Positions 1-64,000 of a stretch of DNA of 64,000 nt are shown here, in pieces. The notes under the pieces were generated by a model, which was given only the letters and a program-made list of their open reading frames with translations, was not told the DNA's origin and did not search any database. The first letter of the stretch is position 1; every line of letters starts with the position of its first letter. This stretch comes from Paraflavitalea soli (GTDB lineage Bacteria > Bacteroidota > Bacteroidia > Chitinophagales > Chitinophagaceae): contig NZ_CP032157.1 of the NCBI RefSeq assembly GCF_003555545.1, positions 252,546 through 316,545 on the forward strand, in the 5' to 3' direction. A program made the translations under genes and the position numbers.

Positions 1-1345
1 ACTGAAGCAGGTCTACCACGGAAAAGGAAAAATTAATATGGGTATGGGGTAATTCGTAAGCTACACTGTTGTGCCCGGTATGACCATAATAGCCGCCCAT
101 ACTTTCTTCTCCGATCACCAGGGAGGAGCCTTCATCGCTGCGTACCATACTGGCAAACAGGGAAGCGGCAGAGGCTACTGCCGGACCAATCAATAAATAG
201 ATCCTGCCTTTGAAAGCCAGGCTGTCGGGCTGCCAGAAAGGATTGAAATCAGGGTTTTGGTAATACCTTCCCTGGCGCAACTGGTTATGCTCTTCCAGGA
301 AGTTCTCTTCTATATCAGTAATATCCGTGCTGTCATCTGTATAGAAATATTGACGATAGGGCACCTTTTGAAAGAGGGTAAAGGCTTGCTTGTTCTCTTT
401 AAAAGGATGATCGGTGAGGTAGGAATAAGTAAGCAGGTCATTGGGGTCGGAGCCACCGCCATTTTTGCGGATATCCACTACCAGGTGCCTGATCTTTTTT
501 TCTTTCAACGTGGCAAAAGATTGTTGCAGGAACTGTTTATAAGCTGCATGTTTTGGGGAGGTGGCATTGCCCAGGGAAAAAGTATTGACGGTTAAAATGG
601 CTGCCTGCAGGCTGTCGATCAATTGAAAGGTATAGCGGTTGTCGAGTAAGGTGTCGAGGTAGAGGGAATGTCTTTTTTTGCGCAGTATCTGGTAGTCGCG
701 GTAAGTAACTGCGGGAAGGGTAGTGCTGGCCGTTTGTTGGGAAGGGAAAGGTTTGTATACTACGTGGAATTGTTGCACGGGACCAAATTCATACCGGTAA
801 AACAGTGAAAAGGATGATCCAATACCCAGTAGTTTACCGGTGGTGTTCAAACCATCGGTGGTGTAATATTTATACAGACGTGGTAAAATGGATGGCAGGG
901 GCAGGCCATTGATGGATACGATCTCTGCGCCGGCAGGTATTTGCTGGCCGTCGATATTGACCAGGAGTTTATTGTTGACAACACTTACAGGGTAAGGGAA
1001 AAAAGCTGGTCGGGTGACCATGCTATCGAGGTATGACTGGGGTAAGGACACATCATCATGCAGGCTGCCGATATAGGAAAGGATGGTGCTTACATACCGG
1101 TAAAAGTCCAGCAGGGTAGTGCCGGGGCGGATCTGCTGCCGGTAATGATCGAAAAGGCTGTCTACCTGCTTTTTTGTATGGTATTTATAGAGGCCGGCAT
1201 GGGCTTTTTCCAGGATATGGCGGTACAGGTCAAGATCGGCCAATAAGGCTGTTTTGCCTGGGCCCTTCTTTTGAGTCCCTGATTGGGCAATAACAGATAC
1301 GTACAGACCGAGGCAGATAAGGATGGCTATAGCTTTCGGATGCAT
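1..1345 (-). CDS. S41-type (tail-specific-protease-like) peptidase, partial at window edge
   Basis: Read on the minus strand from ATG at 1345; the frame stays open to base 1, so the C-terminus lies outside the window and 448 residues are visible. The N-terminus is a signal peptide (MHPKAIAILICLGLYVSVIAQ). The middle carries a PDZ-like stretch (IVSINGLPLP) and the S41-typical segment HLVVDIRKNGGGSDPNDLL. Near residue 390 the sequence GPAVASAASLFASMV matches the region of the family that holds the nucleophilic Ser. An exported serine peptidase or peptidase-like protein is inferred; the substrate is unknown. The catalytic Lys cannot be assigned securely. No operon partner is visible. Confidence 0.8.
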   Translation of the reverse strand, partial: MHPKAIAILICLGLYVSVIAQSGTQKKGPGKTALLADLDLYRHILEKAHAGLYKYHTKKQVDSLFDHYRQQIRPGTTLLDFYRYVSTILSYIGSLHDDVSLPQSYLDSMVTRPAFFPYPVSVVNNKLLVNIDGQQIPAGAEIVSINGLPLPSILPRLYKYYTTDGLNTTGKLLGIGSSFSLFYRYEFGPVQQFHVVYKPFPSQQTASTTLPAVTYRDYQILRKKRHSLYLDTLLDNRYTFQLIDSLQAAILTVNTFSLGNATSPKHAAYKQFLQQSFATLKEKKIRHLVVDIRKNGGGSDPNDLLTYSYLTDHPFKENKQAFTLFQKVPYRQYFYTDDSTDITDIEENFLEEHNQLRQGRYYQNPDFNPFWQPDSLAFKGRIYLLIGPAVASAASLFASMVRSDEGSSLVIGEESMGGYYGHTGHNSVAYELPHTHINFSFSVVDLLQ

Positions 1346-1493
1346 CCTCAAAAATACAATTACGTTAAATAAATTGATCACCACTGGTGGAGAATAATTC
1401 CCGGCCCGGGCAGAAGGAACTGTTTAGGGTAAGTCTATAAGATAGCTCTTTGCCTTCTGGCAACAGTGAAGGTGGTGACCAATAAATACGGGG

Positions 1494-2156
1494 TTAATTC
1501 TTCTTTCTGCGAAACCGCTTCAACTGTATACAGAGCTGTATGGTATTGTTCCTGGCGTTGCCCAGCAGTATACGGGCTTTTTCTTCAGCAGCAATTTCAG
1601 TAAGTCCATGATAGTAGCGTATTCCCAATTGTAATAACCTGCTTTGCAACACCACCCCTCCAATGGGACCGTAATCGAATCCGTGGAGGTCATGCCGGTC
1701 AAAGGCCCCATATCCAACGGCAAAAGTACCCTGGAAATCAAAACTGCCACCCAACTTCACAGCTCCGTAAGCGCCTCCTTCCACTACCAGCCACCGGGTA
1801 ACGCGCAAGCCTGCTACCAGTGGGAGATCGAGGTAATTGATCTGATAACGCACATTGCCGCTGAAGATATTGGCTGCATTATAATCGATCCTGCCTCCTT
1901 TCATGGAAAAAGCGATCTCAGGTTTAAGGTATAGCTCGGGAGATAATGGTATGGTTGGCGCCAGTCCGATACTCAGTCCTACCCGTGGTACACTGCTGCC
2001 ATTTGCCTGGTTGCTGAAAAAGCTGATGCCGGTACCTACCTTCAAAATAGAAGTTTTGCGACGCTGCGCCTGTGCATGGTCAACAAGCAGGCATCCTGAT
2101 ACACTCCACAGTATAAAGCTGATGATATGGTTACTTAAATAAGGCCTTGCTTTCAT
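1494..2156 (-). CDS. outer-membrane beta-barrel protein (PorT-like)
   Basis: 220 residues. A hydrophobic N-terminal segment (about residues 8-30, ending HAQAQ) looks like a signal peptide. The rest alternates short amphipathic strands rich in Gly and aromatic residues (for example LPLVAGLRVTRWLVVEGGAYG), as in the small eight-stranded barrel families of Bacteroidota. The C-terminus is basic (KRFRRKKN). The role is unknown, and the PorT-like label rests on overall pattern rather than a diagnostic motif. It lies upstream of the S41-type gene on the same strand with about 150 bp between them, and the sterol-desaturase gene precedes it by 43 bp. Confidence 0.65.
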   Translation of the reverse strand: MKARPYLSNHIISFILWSVSGCLLVDHAQAQRRKTSILKVGTGISFFSNQANGSSVPRVGLSIGLAPTIPLSPELYLKPEIAFSMKGGRIDYNAANIFSGNVRYQINYLDLPLVAGLRVTRWLVVEGGAYGAVKLGGSFDFQGTFAVGYGAFDRHDLHGFDYGPIGGVVLQSRLLQLGIRYYHGLTEIAAEEKARILLGNARNNTIQLCIQLKRFRRKKN

Positions 2157-2199
2157 AATTGATCGATTTGTTCTTGTATAGTTTACTGTTTGTTTTTAA

Positions 2200-2967
2200 T
2201 TAACCTTTGTATTTCATCTTTCCTTTGAACAGGTCTATGAACCCATGAAAGATCAATACAAATGGATTGTGGCTTACAAAGCCAGTGGTAATACCATATC
2301 TCACTTTTTCTGTTTCTGGTTGATAGGTGCCGAACAGCCGGTCCCAGATCATGAATACGCCCCCGAAATTCTTATCAATGTAGAGGGGGTTGGCGCCATG
2401 ATGCACCCGGTGTGCGGAAGGGGTGTCGATGATCCCTTCCAATGGACCGAGCTTTCCCACGGCCTCGGTGTGCATGAAAAACTGGTACAGGAGATTTAAC
2501 CCCACAGATAAGGCGATCATCAGCGGAGGAAACCCCAGCAGGGCAACGGGTACATAGAAAAACGGGGTAACGATAGCCGTAAACCAATTGAGCCTGTAGG
2601 AGGTAGTGAGGTTCATCCACAGGCTGGAGTGGTGAACGAGGTGAAAAGCCCAAAGTGGTTTCCAAACATGTGAAGCCCGGTGGAACCAATAGTAGATAAG
2701 ATCGGTCACTACAAAAGTGACCAGGAATAATAAAATGCCGGGTTCAAAATCGAAAACCCGGTAGCGATAGACCCAACCGAGTATACTTAGCTGCATGCCT
2801 GCAAAGAGGAACTTGGACAATTGAAAACCAGCCATGATCCCCAGGTTGGTAAGCGTTTCTTTCACCTGGTACACTTTCTTGTCATGCCGCCAGCTCCATA
2901 TCATCTCTGCGATGATAAGCAGGAGCAGCAAGCCTGCTGCCCATGCTTTATAACTTATACCTGCCAT
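2200..2967 (-). CDS. sterol desaturase / fatty acid hydroxylase family membrane protein
   Basis: 255 residues with several membrane segments. The three His clusters of the di-iron hydroxylase superfamily are present: HRASH (96-100), HLVHH (109-113) and HRVHH (186-190), with a further HTE at about 166. This arrangement supports O2-dependent hydroxylation or desaturation of a lipid at the inner membrane. The lipid substrate (sterol-like, hopanoid or fatty acid) cannot be told from the sequence. It is 12 bp from the next upstream gene on the same strand, so co-transcription is possible. Confidence 0.85.
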   Translation of the reverse strand: MAGISYKAWAAGLLLLLIIAEMIWSWRHDKKVYQVKETLTNLGIMAGFQLSKFLFAGMQLSILGWVYRYRVFDFEPGILLFLVTFVVTDLIYYWFHRASHVWKPLWAFHLVHHSSLWMNLTTSYRLNWFTAIVTPFFYVPVALLGFPPLMIALSVGLNLLYQFFMHTEAVGKLGPLEGIIDTPSAHRVHHGANPLYIDKNFGGVFMIWDRLFGTYQPETEKVRYGITTGFVSHNPFVLIFHGFIDLFKGKMKYKG

Positions 2968-2979
2968 ATTGGATATTAT

Positions 2980-3291
2980 TTAATAGATGACCACTTTTTT
3001 TCGTACCAGCACTGTTGATGGTGCAGGTGTTATGACCCGGGTTGAACGTACAACAACAGGTGCAGGCCGTACAACCAAGGCAGCGGGCTTCACAACTACC
3101 ACTGCCGGGTTGACTGCCACTGCCCCAGGAGCAACGATCACGCCTGGTAGTGGCGCCACCCTAACTACCCTAACGGGTGGGCGTACGACCACTACCCGGC
3201 GGACGGGCGGTTTAACAACGACTACCTGGGCTTTTACTTCTGCGGCGAGGATACTACCTGCCAACGCAAGGGGAACAAATAATTTCTTCAT
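2980..3291 (-). CDS. small secreted Val/Pro-rich low-complexity protein
   Basis: 103 residues from ATG at 3291 (MKKLFVPLALAGSILAAEVKA gives a clear signal peptide). The mature part is almost entirely Val, Pro, Arg and Ala in short repeats such as VVVKPPVRR, VVVRPPVR and VVVRPAP. A longer in-frame start at 3459 exists but would overlap the DUF4249 gene and lose the signal peptide, so 3291 is preferred. No catalytic domain is visible. A surface or periplasmic structural peptide is possible, but no function can be assigned. Confidence 0.65.
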   Translation of the reverse strand: MKKLFVPLALAGSILAAEVKAQVVVVKPPVRRVVVVRPPVRVVRVAPLPGVIVAPGAVAVNPAVVVVKPAALVVRPAPVVVRSTRVITPAPSTVLVRKKVVIY

Positions 3292-3391
3292 GACTATATT
3301 GTTTTGATGTTTGATAATGATTGGACCGATCAGTGGTTCGATGTATTGGTTATTGCCTATGAAAGGCACAGAACAGGGGATGGACCGCCCG

Positions 3392-4195
3392 TTAACGGAC
3401 CTGTATCCACATAGTGTCTGCCGCATGCACGCCGGTAAAGATGCCCAACCCATTCTCAATATTACCAGGTGGCGCTACCAGGTTGGTGGAGTTATTGCTG
3501 TTGTCTTCATACAGGGCGGCATATTCAGGCTGAATGCGATACAGCAGCACTGCATGCCTGCCATAATAAGAAAAACGTCCCAGTGACAATTGCTGCTCGT
3601 CGCTACGAAGCGGGGGGACCCTGAAAATGGGAGCGGGCTTTTCAATAATATTGCCACCGATATTGAAAGTGATGGGGGTGGGGTTGATTTCCATATTCCT
3701 CACTACCATGAGGTGGTATGCCTTGTCAGGATTTTCCCAGGTGTACCGGACGGGATCCGGGAGTTGCATACCCGGGCCTATCTGTGGCACCACGATCTCA
3801 GTGGCGGAAAAGGTGACTGTTCCCGGGGCGGGCGGGATCTCTGTGGTAGCTGATATCTCCTTACCATTATAAGAGAAAGATAGCCGGTATGCTCCGCCTG
3901 CGATAACGGGCAATGATAGGGACCCGTACCGGCCGGCATTTGTTTCTGTCAATGTATAAGTCTGTCCTTCATGGGTGATCTGTACCATCAATCCGGTGAT
4001 GGGAATGAGTGTACCGGTGCTTCCGTATAAGATCTCTTCGGAAATGGTGATGGAAGCGTTTTGTCCGGGCGCCAGGTAACCTTCCACCACCGGCAAGGGG
4101 GCGGGGCGTACATTATTTTCCTTTGTACACGAAAAAGAGGCGGTCATCAGTAATGCTGTAAAGAGGATGACCTGATATGGGCGATGCTTTAGCAT
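3392..4195 (-). CDS. DUF4249 family lipoprotein
   Basis: 267 residues with a lipoprotein signal (FTALLMTASFSC, lipobox Cys near residue 23). The body matches the DUF4249 pattern (VVEGYLAPGQNASITIS, Tyr-rich Ig-like strands, IFTGVHAADTMWIQ at the end). DUF4249 proteins of Bacteroidota are normally encoded beside a TonB-dependent receptor. Here the receptor gene ends 11 bp upstream on the same strand, so the two form an operon. By analogy the lipoprotein may be a surface partner that captures ligand, but the ligand is unknown. Confidence 0.85.
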   Translation of the reverse strand: MLKHRPYQVILFTALLMTASFSCTKENNVRPAPLPVVEGYLAPGQNASITISEEILYGSTGTLIPITGLMVQITHEGQTYTLTETNAGRYGSLSLPVIAGGAYRLSFSYNGKEISATTEIPPAPGTVTFSATEIVVPQIGPGMQLPDPVRYTWENPDKAYHLMVVRNMEINPTPITFNIGGNIIEKPAPIFRVPPLRSDEQQLSLGRFSYYGRHAVLLYRIQPEYAALYEDNSNNSTNLVAPPGNIENGLGIFTGVHAADTMWIQVR

Positions 4196-4206
4196 AAGAA
4201 TGTTTA

Positions 4207-6588
4207 TTATTTCAATTTTATACTCAGGGAAAGATTGGGCGTGAAGCCGAGGTAGTTCACATCGGTTTCCACGATCTCGTTTTCGATGATATCAAATTTT
4301 TTATACCAGGTATTCACCTGGTCATAGAGATTGAAGAATGATAGTCCAAGGGCTCCGTTGAACTTACCGGAACGCCCGAAGTTGAAGGTCACTGCGGCGT
4401 CTAACCGGTGGTAATCAGGAAGTCTCAAGGCATTCTTGGCCGATACATTGAGGTAGGTTTGTTTGGTCCCGTCCAGTAATGTGACCTGGTAGCCACCTGT
4501 AGGCGCTGTATATGGCTTACCGGTCATGTACATCCAGGAAAGGGACAGATCGAACCGGCCCAGCCGGTAATTGTGTACCATCTTGAACTCGTTCCGGATA
4601 TCGTTGGAAGCAAAGAACTGGTCTGGTCCGTAAATGGCATAATCGTTGGTGACTTCTGCGAGGGTGTATCCGATCCAGCCATTATACTTTCCTTTTTTCT
4701 TTTGCAATAAAAAGTCTATCCCTTTTGCCTTGCCGGTCCCTTCATAGAAGAAGTCGGCATAGTCGCCCGTTCCGCCCATCGGTTGGAAACGCAAGGTGTA
4801 CTCAGACAATCCTTTCATGTTTTTGACATAAGCTTCCATATCCACCAGGAATAGCTGATCTTCCCAGCTGATGCCGGCGGAATATTGCTGTGATACACTC
4901 ACAGGTATACGGTCATCATCCGCCAACAGCCAGAAATCGCGGCTGCCATTCAGCAGGTCTTCCCGGATCACCCGCTTGGCGAATTGGTAGTATTGGCCGG
5001 CAGAGCCTTTCAGCTTCACCTGTTCCGTGAGTTGGTAATCTCCGTGTAACCGCGGTTCCAAATACCATTTTCCGGTGGGAGAGAAGTAGGTGGTCCTGAT
5101 GCCGGGCACGAGGTGAAACCGGTGGTCATCCAGGCTCCACGCATCTTGCAGGTATAAAGAGGTTGTATGTCCCTGTGCCTGGCGGTTGATCAACTTAAGC
5201 GTATCGTTACGGGAATAGTCATAACTAATGTCCTGGTAATTGTATTGAATACCAGATCCCAACTGGTGCATCGGTGTGATGGACCATGTCCAGTCGGTCC
5301 TTGCGGCATAGTCATACAATTGATTATCCTCGATGGCCCCACTCTGGAACTTACGTTCTATACCCAGTGAATCAGTAATGCTGCTGCGAAGGGTATTGGT
5401 ACGCTCACTGAAATAATTAGAATAGCTTACGAGTGTGTTGCTGTAGAGCTTTGTATTCCATTGTTTGCTCCACTTCAGGCTCGTGCCTGTATTGCCCCAA
5501 CTGGCGACATCGGTGGTATTGGCAAAGAAGGAGGATAACCTGTTGCCCAGCCGGGAACCGCCACCGGCCTGCGTACTGTTGTCCATATCGTCCTTGCCAT
5601 GATATACACTCCAACTGAAAACATCCTTGCTATCTGTGCGGTAGGTGAGTTTCACATTGAGGTCATCGAAGTGCGATTTTACATCCGACTGACCACGAAA
5701 CCGTTCTCCAACACCTTGTGTGCGGTTGGTATGCTCATTGTCAATAGTTGCCTGGTCTTTCAGTTTGTCATAAAAGGAGGTTTCAAAACTGCGCCGGTAA
5801 GCAACGAGGGCCGACATCTTTTTTCCCAGGGGCGTTTCCACAAATCCATTTACGCTCAGGAACCCAAGGTCTATCCCGGCATTGAAAGCATTTTTATTGC
5901 CTTCCTTGCCGGTGATGTCCATTAAAGCCGAAAGGCGTCCTCCATATTTTGCATCAAATCCACCCTTGAATAATTGAACATCTTTGATGGCGTTGGCATT
6001 GAATGCACTGAAGAAACCAAAAAGATGGTCTACGTTGTACACCGTAAATCCATCGAATAGTACCAGGTTCTGATCTGGCGTGCCTCCCCGTACATACAGT
6101 CCTGCAGATTGCTCATTGCCCGCACTTATCCCAGGCATTAGCTGGAATGCGCGGAAGATGTCTTTTTCACCCAGGGAAGGTAATGTAGCGATCAGTTTTG
6201 GGTCCATACGGATCATACCGGTTTGCTGGTTCAGTTTGAAACGCTCCGGCGATACGCTGCTTACTACTACTGAATCCAGTTGCCTGTCATTGGCAGCCAG
6301 TTGGATGCGGAGGTTATTCAACAGTTGGCCAGGCTGGATGTGATGATCCAATGTTTGGTAGCCAATGCAGGAGAACCGGAGCAGTAATGGATCGGGAAAC
6401 TGCCCACTGAGCATAAAATACCCGTCAACATTACTGCTGCTGCTCAGCCTGCTGCCCGGCACCGAAACGGTTACAGCAGGCAGGGGTTCTCCGGTAGCTT
6501 TATCCGTAATGCGCCCTGATACCTGTTGTAACTGTGCCTGGGCGCAGATCGCCACTGTGCAGAAAATGATGATCAGTCTAAACTTCAT
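4207..6588 (-). CDS. TonB-dependent receptor with N-terminal carboxypeptidase-regulatory-like domain
   Basis: 793 residues from ATG at 6588 (MKFRLIIIFCTVAICAQAQ, a signal peptide; an in-frame start 17 codons earlier gives no signal). Domains in order: a CarboxypepD-regulatory-like beta sandwich (about 20-105, VSGRITDKATGEPLPAVTV), a plug domain (about 115-225, with YVRGGTPDQNLVLFDGFTVY) and a 22-strand-type barrel ending NLSLSIKLK. It should move a large ligand across the outer membrane using TonB energy. Its operon partner is the DUF4249 lipoprotein. The divergent neighbour is a LytS/LytTR pair that probably controls it. Confidence 0.92.
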   Translation of the reverse strand: MKFRLIIIFCTVAICAQAQLQQVSGRITDKATGEPLPAVTVSVPGSRLSSSSNVDGYFMLSGQFPDPLLLRFSCIGYQTLDHHIQPGQLLNNLRIQLAANDRQLDSVVVSSVSPERFKLNQQTGMIRMDPKLIATLPSLGEKDIFRAFQLMPGISAGNEQSAGLYVRGGTPDQNLVLFDGFTVYNVDHLFGFFSAFNANAIKDVQLFKGGFDAKYGGRLSALMDITGKEGNKNAFNAGIDLGFLSVNGFVETPLGKKMSALVAYRRSFETSFYDKLKDQATIDNEHTNRTQGVGERFRGQSDVKSHFDDLNVKLTYRTDSKDVFSWSVYHGKDDMDNSTQAGGGSRLGNRLSSFFANTTDVASWGNTGTSLKWSKQWNTKLYSNTLVSYSNYFSERTNTLRSSITDSLGIERKFQSGAIEDNQLYDYAARTDWTWSITPMHQLGSGIQYNYQDISYDYSRNDTLKLINRQAQGHTTSLYLQDAWSLDDHRFHLVPGIRTTYFSPTGKWYLEPRLHGDYQLTEQVKLKGSAGQYYQFAKRVIREDLLNGSRDFWLLADDDRIPVSVSQQYSAGISWEDQLFLVDMEAYVKNMKGLSEYTLRFQPMGGTGDYADFFYEGTGKAKGIDFLLQKKKGKYNGWIGYTLAEVTNDYAIYGPDQFFASNDIRNEFKMVHNYRLGRFDLSLSWMYMTGKPYTAPTGGYQVTLLDGTKQTYLNVSAKNALRLPDYHRLDAAVTFNFGRSGKFNGALGLSFFNLYDQVNTWYKKFDIIENEIVETDVNYLGFTPNLSLSIKLK

Positions 6589-6613
6589 ACATGCGTTAAT
6601 TTTATTGAAGCGC

Positions 6614-6621
6614 CAAAAGTA
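6614..6621 (-). promoter_or_regulatory. candidate -7 promoter element of the TonB receptor/DUF4249 operon
   Basis: On the minus strand this reads TACTTTTG, a full match to the Bacteroidota TAnnTTTG consensus, 25 bp before the chosen ATG. A TTTTG lies about 15 bp further upstream. Promoter activity is inferred. Confidence 0.5.
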
Positions 6622-6693
6622 TCGGCAGTGGTTTGACAAAACAGGTGAAATCGATATGGAAGAGACAAATTGAAAGATGAAAAGACCAGGCCC

Positions 6694-6724
6694 TTGTCAG
6701 CTTTACCGGCGATTTTGTCAGCTT
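6694..6724 (+). promoter_or_regulatory. direct repeat with LytTR-operator geometry
   Basis: TTGTCAGCTT occurs at 6694-6703 and again at 6715-6724, an exact 10-base direct repeat with a 21-bp period. LytTR-family regulators are known to bind pairs of roughly 9-bp direct repeats about two helical turns apart. The element lies between the divergent TonB-receptor and LytS/LytTR genes. An inverted pair (GGCCCTT / AAGGGCC) surrounds it. Confidence 0.45.
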
Positions 6725-6773
6725 CATGGTGATAAGGGCCCTGTACGGTAAGCCTGTTTGATACCTTTATAGT

Positions 6774-7766
6774 ATGAAGAAGTTTTATCCGTTCACCGGG
6801 TTTATGATCTCGTTGTTCATAGCGCTGCTGGGCTATGTATTGCGATTGGGCCGGGAAGAGATGGGGGCTTCATTGGCGGCGCCAATTGCTTCGTTTGTCA
6901 ATGCCTACCTGAGCTGGTGGCTGATACAATATGTGATCAGGTGGAACTGGCCGGAAAACTATGGCTGGAAGGCGGTGATCGCTATTGCGGGATGTATGCT
7001 TATTTCAGTCCTGCTTTTTACGCTCAACAACCGTATTACGGGTTTGCGCGACCGGCTTGAATTGATCTCCCGGGGAAGACAGCTGATCAATTTTCTTTTA
7101 TTGGGCAGAGGGCTCGTGATAGGTGGATTCCTTTATTACATTGCCTATTTGTTGCGCATGTCGGCGCAGATCCAGCAATCGAGGCTGGAGAATGAACAAT
7201 TGAAAAAGGAAAATCTACAGGCCAGGCTGAGCCTTTTACAGGAGCAGGTGAGCCCGCATTTCCTGTTCAATTCGCTGGGCACCCTGCGGAGTATGGTGCA
7301 GGAGAAAGCACCGCGTGAGTTTATTCAACGGTTGTCGGAAGTATACCGGTATTTGTTGAGCAACCGCATGGCCGATCTGGTAGAGCTACGGGCCGAACTG
7401 GATTTTACAGCGGCATACCTGCATATCCTGCAAGAGCGTTTTGAAGCAGCTATAGTTACAGAGATCCATGTGGAGGATGGCCTGTATACCAGAAAGCTGC
7501 CAACTGCCACCCTTCAATTGCTTATTGAAAATGCCGTGAAGCATAATGTAGTAACTACGGAGGATCCGTTGAATATTTACATATATACAGTAGAAAATAA
7601 ATGGTTGATGGTGAGTAATTCCCTGCAACGGCGAAACAAGTTAAGTGATAGCCTGGGCACTGGCCTCAGTAATATCCAGGAACGATACCGGTTGCTGGCC
7701 GGGCTTGACATCAGGATAAGCGAAACGGGTAAACTTTTCACAGTAGGCGTTCCCTTATTAATATAA
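6774..7766 (+). CDS. LytS-type sensor histidine kinase
   Basis: 330 residues. The N-terminal half has four membrane helices (about 7-24, 35-53, 66-84 and 105-127), then a coiled-coil linker (130-158). The His_kinase box SPHFLFNSL (160-168) carries the phospho-accepting His162, followed by a short ATPase domain (IENAVKHN, GTGLSNIQERY). This is the LytS/YpdA-like architecture. The stop codon overlaps the next gene's start in TAATG, so kinase and LytTR regulator are translationally coupled. The divergent TonB-receptor/DUF4249 operon is the likely target. Confidence 0.9.
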   Translation: MKKFYPFTGFMISLFIALLGYVLRLGREEMGASLAAPIASFVNAYLSWWLIQYVIRWNWPENYGWKAVIAIAGCMLISVLLFTLNNRITGLRDRLELISRGRQLINFLLLGRGLVIGGFLYYIAYLLRMSAQIQQSRLENEQLKKENLQARLSLLQEQVSPHFLFNSLGTLRSMVQEKAPREFIQRLSEVYRYLLSNRMADLVELRAELDFTAAYLHILQERFEAAIVTEIHVEDGLYTRKLPTATLQLLIENAVKHNVVTTEDPLNIYIYTVENKWLMVSNSLQRRNKLSDSLGTGLSNIQERYRLLAGLDIRISETGKLFTVGVPLLI

Positions 7767-8536
7767 TGGATCTGAATATACTGATCATAGAAGATGAGCC
7801 AAAAACAGCCAAGGAATTGAAAAATATGATCGAAGGGCTGGATGACAAACTGGTGGTTGGCAATATTTTGCCGTCTATCAAATCGGCGGTCAACTGGCTT
7901 GAGCATAATCCTTCCCCCCAGCTGATCTTCTCTGATATACAACTGGCGGATGGACTCAGTTTCGAAATATTCCGACGGGTGGCAGTGTCATGCCCGGTGA
8001 TCTTTTGTACGGCTTTTGATACTTATGCCATACAGGCTTTTGGCACTTATGGTATTGACTACCTGTTAAAGCCTGTGGATGAGGAGAAGTTGGCCGGAAG
8101 CCTACGCAAATACGAACAGATGAAACTGATAATGGGCACAAAGAACGGGGTTGATTATAGGCGGCTGGAGACTGTATTGTCGGGATTGCAGCCTACGTAT
8201 AAGAGTGGTTTGCTGGTATTCAAAAATGAAAAGATCATTCCTTTGAAAACCGTTGATATTGCTTTTGTTTATTCCGCTGCTGGCATTGTAAAGGTTTCAA
8301 CCAAAAACAATCAAACCTACCTTCTTACGGAAGTGTTGGATGAATTAGAGCCACAGCTGGATCCCTACCAGTTCTTCAGGGCCAACCGGCAGTTCCTTAT
8401 TAATCGTGATGTGATGGTAATGGCGGAACACTTTTTTAATCGCCGGCTTGTCCTGAAACTGGATAGGGAAACCCCGGAAAATATAATTGTCAGCAAAATG
8501 AAGGCCCCGGAGCTTATAGCCTGGATGCAGCGTTGA
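7766..8536 (+). CDS. LytTR-family response regulator
   Basis: 256 residues. A receiver domain (1-120) carries the acidic pair E10/D11, phospho-acceptor Asp57 in FSDIQL and the conserved Lys in YLLKPVD. It is followed by a LytTR DNA-binding domain (about 150-256; the family signature FFRANRQFLINRD is present). It overlaps the kinase gene by one base and is its cognate partner. A direct repeat with the right spacing for LytTR binding lies in the intergenic region before the kinase gene. Confidence 0.92.
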   Translation: MDLNILIIEDEPKTAKELKNMIEGLDDKLVVGNILPSIKSAVNWLEHNPSPQLIFSDIQLADGLSFEIFRRVAVSCPVIFCTAFDTYAIQAFGTYGIDYLLKPVDEEKLAGSLRKYEQMKLIMGTKNGVDYRRLETVLSGLQPTYKSGLLVFKNEKIIPLKTVDIAFVYSAAGIVKVSTKNNQTYLLTEVLDELEPQLDPYQFFRANRQFLINRDVMVMAEHFFNRRLVLKLDRETPENIIVSKMKAPELIAWMQR

Positions 8537-8574
8537 GCTATCCTCTGGTACCGTGGAACAACTAATGGAAGGTG

Positions 8575-9408
8575 TTAGAACTGGTATTTATATTCAACCT
8601 TGCCGATCAAGACCTTCGTTTTGGAGTAGCAGGCATCGAGTACTTTCAATCCCTTTGCATCGTAACTATAGTGCCATTTCTGGTAATCTCCGGTACCTTC
8701 TACGGTCACGAGCATGGAGGATAAGCGGTCCTGGTCGTCGTACTCAAATATATAATCGGGCAGGAGTCTTTTAGCGCGGTTGTTGTAGCGTACGATATCG
8801 GTTAAGCGGTCTTTGTCATCATAGTAATAATAAACCGTGGGCAATGGCTGGCCCTGGCGCAGGCTTTTTTCTTCGCCAGGATTTCCTTTTTCATCGGGCA
8901 GGATGGTAATATGGGTAGTATCGCTGTTGTTCTTTATTTTCTCCATGCGTACGGGTTTGCCACTGGCATCATAAAACCATAAGTGTTGTTCCTTACTGAT
9001 ATAATTGCCTGGTGAAAAGGAGAGGCTTACAATATTGGTGATGCGGTTATTGGCATCGTAGGTATAATTGATCTCTGTTTTATTGCCTTCTGCTGTATCG
9101 GTGGTTTTGATCAATTGGCCGGCGGTATTAAAAGTGGCAGTATTGACGGAGGTGCCGGCCAGGGTAGTGGTCGTTTCAGTAACGATCTCCGTAAAATTAT
9201 TCTTTACATTTTGTTCACATTTGAAGCCTTCAATAGGTTGGTTATTGCCATCCAGGCTGTTAAAGCGTACTGATCTTACCTTTTGCTGCAGCCAAACTCC
9301 TCTTTTCTTCATCTGTTCGCGGGTAACTACCAGGTCATTGTAATAATGCTGACCTTGCGCGGACATGACAAAGCTGCCAATAAGCAGGATTAAAATCGTT
9401 GTTTTCAT
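8575..9408 (-). CDS. secreted YD-repeat-like hypothetical protein
   Basis: 277 residues from ATG at 9408 (MKTTILILLIGSFVMSAQGQ, signal peptide; a start 16 codons earlier is less likely). The mature part contains Tyr-Asp repeat-like units such as INYTYDANNRITNIV, YYYYDDKDRLTDIVRY and FEYDDQDRLSSMLV, as in RHS/YD-repeat proteins. It lacks the long repeat array and toxin tip of true RHS proteins. An exported carbohydrate- or envelope-associated role is possible, but no function can be assigned. Confidence 0.6.
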   Translation of the reverse strand: MKTTILILLIGSFVMSAQGQHYYNDLVVTREQMKKRGVWLQQKVRSVRFNSLDGNNQPIEGFKCEQNVKNNFTEIVTETTTTLAGTSVNTATFNTAGQLIKTTDTAEGNKTEINYTYDANNRITNIVSLSFSPGNYISKEQHLWFYDASGKPVRMEKIKNNSDTTHITILPDEKGNPGEEKSLRQGQPLPTVYYYYDDKDRLTDIVRYNNRAKRLLPDYIFEYDDQDRLSSMLVTVEGTGDYQKWHYSYDAKGLKVLDACYSKTKVLIGKVEYKYQF

Positions 9409-9508
9409 GCTGCTGCTAACGAACAAATGCTTGTTTTCCATATAGCGGATATCCAAATTTTTCTGTAAAATACTGTCTTTCCTTATTTTTAAGCAAAATT
9501 AACACCCG

Positions 9509-10630
9509 GTGTCCCATTCCAAAGAACGTCACGAGAAGAATTGTCTGAACTGTAATGCTGATTTGACTGGAAGATATTGTCACATATGCGGACAGGAAAA
9601 TATTGAGCCAAAAGAGACTGTATGGGGCCTGGTAAGCCACTTTTTTTATGATATTACCCATTTTGATGGTAAGTTCTTCAGTACCACTAAGTACCTGATC
9701 ACCAAACCGGGGTTTCTGCCCCAGGAATACATCAAGGGCCGCCGGGCGAGTTACCTGCATCCGATCCGGATGTATGTATTCAGTTCCGCCCTTTTCTTCC
9801 TCATTTTCTTTACGATGTTCAAGCCCGATAATATAGCCAAGGGTGATTGGGGGTCGAAGAAGAATTTTATGGATTCGGCCCAGCAGCTGGATATTGCCCG
9901 GGATATTGCATTGAAGGCGATGCGGACCTCTGCGGATTCGCTGGAAATGATCAATAGCTTTGCGGCGGCCAAGGCCCAGGTGATCGCGGACCGGATAAAA
10001 GACAAGATCAGGAAAGACAGTCTCAGAAAGGTGAAGGCGGTCCGGCATCCGGACAGAAGGACCACCTGGTTTGAGGCCAGCGATGAATATGAAACGGTGC
10101 AGCAATATGATTCTGCCCAGCAAGCCTTGCGGCCTGAACTGCGGGATGGCTGGTGGGCAAGGAAGGCGGCCCGCCGCAATATAGAATTGAGTAATCGCTG
10201 GCGGGAGGATAATAAGAAGTTTGTGCGGGATATGGCAGATACCTTTTTGCATATGCTGCCTTATTTGTTGTTCCTTTCGCTGCCGCTGTATGCTTTGCTG
10301 ATGAAGCTGCTGTATTTCAGGCATAAGCAGTTCTACTATGTGGAGCACGGTATATTCTTTATCTACCTGTATATTTTCACCTTCATATTCCTGTTGCTTT
10401 ATTTCTCTGTGATCGAGCTGCGGCAGACTACGCACCAGGGCTGGATAGGATGGATCGAAGCGGCGCTGATCATTGGGGGGATCTATTACACCTATAAGGC
10501 CATGCGAACATTTTATAAGCAGGGCCGTGCTATGACCTTGCTCAAGTTTTTCCTGTTGAACCTGATGGCCACTTTTGCCATCGTGATGCTGTTTATATTT
10601 TTCTTTACCTTAACGCTTTTCAAGCTCTAA
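9509..10630 (+). CDS. DUF3667 family membrane protein with N-terminal zinc ribbon
   Basis: 373 residues with a GTG start at 9509; no ATG lies close by in frame. Residues 11-28 form a zinc-ribbon-like motif (CLNCNADLTGRYCHICGQ, two CxxC pairs), then the DUF3667 core with FLPQEYIKGRRASYLHPIR. One membrane segment sits near residue 95 and four more in the C-terminal third (about 250-370), separated by a charged Lys/Arg/Asp-rich cytoplasmic stretch. Function of the family is unknown. It is 14 bp upstream of mazG on the same strand. Confidence 0.82.
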   Translation: MSHSKERHEKNCLNCNADLTGRYCHICGQENIEPKETVWGLVSHFFYDITHFDGKFFSTTKYLITKPGFLPQEYIKGRRASYLHPIRMYVFSSALFFLIFFTMFKPDNIAKGDWGSKKNFMDSAQQLDIARDIALKAMRTSADSLEMINSFAAAKAQVIADRIKDKIRKDSLRKVKAVRHPDRRTTWFEASDEYETVQQYDSAQQALRPELRDGWWARKAARRNIELSNRWREDNKKFVRDMADTFLHMLPYLLFLSLPLYALLMKLLYFRHKQFYYVEHGIFFIYLYIFTFIFLLLYFSVIELRQTTHQGWIGWIEAALIIGGIYYTYKAMRTFYKQGRAMTLLKFFLLNLMATFAIVMLFIFFFTLTLFKL

Positions 10631-10644
10631 AAAAATAGCGGACT

Positions 10645-11427
10645 ATGGAGACAAATAAGGTGGCGGCAGCATTCCTGCGCCTGGTGACGATCATGGATGA
10701 ACTGAGGGAACAATGTCCGTGGGACAGGAAGCAAACGGTAGAGACCTTACGGCCGCTGACCATTGAAGAAACCTATGAGCTGGCGGACGCCATCACAGAG
10801 GGGGACTGGAAGGGGATCAAGGAGGAAATCGGGGATGTGATGCTGCACATGGTCTTTTATGCTAAAATAGGGGCCGAACAAGGGAAGTTCACGCTGGAAG
10901 AGGCGCTGCAGGGCATTTCGGACAAGCTGGTATCGCGCCACCCGCATATATATGGGGATGTGAAGGTGAAAGATGAGGAGGAAGTAAAGCAGAACTGGGA
11001 GAAATTAAAATTAAAAGAGGGGAAGACCTCAGTACTGGGCGGTGTGCCGGTATCCCTGCCGGCGGTGGTAAAAGCCACCCGGTTGCAGGAAAAGGCCAAA
11101 CAGGTGGGGTTTGAGTGGGATGAGCGGGAACAGGTTTGGGATAAGGTAAAGGAAGAAATGGACGAGTTGCAGGAGGCGGTAGCCATTAAGGGGCAGGCGG
11201 AAATAGAGGAGGAGTTTGGTGACCTGCTGTTCTCCCTGGTCAATTATGCACGGTTTTTGCAGATAGATGCTGAAAATGCGCTGGAAAGGACGAATAAGAA
11301 GTTTATCAGCCGTTTTACCCGCATGGAACAACAGGCTACCCGGGATGGTAAATCGCTGGCCGATATGTCCCTGGCCGAAATGGACGCCATCTGGAACAGC
11401 ATTAAAAAACAAAACCCCGGCACTTGA
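10645..11427 (+). CDS. mazG: nucleoside triphosphate pyrophosphohydrolase MazG
   Basis: 260 residues, the usual length of the two-domain bacterial MazG. Each half carries the EExxD-type metal site: EEIGDVMLH near 55-63 and EEEFGDLLFSL near 190-200. The N-terminal CPWDRKQT and SRHPHIYGDV signatures are also family-typical. It hydrolyses (d)NTPs to NMP and PPi and is thought to clean nucleotide pools. Its last codon overlaps the start of the downstream kinase gene (TTGA), so both are probably on one transcript. Confidence 0.93.
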   Translation: METNKVAAAFLRLVTIMDELREQCPWDRKQTVETLRPLTIEETYELADAITEGDWKGIKEEIGDVMLHMVFYAKIGAEQGKFTLEEALQGISDKLVSRHPHIYGDVKVKDEEEVKQNWEKLKLKEGKTSVLGGVPVSLPAVVKATRLQEKAKQVGFEWDEREQVWDKVKEEMDELQEAVAIKGQAEIEEEFGDLLFSLVNYARFLQIDAENALERTNKKFISRFTRMEQQATRDGKSLADMSLAEMDAIWNSIKKQNPGT

Positions 11428-14400
11428 AGCAATTGCTGAAAAACTGGCTTATTAAGAATATCTACCTGCTGGCGGCTATCAGCCTTTTTGGAGTAGCGTT
11501 CATCCTCAACAAATATGTAATCGGCACTACTACAGCCCGGTATTACGTTAATCTCATAGAAAAAAGAATCCGGGAAAAGGAAAGGGATTTCCAGGAATTG
11601 ACGGCCGATACGGCCTTATTGAGCGCCCTGGCCAATCAACGGTACGATGAAGCGGGGCTTACGCGCGTGCTGGATAAGAAAAAGGGATACGATATTTTCA
11701 TTTATGAACATGCGCAGGATTCTGCCGGCACACCGCACCTGGTATTCTGGAACACACAAAACATATTGCCGGATGTTTCCTTCTCCTGGGGATTGGATAC
11801 CAGCCGTTTGATCAAACTCACCAATGGGCAGTATGTATACAGCAGCCGGAAAATAACACTCCGCGATAACCGGCAGTTTACAATTCAGGGACTGATCCCG
11901 GTGGTATGGAAATATTTTGTAGAGAATGAGAACCTGAAGAAAGAATTTGCCGGTATTTCCAAAGCAGTTGAACGGGTGGACCTGGTGTTGTCACCCACGC
12001 CTTATCCCGTAAAAAGCATCCGTGGGAATACCTTATTTTACCTGCAACGAATCAATGAGCACCTGCAGCAGCACAATATATGGTCGATCCTGCTGGTGAT
12101 TGCGGGGTTCTTCCTGCTCTTTTTATACCTGCAGCAAACGGCGGATCAGATCAGCCGGAAGTATGGCCTTTGGTATGGCGCTTCCTTCCTGGTAGGGATA
12201 CTGCTGGTGCTGCGGTTGTCATCCTATTTCTTCCCGGATATGCTGGACCTGCGGCAGTTCGAACTATTTGATCCCTATATCTATGGTTCGAGCCTGGTAT
12301 TGAGCTCACTCGGCGACCTGCTCATCAATTCATTGCTGTTTTGCTGGATGGTGATATTCGTTAATCGCCGGCTGAATACTTCTACCATCAAGGCCCTGGG
12401 AGCGCCCTGGAAAAACTGGGGGGCTGTAACAGGGATCCTGGCGTTGCTGGTACTGAGCACTTTTACGTTTGCGGACATCCTGCAAACACTGGTGTCTGAC
12501 GCCAAGATGTCTTTTAATGTAACGAACTTCTTCAGCCTGGTAGAGCAATACAGTTTTGTAGGCTTTGCGGTGATGGCTACGCTTGGCCTCAGCTATTTTT
12601 TACTGTCGCAAATATTTCTCACGGTAGTGGGAAAACTGGTAGGGGAGAAGAATTATGTGGTGTATATCATTACGGCGTTCCTTGGTCTGCTGATGCTGTC
12701 CTTCCAGCGCAATAATGCCATGGTAGAGTTGAACCTCTATACCTTGTTGTGGTTGCTGCTGTTCATCTGGCTCATGCGGCAAAAGATCTTTGCGGGATTA
12801 AATTACCGGCTCAATGTATCGGAAGTATTGTTCTGGCTCTTTGTATTTTCCTTTTCCATGGCTGCGGTTATTCTTTTTGAGAATGGGAAGATCGAATTTG
12901 AGCAAAGAAAGCGGTTTGCCGAAAAGCTTGCTTCGCAGGCAGATCCTTCGAATGAAAGATTGTTGAGCATTGCCCTGGCTTACCTGGACAATAATTTCCT
13001 GGAGCCTAATTTTCGCCGTTTCTACAACCAGCAGGAGAATGCGAAACTCAAGGATAGCATCAGCAATACGGGGTTCATCGGGTATGCCAATAAATATGAT
13101 ACCTGGTTATTTACTTTCGACAAGGAAACGAATCCTTTGTTCAATACAGAGCCAGGGTCGTTTGATACGCTGAATACCATTTTCCGTAATCAGTCGAAGG
13201 GGACAAATATCCCTGATCTGCGTTATTTTGAAAGGTCGTATGATAAGTTCTCTTACATCTTTAAGAAAGAGGTGCTTGACAGCAATGATGTAACCATTGG
13301 TTACCTGTTTGTATTGTCGGATCCCAAACGGTATAAAAGTGAAGCGCTGGTACCGGAACTGTTCAAGTCTACGCGGGAAAGGACACCGGAATACTCGCCT
13401 GTATACGCCTATGCTATCTATGACAGCCTGCAGCTCATCAGTCATTATAATGATTATGCCTTTCCAACCTCTCTCAAGAAACAGTCGCTGAAGGATGAAT
13501 ACAGCATCGTAAAAAAAGATGGCTATGAAGAGTTGTGGTACCGCGGTACGCCCGACAAGGTAGTGGTGGTAGCCCGTAAAAACAATTCATTCATAGAGGC
13601 GATTACCTTGTTTGCCTACCTGTTCAGCACCTTCCTGTTCCTCCTGGCCTTTTACCGCATTGTAGCCTTCCTGATGAGGACCCGGTTGCAAAAAACGTCT
13701 TTCCGGCAGTATTGGGAATTAAGCATCCGTTCTCAGATACATAGCACGATCATATTGATCAGCCTGTTGCTGTTTGTAGTGATTGGTGTGGCCAACGTAT
13801 TTTTCATCATCAACCGGTATCACCGTAATAACCAGGACCGGCTTACACGTGCTATCCAGATCATGGTCAATGAGGTGGAAAAGAAGCTGGCGGATCATGC
13901 TACTTTCAACGAAGGGATCATGTTGTATGAGCCTGGCTTCAGTGATGAGGTGGAACAGTTGATGCGGGATATTTCGGACATCCATGGCATGGATGTGAAC
14001 CTGTATGATACCTCCGGGGACCTGAAGGTAACTTCCAACCCGGATATCTATTACCGGGGTGTATTGAGCGAAAAGATGAACCCGCTGGCTTATTTCCGGT
14101 TGCACAACCTGCGGCAGGTGCAAACGGTGACGGACGAAAAAGTGGGTAAAGTAGACTATCTGAGTATCTATGCGCCGGTGAGGGATGATGATGGTAACGC
14201 AGTAGCTTATCTCAACGTGCCTTCTTATAGTGCGGAAGTGGAACTGACGCAGGAGATCTCGTACTTCCTGGTGACGATCATCAACCTCAATGCGTTTATA
14301 TTCCTGGTAGCAGGAGCCATTGCGTTGTTCATTACCAACCGTATCACCTCTTCCTTTACGCTCATTACGCAAAAGCTGCGGGATATCAACCTGGGTAAGA

Positions 14401-15194
14401 TGAACCAGGAGATCAACTGGCACCGCAATGATGAGATAGGGGTGCTGGTAACAGAATACAACAAAATGGTGCGGAAGCTGGATGAGAGTGCTGAGTCGCT
14501 CGCCAAAAGTGAACGGGAAGGCGCCTGGCGGCAAATGGCGCGGCAGGTAGCGCATGAGATCAAGAACCCGCTGACGCCGATGAAGCTCAGTATCCAGTAC
14601 CTGCAGAAAGCGATCGATGATAATTCGCCCAATGTAAAGGAGATGACTGGTAGTGTGGCCCGCACGCTTATTGAGCAGATCGATCACCTGTCGAAGATCG
14701 CATCGGACTTTTCGCAGTTTGCCAATATTGGCAACCCACGCAATGAAGTATTTGACCTGCATGAAATGTTGTACTCGCTCACTTCGCTCTATGAGGCTAC
14801 GGAGAATATGGATTTTAAATGGGATCCGGTACCACACCGGGTATTGTTGTTTGCCGATAAGACACAATTGAACCGTTTGTTCACCAACCTGATGCAGAAT
14901 GCGATCGAGGCGAGTGAAGACAGGCCGCAACATATCATCCGCATCAACGAAGAGCTGAATGGCGGAGAATACATTACGGTCAGCATTACGGATAATGGGA
15001 GTGGTATTCCGGAAGTAACGCAATCCAAAATATTCACGCCCAACTTTACCACGAAGTCTTCCGGTACGGGTCTTGGCCTTGCCATGAGCAAAAGCATTGT
15101 GGAGCAGGCCAAGGGCGAGATATGGTTTGTGACGAAGGAAGGGGTGGGGACGACGTTCTATGTGAAGATACCGCTGTTGAGGGCCATGAATTAG
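11424..15194 (+). CDS. large NtrY-like membrane sensor histidine kinase
   Basis: 1256 residues starting at a TTG that overlaps the mazG stop. The N-terminal region has about eight membrane helices (first at 10-30, others between 215 and 480), then a long extracytoplasmic region, another helix near 720-740, a helix near 770, and a helix at about 950-975 running into a HAMP linker (RDINLGKMNQEINWHRNDEIG). The HisKA box QVAHEIKNPLTPMKL contains the phospho-His near residue 1044. The HATPase domain has NLMQNAIEAS, DNGSGIPE and GTGLGLAMSK. The layout is NtrY-like but much longer. No response regulator lies beside it. Confidence 0.88.
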   Translation: MKQLLKNWLIKNIYLLAAISLFGVAFILNKYVIGTTTARYYVNLIEKRIREKERDFQELTADTALLSALANQRYDEAGLTRVLDKKKGYDIFIYEHAQDSAGTPHLVFWNTQNILPDVSFSWGLDTSRLIKLTNGQYVYSSRKITLRDNRQFTIQGLIPVVWKYFVENENLKKEFAGISKAVERVDLVLSPTPYPVKSIRGNTLFYLQRINEHLQQHNIWSILLVIAGFFLLFLYLQQTADQISRKYGLWYGASFLVGILLVLRLSSYFFPDMLDLRQFELFDPYIYGSSLVLSSLGDLLINSLLFCWMVIFVNRRLNTSTIKALGAPWKNWGAVTGILALLVLSTFTFADILQTLVSDAKMSFNVTNFFSLVEQYSFVGFAVMATLGLSYFLLSQIFLTVVGKLVGEKNYVVYIITAFLGLLMLSFQRNNAMVELNLYTLLWLLLFIWLMRQKIFAGLNYRLNVSEVLFWLFVFSFSMAAVILFENGKIEFEQRKRFAEKLASQADPSNERLLSIALAYLDNNFLEPNFRRFYNQQENAKLKDSISNTGFIGYANKYDTWLFTFDKETNPLFNTEPGSFDTLNTIFRNQSKGTNIPDLRYFERSYDKFSYIFKKEVLDSNDVTIGYLFVLSDPKRYKSEALVPELFKSTRERTPEYSPVYAYAIYDSLQLISHYNDYAFPTSLKKQSLKDEYSIVKKDGYEELWYRGTPDKVVVVARKNNSFIEAITLFAYLFSTFLFLLAFYRIVAFLMRTRLQKTSFRQYWELSIRSQIHSTIILISLLLFVVIGVANVFFIINRYHRNNQDRLTRAIQIMVNEVEKKLADHATFNEGIMLYEPGFSDEVEQLMRDISDIHGMDVNLYDTSGDLKVTSNPDIYYRGVLSEKMNPLAYFRLHNLRQVQTVTDEKVGKVDYLSIYAPVRDDDGNAVAYLNVPSYSAEVELTQEISYFLVTIINLNAFIFLVAGAIALFITNRITSSFTLITQKLRDINLGKMNQEINWHRNDEIGVLVTEYNKMVRKLDESAESLAKSEREGAWRQMARQVAHEIKNPLTPMKLSIQYLQKAIDDNSPNVKEMTGSVARTLIEQIDHLSKIASDFSQFANIGNPRNEVFDLHEMLYSLTSLYEATENMDFKWDPVPHRVLLFADKTQLNRLFTNLMQNAIEASEDRPQHIIRINEELNGGEYITVSITDNGSGIPEVTQSKIFTPNFTTKSSGTGLGLAMSKSIVEQAKGEIWFVTKEGVGTTFYVKIPLLRAMN

Positions 15195-15225
15195 TGAGTG
15201 GTGAATAGTGAATCGTTTGCTTCGA

Positions 15226-15272
15226 TAGCAGATCTCTCACTCCGCTGCGCTGCGTTCGAGATGACAAAAGGG
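15226..15272. repeat. possible interspersed intergenic repeat unit
   Basis: The stretch between the kinase and topoisomerase genes contains CTCACTCCGCTGCGCTGCG followed by TTCGAGATGAC. It resembles short dispersed intergenic elements that I associate with Chitinophagaceae genomes. Only one copy is present here, so repeat status cannot be shown from this window. Confidence 0.25.
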
Positions 15273-15287
15273 AGATCGGACTTCGGT

Positions 15288-16436
15288 TTACTGAAGGGCT
15301 TTCAGGATCTTCATCAACACCTTCTCTTCGGCGGTGTGGCCGGTCTTGTCGTCGGGTTCTTCGAGGGTATCCAACTCCTTCAGGTATTTTTGAAGGTTGT
15401 TTTCTTCATACAGCCTTATGATGCCGGGATGTACATAATACTTTTTACATACTGACCGGGTGTTGCCCAATTGAACGCTGACCTCGTCCAGGGCTTCCAC
15501 TACTTTTTTCCTGCGCCCGGCTTCGGTAAAAGCCTCCCCAATACTCTTGAAGCTATGGAGTATGTTTAACGTGCCTGCCCAGGTACGGAAATCCTTGGCG
15601 CTGAATTCAAAGCCGGTTATTTGTTTGATGTAATTGTTCACCATCCCGGAGTCAATGCTTTTTCTGTTGTGATCGGCGTCGTAATACTGGAATAGTTCCT
15701 TACCGGGTATATCGCGGCAGGCCTGTACGATCCTGGCCAACCGCTTGTTTTTTACTGATATGGTGTGGTTGATGCCCTTCTTCCCCCGGAAGCTGAACTG
15801 GATGGAATGTCCATTTATCGCTACATGTTTGTCTTTTAGGGTAGTAAGGCCATAGGAGCCATACAGCTTTTCATAGCTCTGGCTGCCGGTCCGGATATAG
15901 GTCCTTTCCATGAGGCTGACTACGGTAGCCAGCACTTTCTCTTCACAGAGATCTTTGCGGGAAATATCCTTTTCCATTTGTAGTCTCAGCACAGGCAACG
16001 CTTTCCCAAATTCATACAGGCGGTGAAACTTGGTTTCGTTCCGTACTGCCTGCCAGGCTGCATGATACCGGTATTGTTTCCTGTTGCGGGCATCCTTGCC
16101 GGTGGCCTGCAGGTGGCCATTCTCCAGCGGACATATCCATACGGCTGTCCAGGCTGGCGGAATGGCCAGTTTGCGAATGCGGTCGAGTTGTGCTTTATTC
16201 TGTAGCCGTTTGTTTTGGTATAGAAAGGAAAAGCCTTTTCCCTTTTTCAATCTGCTAATGCCAGGCATGGTATCGCTCACATATACCAGGGCGGCTACTT
16301 TGGCGGTGCGTTCATAGTCCTGGTCAATGACCAGCATTTGCTGGTGGCTTAAATGGGTGGTATCGACGGCTGTTTCAGGCATGTAATGGTTTCTTTTGGC
16401 TTTTTGTTTTTTGCTCGTGGTTTTCATCAGCCTCAT
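15288..16436 (-). CDS. type IB DNA topoisomerase (poxvirus-like)
   Basis: Up to 382 residues; alternative starts at 16427 and 16382 would shorten it and reduce or nearly remove the overlap with the upstream gene. Family signatures: GKGFSFLYQNKRL and IPPAWTAVWICP in the N-terminal part, KDFRTWAGTLN (about 280) in the catalytic core, and NTRSVCKKYYVHPGI near the C-terminus, where the nucleophilic Tyr sits before HP. It relaxes supercoils by a 3'-phosphotyrosyl intermediate. It overlaps the iron-permease-like gene at its 5' end, suggesting one transcript. Confidence 0.88.
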   Translation of the reverse strand: MRLMKTTSKKQKAKRNHYMPETAVDTTHLSHQQMLVIDQDYERTAKVAALVYVSDTMPGISRLKKGKGFSFLYQNKRLQNKAQLDRIRKLAIPPAWTAVWICPLENGHLQATGKDARNRKQYRYHAAWQAVRNETKFHRLYEFGKALPVLRLQMEKDISRKDLCEEKVLATVVSLMERTYIRTGSQSYEKLYGSYGLTTLKDKHVAINGHSIQFSFRGKKGINHTISVKNKRLARIVQACRDIPGKELFQYYDADHNRKSIDSGMVNNYIKQITGFEFSAKDFRTWAGTLNILHSFKSIGEAFTEAGRRKKVVEALDEVSVQLGNTRSVCKKYYVHPGIIRLYEENNLQKYLKELDTLEEPDDKTGHTAEEKVLMKILKALQ

Positions 16437-16863
16437 CGAGGGAATGGGAACTGTGGAGGTCTTTTTCCTTTTCGGACAGTTCTGACAATTTGGTGTAGTA
16501 CTTCTTGATCACACTCAGCTCTTCTTCTGTGAGGTCCTCAATATCCACCAGGCGATTGCTGGCTTTTTCATGGCAGGCAATCAATTCATTCAGCTTTAAA
16601 TGAATAGCGATGGTATCCTTGTTCTGCGTTTGCTGGATGATGAACACCATCAGAAAGGTGATGATGGTGGTGGTGGTATTGATGACCAGCTGCCAGGTAT
16701 CTGAAAATCCAAATAAAGGCCCGCTTAAAGCCCATCCTATGATCAGTATAAAGGCGAGGATGCTGGCTGTGGGGCTACCGGAGGCGCGGGTGAGTTTAGC
16801 GCTGAGCTTATTGAACAGGCGGGGCCACTTCAGGCTTTTTTCTTGGGAACGTTTAGTTGCCAT
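16375..16863 (-). CDS. low-affinity iron permease family protein
   Basis: 162 residues. Two membrane helices (about 33-50 and 60-80) with LIIGWALSGPLFGFSDTWQ and NTTTTIITFLMVFIIQQTQN match the bacterial Iron_permease family (Fet4-like). A charged C-terminal tail follows with DIEDLTEEELSVIKKYY. Bacterial members are short and their transport activity is unproven. Its 3' end overlaps the topoisomerase gene. Confidence 0.8.
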   Translation of the reverse strand: MATKRSQEKSLKWPRLFNKLSAKLTRASGSPTASILAFILIIGWALSGPLFGFSDTWQLVINTTTTIITFLMVFIIQQTQNKDTIAIHLKLNELIACHEKASNRLVDIEDLTEEELSVIKKYYTKLSELSEKEKDLHSSHSLDEADENHEQKTKSQKKPLHA

Positions 16864-17068
16864 AATCGATAATGTTATAAGCTATCCCATTCAATAAAAA
16901 AGCCAGGCCATTTGACGCCTCTTTTCTTTTACTGCCGGGGTGAGAAGAAGAACCTGTAGTTGTATAATGTAGTGTACTGATTCCCCAAACGAGGGGGCGC
17001 ATTAACCTGTTTTTAATTTGCTTCCCGTCCTTGGGTAACTAGTTCTACAAATTAAGGTTAGCCCTGGT

Positions 17069-17611
17069 ATGGGCATATCGTTTGAAAATACAATGTTAAA
17101 ATCTACACTTATGCTTAGCGATATACAAGTAGGTTTCTTAAGAGACCGCATCCATGAAATCGGCAGCGCCCTTTTTTCGAATACTGGCAATGCTACTTTT
17201 AAGTTACCCACTTCCATTATATCTGTTCTGCGGGTAGATGAAGAAGGGAATATCTGGTTCTTCCTGCACAATCCTGACCTGTTTATAGAGGAGGGCGACA
17301 AAGCGTTTCCGGCGCGCCTGGACTTTTACCGAAAAGGCAAGCCCTTTTTCTTACAGGTATCGGGCGAGGCCCTGGTAATCACGGATGCAGCGGAGATCAA
17401 GGACCTGACAGGATCTACGGCTTCACCCGTACTCCATTCCTTTTCACGTGTGATGCTTGTAAAAGTACGTGTAGAACATGCTTCCTATTTTGAGCAACGG
17501 GAACGCAGGATGAGCCGGCTGCAATCCTGGTGGCACGCTATATGCAAATACCTGTTGCAGGAAAAACCCAGTCTCCGGCCTTATAAGTTACATCCGATGA
17601 TCCTGGCTTAA
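17069..17611 (+). CDS. pyridoxamine 5'-phosphate oxidase-like split-barrel protein
   Basis: Up to 180 residues. In-frame ATGs at 17093 and 17111 give shorter forms; the one at 17111 (MLSDIQVGFLRDRI) fits the conserved part best. The pattern of a flavin-reductase/PNPOx-like split barrel is seen: SALFSNTGNATFKLPTSI, then VDEEGNIWFFL, then FPARLDFYRKGKPFFLQVSGEA. Small stand-alone members of this fold often bind flavin or haem, but the ligand here is unknown. It is followed 94 bp later by a shorter paralog. Confidence 0.65.
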   Translation: MGISFENTMLKSTLMLSDIQVGFLRDRIHEIGSALFSNTGNATFKLPTSIISVLRVDEEGNIWFFLHNPDLFIEEGDKAFPARLDFYRKGKPFFLQVSGEALVITDAAEIKDLTGSTASPVLHSFSRVMLVKVRVEHASYFEQRERRMSRLQSWWHAICKYLLQEKPSLRPYKLHPMILA

Positions 17612-17705
17612 GACAAAGTCCGGAAGACGGAAAGTCAGAAAGACCGTAGCCGTAAAAAGCATTGAACCCAAAAACAGACTATACTAACAACTAAAACATC
17701 GATCT

Positions 17706-18128
17706 ATGAACTTTATCCTGCCAGAGAACCTGAAGTTTGTAAAACGCTTTATTGAGAAAACCTTTTTCGGTGCATTGAAAGTACATGATACAGAAGAGAC
17801 ACAGGATCGTTTCCTGGTAGAAACAGTATTTGTAGATGCGAACCAGTATTTATGGTGCTGTTGTGCGGAAGAGTTACCGGTAGATCAGCCTAAATTTCCG
17901 GTATCGCTGAAGTTCGTAGACAAAGTGAAAGGTGTCTATATGAAAGTAACAGGCATTGCCAACCGGGTACAACCTTCACTTATTCCGGAGAGTGCGGCTG
18001 CACTGGACCATGCGATCGACGAACTGACAGGCAACGGCAAACTTACCCTGCTACGGGTAAAGATGACGGAGACTGTTTACTATAAGAAGCAAAACGGCCA
18101 GATCAATTTCTACGCCGTTGCCAGCTAA
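17706..18128 (+). CDS. second split-barrel (PNPOx-like) protein, paralog of the upstream gene
   Basis: 140 residues. The order of elements matches the upstream gene: FGALKVHDTEETQDRFLVET, VDANQYLWCCCAEEL, FPVSLKFVDKVKGVYMKVTG and a C-terminal LLRVKMTETVYYKKQNG. It lacks the upstream gene's extended tail. Three consecutive Cys (WCCC) are unusual. It is followed by a terminator, so the two genes may form one unit. Function is unknown. Confidence 0.62.
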   Translation: MNFILPENLKFVKRFIEKTFFGALKVHDTEETQDRFLVETVFVDANQYLWCCCAEELPVDQPKFPVSLKFVDKVKGVYMKVTGIANRVQPSLIPESAAALDHAIDELTGNGKLTLLRVKMTETVYYKKQNGQINFYAVAS

Positions 18129-18176
18129 AGAATCCACTTGAAGGAAGTTTTAAAGAAACCACCCTTAGAAAGTGAG

Positions 18177-18213
18177 ATGCGGTCTGATCGTTTTGGGTTG
18201 GACCGCATTTTTC
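18177..18213 (+). terminator. rho-independent terminator
   Basis: ATGCGGTC (18177-18184) pairs perfectly with GACCGCAT (18201-18208) and is followed by a T run. It lies 48 bp after the stop of the second split-barrel gene. Confidence 0.7.
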
Positions 18214-18335
18214 ATTAGAAGAATACAGAAGACAGCATTTAGAATACAGAATCGCTTGACCAGCAATAGAAGTGAAAAGCGAGTGAGGGACCAGTGACCA
18301 TAACCCGTTATCAAAACCCATTAAACTGTAAGGGT

Positions 18336-19964
18336 ATGTCAAAAAGAAAAATATTCATCATCATCCTATTGCTCCTGGTAGCCGGGGGAATTGTGACCTG
18401 GACTATTTATAAACGCAAGATCGTTAAGGACGGTGTGGCGCAAACGGTGGCCAATAAGACGAATAACCTGTATGGCATACAGACGGGTAAACTGGATATC
18501 GATGAGGTGGCCGGGAATCTTACGGTGACGAACCTGCAGCTGAACCCGGATTCGAATGTGTACAATCACCTGGTCAGCATCAATGATGCCCCATCGGTAC
18601 TGATCCAGATCAATATACCCTCCTTAACCGTAGAAGGCGTAAAAACGCCCAAAGCATTATTGAACAGTGCTATCGATGGCCGCAAAGTGATCATCCACGC
18701 TCCCCGTATTGACCTCTTTTTCACGGGTAAGGGCAAGGATTCGCTGAAAACGGTACCGGATAAAGAGGTGTACAGGCAAATACTGGGCAACCTGGAACTG
18801 ATCAAGATCGATACGCTGTCGGTGGTCAACGCTACGCTGGTGACCCGCGACTGGAAAACGGGGGATATCCGGATGCAGTTTGACAGTGTATCTATCGACC
18901 TGCTCCGTATTGCAGTAGACAGCTTGCATGATAAGGATACTACGCGTATTCTCTTTGCGGAACAGGCTGCGGTAAAATGTAAAAAAGCCAGCTGGACGAG
19001 TAAAAACAAATTGTACCATTATGAAGTGCGGGATATTGACCTTAACAGCGGGGCCAAACAATTAAGTGTGCACCGGTTTGTGATGGATCCCAGGATGCCG
19101 GAACAGAAATTCCTGCAGCAGTTCAAATATGCCAATGACCGGTTTGATATAGACCTGCAGCAGGTAAGGGTCACCAACCTCAACGTACCGCTTCTGTTAC
19201 GGGAACAGGTAAAGGCTGACTCGCTCATATCGGGTAAGAGCAGCATCCGCATTTACCGTGATCTTTCGTATCCGCATGATAAAAAGAGCCGGGTGGGCAC
19301 TTATCCGCAGCAAGCGGTCATGAAACTCCCTATGGAAGTGGATATAGGGCAGGCGTTGTTTCATAATTCCTTTATTGAATACAAGGAGCGCAATGGGAAG
19401 AGTGAGAAAAGCGGAAAGGTACAGTTTTACAATGCGGGACTCCGGATAACGAATCTAACGAGTTATAAACAGGACATGGCTCAACACCCTATGCGGATGC
19501 AGTTCAACGCACAGTTCCTGAACAAGGCGCCTGTTAAAGCTGTAATCAATTTCTATCCGGACAATGGGAAGTTTACGATTGCGGGAGAAATGGGGAGTAT
19601 GAGTGCCAAAGGGGTTAATGAGCTAACAGAACCTATGGGATTGGCCAAGATCGAAACAGGCACGATCACGAGCCTGCAATTCAATTTTACTGGCAATGAT
19701 CATGCAGCCGACGGGCACCTCACGGTGCTATACGACGATCTGAAGATTACGCTCCTTAAAAAAGACACTGTAGACAATTCGCTCAGTAAAAAGAAGTTTG
19801 CCAGTATGCTGGCCAATATCAAGGTAATGAATGCCAACCCCGGCAAAAATGGGGAAGTGCGCCGGGCTACGGTACATTATGACCGGGATGAAACCAAATC
19901 CTTCTTCAACCTGGTATGGAAATCTATTTTTACAGGGGTGAAAGAGTCGGTGGGGATTAAATAG
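18336..19964 (+). CDS. membrane-anchored AsmA/DUF748-like hypothetical protein
   Basis: 542 residues from ATG at 18336, preceded by AAGGG; a start 14 codons earlier is unlikely. One N-terminal helix (about 5-22, IFIIILLLLVAGGIVTW) is followed by a long soluble region of beta-strand character. Its pattern (KLDIDEVAGNLTVTNLQLNP, DLLRIAVDSL, VDIGQALFHNSFIEYKE) resembles AsmA-like and DUF748 proteins, which are anchored in the inner membrane and linked to envelope lipid traffic. The assignment is by pattern only. Confidence 0.6.
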   Translation: MSKRKIFIIILLLLVAGGIVTWTIYKRKIVKDGVAQTVANKTNNLYGIQTGKLDIDEVAGNLTVTNLQLNPDSNVYNHLVSINDAPSVLIQINIPSLTVEGVKTPKALLNSAIDGRKVIIHAPRIDLFFTGKGKDSLKTVPDKEVYRQILGNLELIKIDTLSVVNATLVTRDWKTGDIRMQFDSVSIDLLRIAVDSLHDKDTTRILFAEQAAVKCKKASWTSKNKLYHYEVRDIDLNSGAKQLSVHRFVMDPRMPEQKFLQQFKYANDRFDIDLQQVRVTNLNVPLLLREQVKADSLISGKSSIRIYRDLSYPHDKKSRVGTYPQQAVMKLPMEVDIGQALFHNSFIEYKERNGKSEKSGKVQFYNAGLRITNLTSYKQDMAQHPMRMQFNAQFLNKAPVKAVINFYPDNGKFTIAGEMGSMSAKGVNELTEPMGLAKIETGTITSLQFNFTGNDHAADGHLTVLYDDLKITLLKKDTVDNSLSKKKFASMLANIKVMNANPGKNGEVRRATVHYDRDETKSFFNLVWKSIFTGVKESVGIK

Positions 19965-20011
19965 GCGATTGCAGGCTTTTAAAGTAATGCCGGCGGCTTT
20001 CCACTGGTCAA

Positions 20012-21097
20012 CTAGTACCTTATACAGGAGGGGCAGATATTCACTTCTGCCAGGCCTTTGTTTTTAAGAAAGGTAGAATCGGTGAGGGTATAAAGAAAGG
20101 CTTTGAGTGCTTCCTTATCGGCAGGGGTGAGGGGCAGACCGGTTCTGCCGGAGGGCTGCATCAAGAGGGGATCAATATTGTCGGTAGGCTGTATGTCAAT
20201 TACGTAATGCTGGAGTACAAAATCGAGGTTCTTGAAACGCCCGTCGTGCATATAAGGTGCGGTGAGGGCTACATTACGCAGGGAGGGTACCTTGAAGCGG
20301 TATTTATCGCTTTGCCGGGTAGTGATGCCCATCCGCCCATAGTCCTCGCTGTAAGGATACAATCCATTGTTGCGAAAACTGAAATCGGTAAAGAAGGGTT
20401 CTTTGTGGCAAGAGGCGCATTGGGCTTTGAAGACGGCATACCCTTTGGCTTCGGTATCAGTAAAGGTTACGCTGTCTTCTTTGCGCATCACTTTATCATA
20501 TTTGCTGTTGGCACTTACCATGGCAGCCATGAACTGGCTCAGGGCCTGCATGACGCGGGCGGTAGTGATCTCGCGGTTGCCGAAGGCGGCGCCAAAATAA
20601 GTAGGGTAGTAAGGATCCTTGCTGATCTTCTCTACCACATTGGCCATTGATTCACCCATTTCCACATGACTGGTAATGGGTACGAGGGGCTGCAGATCGA
20701 GGTCGGGCACACCACCATCCCACATGAAGGCTTTGGCCCAGGCCAGGTTTTGCAGGGCAGGGGCATTGCGTGCGCCCAGGGAATCAAAAATACCGTGGCT
20801 CAAACGGTGACCGTGATGGGAAAAAGCGGCTGCCTGGATATGGCAGGTACCACAACTGATGGTGCCATTTTTTGAAAGTATACCATCGTAGAACAATCTT
20901 CTACCCAGTTCCACTTTGATCTTCGTGAACTTATTTTTAGAGAAATCATAAACGGGTGCAGGGAAATTGGAAGGCCTTGGAAAAGTACTGTCGGCCAGGG
21001 TACTAAAGTAGGTCAACTCATCCTGCTTCAAAAAGCCTGATAAGGTGGCCGCCAGCACCAGGGTCATACAGATATATACAAGGGACCATTTCTTCAT
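20012..21097 (-). CDS. di-haem cytochrome c peroxidase/MauG family protein, MbnH-like
   Basis: 361 residues with an N-terminal hydrophobic export segment. Two haem-attachment motifs are present: CGTCH (82-86) and CASCH (227-231). Also present is the family segment YMHDGRF (282-288), which supplies a distal residue of the second haem in bacterial di-haem peroxidases. It begins 2 bp after the MbnP-like gene. In the known MbnP/MbnH pairs the di-haem enzyme oxidises a Trp of MbnP to kynurenine, creating a copper site; that role is inferred here from the pairing. A C-terminal CPSC motif (near 356) is an extra feature. Confidence 0.85.
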   Translation of the reverse strand: MKKWSLVYICMTLVLAATLSGFLKQDELTYFSTLADSTFPRPSNFPAPVYDFSKNKFTKIKVELGRRLFYDGILSKNGTISCGTCHIQAAAFSHHGHRLSHGIFDSLGARNAPALQNLAWAKAFMWDGGVPDLDLQPLVPITSHVEMGESMANVVEKISKDPYYPTYFGAAFGNREITTARVMQALSQFMAAMVSANSKYDKVMRKEDSVTFTDTEAKGYAVFKAQCASCHKEPFFTDFSFRNNGLYPYSEDYGRMGITTRQSDKYRFKVPSLRNVALTAPYMHDGRFKNLDFVLQHYVIDIQPTDNIDPLLMQPSGRTGLPLTPADKEALKAFLYTLTDSTFLKNKGLAEVNICPSCIRY

Positions 21098-21099
21098 GC

Positions 21100-21888
21100 T
21101 TACTTGTTTGGGTAGTCTGTGCCTCCATACGAAAAGGCGGCGGCATAGTTGTCGGCAATGCGGGCGCTTTCGGGTGTAAGCATGATGTGGTGGTGTTTTT
21201 TCAGGTCAATACGGTCCAATAGCTGTTGCACGTTAAACCTTATGTGCACAACGGCTTTCTGGTGGTTGCGTACGCGCAGGGGAGCATTGGACGGTAAAGG
21301 GAGAGAAATGCGCCTGATATTATTGAGGGTAGGGGTGTTGTAACCACCATACCCGCCAATATGGTATTCAAATTCGCGGAAACCTGTTTTGTCGGCAGGA
21401 ATAGCCGGAGAGCTGCCTTCCAGTTTAAAGAAAATATAGCCGCTGTTCCAGGTCCAGTACATGCTCTCACTGGCAGCCATATCCCTACCCGGATCGAGCA
21501 CGCCTGTTCTTTCTTCAATGGGCAGTGTAGAGGTGAGGCTATCCACGCCCACCAGGAAAGAAATGGTCGTATACAGGCCTTCCGGTAGATTGATCGCCAG
21601 GGATTTGCTGGAGTCGAGGTGTTGTTTTACCAGGAAGCAGCTTTCTTTTTTGGGAATAATGTATTTATCGCCATTGGCTTTGGTAAGTTCGATATTGCTG
21701 ATATAGTATTGAAGCAGGGTGACGGTGAAGGGCTCGTTGGCGGTTGTTTTATGGGCGCCTTGACTGTTGGTCAATGACTGGGTGCCCACGCGGTTGTCGA
21801 AATGCAGGACTACCTGGGCTGTTGCGCTACAACATACAAGCAGGAGCATGAATGATAAGGACAGGGTACCCAGGGGTTTGATGCGCAT
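21100..21888 (-). CDS. MbnP family copper-binding periplasmic protein
   Basis: 262 residues with a signal peptide (LSLSFMLLLVCCSATAQ). The body fits the MbnP family: FTVTLLQYYISNIELTKANG (54-73), LPEGLYTTISFLVGVDSL (101-118) and MYWTWNSGYIFFKLEG (143-158), then EYHIGG (174-179). W145 and W147 are candidates for the oxidised Trp. It is upstream of and nearly contiguous with the MbnH-like gene. The divergent TonB receptor gene shares the 123-bp promoter region. A periplasmic copper handling role follows from the family; the partner receptor suggests uptake. Confidence 0.85.
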   Translation of the reverse strand: MRIKPLGTLSLSFMLLLVCCSATAQVVLHFDNRVGTQSLTNSQGAHKTTANEPFTVTLLQYYISNIELTKANGDKYIIPKKESCFLVKQHLDSSKSLAINLPEGLYTTISFLVGVDSLTSTLPIEERTGVLDPGRDMAASESMYWTWNSGYIFFKLEGSSPAIPADKTGFREFEYHIGGYGGYNTPTLNNIRRISLPLPSNAPLRVRNHQKAVVHIRFNVQQLLDRIDLKKHHHIMLTPESARIADNYAAAFSYGGTDYPNK

Positions 21889-22011
21889 CGTGGTTGTGAA
21901 TTGAGTGGTAAATGTACAGTGTTTTTGTAAAAGGCCCTGCTGCGTGACGAATGGGGCGCAGGCTCCTGTAATTTGATGAATTTTATCGTTATTTCGCAGA
22001 AACTGGCTGTC

Positions 22012-24255
22012 ATGCGTTCCTGCTTTGTGTTTTTCCTGTTACTGTGTCCTGTTTTCCTTTTTGCACAAACGAAAGAGTTATCCGGCGTTGTGATGGCTGC
22101 AGGCTCTCAATTGCCCGTGGAAGGCGCTACGATATCCCTTCTTCCCGAAGGGAAGCAGGCCATCACGGATGAAAGAGGGCGCTTCTATTTCAGGCAGGTG
22201 GGGGACGATGGGCAGCTACTGGTGACAGCTATAGGGCATGATCCGGCCAGGGTCAGCCTGGCTGATTTTATAAAAGCAGGTAATAGGATTACGCTCAAGG
22301 CCCGTTCGGTACAGCTGAGCCAGGTGACGGTGTTGGGCGGCGCTGGTGAACAATACAAGCCGATCAGCAAGCTGGATATTAAAATGCGTGGCATCAACAA
22401 TTCGCAGGAAATATTGCGTATGGTGCCCGGGCTCTTTATTGGCCAGCATGCGGGTGGTGGCAAGGCTGAACAGATATTCCTGCGTGGATTTGACATTGAC
22501 CATGGTACGGATATCAATATCGGGGTAGATGGTATGCCGGTGAACATGGTCTCTCATGCGCATGGCCAGGGATATGCGGACCTCCATTTTGTGATCCCGG
22601 AGCTAATTGACAATGTGACTTTCAAGAAAGGCACCTATTATGCAGAGAAAGGCAATTTCACGACTACGGGTTTTGTAGATTTTAAGACCTTCAATGTGCT
22701 GCCCAATAATTCGGTGAAGATGGAAGGGGGGATGTTCAATACGGTGCGTACAGTGGGTATGTTCAACCTGTTGAATGAAAAGACACGCGCCAAAGGGCAA
22801 TCGGCCTATATCGCTTCTGAGTACATGTATACCAAAGGATATTTTGACAATCCGCAGGATTTTAACCGGGTGAACGTATTTGGTAAATACCAGGGCGCTT
22901 TGAACAAACACCACCAACTCAGTTTTTCCGGTTCTTTATTTTCCAGTCAGTGGGATGCCTCGGGGCAAATCCCTGACCGGGCTGTTGACAGTAAACTGAT
23001 CGGCTGGTATGGGGCCATCGATCCGCATGAAGGCGGCAAAACTTCCCGTGTGAATGCGAATGCGCTGCTGACTACCACGCTGGGGCATGGGGCCTATCTG
23101 AAGAACCAGGTATATTATTCCCGGTATCAGTTTGAACTATTCTCCAACTTTACTTTTTTTAAAGAAGATCCCATCAATGGCGACCAGATCAAACAAAGGG
23201 AGCAGCGGGACCTGTTTGGTTATAATGGGAGTTACCATAAAACATTCTTTGCCGGCAATACGCAGATCGTTTCAGAGATCGGCGCCCATGTGCGTATAGA
23301 CAGAACGCATGGCAGTGAATTATCCCGCACGAAAGACCGGACGATGGTTACCAATCCTATGATGCTGGGTGATATTGCAGAAAACAACCTCTCTGGTTAC
23401 TTGAGTGAGACCTTCCGGTTCAATTCGCTGTTCAGCATCAATGCGGGATTACGGTATGATTATTTTCATGATCAATATACCGATAAGCTGCACGGTGGTA
23501 CAAAAGGAAAGGCTTCGGCGGATATCCTGAGTCCCAAACTAAGTTTTTACTATCATCCCAGTCCTTTTGCGCAGTTTTACCTGAGCAGCGGAAAAGGTTT
23601 TCATTCCAATGATACGCGGGTAGTAGTGCCACAAAACGGGCTTACCATCCTGCCTCCAGCTTATGGTTCGGACCTGGGCACGGTATTGAAGCCGGCCAAC
23701 AATCTGCTGGTGAACGCCGCCATATGGTACCTGTGGCTGGACCAGGAGTTTGTATATGTAGGGGATGAAGGGGTTGTAGAGCCCAGTGGCAAGAGCAGGC
23801 GTTATGGCGCTGATCTTTCGGTGCGTTACCAACCTTTGAGCTGGCTGTATGCTGATGTGGACCTTAACTATTCGCATGGCCGGGCGGCAGACGCTCCCAA
23901 AGGCGAAAACTATTTACCGCTGGCGCCGCAGGTCACCTCCATTGGTGGTATTACGGTTAAGACGAAGCCGGGCATTAATGTGTCGCTGCGGTACCGCTAT
24001 ATGGGGGACAGGCCGGCGAATGAGGACAATAGTGTAGTGGCCAATGGTTATTTTATCACGGATGCTTTCGTAGGTTATAACCGCAAAAAATATGAGATCG
24101 GACTGGCGATTCAAAACATCTTTGATGTGCGCTGGAAGGAGACGCAGTTTGACACGGAAAGCCGTTTGTACAACGAGGCCGCTCCGGTGTCGGAGATACA
24201 TTTTACCCCAGGTACTCCCTTCTTTGGGAAGGTGAGTTTTACGTATAATTTTTAG
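22012..24255 (+). CDS. TonB-dependent receptor, divergent from the MbnP/MbnH pair
   Basis: 747 residues from ATG at 22012 (MRSCFVFFLLLCPVFLFAQ, signal peptide); a start at 21973 is less likely. A CarboxypepD-regulatory-like domain (about 20-100, ELSGVVMAAGSQLPVEGATI) precedes the plug (IFLRGFDIDHGTDINIGVDG) and barrel, ending FFGKVSFTYNF. The plug holds a His-rich loop, MVSHAHGQGYADLHF, a plausible metal-contacting site. It probably imports copper or a copper complex, given the neighbours. It ends before a hairpin with a T run. Confidence 0.9.
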   Translation: MRSCFVFFLLLCPVFLFAQTKELSGVVMAAGSQLPVEGATISLLPEGKQAITDERGRFYFRQVGDDGQLLVTAIGHDPARVSLADFIKAGNRITLKARSVQLSQVTVLGGAGEQYKPISKLDIKMRGINNSQEILRMVPGLFIGQHAGGGKAEQIFLRGFDIDHGTDINIGVDGMPVNMVSHAHGQGYADLHFVIPELIDNVTFKKGTYYAEKGNFTTTGFVDFKTFNVLPNNSVKMEGGMFNTVRTVGMFNLLNEKTRAKGQSAYIASEYMYTKGYFDNPQDFNRVNVFGKYQGALNKHHQLSFSGSLFSSQWDASGQIPDRAVDSKLIGWYGAIDPHEGGKTSRVNANALLTTTLGHGAYLKNQVYYSRYQFELFSNFTFFKEDPINGDQIKQREQRDLFGYNGSYHKTFFAGNTQIVSEIGAHVRIDRTHGSELSRTKDRTMVTNPMMLGDIAENNLSGYLSETFRFNSLFSINAGLRYDYFHDQYTDKLHGGTKGKASADILSPKLSFYYHPSPFAQFYLSSGKGFHSNDTRVVVPQNGLTILPPAYGSDLGTVLKPANNLLVNAAIWYLWLDQEFVYVGDEGVVEPSGKSRRYGADLSVRYQPLSWLYADVDLNYSHGRAADAPKGENYLPLAPQVTSIGGITVKTKPGINVSLRYRYMGDRPANEDNSVVANGYFITDAFVGYNRKKYEIGLAIQNIFDVRWKETQFDTESRLYNEAAPVSEIHFTPGTPFFGKVSFTYNF

Positions 24256-24273
24256 CTTCCCCTAAATGCCGGT

Positions 24274-24299
24274 AAGGCAGGCAGTTGTGTTGCCTTTTT
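24274..24299 (+). terminator. rho-independent terminator after the TonB receptor
   Basis: AAGGCA (24274-24279) pairs with TGCCTT (24291-24296), followed by more T residues. It starts 18 bp after the receptor stop codon. The stem is short. Confidence 0.5.
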
Positions 24300-24393
24300 G
24301 GGCAAAATCACGCTATATCGTGGAATTAAATACGCATGATCTGTATAAGCATCAGGCTTTTACACAGGGCATTGTTTTTACCTGTTACAAGGT

Positions 24394-24612
24394 ATGAATA
24401 TGCAAAGCATGGAAACGATTGAAAGTCCGGAACGCTTAATCAAGCTGAAAGGACCTGGTGTTGGACCTGTAAAGAGGCCTAAGAAGCAAACTGATCAAAC
24501 GAGTGTAACTGTATTCATGCAAGATGCGGCAGCAGCCCACGAGCCTGTGAAAGCACCATTGCCTTTGTTTATGGAAACACTTTTTAAAGCGCGGGAGTTT
24601 GATCCATTGTAA
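24394..24612 (+). CDS. small hypothetical protein
   Basis: 72 residues (a start at residue 6 is also possible). No signal peptide or membrane segment. It is rich in Lys/Pro in the first half (LKGPGVGPVKRPKKQTDQT) and has an Ala-rich middle (MQDAAAAHEP). I do not recognise a family. It lies 18 bp upstream of a DUF1328 gene and may be co-transcribed with it. Confidence 0.5.
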   Translation: MNMQSMETIESPERLIKLKGPGVGPVKRPKKQTDQTSVTVFMQDAAAAHEPVKAPLPLFMETLFKAREFDPL

Positions 24613-24630
24613 ACAATTAAATCTTTTGTT

Positions 24631-24795
24631 ATGTTACGCTGGACAGTAATTTTCTTAATAGTCGCTATTATCGCGGCTATCTTCGGATTTGGTGGCATAG
24701 CAGCCGGAGCTGCCGGTATTGCCAAAATCCTGTTCTTTATTTTTATCGTATTATTCCTGTTATCATTGATCATGGGTAGAACGAGGACGCCTTAA
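24631..24795 (+). CDS. DUF1328 family small membrane protein
   Basis: 54 residues. It begins [20 protein letters not shown] and continues [18 protein letters not shown], two hydrophobic helices separated by a Gly/Ala-rich turn. This is the typical DUF1328 (YtjA-like) pattern and length. The family is often found among stress-induced small membrane proteins of unknown function. The C-terminus is short and basic (MGRTRTP). Confidence 0.82.
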
Positions 24796-24941
24796 CAGGT
24801 GTTTACCCAACCGTACCTTTCATAATACAATTAAACGGCATCGACCGGGTATTTACCAGTAAAACGGTAAGGGCCTGGTGGGTGCCTTTTTTGTTTACAC
24901 ATTATTCTTTTTATAGTACTTTGGCGCTCTAAATAGTGCAT

Positions 24942-26891
24942 ATGAGTTCTACTTCAGCTGCCTCCTTCCATAAACGTATAACGGCGGCAGGTGTATTAAT
25001 AGCCACGGGTATTGTATTTGGCGATATCGGCACTTCTCCTTTGTACACGTTGAATGCTGTTTTTCATGACCGGGTGATCACGGAGGAGGTGGCATTGGGG
25101 GCCTTGTCGGCCATTTTCTGGACCTTGTTTTTCCAAACGACGCTTAAATATGTGATCATTACCCTCCAGGCTGATAATAAAGGGGAAGGCGGGATCTTAT
25201 CGCTGTATGCGCTCATCCGCCGTTTTTGGGGTAAGTGGTTGCTGATCCCCGCCATGGCAGGCGGCGCCTTCCTGATGGCTGATGGTATCATCACGCCTCC
25301 GATCTCGGTAGCTTCAGCGATCGAGGGATTAAGGAAAATAAACCCGGATATCAATACGGTGCCTATTGTGATCGTAATACTGATCGGCTTATTCTGTTTC
25401 CAGCAATTTGGCACGGAACGGATCGGGAAGATATTCGGGCCGGTGATGGTGGTCTGGTTTTCCTTTATTGGCATATTGGGGTTAATGGCGATGAGCGGTA
25501 CGCCCGGTGTGTTGAAAGCGCTCAATCCTTATTATGCGTGGGTGATGTTGAAAGAAGTGCCAGGCGGCTTTTGGTTGCTGGGCAGTATCTTTTTGTGTAC
25601 CACGGGAGCGGAAGCGCTGTACAGTGATATGGGGCATTGCGGCAGGAACAATATACGGGTGAGCTGGATCTTTATTAAGATCATGCTGATCCTTAGTTAT
25701 GCAGGTCAAACTGCCTGGCTGCTGCAACATACGGGTGAAACGGTGGGTATTGTAAGCCCTTTCTATCATATTGTTCCGGAAGCTATTTACCTGCCCTCGA
25801 TCATCATTGTTACGCTGGCTACTATTATTGCCAGCCAGGCATTGATCAGCGGTTGCTTTACGCTCATAAATGAAGCCATCCGGCTGGATATATGGCCAAG
25901 GCACCGGGTAGTGTTTCCCGGCAATATCAAGGGGCAGATCTATATACCGTTTATCAACTGGTTTTTGCTGGCAGGTTGCCTGGGGATGGTGTTGCATTTC
26001 CGGGAATCGACAGCGATGGAGGCGGCTTTCGGATTGAGTGTCACGCTTACGATGATTATGAGCACGGTGCTGATCAATTTTTACCTGTATGTCAAAAGGG
26101 TGCCGGGTATCTGGGTAACGCTGATCACGGCGGTATTCCTGACCATTGAATTCTCTTTCCTGATCGCTAATTTCCAAAAGATCAAAGAGGGAGGGTGGAT
26201 CACTTTGCTGATCGGCGCAACTCTTTTCCTGGTGATGTATATCTGGCAAAAAGGGCGGGGTATTAAACGTGCACTGACCAAACTGGTGCCTATCGAAAAT
26301 TATATCGAACTGTTGAAACGATTGAGTATCGATGAAAAGATCCCCAAATATGCTACTAACCTGGTGTACCTCACCAGCTCGGGTTCGGCGCGGAAAGTGG
26401 AAAAGACAGCTATTGATTCAATCTTATCCCGGTCGCCCAAACGGGCAGATGTTTACTGGTTTGTGCATGTAAATGTACTGGACGAACCTTACGCACTTCG
26501 TTATCATGTAGATACCCTTTTGAAGAATGATGTGTATTTTATAGAATTCAATCTAGGTTTCAGGATTGATCCCCGGATCGACTTTTACTTCAGGCAGGTA
26601 GTCAATGACCTGGTGAAAAGCGGCGAAGTAGACGTTTCAGAAAGGTATGAGCAGTATTATCAGGAAAGCGAAGTGGGCGATTTCCGTTTCCTGATACTTG
26701 ACTCATTCCTATCCTTTGATAATGATATGCCTTTCGGGAAGAACTTCATTATGAAAAGTTACTTCAACCTCAAACTGCTCAGCGTAAAAGAGATGGTGAA
26801 CTTTGGCCTGGACCCGAGCAATGTGACGATAGAGAAATACCCGGTGGTAGTGACTCCCGTAGAACATGAGCGTTTGAAACGGGAACCCTAG
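24942..26891 (+). CDS. kup: KUP-type potassium uptake transporter
   Basis: 649 residues from ATG at 24942; a GTG two codons earlier is possible. The N-terminal signature IATGIVFGDIGTSPLYTLNAVF and GGILSLYALIRRFWGK (near 75-90) identify the KUP/HAK/KT family. About twelve membrane helices are followed by a cytoplasmic C-terminal domain (from about 450) with VYWFVHVNVLDEP. It imports K+ probably with H+. It converges on the copper chaperone gene with only 2 bp between the stops. No regulatory site is evident. Confidence 0.93.
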   Translation: MSSTSAASFHKRITAAGVLIATGIVFGDIGTSPLYTLNAVFHDRVITEEVALGALSAIFWTLFFQTTLKYVIITLQADNKGEGGILSLYALIRRFWGKWLLIPAMAGGAFLMADGIITPPISVASAIEGLRKINPDINTVPIVIVILIGLFCFQQFGTERIGKIFGPVMVVWFSFIGILGLMAMSGTPGVLKALNPYYAWVMLKEVPGGFWLLGSIFLCTTGAEALYSDMGHCGRNNIRVSWIFIKIMLILSYAGQTAWLLQHTGETVGIVSPFYHIVPEAIYLPSIIIVTLATIIASQALISGCFTLINEAIRLDIWPRHRVVFPGNIKGQIYIPFINWFLLAGCLGMVLHFRESTAMEAAFGLSVTLTMIMSTVLINFYLYVKRVPGIWVTLITAVFLTIEFSFLIANFQKIKEGGWITLLIGATLFLVMYIWQKGRGIKRALTKLVPIENYIELLKRLSIDEKIPKYATNLVYLTSSGSARKVEKTAIDSILSRSPKRADVYWFVHVNVLDEPYALRYHVDTLLKNDVYFIEFNLGFRIDPRIDFYFRQVVNDLVKSGEVDVSERYEQYYQESEVGDFRFLILDSFLSFDNDMPFGKNFIMKSYFNLKLLSVKEMVNFGLDPSNVTIEKYPVVVTPVEHERLKREP

Positions 26892-26893
26892 TA

Positions 26894-27106
26894 TTAGTTT
26901 AGCTTCTCTGCTTTATAGCCTGCCTTTTCAACCGCTTCTTTGATGAGGTTGTCATTGATCCCTTCGGTGGATACGGTTAGTATTTTGTCCTGTGTTTGCA
27001 GGTCTACTGTCCAGTTGTCTACGCCGGCTGCCTTGTTGAGTTCGGGGGTTACTTTGGCTACACAACCGAAACATTTGATGTTGGTCTTAAATTGTATTGT
27101 TTTCAT
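26894..27106 (-). CDS. CopZ-like heavy-metal-associated (HMA) domain protein
   Basis: 70 residues, one HMA domain. The metal-binding CxxC is C12-F-G-C15 in NIKCFGCVAKV; the central Cys pair is separated by Phe-Gly instead of the common Ala-Ser or Ala-Ala. The end KAGYKAEKL is family-typical. It is probably a cytosolic Cu(I) chaperone serving the CopA-type ATPase encoded about 200 bp upstream on the same strand. A perfect palindrome and a motif shared with the copA upstream region lie before it. Confidence 0.85.
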   Translation of the reverse strand: MKTIQFKTNIKCFGCVAKVTPELNKAAGVDNWTVDLQTQDKILTVSTEGINDNLIKEAVEKAGYKAEKLN

Positions 27107-27155
27107 CGTTTATCTTTTTAGTATTGTTATTGGTGGTTGACGTTGTAAAATTACT

Positions 27156-27174
27156 AAGGGAGTCAGGCTCCCTT
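27156..27174. promoter_or_regulatory. 19-bp palindrome upstream of the copper chaperone gene
   Basis: AAGGGAG (27156-27162) and CTCCCTT (27168-27174) are perfect inverted repeats around TCAGG, 50 bp upstream of the start codon. This is a candidate operator or hairpin for metal control. No T run follows in the gene's orientation. Confidence 0.4.
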
Positions 27175-27185
27175 GTTACAGGATT
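27173..27185 (+). promoter_or_regulatory. motif shared with the copA upstream region (copy 1)
   Basis: TTGTTACAGGATT matches TTGTTACATGATT upstream of copA (29627-29639) at 12 of 13 positions and has the same orientation relative to its gene. It lies 67 bp upstream of the chaperone start. Confidence 0.4.
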
Positions 27186-27238
27186 GTGGCTGGTATTTAT
27201 ATAATTATTAGTTAGCCTTCGGCGGCACCTTTCAATCA

Positions 27239-27269
27239 GGGTGAGCCGCCCCCGGAGGGCGACCCATCC
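27239..27269. repeat. palindromic intergenic repeat, copy 1
   Basis: GGGTGAGCCGCCC (27239-27251) and GGGCGACCCATCC (27257-27269) form an imperfect stem around CCGGA. The reverse complement of the element at 59884-59912 matches it over most of 29 bases. Both copies are accompanied by CCTTCGACAG nearby. Confidence 0.55.
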
Positions 27270-27312
27270 TTCGACAGCTCAGGGCGACATCGCTCAGGAT
27301 GACATTCAATCT

Positions 27313-29583
27313 TCAAAGTTTGGCCAGCTTCAACCGCAGGCTATTGGCCACTACGCTTACAGAACTTAACGCCATGGCTGCTCCGGCAATCATCGGATCT
27401 AACAGGAAGCCGTTGATGGGATAGAGCAGGCCAGCCGCAATGGGTATACCTATTACATTATAGATAAAGGCCCAGAAGAGGTTCTGCCGGATGGTTTGTA
27501 CGGTTTTACGGGACAGCTGCAGGGCTTTCGGAATACTGTTGAGGTCGGAGGTGATCAGGGTCATCTTGGCCACATCCATGGCAATGTCGGCACCCTTGCC
27601 CATGGCAATGCTTACATCGGCCTGGGCCAGGGCCTGTGAATCGTTGATGCCATCGCCTACCATGGCTACTATTTTACCGGCCTGTTGTAATTCCTGCACG
27701 AAGGCGGCTTTCTGAGAAGGCATTACTTCGGCTTTAAAGGATTTGATACCTACCTGCCGGGCCACTGCTTCGGCGGTGTGCTGGTTGTCGCCGGTAAGCA
27801 TGTGTACTTCAATACCCTGACGGATCAGTGCTTTAATGGCGTTTTCGGCTGTATCTTTTATTTTATCTGCAATGGCGATGATGGCCAGGAGTTGGCCGTT
27901 GCCTGCGAAATAGATGACGGTTTTGGCATCTTCCTGCAAACTGGCGGCTTTGGCAGATAAGCGCTGGTCAATGACTACCTGGTATTCCTGCATTAGTTTT
28001 TTGTTGCCTGCCAGCCAGGTCACTCCCTGGAGGATGCCCTTGACGCCCAGGCCGGTGAGGCTTTCAACGGATTGGAATGAAACTGGCTGTGTGCCTGGCT
28101 CAATGTATTGCAGGATAGCCTGGGCCAGGGGATGTTCGGATTGTTGTTCCAGGGCGTGCAAAACAGCCTGGTGCCCGGGGCGTTCATTGTGCTGGTTGTT
28201 CCAGATAAGGTCGGTAACAATAGGTTTACCTTCTGTGATGGTGCCGGTTTTGTCCAGTATGATGGCATTGACGCTGTGAGCCAGTTCGAGGCTTTCGGCA
28301 TCCCTGATGAGGATATTGTTTTCTGCACCTTTGCCTACGCCCACCATAATAGCAGTGGGAGTGGCCAGGCCCAAGGCACAGGGACAGGCAATGACGAGTA
28401 CGGTTACAGATGTAAGTAAGGCATGGGTAAAGGCGTTATCGCCACCCCATATCATCCAGGCAATGAAGGTGAGGATGGATATGCTAATGACCACGGGTAC
28501 AAAGATGCCGGCAATCTTATCTACGAGCTTTTGTACGGGGGCTTTACTGCCCTGGGCTTCCTGGACCATTTTGATGATCTGTGCCAATAGGGTATCGGCT
28601 CCTACTTTTTCGGCCCGGAACTGAAAACTTCCTTTCTGGTTGATGGTGCCGGCAAATACGGGTTCACCTGCTTTCTTCGCCACGGGTATGGGTTCGCCGG
28701 TGATCATGCTTTCGTCTACATACGATTCGCCGTTCATAAGCTTACCATCAACAGGTATTTTTTCACCGGGCTTTACCAGTAAAAGATCGTTTACCTGCAC
28801 CTGTGCTACGGGGATCTCTGTGACGGTTCCCGAAGGGGTGACCAGGAGTACTGTTTTGGGCTGAAGGCCAATTAGTTTTTTAATAGCAGTGGATGTATTG
28901 GATTTGGCTTTTTCTTCCAATAGTTTGCCGAGTGATATGAAGGCAATGACTACGGCCGCTGCTTCGAAGTACACATGCGGATGCAAGCCGCGCTGGTGCC
29001 AGAAGGCTGGAAAGAGGGTATTAAAGGCGCTGAATAACCAGGCAATACCGGTACTCAATGCCACGAGGGTATCCATGTTGGCTTTGCGGTGGCGGGCTTG
29101 CTTCCAGGCGTTGGCGAAAAAGCTGTGGCCGAAATAAAATACGACTGGTGTAGCCAGGATCATCATGATCCAGTTGCCGTAAGGCATGTTCATAAAGAAC
29201 ATACCAATAATGACAATGGGCAGGGAAAGCAGAGAGGTCCAAATGGTCCTTTGTTTTATCTGCAGGTAATGTTTGCGTTGGGCTTCTTCTGTTACTGCAT
29301 CCTGGTTCTCTTTGTCGATGACGAGGTCATAACCAATAGAACGCACGGTGGCCTGCAATTGCTGGTGTGTGACCAGTGCGGCATCGTAGGATACCCAGGC
29401 GGTTTGGTTGGCAAAGTTGACGCCGGCATCTTGTACGCCGGGGACTGATTTAAGCATGGACTCTACACTGATGGCGCAGGCTGCGCAGGTCATGTCGAGT
29501 ACGGGGAAAGTTTCTTTCTGTATATGGGGAGGGCCTGCTTTGGTTATTGCAGGCGCTTGTTTACCGATTGTTGCTGTAGACAT
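27313..29583 (-). CDS. copA: CopA-type Cu(I)-translocating P1B ATPase
   Basis: 756 residues. One N-terminal HMA domain holds MTCAAC (31-36). Then come the actuator TGE (295-297), the transmembrane CPC (400-402), the phosphorylation motif DKTGT (444-448), SEHP (482-485) and GDGIND (643-648). The C-terminal helices end with the [15 protein letters not shown] segment typical of P1B-1 pumps. It exports Cu(I) from the cytosol. The CopZ-like gene lies about 200 bp downstream on the same strand, and a metal-domain AraC regulator is nearby. The short shared motif before copA and copZ suggests co-regulation. Confidence 0.93.
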
Positions 29584-29626
29584 AATCCGATCATTTTTGT
29601 AAAGTTAGGACCGGGTGGGAGGGGGA

Positions 29627-29639
29627 TTGTTACATGATT
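29627..29639 (+). promoter_or_regulatory. motif shared with the copZ upstream region (copy 2)
   Basis: TTGTTACATGATT lies 44 bp upstream of the copA start and differs from the copy before the chaperone gene by one base. A regulatory role is inferred. Confidence 0.4.
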
Positions 29640-29771
29640 AAGGAGGAGATGTATATAATTGTCGGATTGGAGTTGGATATCCAGGACCCGGGAGTCCCAA
29701 TATTTGGCTGCATTTGTCCAATTCCGGCCACTCAATCGTTATGGGGTTATAACAATCTAAATGTCAAACTA

Positions 29772-30113
29772 ATGGAAAAGTTTATTCTCTTATTCAGAGG
29801 CAGTGATGTCTATGACGCCAACCAATCTCCTGAAGCGCTACAGCTGCTTACGGTAAAGATGCTGGATTGGGTAGGTAATCTTGTTAAAAACGGAAGGCAT
29901 GTATCCAGTGAGAAGTTGTACCGGTCAGGTGCGCAGGTCAGCGGTACCACAAAGGCTATAAACAATATTGCTTTCGGTGCGGCGAAAGAAGTTGTTGGTG
30001 GCTGCACCATTGTGCTGGCAAAAGACATTTCTGAAGCTGTTGAGATTGCCAAAGCCTGTCCTATCCTGGAAACGGATGCCAATATTGAAATAAGGCCTGT
30101 TCAAAGTGTTTAA
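29772..30113 (+). CDS. YciI-like (YCII/DGPF-related) protein
   Basis: 113 residues from ATG at 29772 (MEKFILLFRGSDVYD); an upstream ATG at 29634 would add 46 residues with no family resemblance. The order FILLFRGSD, WVGNLVKNGRHVSSEKLY, VVGGCTIVLAKDISEAVEIAKAC and IEIRPVQ is that of the YCII/DGPF ferredoxin-like family. Members are often cited as dehydrochlorinase-like or sigma-associated, but activity is usually unknown. It converges on the AraC-type gene with 2 bp between stops. Confidence 0.8.
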   Translation: MEKFILLFRGSDVYDANQSPEALQLLTVKMLDWVGNLVKNGRHVSSEKLYRSGAQVSGTTKAINNIAFGAAKEVVGGCTIVLAKDISEAVEIAKACPILETDANIEIRPVQSV

Positions 30114-30115
30114 AT

Positions 30116-30679
30116 TCAGACCTTATCGAGGGGAGTGCGTTTGTTTTCTTTTAACTGTTTGAAGTGGGAGGGGGTGAGGCCGGTGATCTTTTTGAACTGC
30201 TGGGACAGGTGTTGTACGCTGCTGTAACCCAGTTGGCCGGCGATCTGTCCGAGGCTCAGTTCATCATACATCAATAGTTCTTTGGCCTTTTCGATGCGCT
30301 GGAGGATGGCATATTTCTCGATGGTAACGCCTTCTACGGACGAGAAGAGGGTGGTGAGGTAATGGTAATCCAGCTGCAGTTTTTCTTCCAGCAGTACGGA
30401 CAACTTGAGGGGCATGGCATTGTTGCCGGCATGGTGTATCAATTGGATGATGGTATTCTTTATTTTCTCTACGGTGGTGCTTTTTTTGTTGTCGAGCAGT
30501 TCGAAGCCGAGGGCATGGAGGTCTGTCCGCAAGGTTTGTAATTGGAGCGTGGTGGGGGTGTGCGTAAGCTCTACCTCACCACGTTGTATATTGTTATAGG
30601 TGAGACCCAGTTTATCCAGTTGTTGCTGTACTACGAGTACGCAGCGATCACAAACCATATTTTTAATGTACAAATGCAT
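30116..30679 (-). CDS. AraC-type regulator with N-terminal metal-binding (HMA-like) domain
   Basis: 187 residues. The first 65 residues follow the HMA beta-alpha-beta pattern (MHLYIKNMVCDRCVLVVQQQL) with a CxxC at C10/C13. The C-terminal half is an AraC/XylS HTH pair (about 85-187: LSLGQIAGQLGYSSVQHLSQ and FKKITGLTPSHFKQL). The fusion suggests a regulator that senses a thiophilic metal, most likely Cu(I), directly. CopA and CopZ genes lie just downstream on the same strand beyond the YciI gene. It is shorter than full AraC proteins, which have a larger ligand domain. Confidence 0.85.
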   Translation of the reverse strand: MHLYIKNMVCDRCVLVVQQQLDKLGLTYNNIQRGEVELTHTPTTLQLQTLRTDLHALGFELLDNKKSTTVEKIKNTIIQLIHHAGNNAMPLKLSVLLEEKLQLDYHYLTTLFSSVEGVTIEKYAILQRIEKAKELLMYDELSLGQIAGQLGYSSVQHLSQQFKKITGLTPSHFKQLKENKRTPLDKV

Positions 30680-31419
30680 GCAGGGGATTTGTGCAAACTT
30701 ACAACTATGGGGTGGTAAGTATGGGGGTGATGTGTTAAAATGGGATGGAGTAAGGTTTCCAATTCAGGATGGGCTGGTAATAGCAATATAATAGTGGCTG
30801 TTTTTGGTGAAAACCGCTCGCTTTTTTCAAGTACGCTATTTATACGGCACATGGTCGGCAGAAGTACGGCAGATCTACGGTTGATCTACGGCTGATGGGT
30901 TGTTGAAGGCCGGACTGTCTGCTGCTCTATTCCGGTTATTTCCTGCCCAATATTCTCCTTTCATTATTGGCTGTCTTTTCGTCATCATAGCGCGACAGGG
31001 CAAACGTAGCAATAGTAGTCATTGCTACCAAATGTGCCTGTCCGTTGGAGACCGTTTTGTCCGAAATGTCCGAAATGGTTGGATGGAGTGTTGTTGAACT
31101 GTGGGGGAGGCTAACTATGATTTTAGGCTATGGCTTCAGGTGTGCTGATCTTTATGAGTGCAGGTAACTGTTGCAGTGGGCCAAGTGCAAGGATTACCGT
31201 AATTTACAAAATTTTGTTTATTATAAGTATAAAAATATAAGGGTAAATGTGAAACAGGCATTAAATTTTTTTATCTTGCCAAGCTATTGACAATTAAACC
31301 TCCCTGTGTGATATTTGTATCCATTCCACGTTCCTGAATAAGTTGAGAATCCCCTGAACAACAGGCTCCGGGCCTTATTTATGGTATCAATAAACTAACA
31401 ATCTGGCATCTTAAGGGCT
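30680..31419. other. gene-poor interval before the sigma factor gene
   Basis: No convincing gene on either strand. It contains three tandem 11-bp units (30865-30897), a short duplicated GTCCGAAAT near 31060, and an AT-rich stretch (about 31200-31290) that probably holds the sigma-factor promoter. Confidence 0.5.
30865..30897 (+). repeat. three tandem 11-bp repeats
   Basis: TACGGCAGATC, TACGGTTGATC and TACGGCTGATG follow each other directly, about one helical turn apart. No neighbouring gene explains them. Confidence 0.6.
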
Positions 31420-32025
31420 ATGCAGAAAGCTATTCATATGTCGCAGGAGGCAGGGGAGGACCTGATCAAGGGAATCCAATCGGGTAATTCGAAGGCGTTT
31501 GTGCGGCTGTACGATGATTATTTCTTTTCTATTACTTATTATACAAATGGCATTACGGGAAATTGGTTTGAAGCGGAGAATATTGCTGCAGATACTTTCG
31601 AAAAAGTATGGTTGATGCGGGCAAATTTTGCCCGGTTTCCCGATCTGATGGCATTCATATATGTTACCTGCCGTAACAGCGCTTATAATTACCTGAGAAC
31701 GACCCACCATAAAAATAAAAAGGAGCTTTTCGCCGGCGATCTCCCTATGCTTTCGTTGGAAGACCTGGCAGCAGATGAACTGGACGAAGAAACAGAAAGA
31801 GCTATTGTAGAAGTAGAGCTGTTGCGGAAATTGCATGCCGAAATAAGCCTGCTTACGCCAAAGCGTCGCCAGATATTAGAATTGTACATACAAGGGCTGG
31901 ATATGGCCCAAATTGCTGCAGAAATGGGGCTTTCTGAGGAAGCTGTACGCAATGCTAAATTCAAAGCGTTAAAGCGGCTTCAAAAGAAACTAAAAGACCA
32001 TCCTATCCTCTTGCTGGTCATATAA
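31420..32025 (+). CDS. ECF RNA polymerase sigma factor (SusC/SusD-associated type)
   Basis: 201 residues (a start at residue 7 is possible). Region 2 is at about 20-95 (FVRLYDDYFFSITYYTNG, AADTFEKVWLMRANF) and region 4 at about 125-190 (LTPKRRQILELYIQGLDMAQIAAEMGLSEEAVRNAKFKAL). This is the Bacteroidota sigma-70 family that partners with FecR anti-sigma factors and outer-membrane transducers. The FecR gene follows 175 bp later, then SusC with an STN domain, so a three-part signalling system is complete here. Confidence 0.9.
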   Translation: MQKAIHMSQEAGEDLIKGIQSGNSKAFVRLYDDYFFSITYYTNGITGNWFEAENIAADTFEKVWLMRANFARFPDLMAFIYVTCRNSAYNYLRTTHHKNKKELFAGDLPMLSLEDLAADELDEETERAIVEVELLRKLHAEISLLTPKRRQILELYIQGLDMAQIAAEMGLSEEAVRNAKFKALKRLQKKLKDHPILLLVI

Positions 32026-32066
32026 TTAATAGAAAAATAATACAGAACGTAGCTTGATTATTACTG

Positions 32067-32083
32067 TAATACAAATTGTATTA
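32067..32083. promoter_or_regulatory. perfect 17-bp palindrome between sigma and anti-sigma genes
   Basis: TAATACAAATTGTATTA is symmetrical about its central base. It is in an AT-rich gap upstream of the FecR gene. It could be an operator, or it may be chance symmetry in AT-rich DNA. Confidence 0.35.
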
Positions 32084-32200
32084 AAATAAATACATTTTAT
32101 CCTCCCCAAAATGGCTAACACAAAATTGAAGAATGTGTTTATTCAGCAGGGAGCACTGTCTCTCAACCGATTTTATTACTAATTCTCAGGAGGCTCGTAC

Positions 32201-33415
32201 ATGTTGGAAAAGGCTTATGAAATGCGTGATCTGCTTGCCAGGCACGTAAAAGGTGATTTTTTACGCGAAGATGAGCTATTGCAACTGGACCAATGGTTAC
32301 AGGCGAATGGCTTTACCCGGGAGAGCCTTACTGATCATTCTCTCCAAGAACTTGCCTTATATACTCAAAAAGCCGCTTTATTTAATCCAGGAAAGAAGCG
32401 ATTGCCCAAGGTGATCCGGATGCACGTTTTTAGAATGCAGTTTATTCGTATCACAGCGGCAGCTGTTGTGTTGGCCCTCCTTTCATTAGTTGCTTATTGG
32501 GGTATAAATAGAAATCCATCAACTCCCAGTCAACCAGTTACTCAACACCAGCCAACTGATATTTCACCGGCTACCTCTCAAGCTATATTAACATTGGCGG
32601 ATCATTCCACGATCCAATTGGGCGCCACCGGCCAAGATACGGTTGTTTACCAGGATGGTAGTGTGATCCGCCGGACACAGGATGGCCTGGTATACGCTCC
32701 TGCAGGTACAAACGAAGCTCCTGATCCACAAAAAAGTATAGGTTTTAATACCTTGACGACGCCGGAAGGCGGGTTTTACCGGGTAACGCTGCCTGATGGT
32801 TCTGGTGTATGGCTCAACGCCGCTTCTTCTTTAAAATTCCCTCCATCTTTTAGTGCAGATGAACGTTTGGTAGAACTTACCGGAGAAGGTTTTTTTGACA
32901 TTCAACGAAAATATATTGCCGGAACTAAGACCCGGATACCTTTTAGGGTTAAAACTGCTCAGGGTATTATTGAGGTTACCGGTACCCGGTTTAATGTAAA
33001 CGTGTACAATGATGCTGATAACCAGGTGACCACCCTGGTAGAAGGAGCTGTTACGATCCGCTCCAACAGCCACCAAATTCCTGCCTGTCAATTATTGCCG
33101 GGCCAAAAGGCGTTGTCGGTACCTGGAAAAGCGATAGTCATCAGTCCTGCTAATATAGCAGCAGCCACCGGTTGGATGAAAGGTTGGTTTACGTTTGAAA
33201 AGGCTGGTATTAAAGAGGCTATGCAGCAAATCGCCCGATGGTATGGGGTGGAGATTAAATATGGGCCAGGCATGCCTGGCGGCCCCGTTATAGATGGATC
33301 AGTTGAACGCACAATACCTTTATCAAACCTGTTAACCCAGTTGGAAGCAACTATTGGAGAAAACCTCCAGTTCCGGATGGAAGGCAAAGTTGTATTTGTT
33401 TCAGTCCGGAAATAA
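32201..33415 (+). CDS. FecR-family anti-sigma factor
   Basis: 404 residues. The N-terminal cytoplasmic part (1-80) is followed by a membrane helix near 85-105 (ITAAAVVLALLSLVAYWG), then the periplasmic FecR domain (from about 185: LTTPEGGFYRVTLPDGSGVW, FFDIQR, FRVKTAQGIIEVTGTRFNV) and a C-terminal DUF4974-like domain (IKEAMQQIARWYGVEIKY). It should hold the upstream sigma factor inactive until the STN domain of SusC signals. An AGGAGG Shine-Dalgarno sequence at 32188-32193, 7 bp before ATG, is unusually strong for this phylum. Confidence 0.9.
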   Translation: MLEKAYEMRDLLARHVKGDFLREDELLQLDQWLQANGFTRESLTDHSLQELALYTQKAALFNPGKKRLPKVIRMHVFRMQFIRITAAAVVLALLSLVAYWGINRNPSTPSQPVTQHQPTDISPATSQAILTLADHSTIQLGATGQDTVVYQDGSVIRRTQDGLVYAPAGTNEAPDPQKSIGFNTLTTPEGGFYRVTLPDGSGVWLNAASSLKFPPSFSADERLVELTGEGFFDIQRKYIAGTKTRIPFRVKTAQGIIEVTGTRFNVNVYNDADNQVTTLVEGAVTIRSNSHQIPACQLLPGQKALSVPGKAIVISPANIAAATGWMKGWFTFEKAGIKEAMQQIARWYGVEIKYGPGMPGGPVIDGSVERTIPLSNLLTQLEATIGENLQFRMEGKVVFVSVRK

Positions 33416-34003
33416 TATAGACCACTGGTGCTTAAGCTTTATCCCTTGAATAAGATTTTCTGAGTTTGCTTGCATTAAAATACCCGTTTAAAGGTTAAAC
33501 CCCTGGCAGGAGGATTATTAAAACTGTAGTTTCCTATTTTCCAGAGAGTCGGGGGCCTCCTTTTTCCCTTGGTATTTTATTTACACGAGTCAGATCTAAA
33601 CTAAACATACGATGAAGCAACTTTCTGTTTATTATTCATGCCGGCTCTCCCAACCAAAGGCCCGCAAACAATCATTTTCGCTAAGTATTAGTCAATTAAT
33701 ACTGAACAATCATGAGCCCACCTACTCCCATTAAGGAGCACTTCAATACCATCAAATCTTTCCTTGAAACACTTTCCTTTTATTTTTCTCAGCACTATTC
33801 AAAAACTCTAATACCTGTAAGTGCCCTTCGATTGCCTTTCCTGCTTTTCAACGGTTTGTCTAAGCCGTGTCAAAGGCCGGAGACCTGGTAAAGAAAAAGA
33901 TGGGAGTGTTACGAGCACCCCCACCGCGCCGCTGGTGCGGCTAACAGGTTATCCGATGAAAAAATAATGGTCCTTATTATTCACGTTTAACCCGTTCAAA
34001 GTT
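33416..34003 (+). other. long leader/intergenic region before susC-like gene
   Basis: 588 bp with no convincing gene. A possible 40-codon frame at 33612-33734 has no family features. Weak hairpins are visible: AGGAGG/CCTCCT (33509-33514 and 33556-33561) followed by a T run, and CACC/GGTG near 33920-33940. A long 5' leader or small RNA for the SusCD transcript is possible. Confidence 0.4.
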
Positions 34004-37000
34004 ATGACATTTAGCTCTGATCGCGGGGGCTATAGCTTATTGTCCCTGCCCAACAGCCAACGCCATGGCAAAAGGCTAACTAAACTGCTATTGGTTATGA
34101 AACTGACTATGATCTTATTGACAGTAACCTGTCTTCATGCAGCTGCCAGGACCCAGGGGCAGGTTACTTATTCCGGCAGGGAAGTGCCGTTGGTAAAAGT
34201 GTTTGCGGCGATTGAGGCGCAGACGGATTATAGGTTTGCTTATAATCCAGGGGTGCTTTCGGGAGTTGCGCCGGTGACGGTGGAGTTCCGAAATTTGACG
34301 CTGGAGGAAGCTGTGAAGCAGGCTTTGAAAAACCAGCCACTACAGTTTAAGATTATTAATAAAACCGTTTTTATTTCTCAAAAAAGTGATAATAAAAGTT
34401 TTCCTGTACAAAACGAATTATTTAAACGGATTGATGTAAAGGGGAAAGTTTTGAATAACCAGAATGGTCCTATTGCAGGAGCGACGATAAGCGTAAAAGG
34501 GGAATCCATGGCTACTTCAAGTGATGAGAATGGGGCCTTTATTTTAACTGACGTGGACGAAAATGCCACATTAGTGATCACTAACGTAAACTATGAAACA
34601 CGCGAGTATAAACTGAATGGGAAGACGGATGTTTTAATTGAATTGGCAATCCGGACTTCTACTTTGTCTGAAGTAAATGTGACTATTAATTCAGGATATC
34701 AAAAAGTAAGCAAAGCGAGATATGTCGGCTCTGTTACAACAGTTGATAGTGCTTTGTTTAATAGAAAAGTGGGTACTGATATCATTTCAAGATTGGATGG
34801 GGTTGCCAACGGGGTTTTATTCGATAAGCGAAGCGATAGTCGAATCCAGATCCGGGGTATAAGCACACTTACTGGCACTAATATGAATCCCCTCATTATA
34901 TTGGATAATTTCCCTTTTAATGGAACATTATCGAATATTAATCCTAATGATGTGGAAGAGATTCATATACTGAAGGATGCTGCTGCTGCGTCCATTTGGG
35001 GTGCCAAGGCCGGTAACGGAGTGATTGTTATCACTTCGAAGAAGGGGAAATACAATCAGTCTACAAGGATTGATTTTAACTCGAATGTTACCATTCAACA
35101 AAAGCCCGATCTGCATTATTTTGACCAGATAAGTACCTCTGATTTTATTGATCTGGAGAAGTTCTTATTTGATAAAGGTTTGTACAATAATGATCTGAAT
35201 AATACCTCCAGCCGCCCTGTAATTTCACCGGTGGTGGAAATCCTTAATAAGGAGAAAAAGGGATTAATATCGTCAGCAGAAGCTGCCAGTCAAATCAACA
35301 AATTGCGGAATATCGATATAAGGAATGAGATCGAATCAAAAATTTACAGGCCTGCAGTAAATGTTCAAAATTACCTGAGCATTGCAGGGGGATCATCCAT
35401 GGCTAATTACCAAGTATCGCTGGGTTATGACAAAAATACGCCTAATGTTAATGGACCTGGAAACTATCAGCGGTATACCCTAAATAGTTCAACAAGTGTT
35501 CGTCCAGCCAGCTTTGTCGAGTTAAATTTAGGCCTTAATGTTTCTCAGGCTGAGACGCGGACGAGTTCTTTCAGTCCCCAGCTTAATCCTGGAAGTGGCA
35601 AGTCGCAGATTTATCCCTACGCTCAACTTGAGGAGAATGGGCAGCATCTGGCCTTGCCACGTGACAGGCGCCTGGCCTACGTTGATACTGTGGGGAAATT
35701 ATTAGACTGGCACTATAGGCCAATGGATGAAATTAATTTGGAGAATAACAGGCTCCGAACGCAAAATGTCATATTAAATTTCGGTACGACATTCAAATTT
35801 ACCAAATGGTTAACAGGTGATATTAAATATCAATTTGCCCAGCAAAATATCACTGGCCGGAACCTGCAAAGTGCGCAATCGTATTTTACCCGAAATTTGA
35901 TTAATTCATATACACAAAAAAATACCTACAAGCAAATTATCCCTGTAGGAGACATTCTTGACAAGTCGTATAACGAACTTACAGGCCATTTTTTCAGAGG
36001 TCAATTATCGTTCATAAAATCCTTTAATAGCAGACACCACTTCAATGCGCTGGTTGCAGCCGAAATCAGCGACAATAAAAATAATTCTTCCTCAGTGCGG
36101 TTTTATGGGTATGATGATGAAGTTTCGACTTATGCTACAGCTCTTGATTATGCTACAGCCTATCCTTTGTTTGCTGGTGGCTCTGCCCGCATACCAAATC
36201 CGAATTATACAGGGGATGGCTTGAGCAGAAACCGTACAGCTTCTTTTTTGGGGAATCTCTCTTATACTTACCTAGATAGATATACCTTGTATGCCAGTGC
36301 CAGAAGAGATGGTTCTAATCTATTTGGTGTAAGAACTAATAACAAATGGAAGCCACTTTGGTCTGTTGGCGCCAGTTGGGATATTATCAAAGAATCCTTT
36401 TTTCAATCGGAAATCATTTCTAATTTGAAATTAAGGGCGTCTTATGGTTATACTGGTAATAGTAATAATAATATACCAGCGATCACAACCTTCGGTTATC
36501 TTGATATTAATCCGTATACGAACCTCCCTTATGCTGTAGTAAACCAACCTCCGAATCCTGATCTAAGATGGGAAGAGGTTGGTATTGTAAACCTGGGATT
36601 GGATTTTTCCGTCCTTAAAAACCGCATTTCAGGAACGTTTGAATGGTTTACTAAAAAATCAAAGGATGTAATTGCTCCTTTCCCGCTTGACCCTACTGTC
36701 GGAAATAATGTTTTTAATTTTATCAATAAAAATGCTGCTAATTTAAGAACGCGAGGTTTTGATCTTAGCCTAATGTCAAGGAACCTGGAAGGTAAGATTT
36801 CCTGGAATACAGTATTAAATTTCAGTTATGCAAAGACGATAGTTACAAAGTATTATCAGAATCAACAACTTGGTATCCCTGCTCAGCCACCTTCTATTGG
36901 TATAAATCCAATAGAAGGACAAGTTGCCTGGGGACTATATTCCTACAAGTGGGGTGGGTTGGATCCTGCGACTGGAAATCCGCAAGGTTATTTAAACAAG

Positions 37001-37558
37001 GGGCTTAGTACAGATTATGTTAAGATATTGAATGATTCATTGAAGAACCATGTATTTCATGGAAGTGCGGTTCCTTTGTATTTTGGTAACCTGATGAATA
37101 ATCTTTCATTTAAAGGTTTTGCTTTGTCCTTTAATATCACCTACAGATTTGATTACTATTATATGAAAAATTCCTTAAGTTATTCATCCTTGTATACATG
37201 GGCTCTTCCCGGCAGCAATGAGTTTGCTGAACGATGGAAACAGCCGGGGGATGAATTGAAGACGAATGTGCCATCTATTTCCTACCCAGCTAATGCAAAC
37301 AGGGATAAGTTTTATGCCCAGTCAGAAATAAATGTGCGTCGAGGTGATAATATCAGACTGAGCGATGTGCGGGTTTCCTATTCATGGAATACAGTTAATA
37401 AGTGGCTGCCTATCAAAGGGGTTCAGGTATATTGTTATTTGAATAATCTGAACTGGATGATATGGAAAGCCAGCGATCTTAAATATGATCCTGATTTCAA
37501 CATGAATGCCATACCTCCGGCAAAGAGTGGCGCTGTAGGTTGTAGTTTCAATTTTTGA
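34004..37558 (+). CDS. SusC/RagA-type TonB-linked outer-membrane protein with STN domain
   Basis: 1184 residues. After an N-terminal hydrophobic export segment (about 27-47), an STN domain (about 50-120, VPLVKVFAAIEAQTDYRFAYNP) precedes the carboxypeptidase-like domain (DVKGKVLNNQNGPIAGATI), plug (about 225-345, IQIRGISTLTGTNMNPLIIL and LKDAAAASIWGAKAGNGVI) and barrel. Together with the downstream SusD lipoprotein it forms a pedal-bin type importer. The STN domain should contact the FecR protein. The next gene overlaps by four bases. The AT content is higher than in the flanking 20 kb. Confidence 0.95.
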   Translation: MTFSSDRGGYSLLSLPNSQRHGKRLTKLLLVMKLTMILLTVTCLHAAARTQGQVTYSGREVPLVKVFAAIEAQTDYRFAYNPGVLSGVAPVTVEFRNLTLEEAVKQALKNQPLQFKIINKTVFISQKSDNKSFPVQNELFKRIDVKGKVLNNQNGPIAGATISVKGESMATSSDENGAFILTDVDENATLVITNVNYETREYKLNGKTDVLIELAIRTSTLSEVNVTINSGYQKVSKARYVGSVTTVDSALFNRKVGTDIISRLDGVANGVLFDKRSDSRIQIRGISTLTGTNMNPLIILDNFPFNGTLSNINPNDVEEIHILKDAAAASIWGAKAGNGVIVITSKKGKYNQSTRIDFNSNVTIQQKPDLHYFDQISTSDFIDLEKFLFDKGLYNNDLNNTSSRPVISPVVEILNKEKKGLISSAEAASQINKLRNIDIRNEIESKIYRPAVNVQNYLSIAGGSSMANYQVSLGYDKNTPNVNGPGNYQRYTLNSSTSVRPASFVELNLGLNVSQAETRTSSFSPQLNPGSGKSQIYPYAQLEENGQHLALPRDRRLAYVDTVGKLLDWHYRPMDEINLENNRLRTQNVILNFGTTFKFTKWLTGDIKYQFAQQNITGRNLQSAQSYFTRNLINSYTQKNTYKQIIPVGDILDKSYNELTGHFFRGQLSFIKSFNSRHHFNALVAAEISDNKNNSSSVRFYGYDDEVSTYATALDYATAYPLFAGGSARIPNPNYTGDGLSRNRTASFLGNLSYTYLDRYTLYASARRDGSNLFGVRTNNKWKPLWSVGASWDIIKESFFQSEIISNLKLRASYGYTGNSNNNIPAITTFGYLDINPYTNLPYAVVNQPPNPDLRWEEVGIVNLGLDFSVLKNRISGTFEWFTKKSKDVIAPFPLDPTVGNNVFNFINKNAANLRTRGFDLSLMSRNLEGKISWNTVLNFSYAKTIVTKYYQNQQLGIPAQPPSIGINPIEGQVAWGLYSYKWGGLDPATGNPQGYLNKGLSTDYVKILNDSLKNHVFHGSAVPLYFGNLMNNLSFKGFALSFNITYRFDYYYMKNSLSYSSLYTWALPGSNEFAERWKQPGDELKTNVPSISYPANANRDKFYAQSEINVRRGDNIRLSDVRVSYSWNTVNKWLPIKGVQVYCYLNNLNWMIWKASDLKYDPDFNMNAIPPAKSGAVGCSFNF

Positions 37559-38940
37559 TGATTAAACCGTGTACAATGACTTTATCAATAAATAAATCTT
37601 TTTTTTATCTGTTAATTATAACCGGATTGATGAGTTCCAGTTGTGAAAAATACCTGGATGTAAAACCTGTCAAAACAGTGGTTGTACCCACTAAGTTGAA
37701 GGATTTACAAGCGCTGATGGATAACTATGATATTATAAATCAGAAGTATCCCGCCTTATTGGAATTGCCTTCTGATGATTATTATATTAGTTCGACAGAC
37801 TGGAATGCAGCCTGGATAACAGAGCGTTTAAATTATGTGTGGGACAAGGATGTAACCTATCTCGCAAGTTATAAGTATGTATACCAGATTGTTAACTTTG
37901 CGAACGTTGTTCTGGATGAATTGGAGAGTGGTAAATTTGACCAGTTTAAGTCAGATCCCGAGTATCAAAATATTAAGGGACAAGCACTTTTTTGCAGGTC
38001 ATTTGCTTTCTACCACCTAGCCCAGTTGTATTGTAAACCTTATGGTCCGACTGCCGGAGACGATCTTGGAATTATCTTAAGAATTGTTCCGGACATTGAG
38101 CAAAAGTCTGTTCGTTCAACTGTAAAGCAGACGTATGATCAGATCATTGGCGACTTAAAAATGGCTATAGAGCTGCTTCCAAGTACTGCCTTAGCTAAAT
38201 CGAGGCCTAACAAAGCTGCTGCCAACGGCGCCTTGGCAAGAACTTATCTTTCGATGAGAGATTATGAAAATGCCGGGAAATATGCTGATGCCTGTTTGAA
38301 AGAAAACGGAGCATTGATGGATTACAATCAACTCGATATTAATGCATTTCCACCCATTGAGCGTTTCAATGTGGAAACAGTCTATTATTGTTACATGGAT
38401 TATATCAGCCTGTTCTTTGATCCGTCGGGCAAAATTGATACGACATTGTATGCGAGTTATGATGCAAAGGATTTAAGAAAGTCAATTTTTTTCTTTGAGA
38501 ATGGAGATGGAACGCAGAGCTACAAGGGTAGCTACGATGGCACTTCCTATTATGGAACACTTTTTAACGGTATTGCTACAGACGAAATGTACCTGATCCG
38601 CGCAGAGTCTTATGCAAGGGCCGGCAATACCGCTGCTGCTTTGACAGATCTGAACAAGTTATTAGAAAAAAGATGGAAAAAGAATGAGTTTACACCTGTA
38701 AATGCCGGATCGCCAACTGCGGCCTTGGATCTGATTCTTGAGCACCGCAGGAAAGAGTTGGTATTTAGGGGGTTACGATGGACGGATATACGGCGGTTAA
38801 ATTTGGAAGGTAGAAATATTACGTTGAAAAGAATAATTGACGGAACGTCCTATGTATTGCCTCCCAATGATCTTCGAGCGGTAATGCTATTTCCTCAGGA
38901 GGTGATTGATCTATCTGGTATATCTCAAAACCCGAGATAG
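37555..38940 (+). CDS. SusD/RagB-type nutrient-binding outer-membrane lipoprotein
   Basis: 461 residues; ATGs at 37555 and 37576 are both possible. The signal peptide ends at the lipobox LMSSSC. SusD features: YLDVKP after the Cys, TPR-like helices (ALFCRSFAFYHLAQLYCKPYG, about 150-170; KAAANGALARTYLSMRDYENA, about 220-240) and the C-terminal HRRKELVFRGLRWTDIRRLN. It is the surface lid of the SusC transporter. The substrate cannot be read from the sequence, but the downstream metalloprotease gene points to peptides. Confidence 0.93.
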   Translation: MMIKPCTMTLSINKSFFYLLIITGLMSSSCEKYLDVKPVKTVVVPTKLKDLQALMDNYDIINQKYPALLELPSDDYYISSTDWNAAWITERLNYVWDKDVTYLASYKYVYQIVNFANVVLDELESGKFDQFKSDPEYQNIKGQALFCRSFAFYHLAQLYCKPYGPTAGDDLGIILRIVPDIEQKSVRSTVKQTYDQIIGDLKMAIELLPSTALAKSRPNKAAANGALARTYLSMRDYENAGKYADACLKENGALMDYNQLDINAFPPIERFNVETVYYCYMDYISLFFDPSGKIDTTLYASYDAKDLRKSIFFFENGDGTQSYKGSYDGTSYYGTLFNGIATDEMYLIRAESYARAGNTAAALTDLNKLLEKRWKKNEFTPVNAGSPTAALDLILEHRRKELVFRGLRWTDIRRLNLEGRNITLKRIIDGTSYVLPPNDLRAVMLFPQEVIDLSGISQNPR

Positions 38941-39005
38941 TCTTATGTCCCTAAAGGGCAGAAGATGTGATGTAGTAATTGTTGAGTCACAAATTTGTTT
39001 TTCAT

Positions 39006-41486
39006 ATGACCGTTATAAGAAATGCATTTTATTGCCTGGTTTTGCTGGTGATTGTTTCCTGCCAGGAGAGCCGTTCTGTTGCAAATGGGCAACGACCAGT
39101 TACTGCGATGGGAAAGACTGTTATAAAGGACAGTTTAAAAACTTTTTTAAAGGCAAGTGCCGTTGCTGATGAAGGGGTTTTTACCATCTACCGTGACAGC
39201 GCCCATTATTATTTCGAAATTAAGGATTCCTTACTGAACAGAGATTTCCTGGTGGTGAATAGGGTAAGCCAGGCTCCTGCTATGGGGCCGGAACCTTCAT
39301 CCAGAAGGTGGCTGTATGCAGGGGACATAATCGGCGAGCAAGTGATACGTTTTGAAAAAGGCCCGAACAACAAATTGTTTTTAAAGAAAGTATATTTTGA
39401 GGAAATGTCCCGGGATTCTTCCGAGAACGGACTTTTCGAGGCTGTTTCGAAATCCAGTTTCCTGCCCATAGTTTATTCATTTGATATTAAGGATACTGGG
39501 CGTCATGGCGGGATGCTGATAGATGTTACAGATGTTCTTTCTGCCGATAATGATATTTTCTTTTTCTCGTCGGGGATGAAGAAGTTAATTCGTTTAGGAG
39601 GATTGGAAAGGGATAGATCTTATATCAGTAAGGTCAGTTCTTTCCCGTTAAATGTAGAAATTAAAGCTGTTAAGACCTATGCAGGAGTAGACGGTGGAAC
39701 CACCAGCTACGAACTGAATAGTTCGATCGTTATCCTGCCTGAGAGGCCGATGATCCCGAGGTATTCTGATGCACGTATAGGTTATTTTGTGGCCAACTTT
39801 TATGATTATGACCTGAAGAAGCAAAGTGTTAATAAATCTAACATCATCACCAGGTGGCGCCTGGAAGTGAAGGATGGTGATTGGGACAAATACAAGGCTG
39901 GTATTCTGGTAGAACCAAAGAAGCCCATTGTTTTTTACATTGACCCTACAACCCCTAAAAAATGGGTGCCATACCTCATTCAAGGTGTTAATGATTGGCA
40001 AAGAGCCTTTGAAAAGGCTGGGTTTAAAAATGCTATTTATGCTTTGGAAGCTCCTGTAAATGATGAGGAATGGAGTATTGAGGATGCCAGGCATAATGCC
40101 ATTGTATATAAGCCATCTACGACTATGAATGCCAGTGGCCCGCATGTGCATGATCCCCGTTCAGGAGAAATTATTGAAAGCCATATCAACTGGTATCATA
40201 ATGTACTAAAATTACTCAGGAATTGGTATTTTATCCAGGCTTCGGCTATAGATCCTCAGGCAAGGTTTATGGAATTTTCCGATACATTAATGGGTAATCT
40301 TATCCGGTTTGTTTCGTCTCATGAGGTTGGGCATACGCTGGGACTTATGCATAACTTCGGCGCCTCTTCCACTGTGCCGGTAGATAGCTTGAGAAATAAA
40401 AAATGGGTGGAAAAGAATGGGCATACGCCATCGATCATGGATTATGCACGTTTCAATTATGTAGCTCAACCTGAAGATTCAATCGGAGAAGCAGGTATAT
40501 TTCCCCGTATAGGAAAATATGACGAGTGGGCTATTGAGTGGGGGTACAGGCAAATGCCGGCTCTAACTGAAAAGCAGGAAATTGATTCCTTAAACAAATG
40601 GATTGTAACAAAGGTAGACAGTGATCCCAAGCTGTACTTTGGGTATGAAACTGATGAGTTTAATCCCAAAGCTCAGTCTGAAGACCTGGGTGATAATGCC
40701 ATGCAGGCCAACCGATATGGCATAGAAAACCTGAAGCGCATTGCTAAAAACCTGGTTTCCTGGACCACTAAAGGGAATGAAAATTACGATGATTTGGCAG
40801 AGTTATATCCTGAACTTATTGCTCAATACAAACGGTATTTATTTCATGTGGCTACCTATATAGGCGGGCAAGTCCATTATCAAAGAAGCCCGAGTCAACC
40901 CGGGCCGCGAAAGGTGTTTGTACCCATGCAAAAACAACAAGAGGCTTTGGCTTTCCTGAAAGACCAAATCTTTTCTACTCCACAGTGGCTTGTTGATGTA
41001 GATAAGGGGGTATTCCCATTAATTGGAGGCGCCGGATTTGGTAATGTCAGTAAAATTCAAGCAGATGTATTGGAGAAAATTATGTCGCATGCCATCTTTT
41101 GTAATTTATTATGGGCGCAATCTAACACTAGAGAGAGAGGATATTCCCTGGATAATTACCTGGCCGATTTGAGAGGCATTATCTGGAGTGAGTTAAAAAG
41201 TAATAAACCCATTGATATGTACCGACGCAATTTGCAAAAATTGTATGTTGAAAGGTTATCGATTTTAATCAACTTTAAAACATCGGCTAATAGATTTGAA
41301 GCTAATGGCCCATTTAGTCAAACAAGCATAAGTACTGATATTCTTTCCATTCTAAAAGGTGAGGTACGGGCATTGCGTAGTGAGATTGGTATTTCCAGGA
41401 ACAAGGCCACTGACAAGCTAAGTAAGCTACACCTGATAGATTTGTGGGAGAGATTAGGAACCATAATTGACGACGGGTCGAAATAA
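39006..41486 (+). CDS. exported zinc-dependent metalloprotease (DUF5117/DUF4953 type)
   Basis: 826 residues from ATG at 39006, giving a lipoprotein signal (MTVIRNAFYCLVLLVIVSC). The metzincin zinc motif HEVGHTLGLMHN (starting near residue 439) has the three His and catalytic Glu. The region before it (MIPRYSDARIGYFVANFYDY) and after it (TPSIMDYARFNY) is typical of the Bacteroidota family of large zinc metalloproteases. It should cut proteins at the cell surface and feed peptides to the SusC/SusD pair immediately upstream (65 bp). Confidence 0.9.
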   Translation: MTVIRNAFYCLVLLVIVSCQESRSVANGQRPVTAMGKTVIKDSLKTFLKASAVADEGVFTIYRDSAHYYFEIKDSLLNRDFLVVNRVSQAPAMGPEPSSRRWLYAGDIIGEQVIRFEKGPNNKLFLKKVYFEEMSRDSSENGLFEAVSKSSFLPIVYSFDIKDTGRHGGMLIDVTDVLSADNDIFFFSSGMKKLIRLGGLERDRSYISKVSSFPLNVEIKAVKTYAGVDGGTTSYELNSSIVILPERPMIPRYSDARIGYFVANFYDYDLKKQSVNKSNIITRWRLEVKDGDWDKYKAGILVEPKKPIVFYIDPTTPKKWVPYLIQGVNDWQRAFEKAGFKNAIYALEAPVNDEEWSIEDARHNAIVYKPSTTMNASGPHVHDPRSGEIIESHINWYHNVLKLLRNWYFIQASAIDPQARFMEFSDTLMGNLIRFVSSHEVGHTLGLMHNFGASSTVPVDSLRNKKWVEKNGHTPSIMDYARFNYVAQPEDSIGEAGIFPRIGKYDEWAIEWGYRQMPALTEKQEIDSLNKWIVTKVDSDPKLYFGYETDEFNPKAQSEDLGDNAMQANRYGIENLKRIAKNLVSWTTKGNENYDDLAELYPELIAQYKRYLFHVATYIGGQVHYQRSPSQPGPRKVFVPMQKQQEALAFLKDQIFSTPQWLVDVDKGVFPLIGGAGFGNVSKIQADVLEKIMSHAIFCNLLWAQSNTRERGYSLDNYLADLRGIIWSELKSNKPIDMYRRNLQKLYVERLSILINFKTSANRFEANGPFSQTSISTDILSILKGEVRALRSEIGISRNKATDKLSKLHLIDLWERLGTIIDDGSK

Positions 41487-41504
41487 TTATCTTTCTTATT
41501 GAAT

Positions 41505-41545
41505 AAAAAAGTGTACCAATTCAACTGAATTGATACACTTTTTAT
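41505..41545. terminator. bidirectional terminator between convergent genes
   Basis: AAAAAGTGTACCAATTCA pairs with TGAATTGATACACTTTTT (one mismatch) around a 2-base loop. The A and T tracts on both sides allow termination for the metalloprotease operon and for the opposite small exported protein gene. Confidence 0.8.
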
Positions 41546-41554
41546 TTTGAAGCA

Positions 41555-41914
41555 TTATGGTTTCAACTGTACTCTTGCTACAACTGGCATAGAAACAGCT
41601 TGATCGCTTTTAGGGCTAGTCAGTGCAATGTTCAAAGTTGCTCTGATGGTAGTAGAGGTATTATCTACCATTGGTTTGAACTGATCTGCATGACCGGCAG
41701 GATAAACTTCAGTATCATCTACTTCAATCCAGGCTAACTGGTTGTTTGCACCAGGAATTACTGATTGAGAACCTGCAGAAGTATAATTACCAGGCAGGAA
41801 TTCGTTGCTTCCTGAATAAGTAAAATACTGAGTTGCAAAGCGAGGACTGAAAGCAGAACCAAGAACTACAGTCAGAACCAGTACTGATAATGATAAGAAT
41901 TTGAACTTTTTCAT
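41555..41914 (-). CDS. small exported protein, paralog A of a local family
   Basis: 119 residues with a signal peptide (MKKFKFLSLSVLVLTVVLGS). The mature part has no Cys. It shares long blocks with the 122-residue protein at 43045-43413: FSPRFxTxYFxYSGxNEFLP, LAWIEVDxTEVYPAGH, FKPMVD, and PVxARVQxKP at the end. I do not recognise a named domain; the size and start resemble DUF6520-type small exported proteins, but this is uncertain. The leader ATTAAATCATCTTT just before ATG (41915-41928) is like those of the other genes of the block. Confidence 0.7.
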   Translation of the reverse strand: MKKFKFLSLSVLVLTVVLGSAFSPRFATQYFTYSGSNEFLPGNYTSAGSQSVIPGANNQLAWIEVDDTEVYPAGHADQFKPMVDNTSTTIRATLNIALTSPKSDQAVSMPVVARVQLKP

Positions 41915-42041
41915 AAAGATGATTTAATAATTAATATGAATAGTGCTTACTCTTTTGCAGGTTTTCAGCTGACCCTGTTGCTATTGTGATGGCCATCACC
42001 ACAGCAAGTTGTGCACAAAAAGTTATAATGGTAAAGTTTTA

Positions 42042-42482
42042 TCAGCCAGGAATAGGGGTGTAACTATTAAGAGATTGTTTTTGTTTAAGGCGGAGTGTGA
42101 TTAACGCTCCAATTAAAGACAATAGAAAGATCGTGATATTTATACCCAGGTGATTATTAAATGACAGTTGATGAAGAAACCCTCCCCGGAAATGAGGCAT
42201 ATCCTGCGTAATGGTGAGCATCAAAACGGTATATAACGTTGATAAAAACATAAGTGCCCAGAAACCGATCATCCGAAATCGTTTGAACATTAAGAGTAAC
42301 GCGATAATTATTTCAGCAACAGAAAGAATCCAGGTTAAACTACTCGCATATGGAGCAAATTGAGGAGTTAAACCTATTTCGAACCTGGTAGCTGCCGGGT
42401 GAGAGATCTTGGTAACAGCGATATGAAACAAAAAAAGTATGAGAGTCCATGCAATACAATCTGTTATAATCATTTTTTTCAT
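42042..42482 (-). CDS. MauE/DoxX-like four-helix membrane protein
   Basis: 146 residues with four membrane helices (about 7-25, 47-65, 71-91 and 112-130). The pattern FAPYASSLTWILSVAEIIIALLLMF... resembles MauE/DoxX redox-associated proteins; MauE proteins support disulfide or cofactor maturation in the periplasm. No CxxC pair is visible, so the redox role is only inferred. It lies between two paralogous exported-protein genes, all on the minus strand. The leader ATTAAACCTTCTTT (42483-42496) directly precedes ATG. Confidence 0.7.
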   Translation of the reverse strand: MKKMIITDCIAWTLILFLFHIAVTKISHPAATRFEIGLTPQFAPYASSLTWILSVAEIIIALLLMFKRFRMIGFWALMFLSTLYTVLMLTITQDMPHFRGGFLHQLSFNNHLGINITIFLLSLIGALITLRLKQKQSLNSYTPIPG

Positions 42483-42720
42483 AAAGAAGGTTTAATAGAG
42501 CTATTTTATGCAATAATGGTATACATAAATTGTTCTGCCATTCTGGTTGTTTAAACGTGATGCTGCTGGATCCTTGGTAAATATTTCTTTATATGCTCTT
42601 ATGTTTGGGCGTTATTCGAATAGTTGTTTTCATGCTTGCAGGGTAGTTAGAGGGGTTAGAGAACAAGCCATGTTGGGGAGTTGCCGTTTCGAATACATAA
42701 GCAAGTTAATTCAAGAAACC

Positions 42721-42754
42721 ATTCCATTTGGCCGAATCTATATTCCATTCAGCC
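42721..42754 (+). promoter_or_regulatory. operator-like direct repeat pair A
   Basis: ATTCCATTTGGCC (42721-42733) and ATTCCATTCAGCC (42742-42754) differ at two positions and start 21 bp apart. The same pair recurs at 42937-42968 and 43498-43531. AraC-family regulators commonly bind such paired sites, and one is encoded in the block. Confidence 0.6.
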
Positions 42755-42820
42755 GTTTTTGTAAGTGTGTTTTCGATGATATATAAGTTTAGGGTAATCA
42801 AAACTGATAGCTAGAAATTG

Positions 42821-42855
42821 AAGGTGAATGGTTTAAAATGTGAAACATTCACCTT
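42821..42855 (-). terminator. terminator-like hairpin after the gene remnant
   Basis: AAGGTGAATG (42821-42830) pairs perfectly with CATTCACCTT (42846-42855). It lies just downstream of the decayed paralog on the minus strand, but the following T run is short. Confidence 0.45.
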
Positions 42856-42868
42856 TAATTCTAAGTAC

Positions 42869-42895
42869 TAAGGGTTTAGTTCTACTCTTGCTCGA
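42869..42895 (-). pseudogene. 3' remnant of a third exported-protein paralog
   Basis: On the minus strand this encodes RARVELNP followed by a stop. The intact paralogs end VARVQLKP and ARVQMKPWYY. Upstream of it the coding body is missing and the operator pair at 42937-42968 follows within 45 bp, as if an internal deletion removed the gene between its regulatory site and its end. Confidence 0.5.
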
Positions 42896-42936
42896 TTAAT
42901 TGTAATTAATACGATAAGGTAATTAACTTATAATAA

Positions 42937-42968
42937 TTCAATTGGTCAAAACTATATTCCATTTAGCC
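42937..42968 (+). promoter_or_regulatory. operator-like direct repeat pair B
   Basis: TATATTCCATTTAGCC (42953-42968) is a near-exact copy of the second half of pair A. A degenerate partner, ATTCAATTGGTC, starts at 42937. It lies upstream of the gene remnant on the minus strand. Confidence 0.5.
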
Positions 42969-43044
42969 TTTTGGGATTGATTGTTTGTTTAAGCGGTCTA
43001 GATTGGCATTATTTCGATACTATTGTTTGCAGACGGTTATTAGA

Positions 43045-43413
43045 TTAATAATACCAGGGTTTCATTTGTACTCTTGCCCATACTGGATATGTAACCGTGA
43101 TGTCGGTTTTGGGATTACTCAACGCCACAATCAATGCTGTCCTGATCATAGCAGAAGGATCATCTACCATGGGTTTAAACTCATTAACGTGGCCAGCAGG
43201 ATAAACTTCTGTAGGGTCTACTTCGATCCATGCTAAGTCAGTGTTTGGTCCACCAATTACAGTTTGACGGGGAACTGAAGTGTAGTTGCCTGGCAGGAAT
43301 TCGTTAGTTCCTGAGTAAGCAAAGTACTCAGTTGTAAAACGAGGACTAAAAGCGGAGCTAAGAATTACGGTCAGTAACAATGTTGATAATGATAAGCATT
43401 TGAGCTTTTTCAT
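43045..43413 (-). CDS. small exported protein, paralog B of a local family
   Basis: 122 residues with a signal peptide (MKKLKCLSLSTLLLTVILSS). It aligns with the 119-residue protein at 41555-41914 over its full length (FSPRFTTEYFAYSGTNEFLP, LAWIEVDPTEVYPAGH, FKPMVDD) and differs mainly at the C-terminus (KPWYY). The mature part has no Cys. The operator-like pair C lies 85-118 bp upstream, and the leader ATTAAACCTTCGTT (43414-43427) touches ATG. Function unknown. Confidence 0.7.
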   Translation of the reverse strand: MKKLKCLSLSTLLLTVILSSAFSPRFTTEYFAYSGTNEFLPGNYTSVPRQTVIGGPNTDLAWIEVDPTEVYPAGHVNEFKPMVDDPSAMIRTALIVALSNPKTDITVTYPVWARVQMKPWYY

Positions 43414-43497
43414 AACGAAGGTTTAATGATTAATATGGTATGATGCCTCGAGTGGTGCCTATTCTTTCGCACATCAATAAGATACTAAAAATGGAAC

Positions 43498-43531
43498 ATT
43501 CAATTTATCTGAAAGTATATTCCATTCGGCC
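43498..43531 (+). promoter_or_regulatory. operator-like direct repeat pair C
   Basis: ATTCAATTTATCT (43498-43510) and ATTCCATTCGGCC (43519-43531) start exactly 21 bp apart. The second half is the best-conserved element of the three pairs. It lies between the AraC-type gene and paralog B, in position to control paralog B. Confidence 0.6.
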
Positions 43532-43535
43532 TTTT

Positions 43536-43931
43536 TTATGCAGACTGTTTATTCGCTTCTTCGATCCTTCCATTTTTCAACTGATCCCTGCGCCATGCGG
43601 CCGGTGGTTGGTGCATGTTTTTCTTAAAGAACTTTATAAAGTTGGTCTCTGCATGGTACCCTACAAAGCCCAGGGATAAGGCAATACTCCGAATATTCAC
43701 ATCGGCCATTAAGAGTATTTTGGCTTTCTCCAGGCGTTTTTGTAATAGGAAGGCATAGGGTCCTATTCCAAATGCAGTTTTGAAATCTTCCTTTAATTTG
43801 TTTTTGTTGATCAGGAGTTTTTCCGCGAGTTCGGGAATCCTGTAATGGTACTTGAGATTATTTTCAATAATACGGGCGGCTTCCAGCACCTTTTCCAGGT
43901 CCTGGTGAGACAAGGTTGATACTTCTTTCAT
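43536..43931 (-). CDS. AraC-family transcriptional regulator (short)
   Basis: 131 residues from ATG at 43931; an in-frame TTG at 43982 would add 17. The ATG is preferred because the leader ATTAAACCTGCTTT before it (43934-43947) is shared with the other genes of the block. The protein is little more than an AraC HTH pair: IPELAEKLLINKNKLKEDFKTAFG and IRSIALSLGFVGYHAETNFIKFFKKNMHQPPAAWRR. It lacks a ligand-binding domain. It is the first gene of a minus-strand series with the exported proteins and the MauE-like gene, and the paired repeats in the block are its likely sites. Confidence 0.82.
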   Translation of the reverse strand: MKEVSTLSHQDLEKVLEAARIIENNLKYHYRIPELAEKLLINKNKLKEDFKTAFGIGPYAFLLQKRLEKAKILLMADVNIRSIALSLGFVGYHAETNFIKFFKKNMHQPPAAWRRDQLKNGRIEEANKQSA

Positions 43932-44248
43932 AGAAAGCAGGTTTAATCGCCTGGCTTCAGGAACCAGGTCGTTACTTAACAATAAATAGTAATTATGTAT
44001 ACTGCCTTACCAGTAAACAAATGACCCGCCCGGAGGCAGGAGGAAAGAATAATAAGAGGTGTTCGAATGTTGTGAGAGCGTAGAAATCGCCTTTTCTACA
44101 CCTCCTAAATTACAATTAATGCGAAAAGGAAACTCATAAGAAATCCTTATTTTTTTTAACCTAAGTAGTAACCCCTAAATAGTTTGCCTTTGATCACCCC
44201 CGAATTCCTTGCGTTGCATGCTGCTACTGTGGGGATTAGAATATCCAG

Positions 44249-45110
44249 TTACCGCGAAAAGGAATAGGAGATGCCGAACACAATCCCATAATCGACCGTG
44301 GTGGCATTTTCGCCAGGCGGCTGTGAATCGTAGTTGTCGTACAACGTGAGGTTGAGACTGAAATCGGTGATGAGTTTCCAGGTGAGTTTAATCTGCTCAT
44401 CGTGCCGGATGCGCCCTTTCTGGGTTAGACTAAAATAAAGATTCTGCGTACTTTGCAGATCCATTTCGGGTTTGCGGAAGCTGAAGAAATTGAAGGTGTT
44501 GACGATGGGTATTTATATCTGGGTGGGTGTTGAAGTGCTCTCTGTATTTACTTCCTGGTTGAGCACCATACCGGTGCCGGTCCTGAGTCTTACATGATTG
44601 GTAGAAACCAGATTGTAGGATACACCGAGTCCCTCCTGGAAGCGGCGGGCCAGGCCCAGCTCGAGGTTGCGCTGGTAATTGAAGAAGGCAAGGACCTGCT
44701 ATAAAGTGTTTATGCAATAGTACCCGGTGATGCCACCATTTTCGTTGTCCCTGGTCCAGCCGGTATCGGTTGGGTAACGATAATGGAGTAATTGCCATCG
44801 ATCTCAAATTTGCGGGTGATGCATTTGAGAGTGAGGTCGGCATTGAGACGTCCTATCTTACTGGACCAGCTAAAGGAATAACCGGCGGATGCAGCGTCTT
44901 CCCACAAAGGTTTTTTGAGGTTCTTGAAAGGGCGTAGGTTGGCTATATCTTCGAAATGCCTGATCTTATAAGTTATGTCAATAGTATAGCGGTTTGTATA
45001 TTTAACCTCCATGGAGTGCCTGCTGTACAGAAGCATCGGCCTGTCTGGAAGGCCAGGATAACCACGTCCAGGAGTAAAAGAGTGACGACCACTACCATGA
45101 AGATCATTCT
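44249..45110 (-). pseudogene. broken outer-membrane beta-barrel gene (DUF481-like)
   Basis: On the minus strand, recognisable barrel-like coding runs in two frames. The upstream part reads TIDITYKIRHFEDIANL and SAGYSFSWSSKIGRLNADL. A frame change near 44750 is needed to reach NYQRNLELGLARRFQ and SYNLVSTNHVRLRTGTGMVL. That second frame carries a TAG at 44699-44701 and a TAA at 44513-44515, then ends LNLTLYDNYDSQPPGENA ... SYSFSR. The last segment is typical of DUF481-like barrels. With a frameshift and two stops the gene is probably inactive. The 5' end is unclear. Confidence 0.7.
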
Positions 45111-45167
45111 CCCGATATGCCCTTGTTGTTTTTTTTACTATTTTGTGATTGTATTGAAAATTGTCTA

Positions 45168-45524
45168 TTGAAGTTTAAAGCATCCATATTATTCACCTGT
45201 TTGATGGTTTACATCCTGGAACTGGCAGCCCTGCCCGTTTACTGTATGCCTGTTCAAAAAGAAGAAAGTAGTTGTGCGCGTAAAGCAGCAAATCCCTGTG
45301 CCGGTAAAAAGAGGGACAGTCCCTGCAAAAAGCCGGCAAAGAAAAGTTGTACTAATACAAGCGATTGTTGTTTGAACTGCCCGCTTTGTTATGTAATGAC
45401 GATGCCGGGTGTTGCGTTGGGTGGAAAAGCTTCTGTCAGGGTAAAAAAAGAATATCCACTTTATCAGACCAATTACGTCTTCCTTTACTGCTCTGCGGCC
45501 TGGAAGCCACCGAATGGCTCTTAA
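45168..45524 (+). CDS. small Cys/Lys-rich exported protein
   Basis: 118 residues from a TTG at 45168, which gives a clean signal peptide (MKFKASILFTCLMVYILE); the start is tentative. The mature part has nine Cys, most of them in a Lys-rich stretch: NPCAGKK, SPCKKPAKKSC and SDCCLNCPLCYVM. The spacing suggests metal binding or disulfides, but I do not recognise the family. A second, shorter Cys-rich exported protein follows 55 bp later and then a strong terminator, so the two probably form an operon. Confidence 0.6.
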   Translation: MKFKASILFTCLMVYILELAALPVYCMPVQKEESSCARKAANPCAGKKRDSPCKKPAKKSCTNTSDCCLNCPLCYVMTMPGVALGGKASVRVKKEYPLYQTNYVFLYCSAAWKPPNGS

Positions 45525-45579
45525 GTCATATCAACCTGATCGTTACAAATCAATTTTAATTTATTTCAATACACTCAAT

Positions 45580-45774
45580 ATGAAAAAGGTATTCGTATTG
45601 GCTACTGCCGTGCTGTTACTGAGCAGTTCTGTAGCCTTTGCCAACAATGGCGAAAAAAATAAAAATAAAGGAAGCAAGGCAAAAACAGAGAAAACCTGCA
45701 CAAAGCAATGCCCCAGGCCTTGTTCTAAACCAATGCCCCCTTGCTGCGATAAAAGCAAGTGTGACAAAGGATAA
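45580..45774 (+). CDS. small Cys-rich exported peptide
   Basis: 64 residues from ATG at 45580 (MKKVFVLATAVLLLSSSVAFA, signal peptide). The mature peptide begins with Asn/Lys repeats (NNGEKNKNKGSKAKT) and then has six Cys in its last 26 residues (TCTKQCPRPCSKP, PPCCDKSKCDKG). Its charge and Cys density suggest metal chelation or a disulfide-rich peptide. Function unknown. It is followed by a strong terminator. Confidence 0.68.
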   Translation: MKKVFVLATAVLLLSSSVAFANNGEKNKNKGSKAKTEKTCTKQCPRPCSKPMPPCCDKSKCDKG

Positions 45775-45796
45775 ACCATCAAGGTTTGAATAATAG

Positions 45797-45826
45797 AAAG
45801 CCCCCGGGATCCGGGGGCTTTTTGAA
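45797..45826 (+). terminator. strong rho-independent terminator
   Basis: AAAGCCCCC and GGGGGCTTT pair perfectly around a short GC-rich loop, followed by T residues. It ends the Cys-rich protein pair. Confidence 0.85.
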
Positions 45827-45855
45827 TAGTTCATTTCTATTGAATCGGTCTGGTG

Positions 45856-46365
45856 CTATTTTATTTTCAATACAGGCTTCAGTTTGTATTCTCCTGTACC
45901 TGTTTGCAATATCGATAGTGCGGCGTCAAAATCAATGACCAGAGAATCTGCATGAGCATTCAGGTGTTTATTCAGTTTGATCTTCAATCCCGATTCACTG
46001 CCACTGGGTATAGAGAGGGGATACAGGGTATTGTCGATCTTAATGCTGTTCTCACTGCCCAATACAAATCTTACTTCCTTTAAGGTGCCGGTCGGAACGA
46101 TGCTTTGGGCTATAAGGGTGTCAATGCCATTTTGAAAATCGAGCAGGTTGTAAATGCCGGCCCTTGTTTCGAGGTTTACCCAGCCGGTAGAATCATCCTG
46201 CAGGTTAACACGCACCTGCTTAATATCAACATTGACTTCGGTAGCATTGTAGGGATTGTCGGTAAGCCTGATCCTTAGATCAGTAGTATTGTTATCGTCC
46301 TTTTTACAGGCTATGGCCAGGCTGGTTACAATAGCTACAGGAATTAAATAACGTAAGGGTTTCAT
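45856..46365 (-). CDS. DUF4382 family lipoprotein
   Basis: 169 residues from ATG at 46365 (MKPLRYLIPVAIVTSLAIAC, lipobox Cys at 20). The DUF4382 pattern is clear: LRIRLTDNPYNATEVNVDIKQ, then GWVNLETRAGIYNLLDFQNG, and TGTLKEVRFVLGSEN. These proteins are exported and of unknown function. A start 26 codons earlier is possible but loses the lipoprotein signal. It converges on the Cys-rich operon. Confidence 0.88.
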   Translation of the reverse strand: MKPLRYLIPVAIVTSLAIACKKDDNNTTDLRIRLTDNPYNATEVNVDIKQVRVNLQDDSTGWVNLETRAGIYNLLDFQNGIDTLIAQSIVPTGTLKEVRFVLGSENSIKIDNTLYPLSIPSGSESGLKIKLNKHLNAHADSLVIDFDAALSILQTGTGEYKLKPVLKIK

Positions 46366-46628
46366 AGTGTGTACTTTTGCCCACAGAATGGGAAAATCAT
46401 GCCAAAAAAGGATTTGATCTATCTGTAAAAGACAGTAAACCAATAATTGTTGACCTGCATTTATTTGAAACTGAAAGGTTTATTAGCGTCGGGGTGACTG
46501 GGTAAAATAAAGTAGAAAATATTAAAAGTATTTGTATTACTATTGTCTCAGCAATATAGTTGACCCTGTTGCATGGTACCATCTGAAGGGATGTCTATGC
46601 TTCGGGACATCATCAATCAATCCACCTT

Positions 46629-48332
46629 ATGAAGAGATTAATACCCTCTGCACTACTTTGTTGTAGTACGCTTGTGCTGAATGCCCAGATCACTACACCT
46701 GTTACACGTGCCAATTTTGAAGTAGATGGCGGACTACGCGCCAACGTTTTTAATGGTACACCCAATTCCAATGGAGATGACTGGTTTGGCCGGGGAGATG
46801 CCGGAACGGGTACTTTTGTGATCGATACCACGGGGGCGGGTTACATCAATCAACTCTATATTAACAATCCTGGCTCCAGGATGCTTCCCCTCTTCCGGGG
46901 TATGAATTATCCACAGTTTTCCATCGTGAATGGCGCCATGCTGATCGATGCGGTTTTCATTCGGGATCACCATGGTGATGATTCTACTGCTTTTGCCTCA
47001 GGCTCCAACAAAAATGGGATGAGCCCGGCCAGCTGGGCTACGCCCATAGCGCAGGGGGTACCGGATAAGAACGATATCCTGGATATGTTTATGCACGTGC
47101 GGCGGGAAGGTGTGGCCGTTACGGATGCCCTGTGGCTATTCGGCGGCGTATCACTGGAAGGTACCAGCGGTAACCGTTACTTTGATTTTGAAATGTACCA
47201 GACGGATATATATTATGAACGTTCCAGTCTTAGTTTTAAAGGTTATGGGCCTGATGCAGGGCATACGAGCTGGGAATTTGATGCGGCTGGTAATATCACG
47301 AAAGCAGGTGATATCATTTTTACTGCCGAGTATGGCGGCTCAGGACTCACTAACCTCGAAGCCAGGATATGGGTGCACAAGAATGCGCCCACGTTGGTTT
47401 CGCCGACAGCATTTAGCTGGGGTGGTTCTTTTGATGGCGCCACAGCCGGCTCGACGTATGGCTACGCCAATATATTACCTAAAACGGCTGGCGCCTTTTA
47501 CACGGGCTTACAATGTGGCGCTAATACCTGGGCCGGGCCTTTCAGTCTGGTACGGGTTGATAATAGTGTGGTGACGGACTATGAGGCCAATCAGTTCCTG
47601 GAATTTTCTGTGAACCTGAGCAAACTGGGATTGGACCCGCTGGTGAGTGTAGGCGATCCCTGTTCCATGCCCTTCCGGAGAATACTGGTTAAGTCGAGGT
47701 CATCCAACTCTTTCAGTGCCGAGTTGAAAGACTTTGTAGGCCCCTTCGATTTTTTCCGTGCGCCCATGGCGGCAGCAACTGCCGACGTACCGATGTTCTG
47801 TGGCGTTACAGGCGTCAGCACACTGAGTGTGGGTAATCCACTGATCACTTCTTTATACACCTGGACCACGGCCGATGGCCATATTGTGGGCAATCATATC
47901 GGGCCTGTTATTACGGTTGATCAGCCAGGTAGTTATATTGTAAGTCAGGAGCTAATGGATAGTTGTGGTACTACGTATGCAAAAGATACAGTGGTGGTGA
48001 CCTTGGATGCGGCTTGTACATTGTTGCAGCAAAAGGATAAAAAAGGGCGTTTTCTAGTGAGCGCGGCTGCCAATAAACGGGCGGTATTGTTATTGCCCAA
48101 TCCGGTAAGCACCCAGGCGCACTTATCTATTGCCACCCCGGCGAAAGAAGACGCCAGTGTTACGGTAGTTGATCTGTCGGGAAGGATATTGCAAAGAGTT
48201 AAACGATCGGTGGATAGAGGCACTTCAACGATGAACGTTGACATACCTGCCAGTTGGAAAAACGGGACTTATTTTATTAAAGTCGTGCTGGGGAGTGAAG
48301 TATTTACAGAGAAAATGTTGCTACGAAGGTAA
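46629..48332 (+). CDS. secreted protein with type IX secretion (T9SS) C-terminal sorting domain
   Basis: 567 residues with a signal peptide (MKRLIPSALLCCSTLVLNAQ). The N-terminal 380 residues form a beta-rich body of unknown role (LRANVFNGTPNSNGDDWFGR). A PKD/Ig-like part follows (about 390-460). The last 80 residues are a type A sorting domain (LLLPNPVSTQAHLSI, VVDLSGRILQ, NGTYFIKVVLGSEVFTEKML). It is therefore expected at the cell surface or outside. Its end overlaps the convergent ABC permease gene by 12 bp. Confidence 0.85.
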   Translation: MKRLIPSALLCCSTLVLNAQITTPVTRANFEVDGGLRANVFNGTPNSNGDDWFGRGDAGTGTFVIDTTGAGYINQLYINNPGSRMLPLFRGMNYPQFSIVNGAMLIDAVFIRDHHGDDSTAFASGSNKNGMSPASWATPIAQGVPDKNDILDMFMHVRREGVAVTDALWLFGGVSLEGTSGNRYFDFEMYQTDIYYERSSLSFKGYGPDAGHTSWEFDAAGNITKAGDIIFTAEYGGSGLTNLEARIWVHKNAPTLVSPTAFSWGGSFDGATAGSTYGYANILPKTAGAFYTGLQCGANTWAGPFSLVRVDNSVVTDYEANQFLEFSVNLSKLGLDPLVSVGDPCSMPFRRILVKSRSSNSFSAELKDFVGPFDFFRAPMAAATADVPMFCGVTGVSTLSVGNPLITSLYTWTTADGHIVGNHIGPVITVDQPGSYIVSQELMDSCGTTYAKDTVVVTLDAACTLLQQKDKKGRFLVSAAANKRAVLLLPNPVSTQAHLSIATPAKEDASVTVVDLSGRILQRVKRSVDRGTSTMNVDIPASWKNGTYFIKVVLGSEVFTEKMLLRR

Positions 48333-49520
48333 AGAGGATGTCTGTAAGGGCAATTCCTGGCGACTGATCTTCTTTAAGCGCAACAAGGCAAGGGTTGAAT
48401 AGAAGAAGAGTAGTATAATGAGATGGATGATATGTGCGGTATTTTGGCTAAGGGAAGCGCCTGCCTGTACGATGGATTGGTACATATTGATGAAAGGGGT
48501 AGTAGGCAGCAGCATGGAAAACCACTGCAAGGCCACAGGTATATTTTGCAAAGGAAAAGTATAGCCTGTGACGAGGAAGAAAGGATAAGTGGAAAAAGCC
48601 ATGATCTGCACATTGAGCAAAGGGTCTTTGAAGAGGCCCCCGATCCATTGGGCCATGGGCACGAGGGTAACGATAAACAACAGGAACGCGAGGCTCAACT
48701 GAAAGCCGCTGCCACGCATGGGCAGTTCCAGTATTCTATAATTGACGGTCATGAAAAAATAAGCGTAGCAGCTAAAGAGGACCACATAAAAGAAGCCTTT
48801 GCCCCAAAGGGCCATAGAAAGGCTGCCTCCTGCACTTTCTATCCAATTGCGCACCTGTTTCCTTTTTCTTTCGCCGGAAACGCTGGCGGAAAGTCCGATC
48901 AATAAGGTTTGTTGTAAGATGAGGGCCAGGAGTCCTGGCAGGAGGAAAGCGCCATAGCTGCTGCGGCTGTTGAACAAAGGTCGGTAATCGAGGTTTACGG
49001 GCATTACTTCCTGCATAGAACCCGCGGTATTCATGCCCTCCGACTTTTGCAGGTATTGCATGCGTACGCCGGCGCCGAGGGTAAGGCAGGTCTGGTTGAT
49101 GCTGAGCAGAAGATCACTGGAGGGCAGGAACCTGGCGGCATTAAGAGCCACCACTACATGGGCCTGGTGCAATGATTTTACTTTTTCTTCAAGTCCCTTC
49201 TCTATATAGACAAAACCCTGGCAATGGCCCCTGTACATGGCTTCTTTGGCTTCTTCCACGGAAGGTACCAGGAATACAGAGGTGATCTGGGCATTACTGA
49301 TCTGCCGGGTAATGAGGCGGGATAATTGGGACCGGTCATCATCCACCACAGCCAGCTTTACGCCTTCTTCTTCCTTATAGGTATAGATACTGCCATAAAA
49401 GAAAGCATACAACAAAGGTGCGATCAAAAGGGTGAGCAGGAGGCTATGGTCCTTGCCGATGCGCGATACCTCCCGCAATGTAATACGCCACAATATGGTA
49501 AGCTGGTTAGGTGACGGCAC
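48321..49520 (-). CDS. ABC-2 type transporter permease (second)
   Basis: 399 residues. One N-terminal helix (about 24-42), a periplasmic region to about 180, then five helices with the ABC-2 signature (LLPGLLALILQQTLLIGLSAS, TYPFFLVTGYTFPLQNIPVALQW). It overlaps the upstream permease by 14 bp, indicating coupling. The operon is TolC, HlyD, permease, permease. No ATP-binding gene is adjacent. Confidence 0.9.
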   Translation of the reverse strand: MPSPNQLTILWRITLREVSRIGKDHSLLLTLLIAPLLYAFFYGSIYTYKEEEGVKLAVVDDDRSQLSRLITRQISNAQITSVFLVPSVEEAKEAMYRGHCQGFVYIEKGLEEKVKSLHQAHVVVALNAARFLPSSDLLLSINQTCLTLGAGVRMQYLQKSEGMNTAGSMQEVMPVNLDYRPLFNSRSSYGAFLLPGLLALILQQTLLIGLSASVSGERKRKQVRNWIESAGGSLSMALWGKGFFYVVLFSCYAYFFMTVNYRILELPMRGSGFQLSLAFLLFIVTLVPMAQWIGGLFKDPLLNVQIMAFSTYPFFLVTGYTFPLQNIPVALQWFSMLLPTTPFINMYQSIVQAGASLSQNTAHIIHLIILLFFYSTLALLRLKKISRQELPLQTSSLPS

Positions 49521-50673
49521 GTTGCAATTTATTAAGTTGTTGTTGGTATACGAGGATGGCTACGGAAAAGGTGATAGCAATAAACAGCAATAAGTAACCT
49601 ATCTCACTGCGGGCATATGATAAGGGGAGGTCCATATAATAAACTTTAAAGAACCCGTCGAGGAAATGGGTATAGGGCATTATGTTGGCATAATACTGAT
49701 CGTACCAGGGCATAGCCCAGCGGGGGAAAGTGAATCCACTGAATACAAAAGCTGGCGAAGTATAGAACAAAGCGACATCGGTGGCCAGCATGGTGTCGCT
49801 GAACAGGGCGGAGATCATTTGACCGATGCCCAGGCAGGCGAGACAGAGCAAGGTATAAATGACGAAGAATTTGCCGGCAGCAGCAGTAATGCCGAGGTTG
49901 AATACGGGGAAAATGACAAAAGCCACGAGTATGAAATTGATCCAGGCAATAAGAAGATGTGCGATGGTCTTACCGGCTATGACGGCAGAGGCTGAACCTT
50001 TTGCCAGGCGCCAAAGTTCTTCTCTGGTATTGGTGGTGGCTTCGTAGTTCAACAGCAGGACGCCCACCATGATCATGATCATTTGCAGGGCTACGGTAAT
50101 AAGACCCGGTACGAGGTATTTTTGGTAATTGTAAGTAGGATTGTACAATGTATAGGGAACAAGGGCAATAGGTTGTACAAGGGCCATGGCTTTTCCTTTG
50201 TCCATACCTGTTTTTATAAATTTCTGCAGGATCACACCAGAGCCGGCGGTAATAATTACCTGTGCTGCTTCCTTATAGATGAGTTTGGCTGGCACTACAG
50301 CCGCGGCATTGGTATAAACCACCACATGGACGGGATGCCGGCTTTTGATATCGCGCTCCATGTTTTTGGGGAAGTGGATGGCGCCGAGTACTTCTCCTTT
50401 TTGAAGGAGGTCTTGCAATTCGTCGATGCTGCCCACCTGTTTGGTAAAGCGCAGGGTTTTCACCTGCTGCAGGAGAAAGCTGAATTGTCGTGATACAGCC
50501 GACCTGTCTTCATCCCACATCGCCACGGGCAGGTGATCTGCCTGTTGCTCATCGTAGATATAAGCATAGAGAAAGAAGAGAAGAGAGGGCACTACCAGCA
50601 ATACGAGGTAGTGTGCCGGCAGGCGAATGATACGCTTGCACTCTCTGGTGGTGATATGGCGGATGGTGCGCAT
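49507..50673 (-). CDS. ABC-2 type transporter permease (first)
   Basis: 388 residues with the same architecture as the next permease: an N-terminal helix (LVLLVVPSLLFFLYAYIY), a long periplasmic loop and a C-terminal set of five helices (YLVPGLITVALQMIMIMVGVL, FYTSPAFVFSGFTFPRWAMPW). It overlaps the adaptor gene by one base and the second permease gene by 14. The pair should make one heterodimeric channel in an export complex that also needs HlyD and TolC. Confidence 0.9.
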   Translation of the reverse strand: MRTIRHITTRECKRIIRLPAHYLVLLVVPSLLFFLYAYIYDEQQADHLPVAMWDEDRSAVSRQFSFLLQQVKTLRFTKQVGSIDELQDLLQKGEVLGAIHFPKNMERDIKSRHPVHVVVYTNAAAVVPAKLIYKEAAQVIITAGSGVILQKFIKTGMDKGKAMALVQPIALVPYTLYNPTYNYQKYLVPGLITVALQMIMIMVGVLLLNYEATTNTREELWRLAKGSASAVIAGKTIAHLLIAWINFILVAFVIFPVFNLGITAAAGKFFVIYTLLCLACLGIGQMISALFSDTMLATDVALFYTSPAFVFSGFTFPRWAMPWYDQYYANIMPYTHFLDGFFKVYYMDLPLSYARSEIGYLLLFIAITFSVAILVYQQQLNKLQRAVT

Positions 50674-51662
50674 CAGGGTAATTGAAGGGATGCCGTCATA
50701 CCGGAACGCAGGCCACGCAGGCTACCGGGATCACTGGGTTTGAATTCAATGGTAAAGGTGCGCAGTTCAAACTGGCCTTTGTCTTTGGAAGGTACCCAAT
50801 TGGCAAAAGTGAGGGAGGGAGCCACAGTGGATACGGTCACCGAAAAGGTTTCGGGTTCACAGCCCGGCACTTTAACAGAGGCTTTGACACCAGGCTTCAG
50901 GGAAGCAGCCATATCCTGCCGGATATTGAACCGTAGTATAAAAGAGTGTTCCTTTTCCACACTCATGATGGGGTAGCCAATGGAAACTATTTCTCCCTGG
51001 TGGATAACGAGGGAGGTGATCACGCCATTGGCAGGGGAATAGATCCTCGTATTCTCTTTGAGGGCTTTGGTAAGCTCATACGCTTGCTCGGCTTGCTTTA
51101 CGATGGCCTGTGCGCTTTTGATGAGCTCGGGCCGGGTACCTTTTTGTAACATCTCGAGGTTGAGTTTGGCAGTCTCCATTTCTTTTTGGGCGGCCTGGTA
51201 CTTAAAGAAGAAAATGTCTTTCTCCTGTCCGCTGATCACATCGGCATTGTAGAGCCGCTGCATGCGGTCATAGGTTTTGCTGAACAGGTCATATTGATCT
51301 TCTGCGATCTCATACAATTTGCCGGTGGCGCTGATGAGTTCTTTGCGGGGGCCTTGTTGTAAGAGCTCCAGCTGGCCTTTGGCTGCATCCACAGCGGCCA
51401 GGGCCTGTGCGCGGATGGCGTCAATCTCATTGGTACGGAGAACGCCCAATAGCTGCCCTGTCTTAACGGTATCACCCTGTTCAACAAACAAACTATCCAG
51501 CCTGCCGGGGAATTCGGCGGCCACATCCACGCTGGTAGCATCAACCATACCAATGAGGGCATTACTTTCAGTGGTGGATTGCCTGAACAGAAAATAGATG
51601 GCAGCTATGAGTACCAGTATAGGAATAAAGAGGGCCCAGTATTGTTTGAGAAAGGTTTTCAT
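50673..51662 (-). CDS. HlyD-family periplasmic adaptor of the export operon
   Basis: 329 residues from ATG at 51662 (MKTFLKQYWALFIPILVLIAAIYFLF, membrane anchor). The biotinyl-lipoyl-like part (VAAEFPGRLDSLFVEQGDTV) flanks a coiled coil (about 85-190), followed by the second half (IYSPANGVITSLVIHQGEIVS). It bridges inner-membrane permeases to a TolC channel. It is 72 bp after the TolC gene and abuts the permease gene. Confidence 0.92.
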   Translation of the reverse strand: MKTFLKQYWALFIPILVLIAAIYFLFRQSTTESNALIGMVDATSVDVAAEFPGRLDSLFVEQGDTVKTGQLLGVLRTNEIDAIRAQALAAVDAAKGQLELLQQGPRKELISATGKLYEIAEDQYDLFSKTYDRMQRLYNADVISGQEKDIFFFKYQAAQKEMETAKLNLEMLQKGTRPELIKSAQAIVKQAEQAYELTKALKENTRIYSPANGVITSLVIHQGEIVSIGYPIMSVEKEHSFILRFNIRQDMAASLKPGVKASVKVPGCEPETFSVTVSTVAPSLTFANWVPSKDKGQFELRTFTIEFKPSDPGSLRGLRSGMTASLQLP

Positions 51663-51734
51663 ATTGAATGTTTTAATATAGGCATAAAGGCATCGAGGCA
51701 ACAAGGCAACGAGGGAATACACATAAGATATGAT

Positions 51735-53174
51735 TTATGGGATTAGTTCGGTGATGCGTTCCGGTGTACCATATACATTCCAGTAAGTGGCCAGGGCCAG
51801 GTAATAGCTTAGAATGGCGGTATGATAAGCTTTCTCCACTTCGCCCTGTATGATGATCACATCGTTGAGGTCTTTGAGGGAAGAAAGCTGATTCTGCACA
51901 CGCTCATGCACCAGCCGGCGGGTGGTGGCAATATCCTGCCGGGCGCTATCTGCTGTATTGATCTCATTTTGTGCCGCCAGTATTTTGTTGCGGGTTACTT
52001 TCACCTGCATCTGGAGGCTTTCGCGGGTATTGGCTGCTGCCAGTTTCACTTCTTCTACGAGTTGCCTTGCGGCTTTCTTTCTTTTAAGGGTTTGTGTACC
52101 GCTGAAGAGGTTCCATTGCATTTCCACTCCTACCATCCAGGGGGCGATGGCAACGGGTAGTTCATGCTGGTAAAGATTTAAATTGCCCACCGCAAAAATA
52201 TTGGGCAGGTTGAAAGAACGTGCAATCTGTTCGGCAGTTTGGGCGGTGGCTATCTTGCTTTTTACCAGTTGATAGGCCGGGTTTTGCTGCCAGGCGCTTT
52301 GGTCATCGAGGGGAATATTGCCGGGTTTATAAACAAGGGTATCGGTAATGGTGAGGGCTGAATCGAGTGGAATGCCCAATAATTTATTCAGCTCTATGAT
52401 GGCATTTTGTTTGTCCATGCCCAGGTTGGCATAGGTAGTGCGGGCCTGCGACAACAACACTTTGGTCCAGCTTTTCTGGTAAGGGGCCAGCACTTCATTC
52501 TTTACCATTTCTTCCCCATAGTCTTTATTCTTATCAAAGGCGGCCACTATTCCTTTTTGTGTTTGTAGCAGGGTATTAAGGTAAAGTATGCGGATGTATT
52601 GAATGGCGATGGCGTATTGAACGTCTTTTTCAGCAAGGGAGATATTGATGGCGCCAGCAGTAACTTCCGATTCGGCAAAATTCCGTGCAGCGGTTAATTT
52701 ATTACCTAAATAGATAGGCTGCCGCGCCACAAGGCCTGCCAAAAAGTAGGATTGTTTGCTGAGTGGCGGATTGTAATCGGGATATACTGCACCTAAGATG
52801 GTTTTGGATGAATTGTACAATTTGTCCTGTACGGTCTGTGAAAGCTGGTTGCCGGTGATCTCCTGGAATACGGTGTTGGCTGCATTGACGGCTTGCTTTG
52901 AACTACCATCGAGGATGCCGTCTCTCACGGTTTGTAAATTGATCTCCAGGGGGCGGCTCAGGTAAGTATAACTGGCCAATGCATCGATCTTGGGTACATA
53001 CCGTTGTTTCTCTGCGGCCAGGTTGTATTGCCGGGCAAGGAGGGAGGTTTTCGTTTGTTGTACCAGGATATTCCTGCTGCCTGCTATGCGGAAGCAGTCT
53101 TGCAATAACACATCCTGCGCGGAGGTGGAAAAGGAAACAGGCAACAGTATAATAGCCAGGTATAGTTGTTTCAT
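51735..53174 (-). CDS. TolC-family outer-membrane channel
   Basis: 479 residues with a signal peptide (LAIILLPVSFSTSAQ). Two OEP-like helical halves are visible (about 20-230 and 250-470), for example AEKQRYVPKIDALASYTYLSR and QMQWNLFSGT-like VEMQWNLFSGTQTLKRKKA. It should provide the exit duct of the HlyD/permease export system encoded directly downstream. Confidence 0.9.
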   Translation of the reverse strand: MKQLYLAIILLPVSFSTSAQDVLLQDCFRIAGSRNILVQQTKTSLLARQYNLAAEKQRYVPKIDALASYTYLSRPLEINLQTVRDGILDGSSKQAVNAANTVFQEITGNQLSQTVQDKLYNSSKTILGAVYPDYNPPLSKQSYFLAGLVARQPIYLGNKLTAARNFAESEVTAGAINISLAEKDVQYAIAIQYIRILYLNTLLQTQKGIVAAFDKNKDYGEEMVKNEVLAPYQKSWTKVLLSQARTTYANLGMDKQNAIIELNKLLGIPLDSALTITDTLVYKPGNIPLDDQSAWQQNPAYQLVKSKIATAQTAEQIARSFNLPNIFAVGNLNLYQHELPVAIAPWMVGVEMQWNLFSGTQTLKRKKAARQLVEEVKLAAANTRESLQMQVKVTRNKILAAQNEINTADSARQDIATTRRLVHERVQNQLSSLKDLNDVIIIQGEVEKAYHTAILSYYLALATYWNVYGTPERITELIP

Positions 53175-53311
53175 ACGCTATGGTTTGAAGAAGGCAATGA
53201 GGCAACGTGACGTCAAAGCATAGAGTTCCGGGAGTGGGGCGGCGTAATGTTAACGGGGGCCTGGGATGGGGTGATCTAAAGTTAGGGAAGTTTTGACTAT
53301 GGAACGCCGGC

Positions 53312-54742
53312 TTACCATAAACCGAGCAACTTCCACCACAATCCTCCTACAACAAACCAGATAGCGAGGAAAAACACGCTGATGAAAAATCCATGTTTCC
53401 ACCAATCCTTCATATCTACATAGGTGCTGCCAAAGAAAATAGGAGCAGGACCATGGCCATAATGGGTGAGTGAGCCCATCAGGGTAGCGCAGGCGCCTAA
53501 GAAAATAGCGAGCATGGTGCCGGGCACACCTACTGCAATCCCCACTGCCAGGAATACGGGGTACATGGCGGCTGCCTGTGCGGTGGCGCTGGCAAACATA
53601 TAATGACAGTAAGAATACACGACTATAATAATGGGGAAGGCCAGTTGCCAGCTCAGGTGGGCCATCTTGCCGCCTATGAGGTTACCAAACCATCCCACAA
53701 ATCCCAGTGAGTTGAGGTAAGAACCCATCATCACCAGGGAGGAGAACCACACAATGGTATCCCAGGCGCCTTTTTCTGCTTTGACATCTTCCCAGGTGAG
53801 CACACCACTCAATAGTAAAATGCACAAGCCAATTAAAGCACCGGTGGTAGCATCAATAGAAAAAAGGTTGCCAAAGATCCATAGTACAAGTAGTATGATA
53901 AAGGTGGCTACCATGAGCCATTCCTGCAGGGAAACCGGACCCATCTCCTTCAGTTTTTCAGCTGCCATTTTGGGAGCTTCTTTTGTTTTCTTGAGTTCGG
54001 GTGGAAAGAACTTGTATAAGAGCAGGGGTAATAATAAAAAGCATACAAGGCCGGGGGCCAGGGCGGCAATGGCCCAACTGGTCCAGGTGATGGTGATGCC
54101 CAGGTCCTTGGCAAACTTCTGGGCCATGGGATTGCTGGCGGTAGCGGTCAGGAACATCACAGAGGTGATCATGTTGGCATTGTAACTGCCGAGGGTGAGG
54201 AAGGCGCCGATCTTGCGATGGGTTTCGGGTTTGTCGGGATGGGAGCCCATGTTGATGGCAATGGATTTCATAATGGGGAAGATGACACCACCTGCCCGGG
54301 CGGTATTACTGGGAATGGCAGGGGCGAGTAGCAGGTCGGCAGTATTCAATCCATAGGCAAGGCCGAGTGACCCTTTGCCGAATATCCTGATGAAGTTATA
54401 GGCCAGTCTGGTGCCCAGGCCGGTTTTGATAAAGCCGCGTGCAATAAAGAACGCGAGGCCGATCAGCCAGATGGTGGAATTGCCAAAGCCGCTCAAAGCA
54501 TTGGTGACGGCGTGGACGGGATCACCGGGCGCCAATACCTGGGTGGCAGCGCAAAGGGTAATGCCCAGCATAGCCATGGTACCCATGGAAGCTGCTTTTA
54601 AGATGATGCCGAAGATGGTGCCCAGAAAGATGGCCAGCAGGTGCCAGGCATTGGGCTTTACGCCTTCGGGTGCGGGAATAAACCAGATGATCAAACCAAT
54701 GATAACCGTAATGAGCAGTGCTGTAGGTCTTATTTCTTTCAT
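53312..54742 (-). CDS. DASS/SLC13-family anion:Na+ symporter
   Basis: 476 residues, about twelve hydrophobic helices. The DASS repeats are seen: NTARAGGVIFPIMKSI (about 145-160), SYNANMITSVMFLTATASNP (about 187-206) and TAQAAAMYPVFLAVGIAVGV near 390-410. It imports di- or tricarboxylates (or possibly sulfate) across the inner membrane. The closely upstream porin (19 bp) would pass the same solute through the outer membrane. Confidence 0.88.
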   Translation of the reverse strand: MKEIRPTALLITVIIGLIIWFIPAPEGVKPNAWHLLAIFLGTIFGIILKAASMGTMAMLGITLCAATQVLAPGDPVHAVTNALSGFGNSTIWLIGLAFFIARGFIKTGLGTRLAYNFIRIFGKGSLGLAYGLNTADLLLAPAIPSNTARAGGVIFPIMKSIAINMGSHPDKPETHRKIGAFLTLGSYNANMITSVMFLTATASNPMAQKFAKDLGITITWTSWAIAALAPGLVCFLLLPLLLYKFFPPELKKTKEAPKMAAEKLKEMGPVSLQEWLMVATFIILLVLWIFGNLFSIDATTGALIGLCILLLSGVLTWEDVKAEKGAWDTIVWFSSLVMMGSYLNSLGFVGWFGNLIGGKMAHLSWQLAFPIIIVVYSYCHYMFASATAQAAAMYPVFLAVGIAVGVPGTMLAIFLGACATLMGSLTHYGHGPAPIFFGSTYVDMKDWWKHGFFISVFFLAIWFVVGGLWWKLLGLW

Positions 54743-54761
54743 AACAATGGTTGAGGTCTGT

Positions 54762-55922
54762 TTAAAATCTTATCTGTAACTGGGCATAGGCCAGGTTGTT
54801 GCTGTAGGCACTGGTTAAGGGAATATCATTTTTATAGAGGTCGATGGCCACTCCCAATTGGATAACGGCATAAAAGTTATCGGCAAAGATCAGGGATAGG
54901 TTGGGGATGATGGTTTGCCGTGGGTTCTTGTTTTGCTTGTAATTCTCTTCAAGGTATTCATAGCGGGAGGATAATTCGATGGCCCTTACCCTCGGTCTTT
55001 TGTATTCATAGCGGATGGTAGGAAAAAAGTAAAAGCCACGGGTCCTGAACTGGCTAAGGCCTGGTTTGGGAGTGATAATACTGTTATTGTAGGCGATAAA
55101 ATCAGAACCAGCCTTGTATTCACCCATCAGGAGCAGCTGCCATTTTGTAGACAGGTCGATCTTTGCGGTGGCATCTCCTCCCCAGGCATTGCCGGCGCCA
55201 CTACCTGCCAGACTGCCGGTGCCGGCATTGGCTGCCACGGTAAAGTTGGGGGCTACGGTAGTTTCCAGGCGGGCGTATAGGTTTTTGGTATCGTCATCGT
55301 CAGTGGCTTGATTTCTGTTGTTGCCATTGTATACGCCGGCAAAATACTTCCATTTCCCATCGGGTGTGATATGGCCAAAAACAGAAAGCCCCACCTGGAA
55401 GCTTTGCCATCCGTTTTTGCCAAAGGCATAATACTGATTGGAAAAATCGAGTGTGCGGATGATATCTACCGGGAGTGCATCTTCAATGCCGAAGAAAGGG
55501 CGGAACTGACCAGCCTGCACATTGAAATATTGATTGAGGGAGTACTTGATATAAGCATTCTCCAATACTTTGTTGGAAGGATTGCCATTAAAGTCGGCAA
55601 AGTTGGCGAGTATATTGGCCGAAAAGTGATCGTTGATATTGGCCTTGATCATTACACGTGCGCGCTTTACGAGAAAGGTATTGCGTACTCCTTTGGGATC
55701 AGCAGTGGGATCAAAGTTCTTGCCATTTACATCTACTCCATCGGTGAGGGAGGCCACATAGCGTGTTTGCAATACACCGGAAAAACTAAGGGAACGGTTG
55801 AAGGCCGAAAAATTGGTTACCGTGTCGGCATGGGTGAGGGAGGTCTCATCCGTTTGCTGTGCAATGCCCGTTGTGCAAAACAACAACAGTCCTGTAAGTA
55901 TAATTAGCAGGTAGTTTCTCAT
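54762..55922 (-). CDS. outer-membrane porin (phosphate-selective-porin-like barrel)
   Basis: 386 residues with a signal peptide (LLIILTGLLLFCTTGIAQ). It is a long barrel with alternating strands (LVKRARVMIKANINDHFSANIL, YFNVQAGQFRPFFGIEDALP) and the C-terminal AYAQLQIRF. The FRPFFGIE segment is typical of OprO/OprP-like porins of Bacteroidota. It precedes the DASS symporter gene and forms an operon with it. Confidence 0.82.
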   Translation of the reverse strand: MRNYLLIILTGLLLFCTTGIAQQTDETSLTHADTVTNFSAFNRSLSFSGVLQTRYVASLTDGVDVNGKNFDPTADPKGVRNTFLVKRARVMIKANINDHFSANILANFADFNGNPSNKVLENAYIKYSLNQYFNVQAGQFRPFFGIEDALPVDIIRTLDFSNQYYAFGKNGWQSFQVGLSVFGHITPDGKWKYFAGVYNGNNRNQATDDDDTKNLYARLETTVAPNFTVAANAGTGSLAGSGAGNAWGGDATAKIDLSTKWQLLLMGEYKAGSDFIAYNNSIITPKPGLSQFRTRGFYFFPTIRYEYKRPRVRAIELSSRYEYLEENYKQNKNPRQTIIPNLSLIFADNFYAVIQLGVAIDLYKNDIPLTSAYSNNLAYAQLQIRF

Positions 55923-56026
55923 GAGGGTGAGAACTTAATGGTTACTATAAATATATTGAAATATGTAATAGGTTCGGGTGTTTGAAAGGAATAAATTTTG
56001 ATTGGAGGGGCGGCTAGTGGGTGGTT

Positions 56027-56065
56027 GATAAAAATAAAAAGGGAGTTCTGCAAAAACAGAACTCC
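56027..56065 (-). terminator. terminator-like hairpin upstream of the porin gene
   Basis: GGAGTTCTG (56042-56050) and CAGAACTCC (56057-56065) pair perfectly. On the minus strand the stem is followed by a T-rich tract (56041 to 56027). It lies 120 bp before the porin start on the coding strand, so it could act as an attenuator or end a small RNA. Confidence 0.6.
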
Positions 56066-56597
56066 GGGCACAAATAAAAAACTCTGATAGGAAAAGAACC
56101 CCTTACTGCAAGATTAATTAGATAAAAAAAAAGTTTCACAGAGCATGGACCCTTTAAACTAAAACATGAAAAGTAACCTTGGGTATTATCGTTGCTATCC
56201 TTACTATGTTGAGTATTTATTAGCTATTGGTTGCTTTTAGTTTCTATACATTGAAATTAACAAGTGAAAAAAACTGTCAAAATATTCAGCCCTCTTCTGT
56301 GCCCAAACTTATAAGTTAGGGCATGTTAAAAAGGTTGATCAATCGGAGAATACGAAAGTGAGTACGGCCCGTAAAAAAAGTGCAAAGAGACGTTTTTTTT
56401 GTGTACCGATCAGTATTGTACCCGCTACATGTCAGGCACCCGGGGTAAGGGTGAATGACGGTCCGGCGCCAATCACCTCGGTTTTCGTTGTATAAAGGAT
56501 CTTCCTCACAGTATAGCCATGATCAAATAACCAGGTAAACATCTTTTCAATCAGGCAGTTAGCAGAGGTTCGTTTTCATAAAGCAGGTGTTTTCATT

Positions 56598-56633
56598 TAT
56601 GTAGAGGTCCCGCTTCAGCGGGATCTCTACATA
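56598..56633. repeat. long palindromic stem-loop
   Basis: TATGTAGAGGTCCCGC and GCGGGATCTCTACATA form a 16-bp stem with one G-T pair around TTCA. No T run follows in either direction, so a terminator is unlikely. A REP/MITE-like mobile palindrome or structured RNA is possible. Confidence 0.65.
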
Positions 56634-57199
56634 ACTACCTGTAACATCTTTTTACTCCTATGAAATGCCTGGCAACACAACCACCACAAGGCCGAAGGGA
56701 GGCACGCCGTTTTCCGGTTATCGCATATCACAATGCCTGCCGTTAGACGGGGTTATAAAATACTTCCAACAGCCGGGGATTGTAACAGATAGCTGATATT
56801 CTATGGCCATTACTATTACGTGCCGGCCGGTTAATGCAGTAACCTGGAAATAGAATGGGCATCATCCCGTGGTACTGGCTCGCTTCTCAGGGAGGTGGGC
56901 CTTTTTGTTGCGTTGCAGGTCATTATTTTGTCAATAAAATACCAGGTCCGGCCTGAATTTATAACAATTGGCAGGATAGCCTGTACTTTTTCTGCTTCCA
57001 ATGGTTATATTTGTACCTCACTTCTATGGAGGAGGTATTGTATCTGGTCAACTTACGCAACCTCCCGGCTCCTGATTAGCAGTTTATCCTTTTCACAGCA
57101 CAAATAATATTGCTCTGGCAATAGATGAGTAGATAATTTTCTATGCGTCTTTAGCTGGAGGACCCCTATCAGTTCAATGTTATTTTGATGATAATGTAT

Positions 57200-57207
57200 T
57201 ATATTTG
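57200..57207 (+). promoter_or_regulatory. candidate -7 element of the response regulator gene
   Basis: TATATTTG is a full match to TAnnTTTG, 22 bp before ATG at 57229. The leader would be very short. Confidence 0.45.
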
Positions 57208-57228
57208 ATCATAATCCAAAATACGCTT

Positions 57229-57621
57229 ATGAATACCCGCCGGCTTTTCCTCGTAGACGACGATGTTGATGAACAATGGATCTTTAATACAGCCCTCAGT
57301 GCTGTTGACCCCACGATACAATTATCAGGAGCCGCCAACGGACAGGATGCCATCCGGCAGCTGGCCAGTTCCCCTTCAGTCCCCGATGTGATCTTTCTCG
57401 ACCTTAATATGCCTGTAATGAATGGATTAGAATGCCTGCGCCTTATTAAATCCAATCCGGGCCTTTCTGGAATTCCTACGATCATGTATTCCACATCTGC
57501 TGATCCGCTTACCATTTCCAGAACGATGGAACTGGGCGCCGATGAGTTCATTACCAAGCCTTACAATTTTGAAGACCTGGTCAATACACTCCGGCATGTG
57601 CTGGACAGGATAGTGGCCTGA
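57229..57621 (+). CDS. single-domain response regulator (CheY-like receiver)
   Basis: 130 residues from ATG at 57229 (MNTRRLFLVDDDVDEQW). Receiver features: the acidic cluster DDD (10-12), phospho-Asp58 in VIFLDLNMP and the Lys in FITKPYNF. There is no output domain. A histidine kinase gene starts 56 bp downstream, so the two probably act in one phosphorelay. Substitutes for a DNA-binding output may be encoded elsewhere. Confidence 0.9.
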   Translation: MNTRRLFLVDDDVDEQWIFNTALSAVDPTIQLSGAANGQDAIRQLASSPSVPDVIFLDLNMPVMNGLECLRLIKSNPGLSGIPTIMYSTSADPLTISRTMELGADEFITKPYNFEDLVNTLRHVLDRIVA

Positions 57622-57677
57622 AAGGGTCCATCGATCGTAGTCTGAAACCTTACTATTGTTTGCCGAATTTATCACCA

Positions 57678-58979
57678 ATGAAATCGATCATGACCGGTAT
57701 TGCTCCGCAATGGCAGTTCTTACAGGGTGGGGGAGAAATGGGCGCGCTTACCCGGGCTCACCCATGGGAAGGTACCTCTGTGGGATCGCCCGCCGATTGG
57801 CCCCAAAGCCTGCGCACTACCATCAGCATTGTGCTCAACAGCTGTTTCCCCATGTTCTTATTCTGGGGGCCGGAGCTGCTGTGCTTTTATAACGATGCCT
57901 ATCGCCCCAGTCTGGGCAATAATGGAAAACATCCCCAGGCACTTGGTAAACCAGCCATAGAAGTATGGCCTGAAATATGGACGGTGATCAGGCCGCTCAT
58001 CGACCAGGTAATGGCGGGTGGCCCGTCTATCTGGCGCGAAGACCAGTTAATTCCTATCTACCGCAATGGTCAACTGGAAGATGTGTACTGGACCTTTAGT
58101 TATAGTCCCGTGCGCGACGAATCCAATAAAGTAGCGGGCATCCTCGTCACCTGTAATGAAACCACCGAGAAGGTAAGGCAGTTTGCCACCGTACTGGAGT
58201 TTTCCAAAGAGTTGAAACGCCAGGTAGCCGAACGCACCTCCGAGTTGGCAGCTTCCAACCTCCAGTTGAGAAGGTCCAACTTGGAACTGGAACAATTTGC
58301 CTGGGTAGCTTCGCACGATCTCCAGGAGCCGCTGCGTAAAGTGAGGGTCTTTACCGGCATGCTTAAAAAAGGAAACCTGCCGCCCATGGAGCTGATCGAT
58401 AAAATAGATGCTTCTACCACCCGGATGAGCAAGCTGATCCAGGATGTGCTGGACTTTTCCCGCCTCTCCACCCCGGAAGCCTTGTTTGCATCCGTAAGCC
58501 TGGAAGAAGTTGTTCAGGCGGTACAAACAGATTTTGAACTGCTGATCGCTGAAAAAAAAGCCACCCTTCAATACCACTCCTTGCCGGCCATAGAAGGTAT
58601 CCCCTTACAGATCAACCAGCTCCTTACCAACCTTATCAGCAATGCCCTCAAATTCAGCCATCCCCACCGCCTGCCGCATATAGCTGTTACAGCAGCCGAG
58701 GCCAGTGAGAGCGATAAGGTCGCCTATCCTGAGTTGCCTGCCGGCAAACGGTATTGCCTGCTCCGGGTAAAGGACAATGGCATTGGGTTTGGACAGGAGC
58801 ATGCCCAGCAGATCTTCAACATATTCCAGCGCCTGCATAGCAAAGAAGCCTTTGCCGGAACGGGTATTGGCCTGGCCCTTTGTAAAAAGATCGTACTTAA
58901 CCACCAGGGGAGCATCAGTGCCGAGGCCATCCCCGGCGAAGGCGCCGTATTTACCGTACTGCTGCCTTTTGAGCAATAG
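57678..58979 (+). CDS. PAS-domain sensor histidine kinase
   Basis: 433 residues from ATG at 57678; a TTG 6 codons earlier is possible. A cytosolic PAS-like domain (about 20-160) with SPADWPQSLRTTISIVLNSC and SYSPVRDESNKVAGILV precedes a coiled coil, then the HisKA box ASHDLQEPLRKV (His213) and HATPase motifs NQLLTNLISNALKF and GTGIGLALCKK. No membrane segment is visible. It follows the receiver-only gene. Confidence 0.92.
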   Translation: MKSIMTGIAPQWQFLQGGGEMGALTRAHPWEGTSVGSPADWPQSLRTTISIVLNSCFPMFLFWGPELLCFYNDAYRPSLGNNGKHPQALGKPAIEVWPEIWTVIRPLIDQVMAGGPSIWREDQLIPIYRNGQLEDVYWTFSYSPVRDESNKVAGILVTCNETTEKVRQFATVLEFSKELKRQVAERTSELAASNLQLRRSNLELEQFAWVASHDLQEPLRKVRVFTGMLKKGNLPPMELIDKIDASTTRMSKLIQDVLDFSRLSTPEALFASVSLEEVVQAVQTDFELLIAEKKATLQYHSLPAIEGIPLQINQLLTNLISNALKFSHPHRLPHIAVTAAEASESDKVAYPELPAGKRYCLLRVKDNGIGFGQEHAQQIFNIFQRLHSKEAFAGTGIGLALCKKIVLNHQGSISAEAIPGEGAVFTVLLPFEQ

Positions 58980-59008
58980 GGAAGGGGCACGCAGCAGTTT
59001 TTGCCCGC

Positions 59009-59033
59009 AGCTCATAGCTCATAGCTCATAGCT
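59009..59033 (+). repeat. short tandem repeat (7-bp unit)
   Basis: AGCTCAT is repeated three times, plus a partial fourth unit, between the kinase and AraC genes. Such simple tracts can vary in copy number. Confidence 0.6.
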
Positions 59034-59057
59034 GTATTCAGCTTATCTTTACCTTCC

Positions 59058-59825
59058 ATGGAGATCCATTTTCCCATACCCATGTTAAGTCCTTTCATCA
59101 AAAACTACCTGGTCATTGAAAGCCAGGAAGGAATCATGAACAGGACCCTGCCCGATACCTCCCTCGTCATGTCTTTCCGGTACAAAGGACAGGTAAGTTT
59201 CCTCTCCAATAGTGCTCCCCGCGTTCTCTCTCCTTTTACCCTCACAGGACTTCGTAGATCCGACCGGTTGATCAGCTATGCAAAAGATACTGCCAATATC
59301 CTGGTTTTCTTCCGGGAGGCCGCTGCCCATGCTTTCATCAAAGAACCCTTGCATGAACTCTTTGAAGACAGCGTTGCCCTGGATTATTTTACAGGCTATC
59401 GGGACCTGTCCGCCCTGGAAGACCAACTGGCTACTGCCCCTGACAATGCGGCGCGTATTGACAGCATTGAACAGTTCTTATTGTCCAGGCTATACAACCA
59501 CCGGCCCGATCCTATGATCGCCGCAGCCCTGGAAAAAATACACGCAGTAAATGGAATGATCAGGATAAAGGAATTGGCCAAAGGACTTTATATCAGCCAG
59601 GATGCTTTTGAAAAACGTTTCCGGCGGTCAGTAGGCGTGACGCCCAAACAATTTGCCTTCATCACCAAAATGAAAAGTGTAGTGGCCCGCGCATTGAACA
59701 ACCAGTCAATGGCCGACATTGCCTTTGATGCCGGCTATTACGATCAGCCCCATTTCAATAAAGATTTTAAATTGTTTACCGGACAAACGCCTACGGAGTT
59801 TATGAAGGCGCCGGTAACCATGTAA
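59058..59825 (+). CDS. AraC-family transcriptional regulator
   Basis: 255 residues. The N-terminal half (1-150) is a sensor-like domain of the DUF6597 type (LSPFIKNYLVIESQEG, LVMSFRYKGQVSFL, GLRRSDRLISY). The C-terminal AraC HTH pair is at about 160-255 (IRIKELAKGLYISQDAFEKRF and MADIAFDAGYYDQPHFNKDFK). Its target is not indicated by the context. Confidence 0.9.
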   Translation: MEIHFPIPMLSPFIKNYLVIESQEGIMNRTLPDTSLVMSFRYKGQVSFLSNSAPRVLSPFTLTGLRRSDRLISYAKDTANILVFFREAAAHAFIKEPLHELFEDSVALDYFTGYRDLSALEDQLATAPDNAARIDSIEQFLLSRLYNHRPDPMIAAALEKIHAVNGMIRIKELAKGLYISQDAFEKRFRRSVGVTPKQFAFITKMKSVVARALNNQSMADIAFDAGYYDQPHFNKDFKLFTGQTPTEFMKAPVTM

Positions 59826-59883
59826 ATGCAATGTTCTTGATTAAGTAACATTTGTTAGCCTGGGCCTGTCGAAGGCGTCTAAA

Positions 59884-59912
59884 AGGTGGGTCGCCCTTTC
59901 AGGGCGACTCAC
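59884..59912. repeat. palindromic intergenic repeat, copy 2
   Basis: GGTGGGTCGCCCT (59884-59896) and AGGGCGACTCACC (59900-59912) form a 13-bp stem. It matches the reverse complement of the element at 27239-27269. CCTTCGACAG (on the minus strand) is adjacent, as in the other copy. Confidence 0.6.
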
Positions 59913-60058
59913 CCTACGACCGGGATGTGGATATCCTATTATCAGAAAAGCTAATTAAATTAGTATATTTGTGCTAATTTATTTGGCATTACGAGTGCTT
60001 TAAGTTGAATAGTGACAGGTAAAACAGGGCTTTGATCGCCTAAACATAGAAACTGTAT

Positions 60059-60095
60059 AAAGTGAATGTTCTAACTAAAAAAGTGAATAGTTCTA
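60059..60095 (+). promoter_or_regulatory. paired direct repeats upstream of the small HTH-like gene
   Basis: AAAGTGAATGTTCTA (60059-60073) and AAAGTGAATAGTTCTA (60080-60095) share GTGAAT at a 21-bp period. The spacing is about two helical turns. The downstream gene is a candidate autoregulator. Confidence 0.45.
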
Positions 60096-60159
60096 CATAA
60101 AAAAGTATAAAACCTGCATGACTGAAACTTTGATTAATCATTTACTTTGACTAACGCAA

Positions 60160-60441
60160 ATGTACATGGATGAACGATACGGAATAGTAAAGGATTATAT
60201 TGAGCAAGATAAGATTCTCGAATTCAGGGATATTTTTAAATACTTGCCCAAAACCGTTTTGACCAAAGACTGGGGCTCTAACAATTATCGCGTTACACGC
60301 TTTATTGAATACCCCCAGCAATTGTCTATTGAAGAGATTTATGAGATCGCAAGGCTCATCAACGTTCACCCCGATCTGCTCATCAAAATGATCCTGCGCC
60401 AGTTCAACAATACAACGGTCAGCACCAAGAAACGCAAATAA
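60160..60441 (+). CDS. small HTH-like hypothetical protein
   Basis: 93 residues; ATGs at 60160 and 60166 are both possible. Helical throughout. The segment IFKYLPKTVLTKDWGSNNYRV followed by LSIEEIYEIARLINVHPDLLI resembles the spacing of an XRE-type helix-turn-helix, with a basic C-terminus (STKKRK). I do not recognise a named family. A DNA-binding role is inferred, possibly on the paired repeats in its own upstream region. A terminator follows. Confidence 0.55.
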   Translation: MYMDERYGIVKDYIEQDKILEFRDIFKYLPKTVLTKDWGSNNYRVTRFIEYPQQLSIEEIYEIARLINVHPDLLIKMILRQFNNTTVSTKKRK

Positions 60442-60516
60442 CGTCTTATACCATTACCTGTCCTTATTCAATACTGTAAGCTAGCTACTTATTACAGTGG
60501 ATCATAGTACCAAGGA

Positions 60517-60546
60517 GCCATCCTTTTCCCAGGGATGGTTTTTTTT
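60517..60546 (+). terminator. rho-independent terminator
   Basis: CCATCC (60518-60523) pairs with GGATGG (60533-60538), followed by an eight-base T run. It ends the small HTH-like gene transcript. Confidence 0.8.
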
Positions 60547-60562
60547 ATGAGAAAATATTTGC

Positions 60563-60604
60563 GTAAGTGAATACTTACATATACATTTGTAAGCGATTAC
60601 TTAC
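60563..60604 (+). promoter_or_regulatory. tandem palindromic operators of the ArsR-type gene
   Basis: GTAAGTGAATACTTAC (60563-60578) and GTAAGCGATTACTTAC (60589-60604) are two near-identical palindromes with a 26-bp centre-to-centre distance, ending 19 bp before ATG. Their placement over the promoter suggests autoregulation by the ArsR-type protein. Confidence 0.7.
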
Positions 60605-60623
60605 ATAACAAGTACGATATACT

Positions 60624-60995
60624 ATGAGAAGAGACGTATTCCAGGCAATTGCCGACCCCACCCGCAGAGAGATCATTAACCTGGTGGCCTATAATTCCCT
60701 GAACCTGAATGCGATTGCAGACAACTTCAATGTGAGCCGCCCTGCTATTTCGCAGCATATCAAGATATTGACGGAGTGCGGGCTCATTGTGATCAGGCAA
60801 CAGGGGAGGGAGCGTTTTTGTGAAGCACGTTTACAACAACTGGTGGCCGTATCAGACTGGCTGGAACCCTTCCGTAAAAATTGGGAACATAGGTTTGGCG
60901 CATTGGATGACCTGCTGTTGCGCATGGATGAGAACGAGGGACCTGCCCCTGCTAAAAAACAAGCACCGAGGAAAAAGGGAAAACCAAATAAATAG
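60624..60995 (+). CDS. ArsR-family winged-helix regulator
   Basis: 123 residues. The opening MRRDVFQAIADPTRREIINLV and the recognition-helix stretch NVSRPAISQHIKILTECGLI are typical of ArsR/SdpR-like repressors. No metal-binding Cys pair is evident, so it may respond to something other than metals. The C-terminus is Lys-rich. It leads an operon with a VOC and an SRPBCC protein, each start within 25 bp of the previous stop. Confidence 0.9.
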   Translation: MRRDVFQAIADPTRREIINLVAYNSLNLNAIADNFNVSRPAISQHIKILTECGLIVIRQQGRERFCEARLQQLVAVSDWLEPFRKNWEHRFGALDDLLLRMDENEGPAPAKKQAPRKKGKPNK

Positions 60996-61005
60996 TAAAA
61001 ACAAC

Positions 61006-61476
61006 ATGAACATGCAAAAGATCGTCACATTTCTCTGGTTCGATGGCCAGGCCGAAGAAGCAGTGAAGTTTTACATTTCCTTATTCAAGGATTCAAAGAT
61101 CGTTACCATTGCCCGTTACCCTGATTCAGTACCGGGGTTGGGAGGTAAAGTGCTTACCGCCGTATTTGAGCTCAATGGCCAGCGTTTCATGGCCCTCGAT
61201 GGAGGTCCGCAATTCAAGTTCAACGAAGCGGTGTCCCTCTTTATCAATTGTGATAACCAGGAAGAGATCGATTATTTCTGGAATAAATTAACAGCCGATG
61301 GGGGCAAGGAAGGCAATTGCGGATGGCTGAAAGATAAGTTTGGCCTTTCCTGGCAGGTAGTGCCTGCCCGTATGGGCGAGCTGATGCAGCCCAAAGATCC
61401 ATCCAAAGGCGGCAGGGCTATACAAGCGCTCATGCAAATGTCGAAGATCAGTATCCAAACACTGGAAGAAGCTTAA
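61006..61476 (+). CDS. VOC superfamily (PhnB-like) protein
   Basis: 156 residues from ATG at 61006 (MNMQKIVTFLWFDGQAEEAV); upstream in-frame starts lie inside the ArsR gene. The pattern FLWFDGQAEEAVKFYISLF and LNGQRFMALDGGPQFKFNEAVSLFI is that of the PhnB/3-demethylubiquinone methyltransferase-like VOC family. DKFGLSWQVVPARM closes the domain. It lies between ArsR and SRPBCC genes, a common small operon of unknown detoxification role. Confidence 0.9.
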   Translation: MNMQKIVTFLWFDGQAEEAVKFYISLFKDSKIVTIARYPDSVPGLGGKVLTAVFELNGQRFMALDGGPQFKFNEAVSLFINCDNQEEIDYFWNKLTADGGKEGNCGWLKDKFGLSWQVVPARMGELMQPKDPSKGGRAIQALMQMSKISIQTLEEA

Positions 61477-61500
61477 TTCAAGATACAAATCAGATAAACT

Positions 61501-61995
61501 ATGCCAACAAAAAATCCTACAAAAGTTACTGCCGAACCCGGTACACAGCAAGTGGTCATCACCCGCGAATTTGAAGCACCCAGGGAAAAAGTGTTCAGGG
61601 CATTCATTACGCCCGAACTGCTCCTCCAATGGCTGGGGCCGCGTGGTATGAAAATGACCATTGATCACTTCGAACCGAAGGCAGGTGGTTCTTACCGGTA
61701 TGTTCATACCGATGGCAAAGGCAATAGCTTTGGATTTTACGGTGTTATTCACGAAGTAACAGCCCCCGAAAGGCTGATCCAGACTTTCGAGTTTGAAGGC
61801 CTTCCGGAAAAAGGACATGTATCGCTCGATACCGCTTTATTCGAATCCTTACCAAATGGTAGGACAAGGGTAACCATGAAAAGCATCTTTCAATCTGTGG
61901 CTGATCGCGATGGGATGGTGAGTTCAGGTATGGAAAAAGGCGTATCCGAGGGGCACGACCGGCTCGATGAGTTGCTGGAGAAGGGGATCGTTTAA
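61501..61995 (+). CDS. SRPBCC (AHSA1-like) domain protein
   Basis: 164 residues. The sequence [48 protein letters not shown] and LIQTFEFEG follows the AHSA1/CalC-like START fold. It is the last gene of the ArsR/VOC operon and overlaps the convergent BamA-like gene by four bases. A ligand-binding role is likely; the ligand is unknown. Confidence 0.9.
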
Positions 61996-64000
61996 AACGG
62001 ATACCCGATACCCAGGTTCCAGATGAGGTTGTCTTTTCTCCAGGCGCTATTGCCAAACTGTATCTTATCAACTACCCAGCGCTCACCATCAGGCAGCCAG
62101 GGCTTGCGCAGCGGAAAAGCCACATCCAGCCGGATGATGAGGATCGTAACGTCCAGGCGCAAGCCCAAACCTGCCCCTACCGCTATTTCTTTCAGGAAAG
62201 TTTTACTGAACTGGGCGCCCGGTTTATTGGGATCATTATTGTACAGCCAGATATTGCCGGCATCTACAAAGGCCGCCCCTTCCACAATACTAAACAGTTT
62301 GCCGCGTAACTCCGTATTGAGCTCCAGCTTGATATCGCCCGTTTGGTCCTGCACCCCTGTTTGGGTAACATCATAATAAGTGCCAGGCCCCAGACCACGG
62401 TTGCGGAAGGCCCGTATACTATTGGTACCGCCACTGAAAAACTGTTTGATATAAGGCAGGGATCTGGAATTGCCATGGGGCAAGCTGGCGCCGATGATGA
62501 GGCGGTTGGCCCAGCTGCTTTTGGCGCCCGTTTGCAGGTAATACCGGAGATCGGCTTCTCCCTTTACATATTGCGAAAATACAGCGCCGAATAGCTGGCC
62601 CGATTTGCCGCTGTTGCTATCCCCCAGGATCAGGCCTGCCAGGTTGCCCGAAGCATCCAGTGTACCGCTGAAATAGAAGCCCGAAGAATGGGCTTGCTTA
62701 TCTATCCGGTCATCATACGTAAAATTATATGTGCTGCCGAGTATGAACTGCTTTTCGATGGCTTTTTCCAGCGTAGGGTCAAGCGCCATTTGTGCTTTGT
62801 ACTCATCGGTTACGTTCAGTGGCTGCACGTAGTTAATGCTGATGGGATTGAATTGGTGTTCCTTATAAAGACTTTCTTTCCAGGCATAACCATAGGAGGC
62901 CCTGAATGAATTGAGGGTATACAGCTTGCGCTTGTTCAACATGTCGTACCCTACCAGCATATTGGTTTTGGGTACAAAACCGCCTTTCGGATTGATCTTG
63001 AAGAAAGGGATCAGGAACCGGGGAAAGGTCAGCGATCCTTCCAGCCCGATACGGTATACATTATAGCCTTTCTGCGCACTGCTGTATTGCACTTCCGCAC
63101 CACCTGATGCCGTGATCTTGAGCAATTCACCGGCACGGAACGTATTGCGGTTGCGCCAGGATACAGAAAGATTGGTACCTACCAGGTTATTGCTCTTGGA
63201 TGTGCCATTCAGTTCAGCACGCAATGATTTCTTGGGATTGGGTGTGAGGTAATAATAAGTGTTCAACTGGGCAAAAGGAGAGGTGGTATCCCGTTCAAAC
63301 CGGTTCTTCACAAACTTGAATACACCCAGGTTGATCAGGCGGTTCAGTGATAAGTTATGGTCCTTTCGGTTATAAATATCATTGGGTTGGAATTGCATGG
63401 CCTGCTCAAACAGGTAAGGCTTATACAGTTTGGCACGATCTACCACTGTATATCCCTTGTACAACTCCCCGCCGCGCCGGGAACTATCGGTGTTGGCATT
63501 CAGCCGGAAATTGGTATAGATCACTACATCCTTGATCGTATACATCTCTTTGGCATTCCGGGGCAATCCGGGTTTCAATACCACATACATATTCACCCGG
63601 TTATTGCCAATCGTACTGTCGGTTTCAACCATCAGGTATTCAGGATTGAAATAGTAAAAGCCATTGTCCTTTAAATAAGCATCGATGCGTTCACGTTCCA
63701 GCTTGATCACATCCAGGCTATACGGCTCGCCCCGCTTCAGTATGGTTTGTTTTTCTGTTTGCCGGATAGTATTGCCAAGAAAACTGCTATCCATTTCATA
63801 CCGTACGGTATCAATGATGTATTGTTTGCCGGTCTTGACCTTATAGGTAGCTCTTGCTTTTTTATGTTTCACCGTCGTATCACCGGTCACCTCCGCCTGG
63901 AAAAAACCTTTGTTCTGCAGGTAGTTTTGTAAAATGTCGGCATTCCGGGTCAGACTAACCTCGCTCAGCAATACCGGTGGTTCTCCTGTTTTATTTTTTA
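61992..64000 (-). CDS. BamA/TamA-type outer-membrane assembly protein, partial
   Basis: The frame stays open to base 64000, so the N-terminus lies outside the window; about 669 residues are visible. POTRA-like repeats come first ([37 protein letters not shown]), then the surface antigen barrel with the fold signature [21 protein letters not shown] and the C-terminal [12 protein letters not shown]. Such proteins insert beta-barrel proteins or help translocate lipoproteins at the outer membrane. It converges on the SRPBCC gene. Confidence 0.9.

Follow-up and report, generated by a model that had tools for sequence, protein, structure and literature searches.

A MauE-family membrane protein followed by one to five small exported proteins of the DUF6520 type is a partnership common in Chitinophagaceae, and at one locus of Paraflavitalea soli both partners lack the cysteines that mark them in most relatives. 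The locus lies in a 64,000-nucleotide stretch of contig NZ_CP032157.1 (hereafter the window). In the reading that we favour with moderate confidence, MauE acts in the membrane as a thiol oxidoreductase on a dedicated client, and in the window the redox chemistry has gone while the pair has been kept. The clients of MauE elsewhere are little known, and a matched presence and absence of Cys provides MauE with a specific, testable client. It also ties DUF6520, an exported family that is uncharacterised, to a leader RNA and to SusC/SusD neighbours in one unit. In the Cys-free form, the pairing is uncoupled from its chemistry, which offers a natural experiment on the purpose of the cysteines.

Organization of the locus

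The genes considered here are as follows (positions within the window).

34004..37558, forward strand: SusC-type receptor gene, convergent with the MauE/P1/P2 unit, as is its 50% identical homolog in the syntenic locus L077
37555..38940, forward strand: SusD-type lipoprotein gene (profile, and homolog in L077)
38979..41486, forward strand: metzincin (DUF5117/DUF4953) gene (profile, and homolog in L077)
41555..41914, reverse strand: P1, a 119-aa exported protein, Cys-free and DUF6520-related (open reading frame and sequence comparison)
42042..42482, reverse strand: MauE-family (PF07291) membrane protein, 146 aa, with four long predicted helices and no CxC (profile and predicted structure)
42180..42194, reverse strand: HFRGG, at the MauE site where 153 of 163 relatives show C-x-C (alignment)
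43045..43413, reverse strand: P2, a 122-aa paralog of P1 with a Cys-free mature part (open reading frame and sequence comparison)
43536..43931, reverse strand: short AraC-type HTH (HTH_18) gene, with its ATG at 43929-43931 in a frame open to 43982

The initial annotation had placed a pair of paralogs around a MauE-like four-helix protein with an AraC gene upstream, and the open reading frames lie where it put them. Its statement that mature P1 and P2 are free of Cys is borne out by the sequences, the sole Cys of P2 being position 6, in the signal region. The AraC gene product matches HTH_18 at 56.6 bits (cut-off 33.6, E = 3.2e-15), and a domain profile search found no effector domain in it.

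The MauE protein of the window

The window MauE scores 40.9 bits against PF07291, passing the gathering score of 27, and its predicted structure has long helices at residues 2-27, 43-65, 67-91, and 108-139 (pLDDT 91). It shares with its family these four helices and the GG that follows the motif position, and differs in carrying HFR in place of CxC, which we read as the thiol motif of the redox-active form from the MauE alignment made here. The label "redox-type membrane protein" thus holds for the MauE family but not for the window copy. In searches against the PDB, the sequence had no match, and the best fold match of the model, a gamma-carboxylase, was too weak to use (E about 0.7). The positive-inside rule describes the topology of membrane proteins; applied by eye, it indicates that the TM3-TM4 loop with the motif position should face the periplasm, the side on which the exported protein arrives.

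MauE has been speculated to aid disulfide formation in methylamine dehydrogenase (as described in PMC7794033), which is not the partner found here. The same source describes Streptomyces MauE with Cys-rich candidate RiPP precursors (PMC7794033), likewise a MauE adjoining a small Cys-bearing product. That case belongs to another phylum, and it differs from the present one in that our partner is predicted to be a folded exported protein and in that both the window MauE and its partner lack the motif cysteines.

Exported proteins related to DUF6520

P1 and P2 are 67% identical across P2 residues 1-120, and by eye their signal region comprises KK, a hydrophobic run, and AFSP. Structure prediction, proposed in the initial annotation and run here on single chains, gave four long helices for MauE and a folded domain for P2, in which a helix at residues 8-20 precedes a small domain built of strands with a single helix (core pLDDT >90). 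Neither P1 nor P2 had a Pfam match at E <= 10, the gathering score of DUF6520 (PF20130; 25.4 bits) not being reached. NCBIfam yielded one P1/P2 match, limited to the signal region and under the cut-off; a PDB sequence search with the exported protein likewise gave one signal-region match (E 0.25), and comparison of the P2 model with PDB folds gave nothing at E <= 0.001. Scanning the genome contigs with P2 alone returned no relative. In a single-sequence search of 294 genomes, matches beyond the source genome were weak throughout; those at L005, L006, and L009 were informative, and those at L004, L007, and L008 uninformative. A weak match at L003 came from a separate search. In relatives, these weak matches are small exported proteins adjoining MauE.

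One such relative of P1/P2 (L006/L085) exceeds the Pfam cut-off for DUF6520. We compared a Cys-free exported set of eight proteins (A8) with a broader DUF6520 set of 16 Cys-type partners (A9), 15 of which match DUF6520 at E <= 0.01. The mature parts of A8 aligned strongly with the Cys-bearing partners of L071, L078, L085, L093, and L094 (hhalign 96.7%, against at most 0.4% in 20 column-shuffled controls) and weakly with A9 (hhalign 22.5%, E 9e-4, controls at most 0.1%); the full-length comparison with A9 reached 98.4%, a score that includes the signal region. Because the mature match is strong to the five-locus set but weak to A9, we name P1 and P2 DUF6520-related rather than members of DUF6520: on sequence comparison, they are a divergent Cys-free branch. 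The earlier description of an undescribed family was therefore too strong, although no match to a characterised family, which would have spoken against that description, was found. Like P1 and P2, DUF6520 proteins are small and exported, with a similar signal region, a similar mature profile, and a MauE neighbour. They differ in a Cys pair, invariant in the 16 A9 members and missing from P1 and P2, which is a feature seen in this analysis and lies outside Pfam's definition of DUF6520. A literature search found nothing on DUF6520.

Recurrence of the partnership among relatives

A profile built from five sequences (A1) had matches in 32 of 394 genomes of the family, and the DUF6520 profile in 73 of 195 genomes, 32 of them above the cut-off. 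A MauE gene was present in 23 of the 30 loci from the A1 search, three of which were seed loci, and in 23 of 29 new loci from the DUF6520 search; the loci of each set span about 3 kb, and some places are common to both. With just five MauE matches above the cut-off in the 8.44 Mb source genome, this adjacency is far above chance. The pair also occurs outside the family but within the same class (G432, G667, and G749). The usual order is MauE followed by one to five exported proteins, often with an AraC-type gene upstream and with SusC/SusD convergent. Diverse exported genes can stand in tandem, as at L129 (five), L155 (four), and L071 (three).

Neighbourhoods were counted around the 111 MauE genes whose loci reach 4.9 kb or more, and since many flanks extend only about 2.5 kb, these counts are lower bounds. 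A short AraC-HTH gene lay within 2 kb of 45 of the 111 genes, in 42 cases upstream on the same strand. SusD was found within 5 kb of 58, its nearest copy always downstream and convergent, and SusC within 5 kb of 39. The view that the locus is one functional unit is supported by the recurrence of MauE and of the AraC-type gene, and homologs with unrelated neighbours, which would have undermined it, were not seen.

A metzincin homolog within 5 kb of MauE occurred twice among the 111, in the window and at L077. At L077, SusC, SusD, and metzincin homologs (50, 52, and 54% identical to those of the window) face an exported protein 39% identical to P1 and a MauE 29% identical to that of the window. 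The short AraC-type gene upstream in L077 was detected by profile only, and tblastn of the window AraC and P2 against this locus gave no match at E <= 0.01. Between L071 and the window, the AraC genes share 59% identity.

Correlated cysteines in MauE and its partners

Among 163 distinct MauE proteins, 153 carry C-x-C at the motif and ten do not. Besides HFRGG in the window, the latter read HDYGG (L070), NDFGG (L072), AMFGG (L073 and L074), HDFGG (L075, L082, and L083), HEFGG (L077), and DSSGG (L236). L070 is a second such locus in the source genome, with its own SusC/SusD. A partner lies downstream of 131 of the 163 MauE genes, including loci at which no SusD was found, and the profile search for partners found none for 32 of the 153 CxC proteins. 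Beyond the signal region, C61 and C68 are the only residues invariant across the 16 aligned Cys-type partners; the exported proteins of the window have Ala at the second of these positions, before a conserved Trp.

The two motifs vary together. Counted by cluster, in a non-random sample for which the partner-finding profile included Cys-free members and the non-CxC loci were largely recovered with profiles built from them, a Cys-free partner accompanies all ten non-CxC MauE clusters and none of the 121 CxC clusters with an identified partner (Fisher p = 3.5e-15, kinship ignored). Counted by protein, at least two Cys are present in 136 of 136 partners of CxC MauE and in two of 16 partners of non-CxC MauE; 13 of these 16 have no Cys, and one more has a single Cys. 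The Cys-bearing ones are extra partners at L070 (four Cys), L072 (one), and L082 (two). Partners were identified by profile, except that one of three at L236 was taken by length and position, and P2, located upstream of MauE, was for that reason entered by hand. When the partner rules were loosened, the counts were 124 and 10 clusters, with L273 as an exception, in place of 121 and 10.

The Cys-free partner at L273 was rejected as a piece of an AraC gene. Among the looser matches listed for loci from L194 on, at least four further Cys-free frames near CxC MauE (L225, L249, L262, and L272) lie 677 to 2056 bases away and were judged spurious by eye. Left out of the counts were a 65-residue truncated MauE (L112) and a 149-aa protein with four Cys upstream of MauE at L077, itself a weak match (E = 0.006).

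Number of losses and selection

Motif columns were excluded from every MauE tree. The CxC state changed twice on an 86-row tree and three times on a 48-row tree, and none of 200 bootstrap trees from these two sets could be explained by one change alone. A quick 163-row tree, whose free search missed a better tree as one clade test showed, gave three changes in CxC and four in partner state, the L273 artefact included. Supported branches force just one change, and AU tests did not reject a single non-CxC clade (p 0.284, 0.443, and 0.481). An independent-pairs test found one pair on supported branches and two or three on all branches, too few for significance. L077, which among the loci resembles the window most closely, sits in an eight-row non-CxC clade (support 100/96), and uniting it with the window was not rejected (p 0.455). 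Joint loss of the cysteines in one to three events is thus possible.

The dN/dS ratio is 0.22 between P1 and P2. Between the Cys-free loci L073 and L074 it is 0.11 for the exported gene and 0.08 for MauE, and between the two exported genes of L072 it is 0.09, with synonymous change near saturation. The CxC comparison, L079 with L080, gave 0.41 and 0.12. These low ratios suggest that the Cys-free form still works.

A DUF805b leader RNA upstream of exported genes

Two features between the genes of the unit concern the DUF805b leader RNA (RF02914).

41944..41978, reverse strand: DUF805b leader RNA between MauE and P1 (35.9 bits)
43455..43472, reverse strand: possible degenerate DUF805b remnant upstream of P2 (by eye, unscored)

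The P1 element passes the gathering score (35.6 bits) narrowly. Six sites in the source genome and none in 14 control genomes exceeded the cut-off. Four of the six precede small exported proteins, namely P1, those of two other MauE loci, and a Cys-bearing protein at L287; another precedes a lipoprotein-like gene, and the last has no near gene visible. A strict DUF805b pattern was present in the 220 nt preceding 49 of 150 exported genes, as against none of 162 MauE genes and two of 525 long ORFs.

The window site and the sites before partners match the Rfam model, whose model line pairs one stem; here, a second, interleaved stem also covaries. Across 103 instances collected without requiring any stem letters, which are related by descent while the shuffles ignore kinship, stem 1 pairs in 67 (shuffled mean 22.0, maximum 34) and stem 2 in 84 (shuffled mean 56.6, maximum 65), the latter mainly as GCC/GGC (56), GCT/AGC (14), and ACC/GGT (8). 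Because the two covarying stems interleave, the element looks like a pseudoknot. A literature search found nothing on DUF805b RNA.

Proposed mechanism and alternative explanations

Our scheme starts from the observed gene order, homology, correlated Cys states, selection, and RNA leader. In the standard form, the CxC in the TM3-TM4 loop of MauE, predicted to be periplasmic, would exchange disulfides with the Cys pair of the partner and thereby form or preserve a disulfide stapling the loop ahead of a central strand. Expression of the unit would be turned on by the AraC-type protein, and the DUF805b RNA, lying between MauE and the exported gene, would set exported output separately from that of MauE. 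In the window, CxC and the Cys pair have both been lost and the pairing is kept under purifying selection, so MauE most likely still acts on P1 and P2 by binding them non-covalently, so as to hold, fold, or deliver them. The weakest step of the scheme is the role of the exported protein, which probably works for the convergently encoded SusC/SusD system. A bolder extension, which we offer tentatively and consider rather doubtful, is that both partners have given up redox chemistry together more than once while the pair stayed functional, that MauE has a second, non-redox role as a partner-specific membrane chaperone or docking site, and that its clients are tuned by a pseudoknot leader RNA.

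Three other explanations were weighed. The exported proteins might be bacteriocin- or RiPP-like precursors of secreted peptides, with MauE forming disulfides in the Cys-bearing ones, the metzincin or other enzymes processing them, and the Cys-free proteins being a variant class. The tandem arrays of diverse exported genes and the Streptomyces RiPP candidates beside MauE, as described in PMC7794033, point this way. We nevertheless hold it unlikely: P2 is confidently predicted to be folded, unlike a core peptide without structure; the six window proteins scanned included no modification enzyme; and the exported genes are under purifying selection.

Somewhat less plausible is that MauE and the exported gene adjoin only through their common SusC/SusD neighbourhood, Cys having drifted away in the same lineage without coupling. 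The supported branches and the AU tests allow for a loss that happened only once, and SusD does lie near about half of the MauE genes, but partners also follow MauE where no SusD was found. Moreover, the two Cys that alone are invariant in the mature parts of 16 divergent partners are absent from 13 of 16 proteins where CxC is absent. That the window holds a decaying remnant of a redox pair appears improbable. The loss of CxC and the degenerate look of the RNA element before P2 would fit decay; against it stand intact reading frames, dN/dS of 0.08-0.22 in Cys-free genes, the second non-CxC locus in the same genome (L070), and the occurrence of the same form in other genomes.

A leader sequence local to the locus

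Four genes of the locus are preceded by a common or similar leader.

41912..41928, reverse strand: leader ATTAAATCATCTTT with the ATG of P1 (exact pattern match)
42480..42496, reverse strand: leader ATTAAACCTTCTTT with the ATG of MauE (exact pattern match)
43411..43427, reverse strand: leader ATTAAACCTTCGTT with the ATG of P2 (exact pattern match)
43931..43947, reverse strand: leader-like stretch of the AraC gene, with two more bases between it and the ATG (pattern search)

The initial annotation had the leader directly before the ATG of all four genes; this is exact for P1, MauE, and P2, but the AraC copy is offset by two bases and has two mismatches to the pattern including the ATG. An exact leader as a family-wide mark was rejected, its exact copies being local to this locus. 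P1 and P2 are duplicates, so their common leader could be inherited through duplication, which does not explain the MauE copy. At up to three mismatches, the window has eight matches as against 2.81 expected, and none of 100 shuffles had as many. At up to one mismatch, ATTAAAYCWKCKTTATG has four sites in the genome, one of them elsewhere, as against two for a control read backwards; across the 8.44 Mb, it matches exactly at P1, MauE, and P2 and nowhere else.

A second non-CxC MauE locus in the same genome

The Paraflavitalea soli genome holds another locus in which the MauE-family membrane protein lacks the CxC motif.

G000:C1:5294466-5295800 (contig holding the window): second non-CxC MauE locus, compared as L070 and L284

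Its MauE protein carries HDYGG at the motif position and is accompanied by two exported genes, whose products contain four and no cysteines, by a convergent SusC/SusD pair and by a strong site for the leader RNA DUF805b (RF02914). In the consensus line given by Rfam, this RNA has a single stem; a second stem, interleaved with it, covaries among the sites in the loci compared here.

Exported proteins and neighbouring frames

Two further features were found near the unit in the window.

45580-45774, +: small protein, exported and rich in Cys, that resembles DUF6520 weakly, at a sub-threshold score of 16.6 bits
44249-45036, -: short overlapping frames beside the AraC gene

By eye, the minus-strand frames look like a broken outer-membrane protein gene.

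Among the relatives, a subset of exported proteins (L071, L078, L083) has loops that resemble EF-hand or dockerin loops on visual inspection (D-x-N/D-x-D/N-G-x-I), and the Pfam EF-hand and dockerin models match these proteins weakly. A single MauE gene is followed by tandem exported genes in L129 (five) and L155 (four). In L090, a TlpA-like, CxxC-bearing lipoprotein, reminiscent of MauD, is encoded upstream of MauE, near a DUF6520-type gene.
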